Positions 1 to 64,000 of a stretch of 64,000 bases of DNA are shown here, one piece after another. How positions within the stretch are numbered: the first letter of the stretch is position 1; each line of letters begins with the position of its first letter. This stretch comes from Bolinopsis microptera. Its lineage: Eukaryota > Ctenophora > Tentaculata > Lobata > Bolinopsidae. Made by a program: the position numbers and the translations under genes. Under the pieces are notes generated by a model. That model saw only the letters and a list, made by a program, of their open reading frames with translations, was not told the origin of the DNA and did no database searches. Location of the stretch: assembly GCF_026151205.1 (NCBI RefSeq), contig NC_087075.1, forward strand, positions 13,190,303 through 13,254,302, in the 5' to 3' direction.

Positions 1-713
1 TAGCAGTCTGCTACATCTGTATAGGAGTCATAACAACACGTTCATCCCATGCTGTTAACGTCTACAAAAATGATGCAGCATCCAAAAGGAGGAGGAGAAC
101 TAATAAAAAAATCGCAATTGTTATCTGTACGGATTTTATATGCTGGGTACCTTTCATTGTGATTTGTGTCCTACATTCGTGTGAAGTGCTGGATGCAACA
201 TTTTTATACTCAATGTTCTCCATTGGTATTTTACCTATAAACTCAATGATTAACCCTCTCCTTTATGATGATACCATCGCCAAATACCATACACCCCAAA
301 CATTTAAATCATTTTTTGTTTCTGGAACATCAATAGTGGTGAACCTCTGGAGGCGTGGGAAAGACCATCTTGCGCACTTCGGAAGAGATGTAATTGAACC
401 GACAAACATTGGCCCCGCAAATGATCCTGCACCAACTGATTCAGTAATAGCGGCAGAGCATGCAGCGGAAGAAATAGTTGAAATGAGAAACATTGGCCCC
501 GCAAATGATCCTGTGCCAACTGATTTAGTAAAAACGGCAGAGCATGCAGCGGAAGAAATAGTTGGAATGAAAAACATTGGCCCCACAAATGATCCTGCAC
601 CAACTGATTCAGTAATAGCGGCAGAGCATGCAGCGGAAGAAATAGTTGGAATGAGAAACATTGGCCCCGCAAATGATCCTGTACCAACTGCAGAGATAAC
701 GGATTCTACATAA
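1..713 (+). CDS. LGR/relaxin-receptor-like GPCR, C-terminal part (5' end outside window)
   Basis: A single open frame runs from base 3 to the TAA at 711-713. It encodes the end of TM5, a basic third loop (SKRRRRTNKK), TM6 with TDFICWVPF, TM7 with ILPINSMINPLLY, and a cytoplasmic tail. The TM6 'TDF/LCW-P' and TM7 'LPINS-NP--Y' signatures are those of leucine-rich-repeat GPCRs, closest to the relaxin-receptor (type C) branch; family assignment is by memory of motifs. Such receptors act at the plasma membrane through G proteins. The leucine-rich ectodomain and TM1-4 would lie upstream of the window. From residue ~135 the tail becomes a tandem repeat of a 28-residue unit beginning NIGPANDP. No intron is needed here. 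No clear AATAAA follows the stop. Confidence 0.85.
   Translation, partial: AVCYICIGVITTRSSHAVNVYKNDAASKRRRRTNKKIAIVICTDFICWVPFIVICVLHSCEVLDATFLYSMFSIGILPINSMINPLLYDDTIAKYHTPQTFKSFFVSGTSIVVNLWRRGKDHLAHFGRDVIEPTNIGPANDPAPTDSVIAAEHAAEEIVEMRNIGPANDPVPTDLVKTAEHAAEEIVGMKNIGPTNDPAPTDSVIAAEHAAEEIVGMRNIGPANDPVPTAEITDST
405..713 (+). repeat. 84-bp coding minisatellite in the GPCR tail
   Basis: Units begin at 405, 489, 573 and 657, each with the codons for NIGP(A/T)NDP; the fourth is truncated by the stop codon. Three full units of exactly 84 bp keep the frame. Differences are few and mostly change amino acids (P/V, S/L, A/T), so the array looks recently expanded. Confidence 0.9.
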
Positions 714-1293
714 AAGGCAATAGCTATTTCAATATTTGTAAATAGCTTTTTGTAAATAGATCTTTGTAAATTAATTCAGGGACACATTTCCGAGCGTGCT
801 AAAACACTCTACAGTCGATCTTCGAGATTGTTCTAAAAGGGCCCCCGACGGTTGTAACCAACTTCAATTGATGTATTTTCGGACGCTGATTCCCCACGAC
901 ATATAATAGGGTTAATTGACGATGTCAATTCATGGCAGCTCGGCGCGGCACAGTAGCGCATCTCGCCGATCTAGCCATGTCGCTGTGAGAAGCATTATTG
1001 AGTGCGCGGCGCGGCACAGTAACGCATCGCGCTACAAATAATAGGGTTAAAATGCTCCCCTGACGAGATATTGGCGACAAACTGTCTCGTCGTCTCGATC
1101 ACGTGATATGACCGTATAACTATAAGGAAGTTAGTCTAATTTGTCGTTAGGGTTACGGTTTTAGCATATGTTTTTGATAAGGATTGGGTTAGGGTTGTAG
1201 TTGGGATCAGATTAGAGGAATAGAGGGTTAGGGTTTCGAAAAGTTGTTAGAGGAATAGAGGGTTAGGGTTTCGAAAAGTCGTTCAGAATCAGA
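714..1293. other. intergenic stretch with repeat fragments
   Basis: No gene is recognisable. 791-893 is a dispersed repeat whose reverse-complement copy lies at 42053-42148. A motif with CGGCGCGGCACAGTA occurs twice (near 935 and 1008). 1130-1280 contains degenerate TTAGGG motifs and a 35-bp direct duplication (1212-1244 and 1247-1279). Confidence 0.6.
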
Positions 1294-1301
1294 ACCAGCT
1301 A

Positions 1302-1604
1302 CAGTGGCGTGACTTAGGGCCCCGCAGACCCCGCTGTGCGGGGGGCGCCGTATAAGGGGGGCGCAATTTTCCTGAATTTTAGGCCCTTTCACTGAAAAAA
1401 CGCTTTGTTTGTGTATTTCCCTGCCCAATTTAGCGTTCGGTCGACGCGAAAAATATTTGGGGTACCCTTTTTGCTTAAGGGGCGCAAAAACCTGTAGGGG
1501 GGCGAGAAAAAAAGTACCCGACCTTTTTATTTTTTTTTTTAGGGACACACAAAATTTAAAAGGGCGCTTTTCGTCACTGAGCGGGGGGCAAAGTTACGCC
1601 ACTG
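1302..1604. mobile_element. hAT-type non-autonomous element (MITE), 303 bp
   Basis: The ends are CAGTGGCGTGACTT (1302-1315) and AAGTTACGCCACTG (1591-1604), imperfect inverted repeats starting with the CAGTGGCG typical of many hAT elements. The element is flanked by a perfect 8-bp duplication ACCAGCTA (1294-1301 and 1605-1612), the target-site length of hAT. Open frames inside are short and have no transposase features, so it would depend on an enzyme supplied elsewhere. Confidence 0.88.
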
Positions 1605-1919
1605 ACCAGCTAGAGAACGGGTTAAAAAAGTCACGTGTCAGTCAAGTGTAGAGTGATTAATCATCATCCATACATTTCTGAAAGGGCTTTTAATTAAGTT
1701 AGTTTCAATAAAAACTCGATTGGAGATTTGGCTTACTTAAGTTAACCGAATTTTAAAAGTTTTTCCAGACCCATATTCTATATATATATTAATTACTTCA
1801 TCTTTTTACACGGTATCTCATTATTAGAATTGTGTTTGGGGTCGTGAACGACCCCATAATCATATGTCTAGCAGAGAAATGTAAATTGATTAAATATTTA
1901 AAATACTTTCTGTAATAGA

Positions 1920-3495
1920 GTATCTGGTCAAAACCTGGCACAACTTAGCGAGTTTAGAAGGTTTGAGATGTTATTTGTACTCCCTAGGGTCTCTACTTCA
2001 AAAAAAATTTGGGTGGATAATTTTTTATGTGTCTTTAAACCCGTGACCACGCCCTTTTTAAAGCGTGGGAAAAATTTGACAAAAATTATTGAAATTTGCC
2101 TAGAATATTTGATGGGGGTCTCTAAATGGCTTGTTATGATGCCATCAGTATTACTAGAACATAATAAAATAAAATGTGGGTAAATAAAAGTGGAGTTGCA
2201 CCCTGACCACGCCCATAAACACAATTTTTGGCGGAAAATTCGAAGTTGTCTACTGTAGCAGCAGGGAGGTGTTTAGTTTGTATTTACACTGCTGAATCGA
2301 GTTAAATAGGTTATATAAATCACTAAATTCAATTAATTGAGCATGTTGAGCCATTAGTTCAGCCTTGGGGAACCACGCCCATATTTCATATTAGGCGCAT
2401 ATGTGAGAAATTTTTATCTCAGCTTCTGAAGGCCGTAGAAACTTAATCTTTGGCTTAAAATTACCGCAATATGTAAGTTTATATTGACACTATTAAGGTG
2501 CTGAAGCTCCCCGGGACTCACTTTTGGATAAGAATGAGAAAACCTGACATTTACTGAAGCGCAAGTTACAAACAAACAAGAAAACTACCCTAGCAGCTAG
2601 GTTAAGTGAAGTAAGCACTTCAATGTATACAATTTTACTCGACACAGTGTCCTTCGTAAGGTCTAAATGTCATTCTGAGCTAGAATAATTTGATTTCGGG
2701 TGCCAACTTTTATCAGTAGTCCAACCCTGGCCTAGGTGATAACATTTCTAAATTGCCCTCAGGCGCAAATATATGATTTTTCTATCCATCTCAGCTCCTA
2801 AATATTATAGGACATTCAAGATAACCACAACAGCAGAATGGCCATATTTATATATAAGCTATGAAGCAGTATGGGGTCTATATTGCATAGTTTTTGAGAT
2901 ATTTATTTTTAAAACATGATTTTTAAAGATATCTTGGGCTTAAAAGACATTAACAATACAACAAACGTTCAACACTACCGCATTTATGTAATATCACATC
3001 TCCCGAGCTACTGCATCTCTCAAGCTACTTAAATCTGAAGCTTGATGCATCAACTACCGTCTAACAGCACCATCAGGTCATCATAGAGATCACAGGCAAC
3101 CCGCCGGTCAGCTATCTCTAGCTAAGCTCATTTCAGTACCCGTTGACTATAATATATGCCCACTTTTATGTCAGTACAACCACATCTAGCAAAGTCCAGC
3201 TGAAGCTACTAACAGTTACCTCCAGCCATATCCTATTTTTACTTTTCCCTCCAATTCTAGCTCTTTCCACCGACCTCAATCTCATTTAGGAAACTCCAGC
3301 ACTAGCTAACTGCAGCTCTAGCTATCTTCTGCTATTATCCTTTCCCTCCAATATTAGCTCTTTCCACTGACCTCAATCTCATCAAGCAAATTCTGGCTTT
3401 ACCAACCTTCATTTACCTCCAGGCTCCAACTCTTCCTTGTTGCTGTCCTCTTCAACTAATTGTTACTTCTAGCCTGCTAGCTATCACCAGTATCA
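1920..3495 (+). repeat. left inverted arm of the fold-back element
   Basis: Pairs with 5401-6977 in inverse orientation. Open frames of 98 and 71 codons inside it recur as mirror copies in the right arm and have no recognisable domain. Confidence 0.88.
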
Positions 3496-4261
3496 TCAAA
3501 TCTAGATTTTATAGCAACTTTTTATAGCCACGGATTTGCTTTCCACAATAAAGCAGGGACCCTCTGCTTGAAATGCTCATAAATAAAACATAAATGATAG
3601 CTGTTTTGACTCTCTGTGTTACACAAAATCTCGCATCAACTGATCTTGAAAATTCGCTGACAGATAACAAGCGACCGTGGAGGCGTGGAATTCACTGGTC
3701 ACTGAGAGCACTGACTGGATGCCCTTTAGCAAGAATTCTATATTCTTTCAGACTTTTACTTAAGTCTAGTTATACATTACTTTATCATATTTTATCGAAC
3801 TAAGGTGTAGTATTGCCAGATCCCAGTTCATTTTGTAACGGAGTTTTATATTAACAGGAAACGATGTAACTGTTTGTTTGGGCCCGGACGGTGCCGGTGG
3901 TTCTAATGACCATTTACTAAAATACATAGATACAAAATACAATATAGTATAAATATTATAATCAGAAGTTTTATAAATCCTATCCGTCCAAGTTAAACTT
4001 GAAGGGCGCTACACGCACGACGAAAACTCCCTTTAATGTGAGCTGAAGTAGACTACTAGTAGTAGAGCTAGTAGCGCTTGAAATTGACAGAACTGAAAAC
4101 GAAATCTGACAATTGTCGCGAAAACTGACAGTTTTGTGTGCTCAAAGTGTCGAGAAATACTGACAGTGCAAGACTGGGCACACAAAAGTGAGTTAAAACA
4201 TCCTCCACACAACAAAAACTTGAATACACTAATAATAATCAATTATTAAAAACACACAAGC

Positions 4262-5173
4262 TCATTCTGCAGTCTTATTAGTCTTATCAGTACTCTTTAT
4301 AGCACCGTTTCTGATAAAGTGTAGCTTATCAGGCTGCTCAGTTACCAGTTTTTTCATGTCCCTGACGAGTTCTCTTTGCTTGGCTCTCTGTTCTGGAGAT
4401 CGATCTGGGCTGATAAAAACAGTTTTAAACTTTTCCGTTGCTCGCAGGTTTCTCGATTTAGCGAGAATCTGATTAACAATTGTTGCACTTGCCGCAGTCA
4501 CTTTAACTGGTCTCACAGCCTTGCCAGGTTTGAGCTTTCCGACTCTACTAGCTTCGATTCTGGGTTTCTCTCCGATTGCTGAGAACACTTCACTGACCAC
4601 GGTGCTGAGCTCCTCATTGTCCTGCTCCGATAAACCAAAAATCATCAGATTTTTGTTTCGGTCTTCCTCCTGTACCACAGTTTTCACAGCTTTCTTGATC
4701 ATTTCAGAACTGACAGGCTTCTGAGATTCTGGACAATTCGCCTGTAATACCGAGCTCAAGGATTTGAATTCAGCCTTGACAGACTCTCCGACTGACGATT
4801 TAACTGACGTCTGCAACGATTCCAACTGTTCATTTTTGCAGGCTAGTAGTTCTGACTGCAGCTTAATGATGGTCTCCTGTGTCTCGAACATAAGATGTTT
4901 AACTGAGTTTGAGGCCATCTTGTAGTCCGTGGATACGACACCAGTGAACTCCTCTAAATATCTTAATGCATCGTGCAACAAGTCACACGCAGTGTTCTTG
5001 GTCATCTTCTTCACGCACGAAGGGGATAGTTGCTTCATTGCTGTGATCTCCATCTCGTACATAGCCTTGCTGAGAAGTTCAACTGAGTCACCCCTTAACA
5101 TGTTGATCTCCTTTTCACCATACTCGCTGGGCGGGATGGTCATGGTTGTGTAACACGGTGATACACAAACCAC
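4262..5173 (-). CDS. LINE ORF1p-like nucleic-acid-binding protein, 303 codons
   Basis: An intact frame on the minus strand. Residues ~100-150 are a predicted coiled coil (QETIIKLQSELL and following). Residues ~170-235 resemble the RRM-like domain of L1-type ORF1 proteins, with EEDRNKNLMIFGLSE followed by VRPVKVTAAS and ILAKSRNLR. Residues ~245-290 match the C-terminal module seen in these proteins (VFISPDRSPEQRAKQREL, then HFIRNG). The order coiled coil, RRM, C-terminal domain is that of retroposon ORF1p, an RNA-binding chaperone. No reverse transcriptase follows: the next 1 kb on this strand has only short frames. The start used is at 5173; the Met codon at 5101 could equally be used. It is the only substantial gene between the two inverted arms. 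Confidence 0.7.
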   Translation of the reverse strand: MVCVSPCYTTMTIPPSEYGEKEINMLRGDSVELLSKAMYEMEITAMKQLSPSCVKKMTKNTACDLLHDALRYLEEFTGVVSTDYKMASNSVKHLMFETQETIIKLQSELLACKNEQLESLQTSVKSSVGESVKAEFKSLSSVLQANCPESQKPVSSEMIKKAVKTVVQEEDRNKNLMIFGLSEQDNEELSTVVSEVFSAIGEKPRIEASRVGKLKPGKAVRPVKVTAASATIVNQILAKSRNLRATEKFKTVFISPDRSPEQRAKQRELVRDMKKLVTEQPDKLHFIRNGAIKSTDKTNKTAE

Positions 5174-5400
5174 TGTAGCTGCACGTTACAATCAACAGAG
5201 ATAAGCACTAAGATAAGAGAGTAAGAAAAGAGCAACGTATGCAATTAGTGTAACAGAGTCGATATATTTTAATGTTGCCATGGGGTGGCAAGTCCCCATA
5301 CATCGTGGTCCGGTAGTTTCATTACGTCCTAATATACATTTCAGGAACATTTTAAAAAGAAATTTCCGGTTGAATATCCGGCCAAATCCTGGTGATATGG

Positions 5401-6977
5401 TGATACTGGTGATAGCTAGCAGGCTATAAGCTACAATTAGTTGAAGAGGACAGCAACAAGGAAGAGTTGGAGCCTGGAGGTTAATGAAGGTTGGTAAAGC
5501 CGGAATTTGCTTGATGAGATTGAGGTCAGTGGAAAGAGCTAATATTGGAGGGAAAGGATAATAGCAGAAGATAGCTAGAGCTGCAGTTAGCTAGTGCTGG
5601 AGTTTCCTAAATGAGATTGAGGTCGGTGGAAAGAGCTAGAATTGGAGGGAAAAGTAAAAATAGGATATGGCTGGAGGTAACTGTTAGTAGCTTCAGCTGG
5701 AATTTGCTAGATGTGGTTGTACTGACATAAAAGTGGGCATATATTATAGTCAACGGGTACTGAAATGAGCTTAGCTAGAGATAGCTGACCGGCGGGTTGC
5801 CTGTGATCTCTATGATGACCTGATGGTGCTGTTAGACGGTAGTTGATGCATCAAGCTTCAGATTTAAGTAGCTTGAGAGATGCAGTAGCTCGGGAGATGT
5901 GATATTACATAAATGCGGTAGTGTTGAACGTTTGTTATATTGTTAATGTCTTTTAAGCCCAAGATATCTTTAAAAATCATGTTTTAAAAATAAATATCTC
6001 AAAAACTATGAAATATAGACCCCATACTGCTTCATAGCGTGTATATAAATATGGCCATTCTGCTGTTGTGGTTATCTTGAATGTCCTATAATATTTAGGA
6101 GCTGAGATGGATAGAAAAATCATGTATTTGCGCCTGAGGGCAATTTAGAAATGTTATCACCTAGGCCAGGGTTGGACTACTGATAAAAGTTGGCACCCGA
6201 AATCAAATTATTCTAGCTCAGAATGACATTTAGACCTTACGAAGGACACTGTGTCGAGTAAAATTGTATACATTGAAGTGCTTACTTCACTTAACCTAGC
6301 TGCTAGGGTAGTTTTCTTGTAACTTGCACTTCAGTAAATATCAGTTTTTCTCATTTTTATCCAAAAGTGAGTCCCGGGGAGCTTCAGCACCTTAATAGTG
6401 TCAATATAAACTTACATATTGCGGTAATTTTAAGCCAAAGATTAAGTTTCTACGGCCTTCAGAAGCTGAGATAAAAATTTCTCACATACGCGCCTAATAT
6501 GAAATATGGGCGTGGTTCCCCAAGGCTGAACTAATGGCTCAACATGCTCAATTAATTGAATTTAGTGATTTATATAACCTATTTAACTCGATTCAGCAGT
6601 GTAAATACAAACTAAACACCTCTCTGCTGCTAAAGTAGACAACTTCGAATTTTCCGAATTTTCCGCCAAAAATTGTGTTTATGGGCGTGGTCAGGGTGCA
6701 ACTCCACTTTTATTTACCCACATTTTATTTTATTATGTTCTAGTAATACTGATGGCATCATAACAAGCCATTTAGAGACCCCCATCAAATATTCTAGGCA
6801 AATTTTAATAATTTTGGTCAAACTTTTCCCACGCTTTAAAAAGGGCGTGGTCACGGGTTTAAAGACACATAAAAAATTATCCACCCAAATTTTTTTTGAA
6901 GTAGAGACCCTAGGGAGTACAAATAACATCTCAAACCTTCTAAACTCGCTAAGTTGTGCCAGGTTTTGACCAGATAC
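5401..6977 (-). repeat. right inverted arm of the fold-back element
   Basis: Reverse complement of 1920-3495. A small insertion or duplication near 6655 (repeated AATTTTCCG) distinguishes it from the left arm. Confidence 0.88.
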
Positions 6978-8070
6978 AGGATTACTGGCGCTATTGTTTA
7001 ACTTTCTTCGAGCGATATTTATGGACTATCTCTCCCTCCTACTGAATTTTTTACATTGTTCTGTTTAATTGAAGATAATTTGAAATTGATAGCAAATTAT
7101 ACAATGGAAAAGTATGAGTTTCTTTTATTTGGAGTACATTCCGTGACAAAGTAAACGCCAATTATTACGGCTGAATTTGGATGACAACTTTATTTTATGA
7201 TGTAACTGTCATACAAGAAAATTAAATCTCCACAAGCCACCCACATATGAGCATATGACAGCAAATCATTTACCAAAAATATCTACATTCTTTAAAAATA
7301 AAATTCAAGTTAACATGATCCAGCCCCAAACCAGTCTTTAAAACAAATTTTATACACATTTCAACTCTTCAAGCTTAAAGAATTCAGACATATCTAGTTT
7401 GACACCAGAACTTAGGTATTTTATTGACGGATGTTACTCGTCTAAATTTCTTCGAAGTAGCCTGTAGCGCGCGCCGCTTTCTTCTCGAAATGGCCCGACG
7501 GCAAGTGCTACGAAGTAGCGCGCGCCGGGCCAGACCATTAACAATGGTCAAGTAAAATACGAATTCGATTGTTTAGGGCTCGGGTTAGGGTAAGGGTTAT
7601 ATTATGATTAGCTTCGAGGTTATGGTTAGGATAAGGGTTTATGTAAAACCGTTGTGTACGGCTGCATTCTGCAAAACCATAAAAACCAAAGTCACGTGAA
7701 ATTTTTGGGCGAGCGAATTAGTAAGAGCCTCCTTCAGCAGATAGGTGGACTTTTCGTCCGTAACGTGGTCAAGTAGCCAGACAAATTTAATATCATCCAT
7801 GCAGGGATTGACATTTTCAATAAAAACTATAAACGGCCATTTATAGTTTTGATTGAAAATTTCTTCGGTCGAAATCAAATTACTACATCAACATGAAGGC
7901 AAAAATATTCATGTCAGTCAGACTGTATAACATCTTAACAGCAACAACGTTGACACATGTTTTATGTCTCATATACTTTTTGGCACGAGGGACATGTATA
8001 CCGTGTACCGTGTAGCGTTCTAAAAGTATAACAGTTCGATCTACGATGAAATATCTGGCCGCTCTGTGTT
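6978..8070. other. no gene recognised; GC-rich motif pair and TTAGGG-like tract
   Basis: A GTAGCGCGCGCCG motif occurs twice (near 7467 and 7516) in otherwise AT-rich DNA, followed at 7565-7640 by degenerate TTAGGG/TAAGGG. Nothing else stands out. Confidence 0.4.
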
Positions 8071-8322
8071 AGGGGCCATCTACTTAGGCCGTCCGCTGCA
8101 ATATCTCGGATTTTCAGACGTCCGGATTTTCAACAACTTTTAATAATAATACAAAATAAAATTCGTAATAATACAAATTAAATTCCTTTAAAAATGCAGT
8201 TTTTACTTTATTTTGTTCACCGAATTTTATGTCCGAATTTTTGTTAACCACCAATACCCCTGTCCGAAATTCCTAAACCACCCCTCCCTATTATATGCCG
8301 AACGTCTTAAGTAGTGGCCCCT
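8071..8322. mobile_element. probable MITE, 252 bp
   Basis: Imperfect inverted ends of about 25 bp: AGGGGCCATCTACTTAGG at the left and its near-complement ending GTAGTGGCCCCT at the right. No target duplication is evident, so the exact ends and the class are uncertain. Confidence 0.45.
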
Positions 8323-8676
8323 GACATCTGATTGATTTTATAAGCATATGCTATATCCGGGAGACAATCAAACAGGTGCATAAAATAGAGTTTATGTTCT
8401 ATTACTGAAATACTATGAACTGATTGTAGAAAGTAGAATGTAGTATGTACAATAAAGTAAAAGTTAATACTTGAATACAAAGGAACCCTGATTTTACGCG
8501 GTTTCGGAATGAAAATTGTATCAGCCCAATTAGGGTTGACAGTTTTTACAATTCTGCTTTCGATTATTCAGTGTAGTGCAACAAAGGACCCCTCAAACTC
8601 TCAAACTCAAAGAATGAGTGTTCACTGTAAAATTACTTAGTTTTAAAAAAGGCGGCTGAAATTGAAGTTCTACAAT

Positions 8677-8732
8677 AAATAAGTTTCGCTTTCTTTCTGA
8701 CGTTAAATAAGTTTCGCTTTCTTTCTGACGTT
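8677..8732 (+). repeat. 28-bp perfect direct duplication
   Basis: The unit AAATAAGTTTCGCTTTCTTT plus eight bases occurs twice back to back (8677-8704, 8705-8732). The surrounding 8323-9223 holds no recognisable gene. Confidence 0.8.
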
Positions 8733-9223
8733 GAGTCAGTTCATCCAGCTCATTAGCTGCTCGAATATAATGTATTTATACATTAAATATATATACTATT
8801 CCATTAAAATCTTACATCATGTAAAACACACACATTAACTCACAGTGTTGATATACAAAAAACTTACAATTCGAAATAAATATACCGCCGCCAAAAGATA
8901 AAAATAGAAGTACTAATATGATCGAAGGGATTAACATATTATCTTCGTTATGAAAAAGGAAAATCTAATTATTTTCCTACGCTCCCTACTAGCTATGTTA
9001 TTTCAACTATAACTTATTTAGAAATCTAATCGCATAAAATAATCCTCCAAGACTTGATCCACACGGCCCCTGAGAGATAACATAGTCTGCACACTGCAGT
9101 AGCAAGGTTACAAAACTCAGTCTCTGATCAGCGTCTCTCTTTCTTTCTCTTTCTGAGAGCCCCATTTCCAATTTCATAGAAATAAATAAGTTGGATGAGA
9201 AAATAAAAAGTCTGTTGTAATGA

Positions 9224-10468
9224 TCATATGCTGCTGGGATCCAAAACAGAAGCAACTACAGTGTTTTTGTAATTATTCCAGAGCTTCTGATCCTGAATGT
9301 CTTGTTGGAGTTTATCTTCGGAGGGGAAGGGTCTGATCTGAAATACAGATTGTTAAATAATTGGAGATTTGTTATCTAGTAACTTAGTAAATAGATAGTA
9401 AATACTAAGTAAATAATTAGTAAATACTTAGTAACTGTTTGAGTAGAAGATTCAAAGATAGAAACACAAATTCAGGAGTTAGACGATATTTCAGTTCCTG
9501 CTGCGCTCATTGACTGAAACCAAGGTCACAGTGACACTAAGCTAAATACTAAATGCTTCTTGACTTTAACAGTTATTAAACCTTTTTTAGAATTGTGGCT
9601 CACTTCTATAACTGCATTATATCTGAACTAACCGTGGCTTTGAGCTTTCGAAGATAATTTTCTGTCGCATTTTTGAGGAAGAACTCTTTTGATATCTCGA
9701 TACACTCTGCCCCCAAAGATACTATCCCGCAGGAGATTTCTTCAGAGTACACCAGAGTGGATAATCCCTGAGAAATACAAAATAAATTATTTACTAAATA
9801 TATTATCTAATTTACCGTTTTGTATTATAGTTTTATTTACCGTTTTGATTCGACTGTTGTATGGTTATCAGGCTGGGTAAAGTAATGTTGCAAATTATAA
9901 AATATTTGTTCATTCTTGTAAAATAATAACAAATGTAAAATATTATTATTACATATATGTATAGATTCAAGTAGCTAAAAGTTTTAAAAAACTGTAACAA
10001 ATTTTGCTATAAGTAGTAAGTACTAAGTAGCTAGCTGCTAGAAGTATAGCTTTAAGTAAAGTGACCGACAACTGAACCCAATTGAACCTAGTTCCCACTA
10101 ACCAATCAGCTTAATTGGTTAGGGTTATAGTTATGGTTGGGGTTAGAATTAGGGTTAGGGTTAGAGTAAGGGTTAGGGTTAGGGCTAGAGTTAGGGTTAA
10201 TCTAAATGTCTAAATTGGGTTCAGTTGTCTATAAGTAGTAAGTACTAAGTACTTGAAGTATAGCTATAAGTACTAAGTAGCTAGAAGTATAGCTATATGA
10301 TTAATTTAATTATTACATTATAAATAAAATAATTAAATTAATAGCTATAAGTAAAGATAAACTCACGAAGCTGTCCCCGGCCCCCAGCACACAGACTTGC
10401 AGGAATGTGGGCTGAATAGGGACGTCTTGAAATGTTCCCTCCCCGACGTTCAGTCTACTGATTAGCGG
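9224..10468 (-). CDS. CNBD2: CNBD2-like protein, three C-terminal exons
   Basis: Minus-strand exons 10367-10468, 9633-9767 and 9224-9337 (TGA at 9224-9226) are bounded by AG acceptors and GT donors and join in phase 0. They encode ...FLQVCVLGAGDSF, then GLSTLVYSEEIS...VSLGAECIEISKEFF, then IRPFPSEDKLQQDIQDQ and a stop. This is the second, degenerate cyclic-nucleotide-binding-like fold and the 'P-PSE--L' tail characteristic of CNBD2 (CRIS), a cAMP-binding sperm protein in mammals. Exon lengths 102, 135 and 114 nt agree with phase 0 throughout. Upstream exons are not here; candidates are the Pro-rich exon at 13.7 kb and the CNB-domain exons at 58-62 kb on the same strand. Alternatively this is the end of a separate paralogue. 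Confidence 0.75.
10067..10229. mobile_element. 163-bp MITE enclosing a TTAGGG-like tract
   Basis: Perfect 17-bp inverted ends: GACAACTGAACCCAATT (10067-10083) and AATTGGGTTCAGTTGTC (10213-10229). Between them 10117-10200 is largely degenerate TTAGGG. It lies in an intron between the CNBD2-like exons at 9.7 and 10.4 kb. No target duplication was found. Confidence 0.65.
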
Positions 10469-10499
10469 CTGAAATAAAGGAAATGTTAATTCCCAAATA

Positions 10500-11656
10500 T
10501 CTTAGTGCCTACTGATAGTGCCACTGTTAGTGCCTACTGATAGTGCCTACTGATAGTTAGTGCCTACTGATAGTGCCTACTGATAGTGCCACTGTTAGTG
10601 CCTACTGATAGTTAATGCCTACTGATAGTTAGTGCCTACTGATAGTGCCACTGTTAGTGCCTACTGATAGTGCCTACTGATAGTGCCTACTGATAGTTAG
10701 TGCCTACTGATAGTGCCACTGTTAGTGCCTACTGATAGTGCCTACTGATAGTGCCACTGTTAGTGCCTACTGATAGTTAGTGCCTACTGATAGTGCCACT
10801 GTTAGTGCCTACTGATAGTTAGTGCCTACTGATAGTGCCACTGTTAGTGCCTACTGATAGTACCTACTGATAGTGCCACTGTTAGTGCCTACTGATAGTG
10901 CCTACTGATAGTGCCACTGTTAGTGCCTACTGATAGTGCCTACTGATAGTGCCACTGTTAGTGCCTACTGATAGTTAGTGCCTACTGATAGTGCCACTGT
11001 TAGTGCCTACTGATAGTGCCTACTGATAGTTAGTGCCTACTGATAGTGCCTACTGATAGTGCCACTGTTAGTGCCTACTGATAGTTAGTGCCTACTGATA
11101 GTGCCACTGTTAGTGCCTACTGATAGTTAGTGCCTACTGATAGTGCCACTGTTAGTGCCTACTGATAGTTAGTGCCTACTGATAGTGCCACTGTTAGTGC
11201 CTACTGATAGTGCCACTGTTAGTGCCTACTGATAGTTAGTGCCTACTGATAGTGCCACTGTTAGTGTGTACTGATAGTTAGTGCCTACTGATAGTGCCAC
11301 TGTTAGTGCCTACTGATAGTTAGTGCCTACTGATAGTGCCACTGTTAGTGCCTACTGATAGTTAGTGCCTACTGATAGTGCATACTGATAGTGCCTACTG
11401 ATAGTGCCTACTGATAGTGCCTACTGATAGTGCCACTGTTAGTGCCTACTGATAGTGCCTACTGATAGTGCCACTGTTAGTGCCACTGTTAGTGCCTACT
11501 GATAGTGCCACTGTTAGTGCCTACTGATAGTGCCACTGTTAGTGCCACTGTTAGTGCCTACTGATAGTGCCACTGTTAGTGCCTACTGATAGTGCCTACT
11601 GATAGTGCCACTGTTAGTGCCTACTGATAGTGCCACTGTTAGTGCCTACTGATAGT
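10500..11656 (+). repeat. 1.16-kb composite minisatellite
   Basis: Built from two short modules, roughly TAGTGCCTACTGA (13 bp) and TAGTGCCACTGT (12 bp), with a TTAG spacer in some junctions, repeated in irregular order about 90 times. It starts 32 bp upstream (on the minus strand) of the 10367-10468 exon. There is no sustained open frame of interest. Confidence 0.9.
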
Positions 11657-12043
11657 GATACACTGTTCTGAAATACAGAAAATATTAATTCATGACTATT
11701 GAATATTTCCAATATTAGACTATTTTAGAATATCCGAATATTAGACAATATTAATTCCTGACTAACGTTGCGGTCGGGTATTTTAATTATTTTAAATATG
11801 TTCTTATTGTATTTGTTCGTTGAATTTGCTTAAGAATGCTTTTCCTGTTCATTAGTGATTAGAGCTCACGATAACTACTTTATTCATGTATCTTACTTCT
11901 TATTCGTAAGGGCAGATTCCTAATATCTGAGATGCTCAAAATATTCTTAATCTTAAACTTGTCTCTCAAGTTGGGTGACGACTTAATTCTAGACACATTT
12001 TTTGCTCTCAAATCCGATTTGATTTAATTTACCAGAAGTTGTT

Positions 12044-12400
12044 AATGTTGGTCAGTACTCACTAATGTTGGTCAGTACTCACTAATGTTGGTCAGTACTC
12101 ACTAATGTTGGTCAGTACTCACTAATGTTGGTCAGTACTCACTAATGTTGGTCAGTACTCACTAATGTTGGTCAGTACTCACTAATGTTGGTCAGTACTC
12201 ACTAATGTTGGTCAGTACTCACTAATGTTGGTCAGTACTCACTAATGTTGGTCAGTACTCACTAATGTTGGTCAGTACTCACTAATGTTGGTCAGTACTC
12301 ACTAATGTTGGTCAGTACTCACTAATGTTGGTCAGTACTCACTAATGTTGGTCAGTACTCACTAATGTTGGTCAGTACTCACTAATGTAAAATGTTGGTT
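12044..12400 (+). repeat. 20-bp satellite, 16 perfect copies
   Basis: The unit AATGTTGGTCAGTACTCACT is repeated from 12044 to 12363 without a single change, then decays to about 12415. The absence of variation indicates very recent expansion or gene-conversion-like homogenisation. Confidence 0.95.
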
Positions 12401-13189
12401 AGTACTCAGTACTCACTAGTGCTACTTTAATATTTACGCTTATATGAATCTTGGATCCGACCACCTATTCGAACTATGTAAAATCCGGATCGGAATATTG
12501 TTTATGAGTCGCATGGATGCAATGTATTCTTGTGTAAATTTGTATTGATCCCGTTTGATGCGACAAGGAAAAATACTCTTATCAGAAAAGGAACCTACTC
12601 AACGTCTCAATGTTACAACATCGTATTCATTATCTCAAATTATTTGTCATATAGTATAAGTGTTGAAAGTATATTCGAGCTACACATAAGGAGATATCCT
12701 ACTTATACGGCGATAAAGACCTCGACTAGACATATTGTCCGTGAAGTCTTGTCTCGTGGTGTCGATACCTGCATGTTATATAATAAGAGATCAATCTAAT
12801 AAATCTAATCGCACACAACTCATCCATGTTTATCAGGCGTACTCCAACTTAAAATTTACGCAATTTGTTATTTATAGATCATACGACTTGTCTAGTAATT
12901 TAAGATATTTAGACTGAACCACACATCTTGTACTTATACAACTATTTCTCTAAGCTGAGCCACTCTCTTTTGCAAATAAACGGATCCGTCGCCGCTAGAA
13001 TATCTAATCCGCGTTAAAATCCACGTTAAAACCTAAGTATATCTGCTGTAAAATTATTTAATCAGGCCAAAAAATTTATCGATAACTGAACTAGGTTTAC
13101 ACACCACGTACCACCACACTGACCACAGTACTGCAGAGCTGATTAATTTTACCGGTTAATAGGCAAAATACCAACCGGCTGTTAGAGGG

Positions 13190-13416
13190 CTATTGATCGG
13201 CTAATAGCCATCTAACAGCCGGCTAATAGCCATCTAACAGCCGGCTAATAGCCATCTAACAGCCGGCTAATAGCCATCTAGCAGCCGGCTAATAGCCATC
13301 TAACAGCCGGCTAATAGCCATCTAGCAGCCGGCTAATAGCCATCTAACAGCCGGCTAATAGCCATCTAACAGCCGGCTAATAGCCATCTAACAACCGGCT
13401 AATAGCCATCTAGCAG
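13190..13416 (+). repeat. 22-bp minisatellite with GCCGGCTAATAGCC core
   Basis: About ten copies of AGCCATCTAACAGCCGGCTAAT with a few A/G changes. The core GCCGGCTAATAGCC is self-complementary in part and recurs in the fold-back element at 33.8-34.5 kb. Confidence 0.9.
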
Positions 13417-13674
13417 CATTGTACCTATAATATGCCTTTACTCCCAGTCTAAACAAGTAGCTGATTGCATCCCCACAACACCGCAGTTGTAAACACCAAT
13501 CTTATAATGGAGTGCAACACAGTGTAAGAGCTGCACACGCCACACGTGTGTAATGTTTCTCCAGAAGTTATCTACTATAATACTCAAGAGATATCCCAGC
13601 TGTTTCACCCTGACAATCTGATTAGGAGGCTTGCGTGATTGGATTGCGACTAAATCTAGAATAATTAACCTCTT

Positions 13675-13857
13675 TTAAGTGTTCCAAGGGAGGTACTCCG
13701 CAAGCATTTGGAGAGGTTGCGAGTTCGAGAGATATTGTGTGAGCATTTGAGGAACATTATTTAAATCATACGAGGGAGGTGGGGGGGACGCGGGGTAGGG
13801 CGCGGGGGGAGGGGAGCGAGGGTTTTTAGGACTCGGTGTCTTGACTTTTGCAAACAT
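13675..13857 (-). CDS. Pro-rich open frame, possible linker exon of the CNBD2-like gene
   Basis: A 60-codon minus-strand frame with a Pro-rich stretch (PRSPPPAPYPASPPPP) and then a plain helical-looking segment (MLTQYLSNSQPLQMLAE). If spliced in after AAAAG (exon start 13847) and out at GAG/GTACCT (exon end about 13694), it would take phase 1 in and phase 0 out, which joins the exon ending at 58023 to the exon starting at 10468. The acceptor is poor (AAG, no pyrimidine tract), so this is only a candidate. The frame could instead be fortuitous, since GGGG/CCCC runs are present. Confidence 0.3.
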   Translation of the reverse strand: MFAKVKTPSPKNPRSPPPAPYPASPPPPSYDLNNVPQMLTQYLSNSQPLQMLAEYLPWNT

Positions 13858-15558
13858 TTTAGATCTATTTCATATTACGCCAGCTGCTATGAAAGGCTTC
13901 GATAAGTTCGCTATAGTTGAAAACAATAGTTACAATTCACAGAGATACCTACAACATGAAACTCCACGGTGGGTGGTCCGAACAATAACTACTCTGGTAA
14001 AGTAACACAGCACCTGAAAACTATTACAGAGTTCCGACTGTTACCTGATCTCTCTCTCTCTCTCTCTGTTCTGGTCAACGGTTTCTGGCCTCCTACTTTA
14101 AGAGGGAGGTCTTATCACAATGCCCACAGAATGCAACTCCTGCTAGCTGCACGCCAGGACTCCCAAACTATATACGAAAGATATATATATATATAAGAGA
14201 CAAAGTTACCTGATTAGTGTGATCAAGTCTCTGAAGGAGGATGGTGATTTGAGAGGCGGTTAAATCGGACTGATTCTTGGATTATAACACCTGGTCTTGA
14301 CAACTTATACTGCTAAGTGGGCAGAAGAATGTAGGATACTGGAGGAGATTGATTCAGTGCCAATGAGATACCAAGATTAGTGTCACATGATCTGATATCA
14401 ACCAATCACAATCTCCAATTGTAATCACTTAATCAGTGGTCACGTGGTTTGAGATCTATTGTGTGGGTATTAGTTAAGATACAAAGAAGAAGAGGAGAGA
14501 AGGATGGTGTGAGGGTTGAGACAAAGAAACCATTTCACTTTCACATCTTTCAACTTCACAGCAGTTTTATGGTTTCAGTTTACATGGTTTCTTTGATGAC
14601 ACGCAAAAAAGTGTAGTGTTATAGACAGCATAACATTTTGTGCAGATAAGATTCATATCAGTTTGTCCACAAAAAATGTGGATGTGCAGTTAGAATTATA
14701 GCTCTTGTGCAGGCAACAAGGTTATAAGGTTTTTTCTACCAATGGTTTGATGGTTTCTTTGAGGACATGGAAGTCCTCTGGTCATAACACATATTATAGT
14801 ATTTAAATAACTACTTGGGAAACGACTGAAGTTTAATTTCGATTTTGTTCGCCAACATTGCAGATGCCATTATAATCAGATCCCGACCGAGTTAATGATT
14901 GAAAATCTTATCAAGAATAGTGCATGATCGCGAGACTAAATATTAACAATTAACGCTAATAATTACAAGTTACTGAGTCGGGAAAGTGGCCTCGTTCGTC
15001 ACTAGGAGAAATTTAGAAAATGATAAAATTAGCGTTAGTAATAATAAAATATTATCTCTTTAATGTAGTCATTGGACAAGGACTCCTACAAGTACGATAT
15101 CCTGTAATATTAAATATCATTAAGGAGCAGGTGGTACGCGTGTCCGTCGTGTCGTCACAAACTAATCACAGCTGGTACAAAAATAAGGTGATGAATTATA
15201 ACTTTATAATACTGGTGATGAATTCGGTACTTTAGTTTTGCATTTTTAGTGGAACAGCCTAAATTCCCCGCTCCCGCGGCAACAGTTACATTAACTTGAT
15301 AATTATATAGTTGTCAGTTCTGTGCGCTTCTTATAGACTTAACTTAAAGGTCCTTCCTACGATCGTAGCAGCTGACAGCACCTAATTCCTCGTAGTGATT
15401 AATTTACTTAAACCCCTTAAAATATGTATTATTTTCTTGGCTCTAGCTGATCCCCACACATTTTAATAAAGCAATATCGCTTTGAAAATTGATTTGTCAA
15501 CGTCATTAAATAATACGGTCCTTTTTTTTAGCGAGATTTCAGACGGAGGTAATGGTAT
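13858..15558. other. no gene recognised; simple repeats
   Basis: Contains (CT)n near 14049 and (AT)n near 14183. Short open frames have no domain and no splice context. Confidence 0.4.
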
Positions 15559-15746
15559 GAGTTATGACAATCCCCAAACCATTATAATATGTAATATTAA
15601 AGAGTTTGTAATATCAAAGAGTTGGGACTCTCTTACAGTTTATACTTTTACAGAGTTATGACAATCCCCAAACCATTATAATATGTAATATTAAAGAGTT
15701 TGTAATATTAAAGAGTTGGGACTCTCTTACAGTTTATACTTTTACT
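15559..15746 (+). repeat. 94-bp tandem duplication
   Basis: Copies 15559-15652 and 15653-15746, starting GAGTTATGACAATCCCC, differ by one or two bases. Confidence 0.9.
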
Positions 15747-17889
15747 CCTATTGAATGTTGCGTACAGCGTTATATTGTTATGGTTATATAATATAACTTA
15801 TATAACCTACGGTATTAATCTATTGGTAACGCCCTTGCCCACTATGGAGTAATTAGTCATTAAAATATATTATTATATATAACTATTTATAGTTAGCGAT
15901 AAGTTAATAGTTGTTGATAATCTTGAATAAAGTTAAAAAATTACATGTCATTATTTACAGTTCATAACATATAATGTATTTAATGATACCTTCTTTGTTA
16001 TATTTTCAATTAATTATTTTGTAAAACTCATTATTCGAAAAATTAGAAATTTAATTCGCAGTGCCGCTTCAGCAATATATATTTTCAATCTCCTCGATTG
16101 ACATGCACAAATATCGGAATCAATCTTATTTCATATGCATTTTCAGTTAATTCATTTTGCAGGCACTACTAGTTATATCTTGTAAAATAAACTCAAGAAT
16201 ATCTTATTTCTTGATAAACACCCTCTTAACATATCCAGCAATATCACATAGAACATGATCAGTACAGCATGATATAGATTATAATACAAATACACATAAC
16301 ACCCCACGTAATCTACACCACTATCACAGCCACCCACAGTACAAACTTACCAAATTTACAGTCCATCCTCCAATAATCCTAGCCCAGCGTGCTGTTAGAT
16401 ATACCTCACTCGACAAGTTCAGTTTGTGGGGTTAAATACATGTGCTTTAAGTTTAAGTTACGTCATCATTTAATCTTCCATTCATCGCTACGGTGTTTCC
16501 AAACATAGATTGATCATACTGGGCGAACCATGTTTTTTATTTTATTTTCAGATAGTCAACTAGTGTAATCCTGCCCCATGTGCTCTGTTAGATTTATAAC
16601 TTATACGAGATGCTCAATTTGTGTGGTTAAATACATGGTCTTTAAATTACGTCACGTGGTAGAATACATTTTTTTAAAATTACGTCACGCGATTGTCAAC
16701 CATTTGTTGAGTCAACCACGATTTACTGCAGTGATGAACTAAATCTTTTATATTCGTAACTTTTAGGAGTTGATTCTAGCAGCATTTGATTTTCTACTTC
16801 ACACTTATTGCTAACGTATTTTAAAACGTAAATTTATTATATTAAGCGACTCATGTTTTTTAATTTAATTTCCATGATAGTAAAATAGTGTTTACAGTTT
16901 TTATTGAAATGTGTTTCTGTCGTCATTATTTTACAAACCAGGACTATAAATAAGATTTAAATCAGTTTAACATTAACCGTCCGGTAAATTTACTGTTAAA
17001 GTGTTAAAGATAGGTATATCCTGATATCCCTATTTTACTGCTTATTATCCATTATATAATATACAATATCGACCATAATGTCTTAGATTCAGGTGCCCCT
17101 ATTATATAGCAGGCCTATTATAATACTACCCTCCTCTAATACTTCTACTCTGCATTATTAGACTAGAAATCATCATGTGCTAACTAGAACTCAGTAAATA
17201 ATTCTATGCCATGCAATAACTGCTCCATCGTTTATATTAAAGCATTATAACCGACAGGTTAGATCCACCTCTTTGAACCTACCCCTCTAGTCTCTACCCA
17301 TAAAAAGAACATATGTCTACTTAAAACCCTCTTCAGGAGTGGTAATTACTCTGCCAGGGTAGTAATTACTCTAATTAGTGACTAATTACCCGGTATGGGG
17401 TGGTAATTACCCTATCTAAACAGGATTAACATCCCAGTTGCTGTGGCCACAGCAGAGGGCTAATTCTTCAATTCCATTTGCAGTGGGTTTTTTTACTGTC
17501 TGAAGAGAGAACCACCACGCGCTACCATGGTTACCAGACGCGCTGGTAAAGGATCGAGCGTGATTAATGTTTTAATTACATTAGATAAATTACTGTTGTG
17601 GCGACAGGTGCTGCTGAGAAGCTTACCGGAGTTGACTCATATGCTTGAGAGAACGTGAAAGCTTTTAATTTCACTGAGTTCAACAGTGTATTTATGGATA
17701 TATGTTAATGGATTCTCGGGTGAAAGGACAGGGGATCAAAAATAATTTGACACGATTATAGTAATTCTATTCGAGGAGATTTAAGTCAAGAGGACGAATA
17801 AATGAGGTAACCTTTGGTACATTGTAATAGACTCTGTTTAGTGTTTAGTCACGTTGCTATAATAGTGCCAGTTCCAGTTACATTAGCTG
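15747..17889. other. no gene recognised
   Basis: AT-rich. A diverged direct repeat of ~85 bp, with TGTGG-GTTAAATACATG then TTACGTCA, occurs near 16390-16475 and 16580-16660. Confidence 0.4.
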
Positions 17890-18269
17890 TTGGCTTCAAG
17901 CCAAGCAGTAATCGACCGGGATTCCCGGCGCCGTGAAATCCCGGCACCGGGGGAGCTATTTCTTCCCGGCCCCGGCCGATTTTCAATTTTTGCCGGGAAT
18001 TGGCCGGGAATTTTTGATCGAAATCGGCCTAAAACTTTCATATAAATCTTAAAATGGATTTTCAAAAAATGGATTTTCAACATTATATTGTCATGTAAAA
18101 ATAAGTTCAGATCCTAAGTCCTGAAAAGTTCTAACTTGGCCGTGGATTTATTAAATTCACGGCCCCGGCCAAATTCCAGAACGGCCAATTCCCGGCCCCG
18201 GCAAAATTTGGACATTCCCGGCCCCGGCCCCGGCCAAATCCTACCCCCGGTCATTTACTGAAGCCAAGG
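17890..18269. mobile_element. GC-rich MITE with CCGGCCCCGGCC motifs
   Basis: Inverted ends TTGGCTTCA...AGTAA-CGACCGGG (from 17890) and CCCCCGGTCATTTACTGAAGCCAA (to 18265), the left one interrupted by a short duplication. Internal sequence repeatedly reads CCCGGCCCCGGCC. It is very GC-rich compared with both flanks. No target duplication is clear. Confidence 0.6.
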
Positions 18270-19365
18270 ACTATGCGAAATGAGGGAATCATAATTTGAG
18301 GGAATCATAATCGTAAGAGAGGGAATCATTGCTGATGTTCAACTACAATGATGTCTACATGGGTAACCTTTGTAATAAGAATTAAAAATGAGATCTGAAG
18401 TAAATTACTAAAGGAGCAAATTAGTACATTTTAGAAGATTTTGTCTGACCCAACCTTTTGTCTGAGCTTTTGTCTGGGCGTTTGTAATTGTTCATTTAAT
18501 TTGATAAGAACCAAAATTCAGGTCAAAAGTTAAACAATTTGGATTTATCATTCATCACTGGTATCTCCCAGTTCTCCAGTTCCATTGAATACTGTTTTCA
18601 CTGTTCTTCATAGCTCTCCCCGACGGTCTCATTTCAATTCAATAAAGGAATGCACTTGGTTGAAATTATAATTTTTTTGCTCCAATTTTCAGGTTAATGG
18701 TTTCAAACGATAATATTTATAATAGCTAAAAATAACTGCATAATTGGTACACAGATTAGTCTTCCGAACTAATATTTAAAATTAAAAATATTTTCTCAGT
18801 TTTGTGCCTGGAGTCAAAACAACAGTAATTTTCTATTGGCTAATTGTGAGTGAATGTGTAGACTCAATGGTTAAACAACTTGTAACTGTATAAACTGATA
18901 AAGATACAGTTAAAAGCATTGTTCTAGATGCTATTTTAATTTTTGAAGTCCTTCAGAATCCCCAATATCTTGTAACAATTTAATCTTAATTTTACTTAAA
19001 CTTGAGTCTTTAAGGCTATAAAAGTATAAAGACGATGATCATACGCGTACCTCATAAGTGTTACCGTAAGAGAGGTATAAAATTGTGGGCATTGTTTACT
19101 CATAAGATTGTGTACAACGCGATGCAATATAATTTTAAAGCATGTTCTTCATTAATCAACATTCTAGAACATTGCTTTGGGAATGAGAGAAACTGAGTTG
19201 CCTATGCCACCACGTGACACGTTTAAAAGTCACGTGACACCAGTCACTACACTGTAACCACCGTTTAAAGCATTGTAACCTGCTCTGATTGCAGTGCAGT
19301 TCAGAATCTGTGGGTCTGCCGTCTGGGGGTCTTCGTAATTTCGACTTTTTGACCTTTTTGAAGTA
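18270..19365. other. no gene recognised
   Basis: AT-rich; two CACGTGAC motifs at 19213 and 19232. Nothing else supported. Confidence 0.35.
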
Positions 19366-22300
19366 ATAGTTAGGGCAAGAATTGCTGTTTATGGGTCAAT
19401 CTGTGAACAAATTCGTAACAAAGGTTTGTCTACAGGAATGTGTTGTCCATAGTCCCAGGAACCACCAAAAAAAACCGTCCAGCTGAAACTTTTGGGCAAA
19501 AATGTTTATAGTAATTTTTCTCCAGGAACCCATTTGCCCCACCCCTAATATTATTTATTCGGCTCCCGAAGGTCTTGAGATCTCCATAGGGGGTGCAAAA
19601 TGACCGCGATGGCCACATTATGGCAGGCGAATGATAGTTTCAGAACGATTGGAGCTTTATTTTTCGAAATAAATGGATTTTCGAAATTTTTCTCAATTTT
19701 ATTGAAATTTCGAAAAAAAATACACCAAATTATTTTTAACGCTTATTTCAAATCTATTTAAAAACTCATCTACAATTAACAAATACAGTTAATCTAAAAT
19801 GTGTATTCTCAGTAAATACCATGACAATTATTAATACACAGTTAATATTAATCAAAATTCGCTTGTTCTTCAGGTTCATCATGGACATGTCTAATGTTTG
19901 TGCAGTTCATAATACCATGGCATCGTCCACAAGCTGGCAAACAATTGAAGCCATATTTCCTACATGAACATCTGAAAGTCAAACAGGCCTGTTCCACATC
20001 GACAGAACAGTTACAACATGTAAGGTTCAAAATAGACTCTGGAGCAATTATAGCTTTTGTTGCAACTGGATCGTAAGTGCCACCAGGAGCCAATTTCCAG
20101 CCGTAGTCAAGGGGATTCAGACTGTCAGCGTTAAGCATGACCCAGTTATGGTACTGTAAGTAAGCTCTAAGGATGTGCTCCGTTGCTGAAGCTATTGTTG
20201 GAGGTAGCCTATTCGGATTGAGACTCTTTTTCGCTACCATCCTATTGTATGCTAGGAATCTCAAAGCAGAAAGAGTCTTTTTCTTGTCACCATAAATGTA
20301 CTGCAAGAAACAGAGGCCTGCCTCAATAATTTTTTCTTTTGATTCTCTCACCGAAAGTAATGTTGCCAACTGACCTTGCTCATCAAAGGTGAGAGCTTTC
20401 TTTAGCACTTTAACCTTGCTAAAACCAAACACTCCACTGACGCTATCACAACCTGAAATACTATGAATTAGAAGAAGTATCTCCTTTTCTTTATGATCTA
20501 GATGACTTGATATTTCTTTGATTGAATATGTACCCTTCTTCGTTGTTAGATAAATATCATTGTGATGGTCACTGTTGAAATGATGTACTAATAGACTTGA
20601 ACTATATCGGTATCCTCTGCCTTCAATTCAACATCGCCAAGGAATGACATTTCCAATGTTTTCTTTGCAATTAAAGTATCAGCATTGTTACAAGCTCTGA
20701 TCACTTCAATACCATTTACAGTAAAAATGCTTGAGATAAGGTCGATCACTTTTTTTTGGTTATTGTTGTTGCTCAGAAATGTTGTTTTGGTGACAGTACA
20801 AAAGGTGGATTTCTTTACAGCAATATTAGCACAGAACGCTTTTACTCTCCTCTTGTGCTCTTGATCTTTAGTAGAAGGCTCATATCCATCAAAAATCACA
20901 GTAACTTCCCGATTTTTAGGGATAAGCTTCAAGTACTCCATTGCTACCTCACCATAATTGTCACACCCTTTAAATGAGCTTAGTTGGTGAATTAGCCAAC
21001 CTCCATCAATGACTAGTGGGATCGTGAAGCTGCAAGATTTAAGTGTAGATTAGTTTATACCAAGAGCAACCTTATTAGATTTCCTCATCATCTGATATTG
21101 ATCAAATAAGCTCATCGGCACCAGAGTTAACTCGTATGTTAGGCATTCCTCTATTGAAGTCTCTCTATCAGCAACCAAGTCTAGACGGTTAAAACACTTC
21201 AACGGATCGACTGCAACGCTTTTATTATTCACTTTAACCTGCTTTCTTAGTTGTGTCAAGTTCTTTGCTTTACCTTTGATACTTATCTTATCGATGAATG
21301 TCAACCCATCTAGCTCACGTTAAAGAACAGCCCCAACGGCCAAACATTCCTCGGGATTCACCTCATCGTTCCCAGGCTGTGATATAAGACCAGTCGAATC
21401 TTCGGATTCTGTAAAGTCGACAGTAACTTTAAACCAAGTTAATAATTTTCCACATACATCACAGTTTTTCTTGATTGATGACTTGGTAAGATCTGAGTGG
21501 ATGGCAGCTTTAGTTGGTACTCCTCGCTTCGATGAATTAGCTAATGAATCTCCAAAAGACTGATTTATTAAAGCCATCTGATTCAGGGTGGCCACCCATA
21601 ACTTGTGAGCGGACTCACGATTACGCATCCTTCCACTTGTTAATCCACCACTAGATTTAGCTGCCCTCATAAGACTCTGCTCTATGGAGAGGTCAGTCCA
21701 CACCCCGGCCCACTCGTGGTCGTTGTAACAAACCGTGTGAAGCCCAGTTACTTTAAAGGTCTTTAAAAGCGCCCCATACTTGACTTTAAAAATAGCATCC
21801 TGCTCCAAATACAGTCTTAAAGCTTTTGCATACTGTCCCCTCTCAGCTGCTGCGAAGTAGGGCAGCATCAAAGCTACTGCTGATAAACGCATATTGTAGT
21901 CGTGCAACCTATCTGTTCTTATGAAGTCCTTTACTAGTGTTATCATGTTGTGGTAAGTAACCCATAGAGCTGCTGTTCTACTGTTGGAAAACAGGTTCTT
22001 TAGAAGCAGAGTTATTTTCTCTGATAGATCCTGAATAGATTTAGTCTTAAAGTTAACACCTAGATTTTCGTTCACACATTTGTTGATGTAAACTTCCAAG
22101 TCTACTAGTTCATCGTCGTAAATTTCTTCCTCTATAATGAAACAACAAAGAGCGGCGTCGATCAGAAAGTGGGCTCTCAATGCTTTATAGTAAGATCCTC
22201 CATCCGATATATGCGTGACGTCTCCAGGATACACGAGTTTGATGAGCTCCTCTAAACCCGAGTCTGCCATTATATAGCCTATGCAGCCAAGAAAACTCGT

Positions 22301-22919
22301 GAGAGTGTGGAAGCCCCCAACCCTGACCACAATAGGCATCCCAGTTTCCAGTACTACTCGAATGGCCTTAATCCACAATGGCAAATCGAATGTGATTATC
22401 ATCGTCTCACTGTAGGATAACTTAAGACATTCAACCAGAGTAGTATGTACCGTCAAATAGCTGTCTGGGGGTTGGTCAATAATCTGTTGTTTGTTAGTTA
22501 ACCTTGATATTTGTTAATTGAAGTTATTTCCCGGGTAAGATTTGAAATAAGCGTTAAAAATAATTTGGTGTATTTTTTTTCGAAATTTCAATAAAATTGA
22601 GAAAGATTTCGAAAAATTCCATTTATTTCGAAAAATAAAGCTCCAATCGTTCTGAAACTATCATTCGCCTGACATAATGTGGCCATTGCGGTCATTTTGC
22701 ACCCCTTATGGAGATTTCAAGACCTTCGGGAGCCGAATAACCAATATTAGGGGTGGGGCGTATGGGTTCCTGGAGAAAAATGACTATAAAAATTTTTGCC
22801 CAAAAGTTTCAGCTGGACGGTTTTTTTTTGTGGTTCCTGGGACTATGGACAACACATTCCTGTAGACAAACCTTTGTTACGAATTTGTTCACAGAAAAAT
22901 CAACTCTTGCCCTAACTAT
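19366..22919. mobile_element. decayed 3.55-kb DNA transposon, probably Academ-like
   Basis: Inverted arms 19366-19755 and 22539-22919 are near-identical reverse complements; ends read ATAGTTAGGGCAAG. AAGT occurs just outside both ends (19361-19364, 22920-22923), a possible 4-bp target duplication. The interior carries one minus-strand gene relic (19848-22456). The protein combines a FEN/XPG-like acidic nuclease region with a C-terminal Cys-rich CXC (tesmin/TSO1-like) motif, as in a large family of multicopy invertebrate proteins. Academ transposons are known for XPG-like nuclease and 3-4-bp duplications, hence the suggestion; superfamily is inference. Confidence 0.6.
19848..22486 (-). pseudogene. 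transposon nuclease/CXC protein, broken by two stops and a frameshift
   Basis: Read 5' to 3' on the minus strand: frame 22456-21320 (378 codons; coding resemblance extends upstream to about 22486 with IIDQPP, after a possible acceptor) has DLPLWIKAIRVV, VRVGGFHTLTSFLGCIGYIM and, further on, WTDLSIEQSLMR. A TAA at 21320-21322 and another at 21050-21052 interrupt the same frame. Next comes VIDGGWLIHQL, then TVIFDGYEPSTKDQEHKRR and later NNADTLI and EDTDI, an XPG/FEN-like acidic pattern. A one-base frameshift near 20590 follows. The last frame (from ~20575 to 19848) has GCDSVSG and a Cys-rich end with CRKYGFNCLPACGRCHG, a CXC motif. The N-terminal part of the family is missing, so the copy is truncated and inactive. 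Confidence 0.7.
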
Positions 22920-23334
22920 AAGTGATGAAAGTGTAGAAAGTTGGGTCATACATCCGAATCCCGACGGCACTGTCGTGGCATTGTCGTGGATATTTTCGGG
23001 ATGAATGTCGAAATTATTCCAATAATTGGTAAATATGTTTTTTCGCTAATTTCGGTCAACTATTGCCACTCCTTCAGTTTCGCCATCCTTTCGCGGTAAA
23101 AAACTGATGATGAAACCCCCCCCCCCCTCTTCAAAAACCTCTCCCTGTCTCTTTGGGCTTCATTAATTTGGTATCATTAATTTGGTTGTTATATCTATTT
23201 CATTATTTCGTACCTAATACGTTATATTTTAGATAGCATCGTTAACAGCTGGGAGTGGGTTATGAGGGTGCATGGGGAGTAACTGCTCTGATACTTAAAC
23301 TTGGAATCGCATCTTGTTACATGTTTATAATTGC
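22920..23334. other. no gene recognised
   Basis: Only a poly-C tract at about 23117-23128 stands out. Confidence 0.4.
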
Positions 23335-23418
23335 TTATTCAATCAGCTCAGTTAAGACGCCAGTCAGGGCTGACAACGGTACTTAACTAGTTGTAGCGAG
23401 TTCGGATCCCGTGGGAAT
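23335..23418 (+). repeat. tRNA-like (SINE head) remnant
   Basis: CAGCTCAGTTA (23344-23354) resembles a pol III A box / D-arm and AGTTCGGATCCC (23399-23410) resembles a B box / T-arm, at a tRNA-like distance. No paired acceptor stem is visible, so a functional tRNA is unlikely; a tRNA-derived SINE fragment is the more likely reading. Confidence 0.3.
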
Positions 23419-23590
23419 TATTACTTAATATATTAAAACTGAGCGGCGGTGTTTGGGAATCAGGATTATTAGCGGGTGGTATGAGTAGTATCTTAGGTTT
23501 TATAATTTATAGTAGTTGGTTTCATAGTTAGTTTTATAGTTGGTATATTATATATGACATTATGGGTATATCAGCATATGCTTATATAGT

Positions 23591-23920
23591 TCAGGCTTGT
23601 CCGCCGTGGCGGCGGTGTTGGCTCGAAACCTACCGGCGGCGGCGGCGTACACCGGCGTGAGATCGACCCTAAAAGACAAAAATGTGGTCTTTTTTCCCGA
23701 CAATTTGAGTAAATTTGAGCTGTGTAAAAATTTGATTTTAATTTGATTTATTTATTTATTTAATTTCTCAATCTGAAATTGAATTTTGAATGAAACTTTC
23801 AGATGATCATATTCATACGGAAAAATTCGATTTAACACAATTCACGCTATGCCGTCGTACGCCGGGGGTGGTTCCGGCGGCGTGGTCAAATTGACCGGCT
23901 GCGGCGGCGGACAAGCCTGA
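23591..23920. mobile_element. GC-rich MITE, 330 bp
   Basis: Inverted ends TCAGGCTTGTCCGCCG (23591-23606) and its complement ending CGGACAAGCCTGA (23920). GC-rich arms with repeated CGGCGG enclose an AT-rich middle. TATAGTT occurs near both sides but a clean target duplication is not seen. Confidence 0.7.
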
Positions 23921-26321
23921 TATTATAGTTATATGGCTGATGTCAAGTTTTGATAAGGTTAAAAGACTAACATTTTATTATTAGGGTCAGTTATATGTAA
24001 GATCTTCAAATCAAATTTAAGTCAGCCTAGGTAGCCTTGCGCTAAAAGCACTTGAAGAATTCGATATTTTTTATATTTTCATTACGAATGTCCTAGGTTA
24101 TTGCTCGATTTAAATTCAAGTGAAACGTTGTCTTAATGTAACTGGTGATATGGTAGTGCAGTACGAGTAGTGCAGTGACAGCTCACGTTATTTTAAACAT
24201 GCGAATTTAATGAAATCTTCGTAGGATCACCATATTTATTGGATTTAAAGATTTAAAATTTATTCGCTCACATGTATATGACCGGCTAACTGCCAAATGG
24301 CACTTATGGGTCACGTGAAACTCGTTCAAACTGCTTTAAGTTTAACTATCGACACAATTTTTATTGGCCAGTTCTATCATCTGTGATAATATTGACTATG
24401 ATTGCAGTAGAACATTCTCTTGAAGAATGAAGGCAGGAAACAAATTCGTCGTCAGCTGCATTCTAATTCTAAATATGTACCCACTTCCATTTGTTTAACC
24501 GCATGAATATTCAAAACAAAAATTGAGGTTGCATTAAAGAAACATCGTTAGAGCGCCTAACGAGTAGCCAATGATTATTGAGGAAGGGGGAAATTATCTA
24601 CATGAGACAATCTATACGGTATATTATCAATAGCAGGTATAATTTCTATTGTTCCTTTATCTGGGTAGCAGGGAACTGTCTAACTAGTAGTAACTATAGT
24701 AACTAGTAGTAACTATAGTAACTAGCGCGTGTCTGGCATAGATTTAGCACCAGATTATTGATCTGATATCAGGCATTATACTCGTTATTAGTAGTGGTAG
24801 TAGCAGTAGCTGCTGGGGGACCATATGTGTGGCTCGTCTAATACTATATAATCATATAGAGATGTAGAGTTAGACTAGCCGCTCTCACAGAGATAATATT
24901 CGTGTTTAACCACTAGGTTATTTAGTATATTTACTAGTACTATCTTCACTAGCATTAGGTTATTTAGTGTCTCGGGTCTCCACTTCAAGGCTAGGCGATT
25001 TATAAAATTTATGTATTAAGGCAAGCGGTCAGTATCATCTCTCTCGGTTTAGTCGTGATAACAAGGGATCGAATCAGAACATTGAATCAGTGATTCCTAA
25101 GTAAATGGTTTATTTTACCGTAACGCCATATATCTGCCATTATGGATCAAGCAACTAAGATATGTGTTAACAGTTCATTAATCATTATAATATTCAATAT
25201 TAATAATAAGCAACTAAGATAAGAAGATATGTGTTAATAGTTCATTATAATATTTAATATCTATAATAATATTTAATATTTATAATAATTTATGATATTT
25301 AATTACAGTTTATTATTATTAATGATCATTAGTGACAGTTCAGTCTTAAAATACCTCCGTTTAAATAGACTAATATAATTAGAGTTCACCATTAATATTG
25401 TCCTTCTCTCGGTTGTTTCGTATAGTTTCAATATTTATGCATAGTCTTAAAGTTGGCTGCAGCCGCACGGAAAAATAACGTTAACTTCAATTATTGAATA
25501 ATTGGAACACCTATCTTCAGTTACTGTTGCTGATTAGTCTATACTCTATAATACAAGTTGTTTACAGTAAATAAGATAGTTTTTTGTTACAGCTTCTCTT
25601 ATCTCTACATAGATTATGTAATGAAGCGTTTGACACTGGCTACGATATTTTGAAACTGTCTCTTAATTAGATTATCTCTAAATCTTCCTAATTCTATTTC
25701 ATTCTCCAGAACGAACAACTAAACGTTCACTGTTGCACTGGATCAGACTACCATGATTTAATAGTAATACGCATTTAGCACAGTTGCCAGAAGTGAAGTA
25801 GTCCTTGACCATTTATATCTGTCAAAACTAAAAACTAGAGCGGACTATACTTAACTATACCTGTGCTTCTGTAGATACACGTTAGGGGTAGAATATTGTA
25901 ACTGCAGACTGACACGTGACTATTAAAAAGCTTCTGCATTGCTTGAAATTCATCAAATTAGCTAGATTGAAGTGTATGGGAGGGTTTCAAAACTATTTTC
26001 ACCGTAGTAGCTTGGCCCTTGGGTCAAATCAGTTCGCAAAGCGAATATTTTTTACCATTATTTTATGGCGGAATTGTTATCTTCGTCACGAAAAAACTAC
26101 AATTCCCGCGATGATGCAAAGTATTTCAAAAATAACACCACCCTTGCCTGTCCGCACATATCATATAACCACTACCAAATCGTGTATCAAATCCTCCTAC
26201 CAACGTATACTTAGTCGATTAGGCACCTCCACCAGTCCCATAAATACAGCAGGTGCTATCTAACTTACTAGGATAATATTTCTGGGTGTACTGATTCCAC
26301 GTCCTCCTCCCTGGTGATTTT
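23921..26321. other. no gene recognised
   Basis: AT-rich. Short alternating TAGTAACTA repeats at 24688-24725 and a diverged duplication near 25140-25250. A 115-codon frame at 25916-26263 has no recognisable domain. Confidence 0.4.
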
Positions 26322-26525
26322 CATGCACCGTGTCGACTAGGTGTAGTGTTTTGTGATGCCTACCCAGGTTCCTCGCTGCAGTCAAGCTATAACCTAGTGA
26401 CCTAGTGACCTAGTAACCTAGTAATCTAGTGACCTAGTAACCAAGTAACCTAGTAACCTAGTAACTCATGCACCGTGTGTTTTGTAATACCTACCCAAGT
26501 ACCCAGGTTCCTGGCTGCAGAGCTG
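26322..26525 (+). repeat. diverged direct repeats around a 10-bp minisatellite
   Basis: CATGCACCGTGT...CTACCCAGGTTCCT-GCTGCAG occurs at 26322-26383 and again at 26467-26520. Between them (26392-26466) a 10-bp unit close to CCTAGTAACC/CCTAGTGACC is repeated about eight times. Confidence 0.75.
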
Positions 26526-29500
26526 ACTGCAGTATTTAGCAGTCTATAGACCTGGAGGTCGGTCTTTTGAAATATGATCTGTTGTGGTTATATGGCTGGT
26601 TGCTTCATGCGTGAAAAAACGATAGATTTTGTAAAGGATTTTCCAGGTCCCAGTGTTGCAACTTAGTAACTATTGGGCCCCTACATGTGATCTTCATCTC
26701 CGTTGTTTTTTGTTGTCTCAAAAGAAGCTTACTTATTTTTCTTATTCCGTCCATAACTACCCGGCATAAAAGAGACCTCCGCGAGTAGAGAATGTTAAAA
26801 TTGTAACTGCTCAGTCCAGCTTCTCCCGCGAGACACGTGAATTAGTTTCAATTATATACTGCAGGGATATCTTATGTGCGTAATTTGGGAGTAAGCTGGA
26901 GCATGAGCCAAAATGTCAGAAAGATGAAAACATAAAATCTGTTTATAATGCTTCTTTCCAGTAATCGAAACTAGCCTAACGGTAATTAAAGGAGAACGAA
27001 ATGTCATCCAGGGCGCTTTCGGCTTTTAGCTTTTCAGTTAGTTTTATTCGTGTCAGACGTACTTGCACGAAAGTTTCTATTCTTCTAAATTTCTCATAGT
27101 TATTTAGTTCTGGAATCAGGCGAACCACATTTTTTGGCACATAATACAAATATTGACTAATTAAAACCCAGAATTATAGTAATTTGTCAAAATGAATATT
27201 AATCACCTCATTATAGCATCTAGATCTGTTGGCTAATTGTGGATAATTATTGTCGTTAACTAATTGTGATGGCATGTTATAATTACTTACTAATAGATAA
27301 ACGATTGATAAGTATTAAGTACAGTTCAGAATTAATTATCAATTATGTTAAATACGATAGTCAAATGTTTAGCTGTCAGCAGGTTTTCTTTTTAGTCCGA
27401 CGACAAGGAGTAATTAATATTTATTATTTATTTACAAATACAATATATAGATATATCATTTAGAGAAATGTTCTTATCTTCAGGTCGGGGTAATTTTTTC
27501 TATATTTTCCGGAAATAATTTACCGAATCCAACGAAAAATCATTAAACGAAACTATAGATGATATTTATCATACACTCATATATATCATACATATTATAA
27601 AATATATTATTTTGTCGGCAATCAGTAAATTGTTCATGTGCTAAGTAGAAAGGACCAGGAATCATTTTGACCAAATCTTTAATTACTCAATCCTAAATCT
27701 ACTTCACCAAGTTGAACGATTAGACAATTGTTTATTAGCCGCATGAATTATGTTGAACGGTTATCTGTTCATGGTAGCTTCTAGCAGTTTCCAAATTTTC
27801 CATGACTTAAAATTATATAAGTGTAGAAGATAAGATGCAACAAGGAGGGTCTGGAGCCTCTGATTGCTCAAAGTCACAATACATCTTGTTGTTGCTTCAC
27901 TAGTCACTAAGTCAGTACAGCACCTCTCTCTTACTGTCTCGGTACCTATAATTTACTGAGTTGACACTTGACATACATATGGAAATTCTGACCTGCAGGA
28001 ATGCGATACTGTAAATAGTTACTACATGTTCCGATCAGATAATATTCTAAGCTAAATAGGTTTCGCGAATCTAGACTCTTCCGACCGTGCAGAAACTTTA
28101 TCGCTGCTTAATTTAAAGTTCTTCTCAGCAATATGGAGGTGTTCTTTTTACCGACATTTAGAATTAATGGCTCACTAAACTACGCAGTTGTCATTGCCAG
28201 TCTGATATCCGAGTTTATGATCCTAAAGTTAATAGACTAGACGACCACAGCGTTGACATTGACAACTAATTTATAATACTCAATAGCTGCTCGGTATTTA
28301 AAGGTTTTTCTGCTTCTGATTTGCTGCGTTTCGACAACACGATAATATTAATATATCAAATCCGTATTTATAGATCTTTACGTCGTGACAGATGTTAAGA
28401 TATAAAACGAACGGATCATATTTAAGTGTCACATATCAAGTCTCGTACAGCCCGGCAATATCATTGCGGGCAGAACAACTTTTCCTAGATATCCTCAAAC
28501 CACCCCCTTACTTTCAGTTTTTATTGGTAAATACGGCCCTTTGTGTCTTACTAGAAATGCGTGGATTTTTTAAACAATACGGTCATGTGTTCACTTGTTG
28601 AACACGTGTGTTGATCTCGGACATGCGTCTCCTACTCACTCCTAAGACGTGACGTGGCGACACAAACCTTACAAAATGCTAAAATACGGTACTCGTGGTA
28701 CTGGCTGTATATATTCTGGTGGCGGATACTTAGTACGGCTTTAATTTCACCGGGAGCTTACTTTGACGCGCTCTCGACACGCATATCTACCAGTATAAAT
28801 ATACTGCATAATTCTGGATAACTATTTCCATACGAATTTAATTATAGATATACTAGATTTATCGTCTGATTGCTTTCATCATCTTTATAACTAATATTAA
28901 ATACCAACGTCTGGGGGCTTTAACGTACACCGTAGTACTTTAGTAGCTCTCTACCATTTATTGCGACAGTTAGATAGTATTATCCGGTTAAATAACTTAC
29001 CATTAAAACCGGCCCAGGTGAGCTTATTTTTCACATATTCCCAACATCAAAGTCAATTATGAGTCCCGACATTGTGTTAGTGTCAGTCCCTGTTACGGTG
29101 AACAGACGGACTATTGCATTTGTCACACCTTCTAAAGCACTAATCTCAGACTACTGATATGTGTCTACAGTGAGCACCATAGTATCCGCAGAACGCGACT
29201 CCTTCATAATATCCGACGTTGTAGTAACTTAGTAAAATAACGCGTGTTTCACTAGTGCATATACTACTATATAGTGCGCGTCATTACCAGAGCGCCCCAC
29301 AGCTTCTCCCGTGGTGTAATGGACTCTAACAGAGTCTGACAGCCTATCTTGCAGTTAGATAGACTCTCCTGGTACTGCAACTGGTACTGACCATACTCAG
29401 TAACACTGTTAACTTGTTAAAGTATGAGATAACTTCATTGTTAGCGCGTCTAGACGTTCAGTTAGGAGTTGATCATGAGTAGAGGCAGTCTCCCAACTCA

Positions 29501-32069
29501 GGTCACTTCTCTCTCATCCCTTATCCCTGTCATTCGTTTTAAATTCGTTTAAAGTACAAAGATATCGGATATCCTGTACCCTGACCAAAATAACAGCTGA
29601 TCTGGGTGTTGAAGCTTCAGCGGACAGAGACAGATCCTGCAAAAGAAGGAACTAGGTTCCCAATTATAGTTACAGTATCCTCCTCGTCCACCCTGACACC
29701 CTCACCCTTTAGCTTCACAACCTACGTTGACTTGCCGTTTTATGCCGTGCTGTTCACCAGTGCTCTGCTGTGCAGTGCGTATAATTGCATTTTCTGAGGG
29801 GTTTGTCTCAGCTTTCCGTTAGATTTACAAGATTGTTATAGTCTCGAAACGTCTAAAGATCTCTCAAGAATTCTTAACAGGTACACCAGATCGTCATCCA
29901 ATTCCTCAGTAACTATAACTATACTTCTTTTTTGCATCAGCTTAGACGTAAAGGCAGGTCTGCAATCATTGGCAGCTAGCTGCTATAGTGCTAGGTTTAT
30001 CAGATAACATGACCTTATCATCTGTAATCAGTGAATTGTTTAGGTTTTGGAAGCCACACAAAAAGTTGCTATTTCAGTCGTTCGACGCAACAACTTGGAA
30101 AAATGTTTTGTTTTTGATGTGTTAACTGTGGTAGCATGCGCTACTTTGTGCCAACCAGCAGTTAGCACTACGTAGTATTAGTACCAAATTAGAGGGTTAA
30201 ATATCTAAATTCTACTAAATTACTGACGACGGTGATTCGCTATTAGTTAGCATTCCTGATGTTAGTGACTGGGTTTTATAATTTGATGAGGCATATTACC
30301 AGCAGTTGGTTTTACTGTTTTAGGGTTATTAATTTGGCTTTCATCCCTCTGAGGCCTGAGCATGTGTGTGACCACGTAATTTTCTAATTGTTCGAGCTTT
30401 TTATAGGGCATTTTGTCATAATTTCGAAACTTTAGCAGCCAGTCTTCCGCGACAGAGATTACGGGCTAGCACAACATCTACACAGTAATCATAAACTCAA
30501 ATATCAGAGTACTTGGCAAACTTCTCACGAACTTTCTGACGAGCACTCAGTGACGACACTTCACATACCGTTTCCTCCTCCCACTACCAGTTGCACTGAA
30601 CCCTTATAACTATATCTCTGGAGAACCTGTCTGCGCTTATTATACCTTCCATTAACTATTTCATGTCTTCTTCTCTCTTCTTCTCTTATTTCGGCGGCTT
30701 GATGGCTGGCTCAGAGCCTTTTCAACCGGCTCTGGGAATCTTATTGTAAACAAGGCTCTCTAATCGGGCTTTGTGTCATTTAGTAGGGGACGCTTTGTTC
30801 AATTAAATTTACAAAGTTTCGCGGCCTTTACGTTTCAGCACTATATCCTACGTACTAGCTTTGATTTGAGACGTTTGTTTTTATCGGATCGTCACAGTAT
30901 TGGTGGAAGTTTGATAAAGAAGAACGAATCTGAAGAGTGTATTTCTCTCGTTTATTTCGCTAAATTTTAACTCTGTTTGTTGGAAGACTTGTTGACAAGC
31001 CTTATATATGTACGATTAAAACTTGTTTTTATAACTAAATTGACTTTAATTCAGATGAAAAGTTTTATACTCCTAGTTTTTGAAACACGATTACTGAATA
31101 ACTTCACTGTGAACGTTGTAAATACGTTTAACCATCTGTTGACTGTTAGTGTTCATGTGGTGGCACGAGATTATGTTTGTTGGGAAGTAAACAAACCATA
31201 CGATACCAAATATAATCCTCAAGATACCACTAAACTTCATGTCGTCTGATCTAAAATCAAAGGACACTAAACCCCCCTCGTGCTTGGATCTACAATTTTA
31301 AACACTCGACTGCACGGGCAAGCGTATAGTGCATATCCTTTGAACTTGGCCGTCAGGGAATCCAGAATCAGATCGAAAACTGCTCTGCTCAGCTGTTAAT
31401 TTTTTTGCATTTGGCGATGTAATCAAAATTCAAGAACGCGCAATTTTGCAAGCACGCTTTAACGAAGGCGTTATTATTCTATGGAATTCCAGATTATTAT
31501 ATTCCGTTTGGGGAAATATGACAATTCGTTATAGTTTTATTTGCTAACGCTGAATACATTCTGTGATCGGAGAGCCGAGAATCAGATCTTGACTTAATAG
31601 CAAATCAGTTGAAAGAAGCTATAAGTTAGTCTTGGAACCAGACTTACTTAACTCGTTAACATCATGACCGTTTAAAATATCAACCGTTTAAAATATGGAG
31701 GGATTCCCGAAAAACCAATTTTTAACAGCCATAACAAGTAGTGTAGATACACAGTGATACCTTGAACCATATCATGTTGACATTATCTCTGTTTAACACT
31801 TTTTTGGCAACACTTTTATAATATATTATATGACTGGATATTAAACTCATCATCAGAGATGTTTACTTTGAGGCAGTTGCCAAGTGTAACTGTAGGTATG
31901 TATCTGTGATAACATGATGAAAGCAATATATTTTAACACAATTCCTGTTAATTAAATAAAAGGATAATGAATTAAAGATAACAATCAAAAGTTTCCTATT
32001 TTGTGACTGTCACAGTTCAACATCTATTTTGAGGAAAACGACCATGTCATGTGACAAATGCGGGATTTA
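26526..32069. other. 5.5 kb without a recognisable gene
   Basis: AT-rich single-copy-looking DNA. Open frames up to 90 codons (30977-31249) show no domain, no compositional signal and no convincing splice sites. Unrecognised exons may be present. Confidence 0.35.
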
Positions 32070-32270
32070 TTGATTTTATCGGGCATAGTTCTCGGAAACA
32101 GGTTTTAAGGGTTTTTTATTATCTAAGTGGGTCGCACTTACTCTTATAGACGACTGCTAAGAGATTAAAGGTGTTCGCGAACGCTAAAAGCCTAAAATGA
32201 GGAATGGAAATTCCGGGCATTCAATCCAAAGTGGTCGATTTTATCGAGCATAGTTCTCGGAAACAGGTTT
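32070..32270 (+). repeat. 36-bp direct repeat pair
   Basis: TGATTTTATCGGGCATAGTT followed by CTCGGAAACAGGTTT at 32070-32105, repeated with two changes at 32235-32270. Confidence 0.8.
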
Positions 32271-33255
32271 CGCACTACAGTACGTTTTTACCACATGAGC
32301 CCACGTGTCGAAAATATATAAGCCCGCCCCAGCAATGTTGATGCCATACTGTTTCTTATTAGATATAGACCTAGCCTCTGATTGTTTATCCGTTATTGCA
32401 TAAAAGTTTAGTCGGAAATATGTTCTAATGAATCAATACTATTACTAATAGTCTGATATGATGGTTATTTTATTATTGTTTCTTCTCGGTCTTGTCGGGA
32501 TATCCAGCGTAAGAGAGACGGACTCATTACTTAAGTTGAACATACCAAATCATGCAATATTTCTCGTGATACTTGAACTGATGTTACTCATTCGTCGTTT
32601 TAAAATGTTTACCAAGGTTCTGTTTCTAAACGAGTCATGAACTGAATCTAGGGACCTAGTTATGGTGTTATGGAGTGATGTAGTCATGGAGTTAAAACAC
32701 GAAGTAATTCCCAAGTAGACAGGCAGTATACGTCATACTGGTTTGTCGACAAATCTCCTCTAATGCTAATAAGTTGATGGCACTTCTTATGGGGTGTCAA
32801 GGTGCAGCGTGTTTAAACTGTAAAGATGCCTCACAAGATCAGCTTAACAATGAGACAATGCCAGCTGATAATTAGCCCGGAATCCTTAACAAGTAACTAT
32901 TTTCTAGAGTGCTAACTCCGGGGTCTACAGCATTGTTTTTACTAGCATTCTCATCATTTCTTTTCAGTTCAGTCAGCACTGAATTTGTAGGTCGGGACTA
33001 TTATAATATACACCAGATGTGAATTTTCAGAGTTTTTGTTAGCGTGACCGAGAAATTAACCGTATATAACATTCCACACATCTGACATCGTGCTCTATCG
33101 TCACGTCTGAATCATGAAGCCATTGTACTACCTGGATCATTGATCATCATTGCTGGAAAGGAGACGAAGGTTCATGGTCAATTATACAGAAACTCCGCGC
33201 TGCTCATAATAAAACCTTACTATTACCATTAACCGCATTAATAATCCTCAGTTTT

Positions 33256-33333
33256 GTTACCCCAATATATATTCGTAAACTCTAATATAGCAAGTGGTAG
33301 TATCTGACAAAAGAACGCGTAGCTGCAAGCTGT
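33256..33333 (+). repeat. dispersed repeat, copy 1
   Basis: Same-orientation copy of 36893-36961 (CAATATATATTCGTAAACTC, then TAATATAGCAAGT-GTAGTATCTGA). Confidence 0.8.
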
Positions 33334-33808
33334 TTGGTACTACTAAGTACCCCGTTAAGAGCGTGGTTAAGGACTAAGAACCTTTTAAATTGTTTGTGTT
33401 GAGGAGCACAAGATGTGTTCACAATTCGCAGTAACGATTTATCGGTTTATGGTCAGTTTAACACAGTATATTTTGTCGTTGGTTAGGGTACACTTTCTTG
33501 TCCCATACTTTTATTTTAATAAACTGTTCACTATGTAAGATACTTACCTACTTACCTACCATAACCACTCGCAGAACCGTCATGCTCTAAAAATTGTAAT
33601 ATTTATTCTATATGCCTACATGAATTAACTTGATATAGATAGTCAAGATAAACCACATATCCACATAGTTAAAAAGATGACACTAACTAACGATATAGCC
33701 ACTAGCATAATTTTCATGCTTTAACTGCCTCCAAAATTATTCATTATATTCTAAAAGATAAACCAAACACATAATTTATGTGGTTTTAATGTTTGACTAT
33801 AAGGGAAA

Positions 33809-34473
33809 TTGGTAGATCACCGACCGGCTATAAGCCGGTTATAAGCCGGCTATAAACCGGCTTATAGCCGGCTACAATTTTTATAGCCGGCTATAAGCCG
33901 GCTTATAGCCGGTTAGAAGCCGCTTACATTTGTTGTTGAGCGACGGCTATTAGCCGGTTATAAGCCACTATTAGCCGTTTAGGTATCGGCTATAAGAAAT
34001 TCAGTGAAAACGGCTATTAGCCGGTTATAAGCCGGCTATTAGCCGTTTAGGTATCGAAAGTGGTTATAAGACGGTTATAAGATATTAACTTAACTTCATC
34101 GTACTGAACTGAGTTAATATCTTATAACCGGCTTATAGCCGGCTTATAACCACTTTCGATACCTAAACGGCTAATAGCCGGCTTATAACCGGCTAATAGC
34201 CGTTTTCACTGAATTTCTTATAGCCGGCTCCTGACTATCGTTCAGTACGATGTAGTTGAGTTAATATCTTATAACCGGCTTATAGCCACTTTTAATACCA
34301 AAACGGCTAATAGCAGGCTTATAACCGGCTAATAGCCGTCGCTCAACAACAAATGTAAGCGGCTACTAACCGGCTATAAGCCGGCTTATAGCCGGCTATA
34401 AAAATTGTAGCCGGCTATAAGCCGGCTTATAGCCGGTTAGTAGCCGGCTTATAGCCGGTCGGTGATCTACCAA
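33809..34473. mobile_element. 665-bp fold-back element of GCCGGCTATAAGCC repeats
   Basis: Ends are TTGGTAGATCACCGACCGG and its exact complement. Inside, GCCGGCTATAA/TTATAGCCGG motifs recur in both orientations, so most of the element can pair with itself. The centre (34080-34135) has AGTTAATATCTTATAACCGG, repeated at 34258, with its complement at 34075, showing an internal rearranged duplication. No coding potential. Confidence 0.85.
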
Positions 34474-34865
34474 CTGGCCGACTATAAATATATGTGGTTT
34501 ATGTGTCAAATTTCCACATACCCTCATAGTAAAACAAATGACACTACGGCAGCTCCAGAGTCACTAGACAGTAATACAGTATAAACACAATATGTACCTG
34601 TAGAGCAGACGGACTGCATCCGGGTAGTAGACTGCACCAGGGGATCTCTGTTGCAGTCTACTACTACCCTGGTGCAGTGATTCCTAACAATGTACCCCAT
34701 ACAGATGTATAATCTTGGTACCAGGGATAATTAAACGCAGTCTCATTCTTAACATGAATATCATTATACTCTTCTTGCTATTAGTTATAGCAGTTGTCTG
34801 GGTCTCTCTGAAGCGAGGGTACCAGATCTCGTACCCTCTCTTCTTATCTTTACAGGGTGAGTCAG

Positions 34866-35315
34866 TGTAGCTCATTCTTTTCCAGCGCAGCTCACTATTT
34901 CCCAGCTCACTATTTCTCAGCTCACTCTTTTCCAGCTTACTATTTCCCAGCTCACTCTTTCCCAGCTCACTCTTTCCCAGCTCACTCTTTCCCAGCTCAC
35001 TCTTTCCCAGCTCACTCTTTCCCAGCTCACTATTTCCCAGCTCACTATTTCCCAGCTCACTCTTTCTCAGCTCACTATTTTCCAGCTTACTATTTCCCAG
35101 CTCACTCTTTCCCAGCTCACTCTTTCCCAGCTCACTCTTTCCCAGCTCACTATTTCCCAGCTCACTATTTCCCAGCTCACTCCTTTCCAGCTCACTCCTT
35201 TCCAGCTCACTCTTTTCCAGCTCACTCTTTTCCAGCTCACTATTTCCCAGCTCACTCTTTCCCAGCTCACTATTTCTTAGCTCACTCTTTTCCAGCTCAC
35301 TCTTTTCCAGCTCAT
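34866..35315 (+). repeat. 15-bp minisatellite, ~30 copies
   Basis: The unit is close to CCCAGCTCACTCTTT, with CTATTT and TCCTTT variants. Because 15 is a multiple of three and the unit lacks stops, long frames stay open on both strands (Ser-Glu-Leu-rich on minus, Pro-Ala-His-Ser-Phe on plus). I see no reason to treat them as genes. Confidence 0.92.
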
Positions 35316-36892
35316 ATATTATATACTGTAGAAAATATAATAGCGATGGCACAATATAGCCGTGTAAACTAGATATTCACTATCCAGACGTCTAGTAAAA
35401 GGACCCTAAAAATATACTATACAGTATACAGTATATATCTGGACCCTATATAATATATATATACAAGCTTTTAAGAGCGGGTTATAGATCATAGGTAACA
35501 CTCTAACTAACTATAAAGTATAAGTGTTTTGTAAAATATACGGGCGGTGGCCGTCGATATTATACTACAATTCTATTATACTACAATTCTATTATAGTAT
35601 AATTGTTCAGCATGGAAAACGTTCACCAAACTTTCATCAGATAGTTATAGACATTTTAATTACGACTAACGGCACTCTACTCGTCTACTAAGGCACTCGT
35701 CTTGTTGAATGAATTTAACTCTTTTTCTCGGATTGTCCGGCTTTCTTTGGTGGAGTGGTGAAAGGATATGTGGTGTTGATATGAGATTTTGCAAATCCTT
35801 TACCCCTACAGGTGGACTCAAGCTTGCTTAACTAATCAATATCCGGTTTTCTTTTTAGATCGACAAAATTGGAGAAGCATTATTTTCATGCTTTCTTTGC
35901 TTTCACTATACATTGCAGGTGTTAAGTGAGGCCGAGTACAATATTACGACTGCAGTCACCATCTATGTAGCACATTTACATTTTATAGATCAGCATTTAG
36001 TCTAGGTTTCAATCGAACCATCAACACCATAAATTCAGTGGTTATTTATCGTAAGGGTAACTATGCGAGTTATTTCTAGTGCTTCGTAGTCATAAAAATA
36101 TTTAACCATTCAAAAAAGTACATCAGAAAGTCTTAATTACAGCTCAAATTAAACTTAATTTCTTTTCTATTTGCAATAATCTATACATTTTTCGATACAA
36201 GGCGAAATGAAATAGTTCATTAATATAATGTAGACTATTATTACTATATTGATTTCTTTTGTACAGATTCATTTCATTCTGAATTTTGTGTGAACGTTCC
36301 ATCATAATATTTATTGATATTGTCTAAACATATTATTATCATAATATTTACTCAATATCCTATCGAAGCACAAGCCAGCCCATTAACTACTACTACTATA
36401 ACTACTACGCTGTGCGATTTAGCGACCATTTAAACATATTACGTGATATTGTCTCGCCATTAAAGGTTAAACAGCTTCGCCCACCTCTCAACCCACTAAT
36501 TCCACTAGCGTAATATTATAACGACTGTGGTAACTGTGATTGGTTGTTGGCCACAAGCTGGGAGATCTTATGTCGAGTTTACTTTGGTACGGGGGCCTAC
36601 ATATATAATATATATGTAACATACTACTTAAAACTTATTGCAACAGTATAAAGGTGTTGATCCGAGCGGGGTGATAAGTTTAGTTGCAGTGCAATTGGCC
36701 GATCGATATCAGTAATCGCGTGATCAGTAATCATGTGATCAGGTAATAAAACAGCAGCCTCCCGCAATCTTATTTAGTCGAGGTGGGACACCTTGTTAAA
36801 CCTCACCCAAGACCCAGACCCGTGCTGCCGGATCTTTGGGAATTAATTGTATCTAGATACCAGGCCAACACGCTGTATATATTGTTACCTCA
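35316..36892. other. no gene recognised
   Basis: AT-rich with short palindromic ATATAT runs. A 36-bp unit GGGAATTAATTGTATCTAGA plus 16 bases begins at 36838 and recurs at 36970. Confidence 0.4.
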
Positions 36893-36961
36893 ATATATAT
36901 TCGTAAACTCTAATATAGCAAGTAGTAGTATCTGAAAAAGAACACGTAGCTTGCATGCAGG
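36893..36961 (+). repeat. dispersed repeat, copy 2
   Basis: Direct copy of 33256-33333, about 3.6 kb away. Confidence 0.8.
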
Positions 36962-38157
36962 CTGTGTCTGGGAATTAATTGTTTCTAGATAACAGGCCAG
37001 CACGCGCACCCCTCCGAACACATACTACTATGAGAACAGGCCCAGTTGTACAGCAGTTTAAACTGATTACTTTTCAGACACATAGTTAATCATTTTCTTC
37101 ATATTATCAGGCATCTTACAACTTCCACCAGGTTTCCGTTCAGTGAAAACTCATTAATACTTCCAATTCATGCAATCCCTTAAATACGACATTTTTACAG
37201 CACACATATTATGACAACTTCACTACTTCAGTTCAAGCTGTCAGCTGTTTAGTTTACCTCACTTGTCACTTAATGGCGTCGCTGATCTTTTGAGATCGAA
37301 TTGCTGCATTCTTGCATTGCCTTGAAAATGAGGGCAATGTCTGCAATAATTATCAGCAAATTCAATAATCCTTATTTTGAAGTCTTCCATATATCTTATA
37401 TCATTGGCATTTGAAAACAAATATTCTAATTCTAGAATATCATCTACCAATGGAGATGATGCTTCGAAAATTAGTTAACAATCAACAGATTACATCGTCA
37501 TCAAATTGGCCTAATTGGACATTGTAGCCACTGTTCCTGGGGTTGTAGTATTTAGTTCATCACAGCAGCCGCACAGGGGTCTGTGGTAACTGAAACAATC
37601 AACAGTTTCCAATTCCTACATGTATACATATATGTACATATTTCATAATTTGCTACTTCTTGTTCAAGCCGACTGTATTCTTTTATTCTTCTAACGCTAC
37701 AACGTTAAACCGCTATAGTGAACGAGAAAATCGTTATCCAGTAACTTAAAATCCTTAGTCCACGAAGTTTTCCAGACGTCATCCCAAGCGTTTCATTAGG
37801 CAGTTTACCCACTAATTACTGCCTACCTACCTACCTAGCTACTAAGCTACTATACTCCAGTACTTCTTTGATTCTTTATACTAATGCGAATGCGCAAATA
37901 AATCAAGCGTAGTTTACGAAGATTCTGAAACTTTACTCTCCTTAGGTTTGACTTTATCATTAGTGTTGTTATAGCTTTATAGTAGTTTGAAACTTTACAA
38001 CGAAGTGTTACATAATTTTGTAAAGAATTCTATATTTAACTTAGCATCTTATAAAGGTAACATGGTTACTGATACTATTTAAGTATTTAGGAGGATGCCA
38101 TTATTCCCGATTGTTTTAGTGAACAAAGCCTGTGAACACACCTTTGAGATGGGCCAT
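36962..38157. other. no gene recognised
   Basis: A 63-codon minus-strand frame (37259-37450, with HCPHF) is uncharacterised and lacks context. (CTAC)n near 37824. Confidence 0.35.
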
Positions 38158-38284
38158 TAGTGACCGGCCATTAGTGTCTAAGAGGAGTTTTGGCCCATTT
38201 TCGATTTTGGCTGAAAACTGCCGAATCAGTCGAAACTGACCACCAGTTAGCTAGTGGGTACGTACTTACTAATGGCCAGTGATC
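38158..38284. mobile_element. possible short MITE
   Basis: Left AGTGACCGGCCATTAGTG and right CTTACTAATGGCCAGTGATC form imperfect inverted ends about 127 bp apart. No target duplication is seen. Confidence 0.35.
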
Positions 38285-38993
38285 TAATTCGAATTGGTCA
38301 TAATACGGCCGCTCTGCCCATATATTCGGTATAAACAATAGATTTGTTACTTTTCAGACCCCATATTGATTACTGATTGATTGTCTATACGTTTGAACGA
38401 AATTTACTTTACATCTAAATATTGGGCCACAGTTAAAAATTTTGTAAGATATACAGTTCAATATCTGTCCAAACGTGGATTCCAAAGCCAGATAACCACA
38501 GAAACTTTAAGAAATTTTATCCTGTTAATTCTGCCAGCTAAGAATGTTAATTGCAAGAGTTGCATACCAAACTGTCTTCGCATCAGTCTACTCTACACAA
38601 ATACTTAATAGCTTTATAGGCTCTCATTTTATTACCCTCGACGAGGATTATAAAATGAGGGCCAATAGAAATTCCGTGCACGGGGGTCCCTCGTGCACGG
38701 AATCCTGCGAATGTTATTGAAACAGCTATGAGGTTGGATCGACCCGATTGGATTTTAATTGGCATTAAACGGTCGCTACTCTATGGAAAGATAAAACCAC
38801 TAAATAAAATGCCACTACCTTTAAAAGGCATGGATCCAGGCAGTGAGTTACTATTTATTGTAATTAGATTTATTGTATTTCATATTGTAGGGTGCGAGGG
38901 GGACAGCTCACAGCATGAGGACCAGCTAGTGAGTTGCGGCATTTATAAATCATAGTTATTACAATAACATAAACCCGCCACGCAAAGGGTTTA

Positions 38994-39194
38994 TATAATA
39001 CTATAATACCTCCGCCACTGAGTGCTGCGCGCTATAATTCCCGACAGCTTGCTGGAGGGAATTTGCGGGCACGAAGTTGCGGAGGTATTATATTTTATAA
39101 TACCTCCGCAACTTCGTGCCCGCAAATTCCCTCCAGCAAGCTGTCGGGAATTATAGCGCGCAGCACTCAGTGGCGGAGGTATTATAGTATTATA
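38994..39194. repeat. perfect palindrome, 99-bp arms, 3-nt loop
   Basis: 38994-39092 is the exact reverse complement of 39096-39194; the loop is TTT (39093-39095). Each arm contains an 89-bp unit with its own 13-bp inverted ends, ATAATACCTCCGC (39003-39015) and GCGGAGGTATTAT (39079-39091). The palindrome is thus two head-to-head copies of a small inverted-end element. Confidence 0.95.
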
Positions 39195-39554
39195 ATACGT
39201 TCCGGTTCCGATTGCAGAAGGGGTGTAATCCGATACGTGCGCATCATACAATATAGTGTCTAATATATAGAACGCCAGTGTTATTTGTTTTGAAACTTGC
39301 CGCCAGCCAGTCTGAGTCTGGGCTGATAATACCCTCGCTTCTCTTGCGGGAAAAATGAGCAAATTATCAGCCCTCGGTGTCCCCGAGTTTTAGTGGATAT
39401 AATTCCCGGAAGGTATTATAACAGATCATCCCGCGCTAGCGGGATGATCTGATAAACACATACGAGTGCGCGCAGCGCACGAGTTTTGTGTTAATATGTA
39501 ATCCCGTAGCGCCAGCTGAGGGATTACATTTATTTAGCCCTGAGCGTGAAGTGT

Positions 39555-39764
39555 TTATGGATTATAATTATCTCCGGCGATTTCGACAAGGGATTTATAC
39601 TTTAGAAGAGGAATTTGGTCAAAGTCATTGAAGTCACGAGCAAATCTGGATGACTGAAGCCAAGAATTAAATTTGTTTAGAGCCCAGTTGTTGACTCTAA
39701 CTGTACTGTCCGGAACACGATTGGAAAGCAGTTCATCAATCTGAATGTCAAACCGATCTGTCAT
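39555..39764 (-). CDS. Crypton/DUF3504-like protein N-terminal fragment, 69 codons
   Basis: The frame starts MTDRFDIQIDELLSNRVP and continues with STVRVNNWALNKFNSWL. A short acidic helix followed by 'S/T-----W----F--WL' is the N-terminal pattern I associate with DUF3504/ZMYM-type proteins derived from Crypton tyrosine recombinases. Catalytic residues would lie further on and are absent: the frame ends after 69 codons in a stop. It may be a relic, an exon, or a short DNA-binding protein. It sits inside the hairpin island, and CACGTG motifs lie 0.2-0.3 kb upstream on its strand. Confidence 0.4.
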   Translation of the reverse strand: MTDRFDIQIDELLSNRVPDSTVRVNNWALNKFNSWLQSSRFARDFNDFDQIPLLKYKSLVEIAGDNYNP

Positions 39765-39971
39765 AGTGGAGCAATAGCTTGAACGTTAGCAGGAACAAGA
39801 GCTGGAAGGAGAGCAAGCAAAACAATACTATTTTTAGGGCACGGACAAGGGTAGCTGGCTAGTCGCCAACTTCTCACGCCACGCGTTGGAGAAATTCCAA
39901 GAATTAGCTGCTTTGGCAACGTTCCCAGGAATTTGCGTGTAAAAGAAGTGGACGGTTACGATGTTTCATAT

Positions 39972-40055
39972 CACGTGGTGCGCTTTCGTGTCACGTGGTA
40001 TAGACTCGGCGTATGCTATTGGTGGCACGTGGTACGCACGTGACGCGCCCACGTG
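39972..40055. promoter_or_regulatory. cluster of five CACGTG E-boxes
   Basis: CACGTG at 39972, 39992, 40026, 40037 and 40050. This is far denser than in flanking DNA. It lies 208-291 bp upstream of the 39764 start on the minus strand and so could be its promoter; binding of a bHLH-ZIP factor is inference. Confidence 0.45.
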
Positions 40056-40251
40056 ATCGCGCGTCTAACTGTTCTACTATTATCGAGTTCTAATCAGCAG
40101 TATCATTGATTATTGTAAGTCGGAGAATTGAATGATAAACATCAGTTACGACTAAAAAGCGGGCCGGGTTTATACAAATTACCGGGGCGGGATGATATCA
40201 CCTTGAGATGTTTATCTAACAGCGGGCCGGGCTGACTGATAATATGATCCC

Positions 40252-42052
40252 GCGTCGAAATCCCGGAGATATTTATAATATTATAATATTACAATAGTTC
40301 ATTGTTTACAAGTCATAAGCAGTATGCAATTCTCGAAAATAGCCATTATCATAATCAATTGTCGTCAAAACTGCCAGCTTAACGAATGCGACCAATAGAA
40401 CACAAAGTTGACATATTAACCATAACTCTATAAAATATGCATAACTGAAACTCTTGACTTATGTATTTCCAAACTAACGTGCTTCGCCCTTAGTTACCAT
40501 TAGCATGATCCATACAGCCTCTCCAGTCTCCAGACAATATCCATCCCATATTAAATGGTCCGACAACCTACGACTATTTCTTTAAGTATTATTGGTGTCG
40601 AAATTTGGGGCATGTCATTATAGTTGTATTAGCTGAACCCGATTATGGGTCTAGTCATAGTGGTAACAGATCTTTACTTTTACTTTTAGGCTGCTGTCGT
40701 ATTTTGAACATGCAAAATAAGCTCAAAAGGAAATCATAACATAATATTAAAATATTCCTTACGATATAATATATAATATATATATATAATACGGCTCTTT
40801 TGCTTCAACTTTTTTCTACAAAAAAATTTTCATTTTCATGCCGTTTAGTTGTAATATTCAAAATTAGAGTTTATAAGGGTTCGCCCTATTCGGCTTTTTC
40901 TGAATAAAAATTTTACCGGATATTTTAATTCTTCAACTGAAAATATTCGATTTATACTTTTAAGATTATCTTAATTTACTTGCGTGCTTACTCCAGCGAA
41001 AAATCTGACATGCACACAGCTAGTAGGTTAACAAATTACCAAAATCTCCAATTTCCACCGTTCCAAAATTGTGCCGCAGACGCGCAAATATCCTCACATT
41101 AAATACATTGATTAAGTGAGAATCCGGTAACAGGTAGATCAGATCAAGGTATCCTTTACTCTACCTGCAACTCACTTTAAAGGTATTGAGTTGTGCAATT
41201 AGCACTGTGCTGATGTTATTCAACACCAGTCTCCATGCTCTCCGCATTCCTTATTTTCCTCAACCCGCCGTTGGTTTTTCCTCGTTTATTCCTTATTGGT
41301 TGTTTATTTTGTTTGCCTGAAGTCTTTTATAATTTCCACCGCTGGATTATTGCCAGATTTTTAAATATCAGCCAGTGAAAATATTATATTTGTCAACCAA
41401 TAAAAATATTTTTGTTGACATCGTTATGCATCTTAAACAGGTTTCCAGTGATTCTTATCTTTCAGTTCCAGCTTGGCCTATCACAGACAATCTACAAAAC
41501 GACAATATATTTTCCACACAAAAACCCCCAATATATTAAACATTTTCCCAATTATACCATCTTCAGAGCGTACTGCTTTGTGCATTGTGCAATCATGTAT
41601 TTTATTATATTCACGTGATCATGTATCCGGTCTAATAACTGGAACATGTAGCGGAATATAGCGTTATCATGTAGCGAAATATAGCGTTATGAAGGACGGA
41701 GAAAATGAAACTGAAAACTCGCGTTTCGGCAACACTTTTCATTCATCTTCGCGATGGAAGGCCAGGCCACTTTAAAATCCTCCTCACATCACATGCTATT
41801 TGATACTGATAAATAGATTAAAGTGGACTCAGTGGAGGCTTCATTGTTTTTGTTCCTCACACTCCGCTGCAGTAGGCGTCATCTTGTGATGCTGGTATTT
41901 ATGGAATGCGATACGTTTTCTTAACGTCTGGTATCAAAGAGAACATCGTGATGCATATATTATCAGGAAATTCATCTTTATGAATATCCCTTTAGTGTTC
42001 GAAGTTGTCTTGTCGAGCTATAGTGCAGGTAGCGCACTCTAGTTCTAGATTC
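40252..42052. other. no gene recognised
   Basis: AT-rich. AATATAGCGTTAT with CATGTAGCG occurs twice at 41646-41690. Confidence 0.4.
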
Positions 42053-42148
42053 GGAATCAGCGTCCGAAAATACATCGATTCAAGTAGTTAGTAGAGTGAT
42101 TTTTAGAAAAATCCCGAAGATCGACTGTAGAGTGATTTAGCACGCTCG
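42053..42148 (-). repeat. dispersed repeat, inverse copy of 791-893
   Basis: Reverse complement shares CGAGCGTGCTAAA-CACTCT, ACAGTCGATCTTCG and GATGTATTTTCGGACGCTGA with 791-893, with scattered substitutions. Origin unknown. Confidence 0.85.
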
Positions 42149-43422
42149 ATACGTGTCGAACTAGACTGCGTTCAATTTAAAAACCATTAATAAGGGCATC
42201 AAATAATTGCCTACACCACGGCCATGGTAACTGTCCGCTAGGCGCTAAAAGCTCATCATCTTATTATAATCAGACGTAAAGTAAAAGCTCTAAATCTAGA
42301 GGCCATCTTTTTGCGACTTTGGAAAAGTCTGTAGCGCTGGAAATACCCAAATAGATGGACCAGAGGTTGTCAGTTCTCACTTCTCAGTGTTATACCTTGT
42401 TCTCAGTGTTATACCTTGTTCGTAGTTCAACTCAAGACCAGTACATTATTAAATAGAGTATTGACGGTAGAAATTGATGATTCCTTACCGAGCATTGTTG
42501 GTTGAAGATTTGGACGCACTTTCTTATTTCAAAAAATCTAGAAGGACTATAAAGCATTTAGACTCCAGACAAACGAACTTTTCAGTATCAAATAATCAAA
42601 ATGTGACCTCTCTTTCCTTGATCCACAGACAGGCTTATAAACCAGACACTTCCTGTTCCACTCAACTACAGGTACCCTAAAGATCCTAATCCAGAGCGAG
42701 TCTTCTAGAATAGCATTTTAATGATCTTCTAAGCCTTGCAAGAATACACCTAAATTCATCTGTTCTCTCCATTTGATCGGCAGGTCATGTAACGGGAACG
42801 AAGTAATATCGAGCGTGGAGAGGGAGATTTGTCCGTAACTGTTTTCCATCATCTATAACTTAATCACAAATCTAATCTCCAGCACTAATAATTGCAAACA
42901 GCTCCGGCACCCCCCGTAAATTTCCACTCGAATGAAGGCGATGCTGGGTTTTCGGGATTGTCAAGTAATTTCTGAGCTCTCTGGGCCCCAGAATTACTGA
43001 ATTAGAGGAGGATTGTCTCAGCTGAGGGTCGTAGAAGAAAATGGTATTATTTTATTGAGTTCGGTATTCGTTGTTGTTAACTAAAACAGGGAACTTAATT
43101 GTTTTCATTCACCTTTTGTCAAACGTGTTATTTTGTCGTATTGTTTAAAACTGAACAATGCCATGATTTTTTACTGTTTTTTTCCCCCCTGAAAAATTCG
43201 TTAATTTATACTTGTGCTTAGCTTGCCAAAGGAATTAACACTTCATTTTATTAATAGTGCTATTTATCAATATTCATATTACTTGAACAATTTATCAATT
43301 GTCCTGGCACTGCTTCGGCGACATGAACATATCAGTATCACATTAAAGAGGCCATACTAGTAGTTCCACTTACACTTGTAACGCAGCACAACTCGGCACA
43401 TATAATACGGAATACCCCAGAG
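42149..43422. other. no gene recognised
   Basis: A 19-bp duplication (TTCTCAGTGTTATACCTTG) at about 42381-42418. Nothing else. Confidence 0.4.
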
Positions 43423-43548
43423 CTACTTACTAATCTGTATTCTGCTGCAATGTTAACATTAGTATTCTAAGTGGCAGTATTATTACTACTTACTAATCTG
43501 TATTCTGCTGCAATGTTAACATTAGTATTCTAAGTGGCAGTATTATCG
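43423..43548 (+). repeat. 63-bp perfect tandem duplication
   Basis: Copies 43423-43485 and 43486-43548, starting CTACTTACTAATCTG. Confidence 0.9.
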
Positions 43549-44399
43549 CTCTGAATGGTACCTGTATTAGCATGCCGTCAGGTTATAATCAAGTACTCAG
43601 GGGTACTCTGCCTGAGTAGTTTGTAGTTGCTACTGTGCCTGTTGGTTGTTACTGTGGCGGTTACTGTTACTAGTACTCTGTTATAGTTATAATCTAGTGA
43701 AATTGACGCTGTTTAGGCGTTTAAGGAAAGCTTGCTTACGTTGAGTAGCAGCAGAAGGATTCCCTTATATACTAATTAATAAGTTATTTTCCACCGTGCC
43801 GACTGTACTGTTACTACCTAATCTTAGGCACATGCCGCACAACACACGGCATACATAATAGTCTCGTCGTTATCCATCAAATAATGCACCTTATAGCTTT
43901 ATTATAGCCAGTTATCAAGTAATCATATAAGTGCAGATATATAGTGTTTGATTCTTTAAAATGATCCTATGAATAGTTACATTATTATTATGCCACCCAT
44001 GCCTCATATAAGCATATATGCCTCATAATATATGCCTCGAATAATTAATTAAGTCTGCAGGTGCTGGACTCGGTACAGCACGAGATTCTAGCGACCACTA
44101 TTTCTCCACCTTTTTAAATTACGCCCGACTCCGAAACCCAGACAGTGAACTATTATCGCTGTTATGGTAGTTCGAGTGCTCGAGTCGGAATCTTAATTAG
44201 TCACTAGAATTTGAAGTGTTGCTTTTGTGAGTTCACAAGGATGTTTGGACATGGTCTCACGTTGTAGCTCTGCTATTTCTAATATTTGTACGATTTTACA
44301 ATTTGTCTTGGAGAGGGTTGGGTATAAATATAACATTATAGCAAGCCGGGTGGTAATAATAGATCTACCAATTAAAGAAACGCACTGAATAAGTGAATA

Positions 44400-44725
44400 G
44401 GGGGGGGGGGGGGAGGTCATGAGTATTTTTGAGTATTTTTGAATTTGATAATTTGACACATTTTCGCCGGGAATACTCAAAAATGTCAGCATGGATTTCT
44501 CACTTTCTCAAAAATTGTCCACTCAAAAATAGTGATATACCAAATCATTCTTCATATCAGTGCAATGTGGTCCAAAAATACTCAAAATTAATTTTTGAGA
44601 ATGAGTTTTTCGCCTCTCCTGGAAAAGTTTCTCAAAAATAATTTTTGAGAATGAGAATTTGGCATTTTCGTCGGGACTCTCAAAAATACTCATGACCCAA
44701 CCCCAACCCCCCCCCCCCCCCCCCC
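44400..44725. mobile_element. fold-back element with poly-G and poly-C ends
   Basis: Left end: a G run (13 or more), then GGTCATGAGTATTTTTGAG. Right end: CTCAAAAATACTCATGACC, then CCAACCCC and a long C run. The interior repeats CTCAAAAAT and TTTTTGAG in both orientations. Flanks read GAATA at the left and TAAATAAG at the right, without a clear target duplication. Confidence 0.7.
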
Positions 44726-46480
44726 TAAATAAGCATAATCTCATAATTATGTTAACTGAGCATAATTATGTTATCTGAACCCATTCAGTAAGTTGTCTAA
44801 CCGCACCTAAAGAATTTCATGAAAAAATCACAAAAATGCAATCGACAGCCTCCCTGAACAACTTGACATCAAATAGTTCCAAACAATAGACAAATTAAAC
44901 ACAGACTCGCCCTCATATTTTACAGTGTTTTTGTGGTTTTTATTGTAAGGGCTAGTTGTTGCAGCGTTGACAGAAATGTTGAGAAGATTTGCTTCCTTAG
45001 ATTATCTTGATAGTATTAGTTTATCTCTTTAGGTGTTTGGTCATTTGCTTATTTTCTCAGGACTTGTATTAATTAATTAATATACTTAGTGCATTGGTAG
45101 GATATAGGTTAACCCATATCATAAGATTTGGGGTCTAGTTAATTCGCCCTTAAATCGTCACGTGACTTGTCACATTTTGAAAACTTATAAAATTATAAAT
45201 AAACCTATAAAGTGGAAGATCTAGTTTATGCCCATAATTCTTTTAAGTCGTAGATCTATTTTGTCCCCTTATTGTTAAATTAAAAGTTGGCCTGAATTTC
45301 ATCAAGATTGGGCGGTACCGTTCAGTCACTTAATTAGTTAATTCATGGCTCCACCTTACTACAAATTCAATTTCAATCAACTCCGCAATTCACGGACACA
45401 CTTTGTCACATAAACCGACTATAAATTTAATCTTAACTTATAACTGGTTTATAACTTGATCGGGTTAAAGCAAACATTCGACCCCCTGTGGAGCCCTCAT
45501 GGTGGACTACATAACAACCTACTGATGGAATTAACCGCTTTATTCGGTTTGCTGGCAGCTTCTTTTACACCGCGGACACCACGCGGACAAGTCCCGTCAA
45601 AGACGGATCCTTGTGATAATTCAGCGAAATTAAGCGGCAGTTTGAACAACGTGAACAGCTGAGTAGCCGGCCTACATTCACGTCCACGTGGCAGAACCAT
45701 GACCGTGAATACCGGCGATATTTGTTATTTTCCCCCATTTTGTACATATTTTCATGATCACCTGCAGTTGTTTAATGTCACTTGCCAGTAGCAGTTGAAC
45801 GCGGGGCGAGGAATTATTTTATTACTACGATATTCTCATATTATGAGCGCATACCCCGGAATAGTTTATTGTCTGAGTTTAACATGCACCTGTTAATGGA
45901 GTACATCATACCAAGGCATCAGAATAATTTACAGCACATATTCTATGGCTGTAAATTGAACTTGTTCATCATCGCGTCTGTAAATTGATCTATAGTTCAG
46001 TAGGTAGCTACTGATGAATTATGTGTGTCGTGGTGGCAATAGTTAATCTAATATGGCTGTATGTTTATGAGAACTGTTGTGCAGGTGGAATGTGGATGGT
46101 TCACAGTTCCCGTATCGAATGTTTTCACGGAAATTGGAAATTCCTCTTAAATTCCTCTTTGCGATGTCACCTTTTTTCCGGTTTTAGTGTGCCTTCGTCA
46201 TTAGATCTTTCTTGATTTTTCGCGGTAACAATTAACAAACAATAAAGATTCCATTATTTAGAATTTTGTATTTTCGTATCTCCATGATCATATTTTGAGG
46301 TCGATACTGTGCAAATATTTCCTATCAATACTGTTATTTTGAAACTCAGATTAAAGTGCTCTTCCGTCTTATAACACAAATATTAGTCGCCTAACAGAAG
46401 CCTATTCGCGCTTTGGAATGCCCGTTATTAGTTATAAATTTTGTTTTTAATTCGTTAACCGATCAAAGCAATACATCTCT
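44726..46480. other. no gene recognised
   Basis: AT-rich; no supported exon or repeat beyond short AT runs. Confidence 0.35.
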
Positions 46481-46593
46481 TATAATACCTTAGAAGGTAT
46501 TATAAAGACAGTCACATTTTATCAGACGATCCTTATTCAGTATCGGCGGGAACTGTTGATCTACAGTCCCCCACACAGAATAAGTATTGTCTG
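46481..46593. repeat. second hairpin cluster
   Basis: 46481-46504 is a perfect TATAATACCTT stem with a 2-nt loop. 46523-46538 pairs with 46578-46593 (16 bp, 2 mismatches) and encloses a further stem GGGAACTGT/ACAGTCCC (46548-46570). The first stem uses the same TATAATACC end motif as the 39-kb palindrome. Confidence 0.7.
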
Positions 46594-49500
46594 GTAATAT
46601 TCAAAATACAATATTGTCAGGAACTCTGTTGCTTAAGCGTTTAATTCAACTTAATTTGGCGTAATTTATCGGTACTGCGGTACTAAATATTGGTACTGGT
46701 ACTGGTAACTGGTGCTGATACTCGTCATCGATACTGACAATTGGTATCGGTAGATTTGACCGATGATGGCGACGATATCAATTGGAATCTGACAAATACC
46801 GCTAACCCCTCATACAAATATGTCATCGGCCGTTGATGAATATAATTATAATACGTTCTACGGTTGATGCTTTGCGCGGTAAATAAAACAGGAGATCATT
46901 TTAATCTTTGTGCCATTCACAAATGAGGAATCAAACGGACGCCGGTCAATTCTACAGTCTTCATTTGAGATTGAGGATTTTTACGACACAGTTTATTCCG
47001 TACCGCAGAATTTGGCGTATATTTTTTTATGGGTGCTTCGTTTATTTGAACGATCACCGGGGGAATATGTTTTGTTCGTTATCAATAAATTTGGTATTCT
47101 GGTGTCACAGGAATAATTTTTGATTTGAGGGGGACATTACGTTGTTTTGTTTTATTTTTATAAGCGTTTGATAAACGTTCAGATACGTGAAATTAGTACC
47201 ACTACCACTTGTTGCAGCGAAATGAATACAAACTTGGTTCGTGAACTTGATTTTGACCATTTAAACTTGATCACGTTTGTAATTTAATCCTAACCATTTC
47301 CATGCTGTCACTTATATGTTGTCTTGAGAGAGCCACTAAACTGAAGACTCCTAGCTATTGTTGGTTCATAACCTGACAGTTCATATTTTATTACTCCTTG
47401 CAGATGATTCATATTATATAAGAAATATCATACCGACTATTCATATTTCATATGATATCACCTTCATAGAACATCATGACATTGGTTCTAAGGAAAATTC
47501 TAATCAAAATAATGAGACAGTTCATCGCAAAACCTTGATAAATGATAGTAATTTCGAGATGAATATTTCAAGATACAGTTAACGCTATCCCTCAGATATG
47601 GTTTGTCGTAATACCCCCGGTACTACCCCCGTAATACCCCCGGTACCAGCCACACGATATATCTGGATACGGTCCGGCTAGCCAAATTGAGGAGCCACGT
47701 GAATATGTAAATATAGCGACACCTTAATGTGAATAATAATGTTATTACTAAAGTTACTAATGTAGTAACTAAAGTATCTTGAGTGCAAACCGATACGCTG
47801 CAAACCTGTGAAGTTGTGACCAGTTTATCACAGCAATTATTTAACATGGAACCAGATGTTGTGATATCTGTTTCAAGATATATCAAAAAATGTATTTACT
47901 CTATACTTCTATATTTTCATGGAAATCCCACTTGTATTGTTCTCATCCTGGCTGATCAGGCCTCGAAGCTAAAACTATGTGCAGTGACATAATTCAGTCT
48001 AATAACCGCGCCGTATCGACTAGACACTGTACCGTCCTGACCGGTTCTATCATCGGATTGTGCCGCAGGGTGGCTTACTATAACTTTACAGGATTCAGGG
48101 TAAAATGGATTTAGGTCAGGATTTTGTGCAGCGTTGCTAGATAAACTTTTTTATGGTTTCAGATCGCTATAGAAATGAAGCTAGTCCTTCATATTATGGA
48201 GACAGGGTGTGGACTGGCAACACCTGGTATAAATATCATTCTAACTCGAAGAGTTTTGTCAGTTTTTTCAGTTTGAACCCTTTATTTAACTGTACTCTGC
48301 GCAATCGATTGACTTGGTTTAATGTGGTTTGAGAAAATCACTATTTAATTTTTGGCATTTTCTCAGAAAATGCCAAAAATTAAATACTTCCTGATATTGT
48401 GAGTTAGAATTTAGAAATGTCTACTTCCTCAGATATCAAAACTAAATTGACGCGTTTTTCGTTTATATCGCAAAGAGAAAGATTAGCACTCTAAACATCA
48501 AGGTGCTGCCAACTCAGAGATTCTAAAATCAAGTTTAATGGGGATATAAGCACCGTGATATAAATTGTAACTTGAAAGTTCTACGTTCAAGTTAGTCAGA
48601 ATTGTAGGTGCTAAAGCATTAATGTAAATTTGACTGTAGTTATGAATTAATAGTCCATGGCGATAGTTGAAGATGGACCCTATCACTCTTTCAGTGCTTA
48701 TGGATTCGGTTTCCTCAAAAACCACCATAAATCTTTCAAAGCTAGAAATTATTCTGTGTCTTTCTCGTCGAAAAACACCATTATAGATTCCTCTTTGCTG
48801 AAAGTTATAATTTTATGAGAAGAAATTATAGCCAGTAAGAAAAAGCTAATGACGAAATAAAATGTTTGTAATCGTGCCTGCTTGAACTATTAATACTTTA
48901 TTGTCATTGAATAAATGCAGCATGCAAAATATTTTTTGAGAATGCACCCTTTCTTTTAGCCCAAGAGACATCAAAATTTGACGAAAGATCATTTTATTGT
49001 TTTATTGTTTAAAGTGTTATATTCAAAGGTATTCAGATCATTCTGAATGAAGTATGTGTCTGCTGTCTAAAATTAGTCTTTATCTTTTACAAAATTAAAT
49101 AAGAACAAAGAATCATCTCGAGACCAGAAAGTAATCTTACAATGGAACAGTCATTTCATTATACTCGTAGTTGTACTTGTAATAAAGTAATAAAGAAACC
49201 ATGGTTCTAGAGTTCTAGTAATGAAAATGAAATTGAAGCCTTTATGTTGAACTGTTGAAGACGGTCAATGGGGACCCATTCATATTTCATTTCAATCACA
49301 TTCGCGCTATCTTTCTACCGACAAATTCAGGAGCCCACGTTTCCGAGATTAGTGAGAGATTGAGCTCTACTATCCGTCAAAATGAGAGCTATCTTTCAAA
49401 TCTTTGAGATCCAATATATAATACCCAGTGGAGAGGTGGCTCCTAGTGATTAATTCCACTAATTCACCTACAGTACAACTTACCATCAGTCAAATTTCCC

Positions 49501-51529
49501 ACAATTTTATTAAACTCAAGAGAAATGCAATCTAATCTGTGCTATTTCTAGTGTCATTGACAAATGGAACAAGGTGTAGTTATCATGGTGGGTGATGGTG
49601 GTGACGTGGGTGACTACTAACCCCCTCTACTACTCTACCAACCAACTAACCTTGTATTATGGCACACCACACTTCACTTTTCGGTCACATCGTAAGCTTA
49701 GGAGCTTACTTAGTCTTACTTACTTTTAGATTTCAATATACAGTATTAATAATAGTATGAAGGCTAAGTTTTTATCTGCTATTTAGAGAGATGTCAGCCG
49801 TCATAGAGAACAACCGGTTTATAACAGTTGTCCTATATTAATCATTTATCCGGAGGGCTGAAGCTGTCCACAACGTTAGAAAGATGCGGACAGCTTCATC
49901 CTGGACGGGGGTTCTTGAAATATATACATTATACATGATACGAAAGCTTTTATTAGCAGGAGCTTTCAAAATACATGTGTACATCGTCTTCATCCCACAT
50001 ATAAATACACTGCGTTTACGTGGGGAGGCCATGAACTCGAGCGGAACCAAGGCCACGATCACGACGGTCAGATAATCAAGTTATTACCATTAGGTATCGT
50101 TAGGAAACATGCTTGACAAAGGACATGACAGTGGGCATTATTCTCCATCGTGACCACCCCCCACTGACCGTAGCTAACAAATGGCAGGTTGTAGATATTA
50201 TGCAGGTTCATTGACATTATTAACCTTTGTTATAGCTTTGTGGTATTTCTTGATATCGGATATTGGACAGTTGGACGTTAGTTCTATACAATTTTCGGAT
50301 CTCATATCTTAGCTTACTAACTTATCGTTATAATGATATTATGGGTTGAAATCGACAGTATTCCAGTAGCACAAGCTCAGTATACTTCATGAATTCCTAA
50401 TTTGTGAATAGATATTGGTTTTGATGAGTTTGTGAGCCACAATCCCTTCATGGAATTGGATAAACTATTGAAAAGTTTCCACCGCTTATCAAATTGACTT
50501 TGAGCTTTCTTATAATAGCGGAAACTACATGTAAATACCGTGTACTAAAATTTTAGTGCACAAATTCATATCTATAGCTCACTATTTATTACTCACTATT
50601 TATAGTTTGATAGATCTAAATCTGCTCATGAGTATTAATTGGTCGGTATTAAAGTTAAATGTTACTGATTAAAACTGAACATCAATTGCGACATTCTACT
50701 TATAATCTGAGATTTACATAAATCATTATTATAGTCTGTTTCAGTAACCAATCACTGAAGGAAATTTATTATCATCATATACAGACGTCTTAAATGGGTT
50801 TATTCGTGATTTAGTCTCGGTTTAAAATCAATCACTTATGGTATAAAGGATGCTAAGGATGCGTTAAATATTTGCTAGCCAAATACTTGACTAAATCCTC
50901 AAATCGCCACTCAATGAATACTGAAAATTTTGTGCAGCTACTTTTATTTTAATCGAATCCTTACTTTAAAGAGTTATTGAACTTAGATCAAAGACACGTT
51001 AGTTCGCTGCTCTGTCGCTTGCTTACTTACTTACTCGACAAACGGACGGGGAACGTGTTGTCCGTGGTACTGTAGTTGGGGTGAAACTATTTCAAATGTC
51101 ATCTTAACTGAGACTTTTGTATCAGAAAAAGCGAGCGAACATTTCTGCGGACGACGAAGCCGACGTGACTGATTTTAGATCTCATGTCACCCAGATTGCA
51201 TATAAAAAAGAAAAATTATTAGTTAGATAGTAGCTTTAGAAGTGTTAGAAATATTTGAAATAAGTGTTTTACTTTCACGGCTTGAGACATTGTCCCATTA
51301 TTTTATGATTTTGCTGACGATCTGATACAAAGCTGTGTCAGGGTGGAAGTGTTACAAGTTGTAAACGAGATTTTAAAAAGCTTCTCGAGCGAAAATTCCT
51401 TGTAAATATCAAAAATTCTGAATATTTGTATGATATTCATTCATCATTGCATGAATTTTCGCAACCTCTATTACTTGAAATAAAATGTCTAACGCTGATG
51501 CCATCCTTAGTTAAGTTAATTAGAACGTG
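46594..51529. other. about 5 kb without a recognisable gene
   Basis: Frames of 68-99 codons (for example 46910-47116, 48498-48728) have no identifiable domain. A run of GTAATACCCCCGGTACTACC-type repeats at 47611-47645. The 5' flank of the GPCR gene starting at 51530 is included; no TATA box can be assigned with confidence. Confidence 0.35.
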
Positions 51530-54500
51530 ATGAACGGCTCAAACCCTGCAGACGCCCTACAAAAAGCCTGCGCTCCGGTGCGTATTTAACCAAAACAATT
51601 TAAATATTATAAACGTTAACCATTTTAATTAATCAAGAAGTCTCTGGGATGTCCCGATCCAAATTCTTAATTCTTATCAGTGTTTTATAACCACTTCAAC
51701 AACTATTTATGACCCTCGAATGATTCGCAGATAAAATGGGATCGCACTCTGAGCATCGTGCTGGGGTGCGTGTGCCTGCTACTTTCGCTACTAGCGTCTG
51801 TTGGGAACCTAGCTTCACTCGTTTATGTGAAGCTTAACTGGAACGTTGGACCCAAAGTGAGTGTCGAAGTTTTAATAAACTTCATTTAACTATAAAACGC
51901 GTTTATATCTTATAATTAAACCTTAAATCATTCATTTTTCCTCTTTTTCTATTCTTGAAACCATCTTACTAGCGAACGTGCTGGACACCTTTCTGTAGGA
52001 CAATTAAAGTCTGGGAAGGTTATTATAAACCAACTAGAAGCCTCTAACACTGAACATCCACCAGAGAAAAGCGAACTACACCCACCAGATGACTATGATA
52101 ATGGTGATCAACATTGCTTTTACCGACCTGCTCAACGGACTGTTTAGTGCAAGTTTCAACGCTGCTAATCTGTTTAAGGAGGAGTATTCAATGCCGGAAC
52201 CTCAGGTTAGGATTTATCAGTGAGCAATGAGCAACCACAGGTTAGCTATTGGACCTGTGTCTGATTTCATAAATAGGTGGAACGCAAAAATAGAAAGCTT
52301 GAATAATTTGTAATTGTATCTTATACTGAACCTTGATGTTTGCTATTATTATCAGGCTATAATATTGTATCAATGTGAACTCACTCTCTCAGGCGATGAT
52401 GTATCAATGTAAACTCACTCTCTCAGTCTATAAAAGTATAAAGTATCAATGTAAACTCACTCTCTCAGGCGATGATGTATCTGTGTAACTTCAGTGGAGG
52501 CATTCACTACCTTACTACCAGAGCTAGTCTCCTACTCATGATGTGTCTCAGTGTGTTCAGATTCATTGCCATCAAGAAGCCAACCTACTTCAGCAACAGC
52601 AACTGTATTAAGGTACCTATAACAACTCTACCTATAGCAACTGTATTAAGGTACCTATAACAACTGTACCTATAGCAACTGTATTAAGGTACCTATAACA
52701 ACTGTACCTATAGCAACTGTATTAAGGTACCTATAACAACTGTACCTATAGCAACTGTATTAAGGTACCTATAACAACTGTACCTATAGCAACTGTATTA
52801 AGGTACCTATAACAACTCTACCTATAGCAACTGTATTAAGGTACCTATAACAACTGTACCTATAGCAACTGTATTAAGGTACCTATAACAACTGTACCTA
52901 TAACAACTGTATTGAGGTTCCTATAACAACTGTACCTATAACAACTGTATTAAGGTTCCTATAACAACTGTACCTATAGCAACTGTATTAAGGTACCTAT
53001 AACAACTGTACCTATAGCAACTGTATTGAGGTACCTATAACAACTGTACCTATAGCAACTGTATTGAGGTTCCTATAACAACTGTACCTATAGCAACTGT
53101 ATTAAGGTTCCTATAACAACTGTACCTATGGCAACTGTATTAAGGTACCTATAACAACTGTACCTATAACAACTGTATTAAGGTACCTATAACAACTGTA
53201 CCTATAACAACTGTATTAAGGTTCCTATAACAACTGTACCTATAGCAACTGTATTAAGGTACCTATAACAACTGTACCTATAGCAACTGTATTAAGGTAC
53301 CTATAACAACTGTATTAAGGTTCCTATAACAACTGTACCTATAACAACTGTATTAAGGTGCTTAGCCTTAAGTTTTAAAGCAAAGAATAATGGTGTACTA
53401 AACTTACGAAAAAAATCCAGTGAACTAATTTTACATTATTTTACATTTAAACTAAAAACTCTCAGGTATTATGGGGAGTGATAGGGATGGTGTGGGCTAC
53501 AACACTAGCGATCACATTCCTACCTTACTACTTGAACACAAGATACATTTACTTTCCTGACGTCGCCCATTGCACGTGAGTAATATTATTAATTATATGA
53601 TTACAACTATGTAAATAAAATGTTGTTTATTTAAAATTAAATGAATTTTTTGTTAAGCCTAATCATGCCCTACAAAGATAAAATTCCATATTGTGGCAAA
53701 CCATTCTTTGCTAAAATAAAAATCAACAATTTTCAAACAAATTTCTCTAGTCAATCGTTAAGATTCATTTCTCTACAGGTTTCATTTTTGGCAGCTAAAA
53801 GATGGGTTAACAGACATTTGCCAGTTCCTGAAGTCAGGAGCTAAAACCTTGTCTAAAATGATATTCTTCCTGCTCTACATCTTACCAATCCACGGACCAG
53901 GTTAGTGACTTATCTACTCTTATCATAATGCTATCTTCACCTCACCATTAGACAATAGACATGGTTGTATGGTTAGTACCTCACTAGTGTACTGTCAGTT
54001 GCTTATCATATGGGCGGTATTCAAGCACATTAGTTCATTTAATTCTATGGAACTTGTGTTATACTCTTATTATGATGATTCTATGGGACTATACGGGTTA
54101 TATAATATTTCTATGGAATTAGACTTAAATAGGCTGAATTATTCATGTTGATAAACTCACTAAACTGTTCTAGTAAAATGCATCAATAAAACCTTATAAC
54201 CATTAATATAATAAAACTAATAGTACCACATAAAAGCATTTAAATCTTTATATCCACGAACAACGCCCGAGCAATGATAAGGGAATAAGAGAACATCTTG
54301 CGCAACATTGACACATTGTTCGATATTACTAACAAGTAACAGTCACAGCTTGATTTAAATTCCAATATAAAACGCCCCTAGATTACTTTACGAAACGAGA
54401 GTTATATTCTAACATTATTAAATACTAATATTATTAGATTCTAACATTATTAAATACTAATATTAATAGATTCTAACATTATTAATTTCTAACATTATCT

Positions 54501-57310
54501 CTTATAACTTCAGGGTTCGGAATGATATTCTTCACAATGCTGATATTAGTTCGACTAGCTAAACTACATTTGAAAGTGCAAAAAGGGAAAGGAGCGGTAT
54601 GTTCTAACTGTTGATTTATTGATTAATTCGCTACGTGAATGATTAAAAGCTAAGCTATACGGACCGTATTAATGTTCATTTTGGTAAATTGAAAGCACAG
54701 ATGTTTTGAGATTATTCTCGAAGTGTTGGAAGAACGCTGCGACTGAAATACTACCTTGCATGTTTCATATATTTGATTAATGACGTGCTATAAAAATCCT
54801 TTTTCGCTAACGTTGATTATCTTTCAAAGGAGGACCTGACCGCTTTTTCGTCTATCGATGTTTACGACACTTTTATTATTAATTAATTATATAATTATAT
54901 TATATAATTGATTAATTATATCATTATTCATCCAAGAGAATAATTTGTATATCTGACGAAACTGGGGCTGGGTCCTCCTGTAGTCACATGTTCAGTGAGC
55001 ACTAATTATATCAGATATTTATGTATAACTACATAATTTATGTACATAATTTATGTATAACGATTATCATCACTTCTATCAGACGAGTAAGCCCCGGCGT
55101 TGGACCACCGTCTTTGTAAGTTTCTGCTTGTGAGCATCAAACCATCACGACTTTATCTAATCCTCTGTGTATTTACACAACAATCATCTACCATTAGACA
55201 CTAGCCCACATCCAGGGAGGCGGCAGATAATCTGCGAGGAAGTTTTGGATTTTGGAGGAAATTCGGTGCCAAAGAGGATCATTTTAGAAAGCATGACCTT
55301 ATATAAGGGTATAAGAACATTTTTAGGGGGAAGCATTGGACTGAAATTCAAAACTTTCTGGATGTGGGCTAGACACTCAATATGAGTAGCTACATAAGGG
55401 GGTAGGGCACTTTTGTAGTACGCAAATCTGACATCTGGTATAGAATAGTCACTAGTCAGGCGTCAAAACAAAATTGCCAGGCCCCCCGAGACAGCTATAT
55501 TTGGGACATTTCTTTAAAAAGTAAATTTACTGAACTTCTCTGTAAATTTATGAACTTCTCTGTATGGATTTATGAAATTGGAATGTGGTTTGAGGGTTTG
55601 TCTTTTAGAAATAATGCATTTAAAATTTATAGTTGTGATCTGGATTGTTTAAATGTTGGGCTTAAAAAAATTAAGACAATTTTCCACATTTAAGTATTTG
55701 AACTCATTTAACCCCAAAGCATGAAACCCTTCATAATTTAAATGCAGTAATGCGTTCATGTCAAAAAGAAATCTTCATCTCTTGCATCCAATGGAATGGT
55801 TAGAATTTATATAATGTATAATATCATAGCTGAATTTATATAATATATATAAATTCTCATGATATAATATCACCGCTGACTGCTGACTGCTGAGCTGGTC
55901 TAGAAAACGGTGCTATCAGATTAGATGTGCTAAACAGTTCTATCTCAGATGTAATCACGTGATGTGATGGAAAAATGCGCTGTCATGGTAACACGTGCTG
56001 TCAGTTTGATTTAATCGAGGGAGTCAAGTTGCTAAAATGATATTTAATGATCGCAGCATATTAACCTTGCATCATTTTGATATGAAAAAATTATTTAATT
56101 GTAGCATTACCATAATATCATCTTGAAATAACCGTTTTCGCAGAAAAGAAGTTCCGAGGAAAGTTTACACGCTAAGGCTGCTTACTCGACACTACAGATC
56201 CTGGCTTGTTTTGTGCTTACAAATGGCCCCTGGTGAGTTTAGAGTTTAAAACTGCTGTTCAAATGGCTACACTAGGATTCTTCATGGAAACTCATGAAAT
56301 GACAGATTGCAAAATATCAACAGAAATCCTCCATCTGAAAATCATGTCATCATCATCGTCAGCTCCATTTAATAAAGTTTATAATGTTTATAGTGTTTAT
56401 AATTTGTTTATTTTACACCCTTCTCTCACTCTCTCAGGTGGATTATTGCGCTGGTTCATTTCTTTGACATGTTTGGTTTAGTAAAGTCTGACTGTCAAGA
56501 AGGGCAGTATTGGCGCTGTACTCTAGGAAGTGAGTTAACCTACAGCACCATTAACGAAAACATCGTCACTTTCTAATAAACTCTTGCTAGTTAAGAGTAT
56601 TGCGAACCTTAATGCTTTTATGACTTTGTAAATGTAAACCTTGATAAGTTAAACTCGTGTTAATTTTACTTTATCGGTGTTGTTTAAGAAAATTAAATTT
56701 CAGAGAAATACTTTTCACTAATGCTCTTCTTCTCGATGAATCTTCTGATCTATCTGAACGCAGCGATAAATCCGTTCATCTATTATTACAGGTAGGTTGT
56801 AAATCACACTGAATTATTGCAGTTAGGCTCTGCACGGTAAGAGTCTTACAGTGCAGAGCCCAACTGCAATAAGACTTGCTCCAAGAATACACAAAGTTAT
56901 TAGTTAAAAATGTTATGATTGCGATGAGCCAGCATGCTGTTGAATATTCTCGATCCCCAGGCTCAAAGAAATAGAGACAGAAAATGTTTGTCAGATGAGT
57001 AACGCCTATTTTTCTCAGGCTGTTCAAAAGATCAGAGAAGATAAAGAAGCAGCAATACACGCGCGGCGCTTCAATGGCCAGCGGTTTAGCACGTGCTGGA
57101 TCACGTGACCTCCTCTCAAAAGACTACACAGCTACCCGGGGCAGTGTGTCACCTCCTCATGAGAACGGGGAACATGTTAAAACACCGTTAATGAAGAGGG
57201 AAGAGAAGGTGAAGAGTAACGGGCATAATGGTATGACCTTGCAGGTGAAACCTGCTGTGCCGGTCGGTGGGGTGACGCATAGACATCTGGAGGTGTATAC
57301 TAGCTGTTAG
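51530..57310 (+). CDS. class A GPCR, complete 11-exon gene, 453 residues
   Basis: Exons: 51530-51577, 51731-51856, 52038-52205, 52469-52612, 53466-53575, 53779-53900, 54514-54596, 56144-56232, 56438-56529, 56704-56791, 57019-57310. All have GT/AG borders, phases agree at every junction, and the total is 1362 nt including TAG. The ATG exon encodes MNGSNPADALQKACAP with an N-glycosylation site. TM1 has SVGNLASLVY; TM2 NIAFTDLLNG; TM3 follows a Cys (YLCNF) and ends SVFRFIAI, where DRY would be expected; TM4 has a Trp; TM5 has LPIHGPG; TM6 is ILACFVLTNGPW, lacking the usual CWxP; TM7 has LNAAINPFIYYYR followed by helix 8 (LFKRSEKIKK). The tail is Lys/Ser-rich and ends VYTSC. The ligand is unknown. 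Start and exon 3 acceptor are the least certain. Confidence 0.85.
52370..52480 (+). repeat. duplicated splice acceptor upstream of GPCR exon 4
   Basis: CTCACTCTCTCAGGCGATGA with the following TGTAT occurs at about 52380-52404 and again at 52456-52480, where it is the real exon start (52469). A third, partial copy (CTCACTCTCTCAG then TCTATAA) lies between them. Using the first copy would add in-frame-incompatible sequence. Confidence 0.75.
52598..53359 (+). repeat. 38-bp minisatellite made from the exon 4 donor site
   Basis: About 20 copies of a 38-bp unit containing GCAACTGTATTAAG/GTACCTATAA. The first copy is the exon 4-intron junction itself (donor at 52613), so nearly every unit carries the end of the exon and a consensus-like GT donor. 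Some units have TTGAG/GTTCCT. The array occupies most of the intron to exon 5. Confidence 0.93.
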
Positions 57311-57316
57311 TCTCCT

Positions 57317-57397
57317 CACGTGTTAGACACGTGTTAATCTTATCACGTGTTAATCTGGTCACGTGTTAATCTTATCACGTGTTAATCTGGTCACGTG
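57317..57397 (+). promoter_or_regulatory. 16-bp repeat with six CACGTG E-boxes after the GPCR stop
   Basis: CACGTG at 57317, 57328, 57344, 57360, 57376 and 57392, the last five exactly 16 bp apart in units like TATCACGTGTTAATCT. It starts 7 bp after the TAG, so it would be in the 3' UTR of the GPCR, and in an intron of the opposite-strand gene if that gene continues. Function unknown. Confidence 0.6.
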
Positions 57398-58022
57398 TTA
57401 TCTGTATCAGTATTGAGGGTACTTGTTTAGACTTATAGAGCTTGGCGCTGACACGGCGTGATCTTACCATTATGACTGTTGTTATATTTGCTTATTCTCG
57501 TACTCAGAGATTATCTAAACCAGATGACCCGTCTTCAGTTCATTTATCCGTATAATGGGCTTTTTCTCTGTGTTTATCTAGATTTGAACTTACATTTTCA
57601 TCATGTTTCCATATTATATATATTTGGGCTGTTTGTAACTTTGTGGTTTATCTTAGTGACTAGCTAATTTCAGAAATCAAAACATATCAAGATTTCGCGA
57701 TATATAAATTTATATCAATCGCTCTTTTTGCCAATATTTATTATGTCTTGAGATAACAATCTAACTAGTTTATGATATTATGTACATATCACACAAAGAC
57801 AGTCAGTTAAAGCATATGAAATATTGAGCGAAAATGTTTCAATTGTTAAAAAATTGTTTTAAAAAATATTGACCTTATCCCATTATTAATAGTAAGTCAA
57901 TAACAAGTAATATAAGTAATATTATAAGTAACAATTGGCAAGTAAGCAATTCTATAAGTAATAATTAACAAGTCAGTAATATTATAAGTAATAATTAACA
58001 AGTCATAATAATTTGTACGCAC
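57398..58022. other. intergenic/intronic, no gene recognised
   Basis: AT-rich; (TAAGTAATA-TAA)n-like repeats at 57895-58005. It separates the convergent GPCR 3' end from the nearest CNBD2-like exon. Confidence 0.4.
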
Positions 58023-61000
58023 CACTAGGTTCCCCTTCATGTGACGACTTGAACCATGTGTTGGGGGAACTCCATTTGTACTCTGACTGCTTATCCGACT
58101 CTGCATGGGTATTTAAAATTAATTGTAAGGAAATGCTGAGGCGACTGACTCATAAAAATGGCTTAGATAAAGTATCTTGATAAATACTTAAATAATGTGA
58201 TAATCTATGAATATGTGATAATCTAGGAATATGTAATAATCTGGATTGTAATACCTTTAGTTGTGCAATTAAATTTAGGGTTTGTTAACCTACGACCCTT
58301 AAAGACCGTAAGTGCAGAGAGCAATCACTTGAATCTAATATTTCTCTCTGTCAGCAGCCAACATAATAAGTAAACATTAAACATACCCTGAAACCATTAG
58401 AGCATGTAGAGGAGGTATCTGATCTGTTGCTTCTTAGCCCACTACCAGGGGTGCGACTAGAGGCTGTGCCTGCAAGTCGCAAGAGTGGTTATAGTGAAAT
58501 TGGGTGGAGTAAAGTGACATAATTATGATGAAATATACAGTTAAATATAGTGAAATGAAGTGAAGTATAATTAATAATCATAAACAATGAAATGTAAAAT
58601 AGAAAACCGTAAAGAAAAATAAGAAACTTACGCGATCGAACGCGGCAACCCTGAACCTGTTTCTGTCTGATTTTTGTTACTTTAGTTAACACCCGAACGT
58701 GACCCTGATGGGTGTATTATAGTAATGCTTTTCATACATAGTTACAATAAAGTTTTCATTTTATGTATCCTGGGTTTGGACAGGATATTACCCGTTTAAA
58801 ATATTTCCATCGCGTTACATAATACTCAATAAATGTATTTAATTGTAGTTGTGAAAATAGTTTAAAACATAATATGTAATATGTGTTGACAGCAGGGAAA
58901 AAAGGAAATCGCGGCATGTGCGGGATCGCGATTTTTCCCATTCTTTGCGACAAATTTTATATGTCGTCTGTTTGGCGCGGTATCACGATTTTTGGCCAAA
59001 ATAATCGCGATTTTCTTTTGTCCCTGGTTGACAGCAGTAAATTTCGATCATACAATTTTTCTTCGTGAAACTTAAATATACTCGCTATTTCTTATTTCAA
59101 GCAGAGGATGCCGCCACAACACCCTGACCACTAAAATTAAACCAACCAATACTTGTTTTTGTATTTACCGATTTTACGATGTAGATAAAAGGCGTGTCGT
59201 GATTAGATTTAGCCATCACAGTTCCTTTCCTGATGAAAAGAAAACACGATTAAATTCATTGCTACGAAAATGATCACGACGTTACAATTGATGCAAACAC
59301 TGGAAAACTGGGATATTTTCAGAATTCAAATTTAATAAGTATAATTTTAATAAAAAGAAAATATGAAAACTTCAAATCAGTATTTACTTGAAGAAGTGGA
59401 AGTTGCAGACACCTGTTGCTTCATTCAGCAAGTTAACTGGCCACTCATTCAAGATTGGTAATGTTCTGCAGTACCTGAAATACAAGATAATATAAGGTAA
59501 AACTTGGTTCCTAGTTTTATTTGGGAACTGATTCAATTTGGAAAATTATTTAATTTGGAAAATTATTTTATTTGGAAAATTATTTTATTTGGAAAATTAT
59601 TTTATTTTACCATCCATCTTATGTCCTCAAATCTTTAAACTAACTTTCCATGACTGTGTAAAGATTTACCTGATATGCTCCTTTTCCTCGTCACTATCAA
59701 GCTGGTTCATTTGTACGAAGTCTTCCTTATCAACCGCTATCAGCTCCACGGCATCCTTACACGACACTGTTGCAGTTCGCCTTGTACCGTGCAATAACGC
59801 CAGTTCCTGGAAAGGTGTGACGTCACAGTAAGAGGTGTGACGTCACAGTAAGAGGTGTGACGTCACAGTAAGAGGTGTGACGTCACAGTAAGAGGTGTGA
59901 CGTCACAGTAAGAGGTGTGACGTCACAGTAAGAGGTGTGACGTCACAGTAAGAGGTGTGACGTCACAGTAAGAGGTGTGACCTCATAGCAAGGTGCGAAA
60001 TAGGGTATAAAAAACTCTATGGCTAGCAGACACCAGAATACATAAACAAGCAAAACTTTTGTTTGATTGCAATAAAATGTTTCCTGTATTAAACTATCAA
60101 AAATCAAATGCTACCCTTTATTAATGGATTTATTAATTCTCGAAGACAGAAAACAAATACCGACCGATGATATATTTGAAAATCCTTTTTGATTTTTTCC
60201 AGTCGACTCCATTCTACAGCCAGGTACAACTACGGAACGAAAACATTAAAATCATACGGAAACGAAAAACTGGAAAAGAATCAAAATACACAGCTTCTAA
60301 AAAGCGATTGACAAGCACTGAAAGCTGATACAGACTAATATGCAATAGCTTAAGAAACACTCAGTGTTCAGAAACAGCTGATAAATTGTATTTGTGGTCT
60401 TCCGGCGATACGCAGCATGTGAAGGAAGGTTGAGTAGTGTATTTGTACTTAGATCACTTTCAAATGCGATATCCATCAAAGTTTTATAGCGATTGGAGGT
60501 CGTAATGGTGTAACATTCAAAATGATATTTTAAAATACTGAATTAAGATGAACTAACTAACTAATGATACCAAACTAATAATACTAAATGTGGTCTTCCA
60601 GCGATACAGAGCATGCGAATTGCGAAGGAAGGTTGAGTAGCTTATTAAAAAGTTAAAACTGTACATCACTTTCAAATGTTGAGATGTCCTTTTAAAAATA
60701 TACCGATTAAATGAGGATCTAAAGTTGAAAGTGGAAAATGACATAAGACGGAATAAAAGTATATGATATACTGAAACCAAATGTCTGAATCACGGAATAT
60801 AGCAATATCCTGTGAACAGAAGACAAGCAGAATGTTAATACTATGCTTAGATCACGTTCAAATGTACGCCGAAGATTCTTCAGAAATTAGCAAAGACTTT
60901 CTGCATCTTTAACCGATTAATTTGATGGCACGAAGCTTATAAAAAAGAAAGGTGATCAAGCAGAGGGCGACGTCACAGTTTTAAGTGTTGGAAAACGAAT

Positions 61001-61967
61001 TTTATAACACACTTTATGTGTTAGAAAATAGCGGCGTCCGGCAACTAAACGGCCACGCACGAAACCCACGATCAATAGTTCATTTGATCAAAAGACAGAT
61101 CATCTGGCTGCTGTATATCCACCTTGGGACACTATATCATCCTTAGAAGATCAAAAGTAGAGATACCGCTTTGATTAATTGGTAGGTGGGAGATGCAGCG
61201 TACTTCTTACGGCCACTACTTGTAGCCACACTGTGCTGTAGACACAGATGCACGTGATCTAGTAATTACAATAGCTTGCCAGTTACATGTGTACTTGGAA
61301 ATGAGAGATTGTGGTCAATCAGCAAATGATTCAGGAATCAGCAACACAGTGCCCCTTAGAAACATGTATTATCGAACGGTGAGATTTCTATGCTTTTTAT
61401 AATTATATCCATCAAACTTTTATAGCGATTGTAGGTCGTATTGTTGCAAAATTCAAAAACATTTTAAAAATGCTGAATTAAATTAACTAATAATACTAAA
61501 TTAATAATATCATATTAATAATACAAAATCTAATAATGATACTGAATTTAAATGAGCTGGTTCATATATTGAACGTACCCCGAAGGCAGTGCCTCGTTTC
61601 AAGTAGCCGACGTTCCGTAAGTTGACAGATCCAGTTGTTTTGTTTTCCTCTAGTATACTGACAGCAGCTGTGTGATTATTAAGCTATTAAACAACATTGA
61701 TAAAAGCTTGCAGCAATTCACGTCTAGAACTGCCTTGAAATGATTACTTAACACGTTGATATCAATATCTAAATTATTATGAATAATTCAATGTATCAGG
61801 CACACCCACACCCCAGTGAGCCCATCAGAATCTTTGTCATGAGTGTTTCAGTGTTACTAACTTGTTCCACTTAGTACGTAGTAGAACCACTCAGCCCGGT
61901 CCCCTTGTCTCAGAATAATTCTGCTGGTGTCGAATTTTAGGTAGTGAGCTTTTCTGCACATCCTCTC
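58023..61967 (-). CDS. CNBD2: CNBD2-like cyclic-nucleotide-binding protein, N-terminal/central exons
   Basis: Minus-strand exons in order: 61862-61967, 61579-61649, 59670-59806, 59388-59474, 59169-59229, and less surely 58632-58656 and 58023-58100. GT/AG borders and phases agree throughout. They encode a cyclic-nucleotide-binding beta-barrel: RIILRQGDRAEWFYYVLSG, then RGTAFG joined to ELALLHGTRRTATV, then ELIAVDKEDF, followed by LPILNEWPVNLLNEA and KKGTVMAKSN...FIYIVKS. The FGELAL...R-TA cassette keeps the Glu and Arg that contact ribose and phosphate in cNMP-binding proteins, so binding is plausible. Domain order and the second degenerate barrel match CNBD2/CRIS, a cAMP-binding sperm protein in mammals. 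The 5' exons are missing; a 20-nt candidate with perfect GTAAGT donor lies at 62201-62220. C-terminal exons may be those at 9.2-10.5 kb. Confidence 0.8.
59813..59985. promoter_or_regulatory. tandem array of eight CRE palindromes (TGACGTCA)
   Basis: A 20-bp unit, AGGTGTGACGTCACAGTAAG, gives exact TGACGTCA at 59818, 59838, 59858, 59878, 59898, 59918, 59938 and 59958; a ninth at 59978 is degraded (TGACCTCA). TGACGTCA is the consensus cAMP response element bound by CREB/ATF proteins. The array begins within 10 bp of the acceptor of the 59670-59806 exon, in a CNBD2-like intron. Whether it is bound is unknown. Confidence 0.75.
59986..61578. other. intronic, no further exon recognised
   Basis: Two related segments (near 60400-60480 and 60590-60680) share GTCTTCC-GCGATAC, GAAGGAAGGTTGAGTAG and ATCACTTTCAAATG, and 61400-61440 repeats TATCCATCAAA-TTTTATAGCGATTG, indicating an old local duplication. 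Confidence 0.5.
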
Positions 61968-62729
61968 CTGAAACAAACTTTTAAATTATCATATTTAATT
62001 ATTAGTTGTTTTATTTGAAACCCAAAATTAAGTAGCATAAATTAAATAGCATTTACAGAGTCAAAATATCAAACGAAAGTTTATAACAGCTTTCTGCGGG
62101 ATAGAGTGAGACGTAACAGTTTTTTAGGTGACCGAGTGATTGATCTTCTAGTGTATACAGTATAGATTGCTGCGCATGTCCAAGTAAAGTGTACACTTAC
62201 AGATCCAAGAGCCAAGCGTACTGCTATTTTAAAATAAAAGTATACAAGGTAATAAATGCATGTCTTAATTAAATATTAATTAATTGTCAAGTAGTCTAAT
62301 CAATTATTACAATTCATTATAACTTATAAGTATAATAATTAATTATACTTATAATATAAGTATAAATTAGTCTGATTGGGAAGTGCGACTTTAGTACATC
62401 CCAGATTTAATGGATATAAATAATCCACTCTCTAGTTAATACAGCCAGTGACGAAATTCTTAAATAACTTTAAGTAACACGTTATAAGTAACACATTTTC
62501 AGACAGCACGCTCGCATGGTCGATTAACAACGCCTGTTTGTTTGTTTTACAAATGCTGATGGAATCAAACGGAACATTGAAACATGCTAAAATCTTAATG
62601 GTTATAGGTTGCTTTCTTCATCGCTTAATTCAGTCAGTCAACCAATTTTCTGGTGTTGGACTATATAATTTTAGCAGTCAAGCAATTGGTATCTCGTGCG
62701 TTGTTAAGCGTTGTTAAGCGTTGTTAAGG
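61968..62729. promoter_or_regulatory. divergent intergenic region
   Basis: It lies between the most 5' certain CNBD2-like exon (-) and the start of the 62730 gene (+), so it should hold remaining CNBD2-like 5' exons and perhaps a shared promoter. GCGTTGTTAA is repeated three times just before the plus-strand ATG (62699-62729). Confidence 0.35.
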
Positions 62730-64000
62730 ATGAAAAATGTTTTACTGTCGCTAGTCTTACTAGTCATACTCTTAGTTTTAGCAGGTATTTATGAAATGTT
62801 CTAACTGATTTTCAATTGCTCTTCTTTTCTCCTTTAGCTTTCATTAAAACAAACACTGAACAGCTTAGTTCTCAGGTTGTTGATGCATTATTTCATGTTA
62901 GGCAATAGTAATGTGCTGTACTTCAATACACACTCGCCAGAATCGTCGTTAAAACATGATGATCCGCGAGATTTCAGCGGTATAAAATGTAAGAATTGAA
63001 TATTCCAGAGTCTGGTAAAAAGAAGAAGAACAAGGAAAAAGAAGCTGGAGTGGAAATAATAGAATTAGAGGAAGAAGAGGAGGAAGGAAAAAAGAAAAAG
63101 AGCAAAGGCAAGAACAAAGATAAAGATAAGGATAAAGGTAAAGTTGTCAATGAATTATTTATAATATCTTCTTTCTTTCTTTCGTACAAAACCAGCCAAT
63201 ATGCAAAATATTGTGAACTTTGAGTTTGGTATCTGCATCGAGATTTGTCTGACCCGTTAATTGTTTAGTAATTTCAATTTACTACTTATTATTTTTATAA
63301 ATTTATTCACCCTTTTCGCCATAGTTTGGTGAAAGCAAATAGCGAGTGACGTTGGCGCCTTAAATCAAGTATTTCAATCTCGGTAAAAAACGTCAATTCC
63401 AGGAAAAGACAAAAAGAAATGCAAAGGAAAAGGTAAGAAAAAAGTTTGCGAGGAAGACACTGAGGTAGGTAGCGTCGGTCTCTCCGGGAAGGAGGAGAAA
63501 TCTTGCAAAAAAGATGAGGGAAGCCTAGTGGCCTGCATCGCCGAGGGCACCTACATCCTCAACTTAGAAGAGTACTCCTTCAAGGAGGAGCTAATCGAGG
63601 AGCTTCACAAGTCGAAGGAATATAAGAATATGATAGAAGAAGCGGTTGATGCCATGGCAGATGGAATCGTCTCAGACTACTTAGCTTCGGATGAGTTTCA
63701 GAACCACATCGAGGGTGTCATCGAAGAGTACAACCAGACTGCTGAAGCCCAGGAGACCATCAAGAAGTCAGTGGATGACGTTGTGGCAGAGGAGACAAAA
63801 AAGCTAGAAGCAAAGCTAGATGAAGAGGTACAAGTGATAAAAGAAACTGAGGTTGAGGCTCTTGATCTGCTAGAACAATTTGTATTGAAGCTTTATGATC
63901 TCTCTATCGAAAATCGGGGAATATATCATAGTAATATTGAAGCTGATTTTTTGCACATGGTCTCGGCCTTCCTCCCGGATACTACTGCTCCAGTCTGGGA
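62730..64000 (+). CDS. unknown Lys/Glu-rich protein with N-terminal hydrophobic segment (3' end outside window)
   Basis: Exons 62730-62784, 63009-63137 and 63403-64000+, joined in consistent phase (1, 1). Exon 1 encodes MKNVLLSLVLLVILLVLA, a signal peptide or signal anchor. Exon 2 and early exon 3 are charged and low-complexity (KKKKNKEKEAG, ELEEEEEEG, KDKDKDKG, KDKKKCKGKGKKKVC). Exon 3 then stays open for ~199 codons to the window edge with alpha-helical, acidic sequence containing ACIAEGTYILNLEEY, YKNMIEEAVDAMADGIVSDY and LLEQFVLKLYDLSIE. I do not recognise the family. A possible extra or alternative exon (62838-62876, AFIKTNTEQLSSQ) breaks phase and is not included. Protein is probably secretory or membrane-bound. 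Confidence 0.65.

Follow-up and report, generated by a model that had tools for sequence, protein, structure and literature searches.

Nested non-autonomous Cryptons with hairpin caps probably account for a hairpin cluster in a ctenophore genome

The attC sites of integrons are bounded by paired arms. Elements of the IS200/IS605 group, whose transposase TnpA is of the HUH type, target a short TTAC-like motif. Among eukaryotic elements, the ones described here resemble animal Cryptons (CryptonA), as these are presented in the available text of PMC3212892, in their DUF3504-family tyrosine recombinase (YR) gene, the lack of a target duplication and the many internally deleted derivatives, and they resemble fungal and stramenopile Cryptons in the short direct repeats at their ends. 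The available portions of PMC3212892 report that no terminal repeats were found in animal Cryptons and that Crypton recombinases gave rise to the vertebrate genes KIAA1958, ZMYM and QRICH1; the word "hairpin" is absent from that text. As far as it is available, a curation guide names a short direct repeat as the sole feature that sets Cryptons apart (PMC8969392). Hairpin ends of Cryptons are not a topic in the titles and abstract openings listed in our literature search, a scope outside which the original 2003 Crypton description lies. Unlike the Cryptons of the accounts consulted, the elements analyzed here appear, from their sequences in one genome, to combine a hairpin cap, inverted body ends, a core-like site within the element and a defined target, which together would be new with respect to known Cryptons. 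With integron attC cassettes they share a structured site bounded by paired recombinase arms and a single junction polarity; however, the integron enzyme is IntI whereas the YR here is of the DUF3504 type, and we infer recombination here from sequence. Insertion beside a short TTAC-like motif without duplication and the presence of terminal hairpins are reminiscent of IS200/IS605, although TnpA is another enzyme (accessible part of PMC3627910 for hairpins and enzyme).

The window, the whole stretch of 64,000 nt of Bolinopsis microptera DNA that was analyzed, contains a dense cluster of hairpins at 38600–40260. Counting perfect-arm hairpins (arm of at least 7, loop of 3–16, at least 3 GC), we found eight, against a mean of 0.69 and a maximum of 4 in 100 dinucleotide shuffles; the cluster is thus not due to chance. 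With arms of at least 8, five hairpins remain versus 0.13 in dinucleotide shuffles, and the interval equals the stretches starting at 58401–58801 as the hairpin-richest of the window. Under stricter criteria (loop of at most 12, at least 4 GC) it has three, versus 0.115 in 200 shuffles, and stretches at 58.4–61 kb have four. The first-pass annotation had described consecutive stem-loops. Hairpins are indeed present, but some are parts of a single perfect palindrome at 38994–39194, whose 99-bp arms surround TTT and which is the largest hairpin of the island, and others make up the arms of a single cloverleaf-like fold, which an insertion splits. We consider it probable that the island is a non-autonomous Crypton, E1, with a second one of another family, E2, inside it, that both are mobilized by YRs, and that their hairpin cap is a structured recombination site. 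The two leftmost hairpins (38615–38703) lie in flanking DNA outside E1; the same DNA, with worse pairing, is present in contig C109, and a genome search gave no match beyond C109.

E1 spans 38964–40277, as supported by its end patterns, an exact empty site in C109 and a recombinase remnant, and is assigned to the minus strand, that of the remnant. Without E2 it measures 891 bp. Searching the window's own assembly (264.65 Mb) with the interval of the first-pass annotation yielded 541 candidates, 40 of which were scored. The exact end patterns occur 172 (left) and 166 (right) times genome-wide. Of the 89 left ends listed on C1–C6, 88 have a correctly oriented right end within 10 kb, and the paired ends listed there are a median of 783.5 apart, 74 of them within 1 kb. 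On the left, E1 is preceded by the target TTACA (38959–38963, plus strand), the flanking copy of a short direct repeat TTAYA/TTATA that was identified by end alignment and the empty site; on the right, the element-borne copy TTTATA (40272–40277, plus strand) is found in 20 of 20 copies retrieved by BLAST.

Like E2 and a third family, F58, E1 is bipartite. In each, the body has inverted ends, and a hairpin cap with another pair of inverted ends lies at the gene-3' terminus. The E1 cap (38964–39560, plus strand; 174 nt without E2) has a terminal stem, CATAAAC/GTTTATG, around three hairpins, of which hairpin 1 (39422–39451) has 13-bp arms and emerged from the hairpin count, hairpin 2 (39452–39495) from folding, and hairpin 3 (39496–39529), with 10-bp outer arms, from the hairpin count and the inverted repeats, all on the plus strand. 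The body (39561–40277, minus strand) is delimited by alignment and by inverted ends at 39561–39594 and 40247–40277 (inverted repeats I9 and I14). It contains the N-terminal remnant of a Crypton YR (39609–39764, minus strand; MTDRFDIQ...FDQIP). The E-box cluster of the first-pass annotation consists of five CACGTG boxes (39972–40055, unstranded, supported by alignment) between the right end and the YR start. CACGTG is also located upstream of the YR in F58 (four boxes), in locus L059 (one within ~120 bases) and in locus L060 (two); the boxes are probably promoter elements. Elsewhere in the window, a 16-bp tandem repeat at 57328–57409 has CACGTG within its unit.

In other E1 copies, the base at window position 38998 directly precedes that at 39421; therefore, 38998–39420 is an insertion. 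This 423-bp segment, E2 (plus strand), is a non-autonomous Crypton of the L059 family that resides in the E1 cap without target duplication, and its exact empty site is present in those other copies. Searching the genome with E2 yielded 354 candidates, 40 of which were scored, and its exact body end occurs 42 times. From left to right, E2 comprises a cap in the usual orientation (39002–39092, plus strand; inverted repeats, alignment), which is the left arm of the 99-bp palindrome, followed by a second, inverted cap (39096–39186, minus strand; inverted repeats, border patterns), which is the right arm, and by the body (39191–39420, plus strand; alignment, exact body ends), which runs from TATAATACGTTCCGG to CCGGAAGGTATTATA. 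In L059 (C4:6999500–7003500), E2-like modules flank an open YR frame on both sides, and E2 unites the two ends of an L059-type element. Two long E1 copies (L019, C3:10404700–10411900; L020, C5:22242900–22248900) have ~5.7 and ~3.3 kb of other DNA at or beside the cap position where E2 is inserted. Considering these loci and the window, this position is a possible insertion hot spot.

The first-pass annotation had drawn attention to ATAATACC/GGTATTAT ends and considered, among other options, a family of tiny inverted-end elements. The ends are present in the island, where the motif is a recombinase-type arm of E2, but the unit is not a tiny ATAATACC-bounded element; it is the 891-bp E1 with the 423-bp E2 in its cap. 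Tiny ATAATACC–GGTATTAT elements were rejected as a candidate, since the exact pattern occurs at two places in the genome, which leaves no such family at that pattern. A nested palindrome of the arm motif, ATAATACC within another ATAATACC, is located at C2:21047465–21047508. A second small cluster with the same end motif had been described at 46.5 kb; we found no further cluster of the same copies. The 46.48-kb motif, TTATAATACC-N6-GGTATTATAA, is an isolated 26-bp near-palindrome with two genome places when gaps of 0–30 are allowed, and the 411 bases around it match just two ~55-base stretches, both on C9. Stems that are unique and unrelated to each other had been held to imply no system. This description does not apply to the hairpins of E1 and E2 and, within our searches, does apply to the two leftmost hairpins and the 46.5-kb motif.

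The recombinase-like frame is part of E1 itself, as a remnant of a Crypton YR. By itself, the window remnant has no Pfam match. The 274-aa frame of L022 starts with the same residues and matches PF12012 downstream of them. The E1 minus-strand frame, which includes MTDRFDIQIDELLSNRVPDSTVRVNNWALNKFNSWLQ, continues into the DUF3504 domain in L022 and L065, the E1 copies with most of the YR, and L014 has part of the domain; because a stop lies inside both L022 and L065, an active E1-family enzyme is only putative. Long E1 copies at C1:13993529, C7:11746685 and C4:8198644 match PF12012, and comparison of E1 copies revealed that the variable stretch behind the remnant reflects differing internal deletions of a longer form. 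The long copies L019, L020 and L021, which were considered as possible autonomous elements, have other DNA between the element parts and, in frames read by eye, no YR frame longer than the remnant.

Open frames exist in two other families. F58 (locus L058, C12) encodes a 357-aa YR (PF12012, 7.5e-16) with an additional, weak Phage_integrase match (3.6e-4; 20.8 bits, under the cut-off of 27.1), and its frame is 46% identical to that of E1 over 254 residues. The 412-aa YR frame of L059 (PF12012, 1.2e-12) is 27% identical to F58; a PDB search with it returned one match with an E value of 0.56, which lends no support. Of the catalytic R-H-R-Y residues, read by eye, the late R, H and Y are invariant in five of five aligned rows from four families, the first R (LRG) is kept in all three rows that cover the site, and, at the H of HxxR, F58 and L059 have R, E1 has K and L060 has H. 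The L060 family ends in the same manner as the others, with inverted body ends (TGGTACGGCAC/GTGCCGTACCA) and, on the gene-3' side, a hairpin of ~60 nt; its boundaries rest on two copies. Hairpins and asymmetric inverted repeats at the ends are also a trait of Helitron2 (accessible part of PMC3627910), but the coding copies here carry DUF3504-type YR frames: among the Pfam matches for the longer frames of L058, L059, L060 and L022, RepHel is absent and only DUF3504, Phage_integrase and QRICH1 appear.

A Filamin-repeat frame adjoins F58. In total, 14 PF12012 places were found in the genome, and element ends were considered at all of them except C8:8011739, C1:15150139, C5:12919330 and C3:3711232. 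Long open DUF3504 frames are located in L063 (C8:8010500–8014000) and L064 (C1:15149000–15152500), with QRICH1-domain similarity over the cut-off in L063 only; these frames may be host genes or further Cryptons.

The mode of insertion can be read from empty sites. Contig C109 corresponds to the window flank without E1, being ~82% alike over 37854–38972 and diverging rightward after 40352, and so could represent either an allele or a duplicated copy of the window locus. Joining the window flanks at TTACA and after TTTATA reproduces C109 exactly, 30 bases on each side. Five such joins are exact over 30 bases on each side, with no base duplicated or lost: window E1 versus C109, E1 in E1 (L055 and L056), F58 in F58 (L057 versus L058) and E2 in E1. 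At the last, TATAA stands on both sides, so that a 5-bp duplication is an equal reading there. L057 (C3:3818500–3824500) contains two F58 Cryptons of opposite orientation, one inside the other. Insertion occurs without target duplication, just after TTAYA, and the element's TTATA is kept at the other end.

An end survey of E1 (48 left and 47 right ends, most copies picked by end patterns) defined the target as T (42/48), A (44/48), Y (47/48) and A (48/48) before the cut. At the left junction, the TTAYA flank is followed by the fixed ATAACATAAACCCGCC; the right end is fixed as CCCGGAGATATTTATA, beyond which the letters vary, apart from a weak TAA at positions +7 to +9 (28, 27 and 31 of 47). The left flank of F58 is TTA[T/C/A]A in all 22 places. 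For E2, for which arrays supply several ends each, 29 left ends are fixed from AATAC and variable before it, and all 41 right ends are GGTATTATA. The termini thus carry short direct repeats, TTAYA from the target and TTATA from the element. The two outer ends of E1 bear no inverted relation to one another and those of F58 a vague one; those of E2 share a 9-bp inverted arm, TATAATACC. High copy number, AT-rich targets and inverted body ends would also be expected of ordinary foldback or DDE-type MITEs with palindromic ends that are unrelated to the recombinase; however, five empty sites without target duplication, the different outer ends of E1 and F58, and YR frames in longer copies of the same families render this explanation highly improbable.

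We propose that E1 and E2 are each an internally deleted relative of a YR-coding element and would be moved in trans by that YR, which would place the element between the target TTAYA and the next base. At the joint of a presumed circular intermediate of E1 or E2, two inverted arms would enclose 8 bp, as is usual for YR core sites. The predicted joints are TTTA-TAATAACA-TAAA for E1 (longer version, TTTA-TAATAACA-TAAACC), GGTATTA-TAATACTA-TAATACC for E2 and GGGGTTTATA-ACACACATAACC for F58. Perfect arms comprise 4 bases in E1 and 7 bases in E2; YRs typically recognize 11–13-bp inverted repeats that are 6–8 bp apart, according to the available text of PMC3212892. The inverted ends of the cap repeat these arms, so the border between body and cap would be a second core-like site. 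The earlier guess of a recombinase substrate array pointed the right way, as the motif ends resemble recombinase half-sites.

Twenty E1 copies that were found by BLAST and not by end pattern (L001–L018 and the window) reveal a single junction polarity. In all 20, the left junction consists of target letters followed by the element's ATAACA, and deviations from TTATA are found in 13 of the 20 on the left and in none on the right. Both outcomes would be expected if both strands were exchanged over a mismatched core, and the single polarity therefore fits either one-strand exchange or biased repair, but is suggestive only. One-strand exchange would be the outcome of an integron-like step that uses the cap in folded single-stranded form, as happens with attC, and loses the other strand at replication. 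The polarity and the paired arms that bound the caps, as they do attC sites, are compatible with such a step; yet biased mismatch repair or a very short overlap yields the same pattern, and with DNA parameters both strands of the cap are about equally stable when folded, in E1 as in F58, so that no strand bias is visible. We thus regard it as possible but doubtful. A more far-reaching version, a eukaryotic counterpart of the integron in which the cap is a folded single-strand site, one strand is exchanged, the YR also flips, doubles and stacks caps and arrays grow at element ends, is more tentative still.

With DNA parameters, fold z-scores are −10.8 for the left end of E1 (220 nt), −9.7 for the gene-3' end of F58 (240 nt) and −8.0 for the left end of E2 (110 nt). 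Other element parts tested range from −3.0 (E2 right end) to 1.4, and 30 control stretches of the window from −3.7 to 1.9. The E1 and F58 caps follow a common plan, a terminal stem formed from both cap ends around three hairpins. Needleman-Wunsch alignment of the two caps with five gap settings keeps 45–49 of 55–59 pairs versus 19/55 to 29/60 in slid controls, and the best alignment keeps 49 of 59 mapped pairs with 8 changed on both sides. Plain MAFFT keeps 33 of 59 mapped pairs, with slid controls of 20/57 to 34/58, which is not convincing; per-pair support for this fold thus depends on gap placement. Within E1, 28 of 43 caps are identical, leaving little to test. Of the 43 left ends, seven depart from the shared 167-nt sequence, and four of these (L007, L009, L021 and L049) have lost some of the cap hairpins.

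Covariation was assessed in 11 E2 caps (10 distinct), drawn from 16 distinct rows after setting aside four rows with the common cap in different flanks and one row in which the cap is truncated. Seven of 33 pairs are changed on both sides and 90.5% of cells are paired. The covariation score of 0.174, versus 0.078 in shuffles, was reached by none of 500, and slid controls gave 0.026–0.040. In the inner helix no pair is changed on both sides, and 6 of 10 rows break it at two pairs. Perfect cap arms can also be maintained by template switching or gene conversion instead of selection.

A conserved fold at the 3' side of the YR gene, the position of the cap in E1, F58, L059 and L060, might instead indicate that the cap works as RNA and protects or processes the transcript. 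This is unlikely: as RNA, the better-folding strand is antisense to the YR (−89.2 versus −79.3 in E1, −89.5 versus −81.4 in F58), an Rfam scan of the window gave no match, and the cap is kept in copies without most of the gene. It is likewise quite unlikely that the cap represents a separate tiny hairpin element hitch-hiking on Crypton ends. It does have its own inverted ends and occurs in inverted and doubled forms, but a cap-type arm adjoins 40 of 42 exact E2 body ends, and the pairing of 88 of the 89 listed E1 left ends with a right end within 10 kb (C1–C6) also speaks against independence.

In our view, the cap most likely serves as a structured site for the recombinase. Inverted and doubled caps would then be accounted for by recombination at the cap borders. 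A pattern search at the junction of E2 cap and body gave 47 rows: TATTTTA, the usual spacer, is present in 35, the inverted-cap spacer in three, the head-to-tail joint in one and a variant spacer in two; the remaining six seem unrelated, and a reversed-pattern control gave 15. The three inverted caps (of 41) are in the window, at C2:6042108 and at C13:6942655. One cap in each orientation creates the 99-bp palindrome of the window, the sole such double cap among the loci read. It is possible that this double cap is an assembly fault, and cap inversion could also proceed via ordinary recombination between inverted repeats.

Elements also stack. F58-type right ends are followed by E1 in L013, F58 in L078 and E2 in L026, and E2 follows E2 in L031 and L027; in L031, the predicted E2 joint is present as such between two E2 bodies. 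Since its right end supplies TTATA, each copy offers a fresh target, so that elements would stack on one another, and stacking at TTATA right ends would explain the clustering of hairpins.

Other parts of the window have features of their own. Positions 58401–60461 are as rich in perfect hairpins as the E1/E2 island and include tandem repeats, and 33824–34458 contains tandem arrays with palindromic CCGGCTATAAG-type units. Within 2997–5899, tandem units at 2997–3324 resemble reverse complements of those at 5572–5899, and a 307-aa frame without Pfam match (4262–5185) lies between them; from this arrangement, an element with inverted ends is possible. Three minus-strand frames of 153–397 aa at 19848–22513, also without Pfam match, may together represent a single gene or transposon.

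As a class of eukaryotic DNA transposons, Cryptons are poorly understood. One genome here offers their exact ends and target motif together with empty sites, open YR frames and a predicted core site, which makes integration directly testable, and a conserved hairpin cap would provide a new structural hallmark for Crypton annotation.
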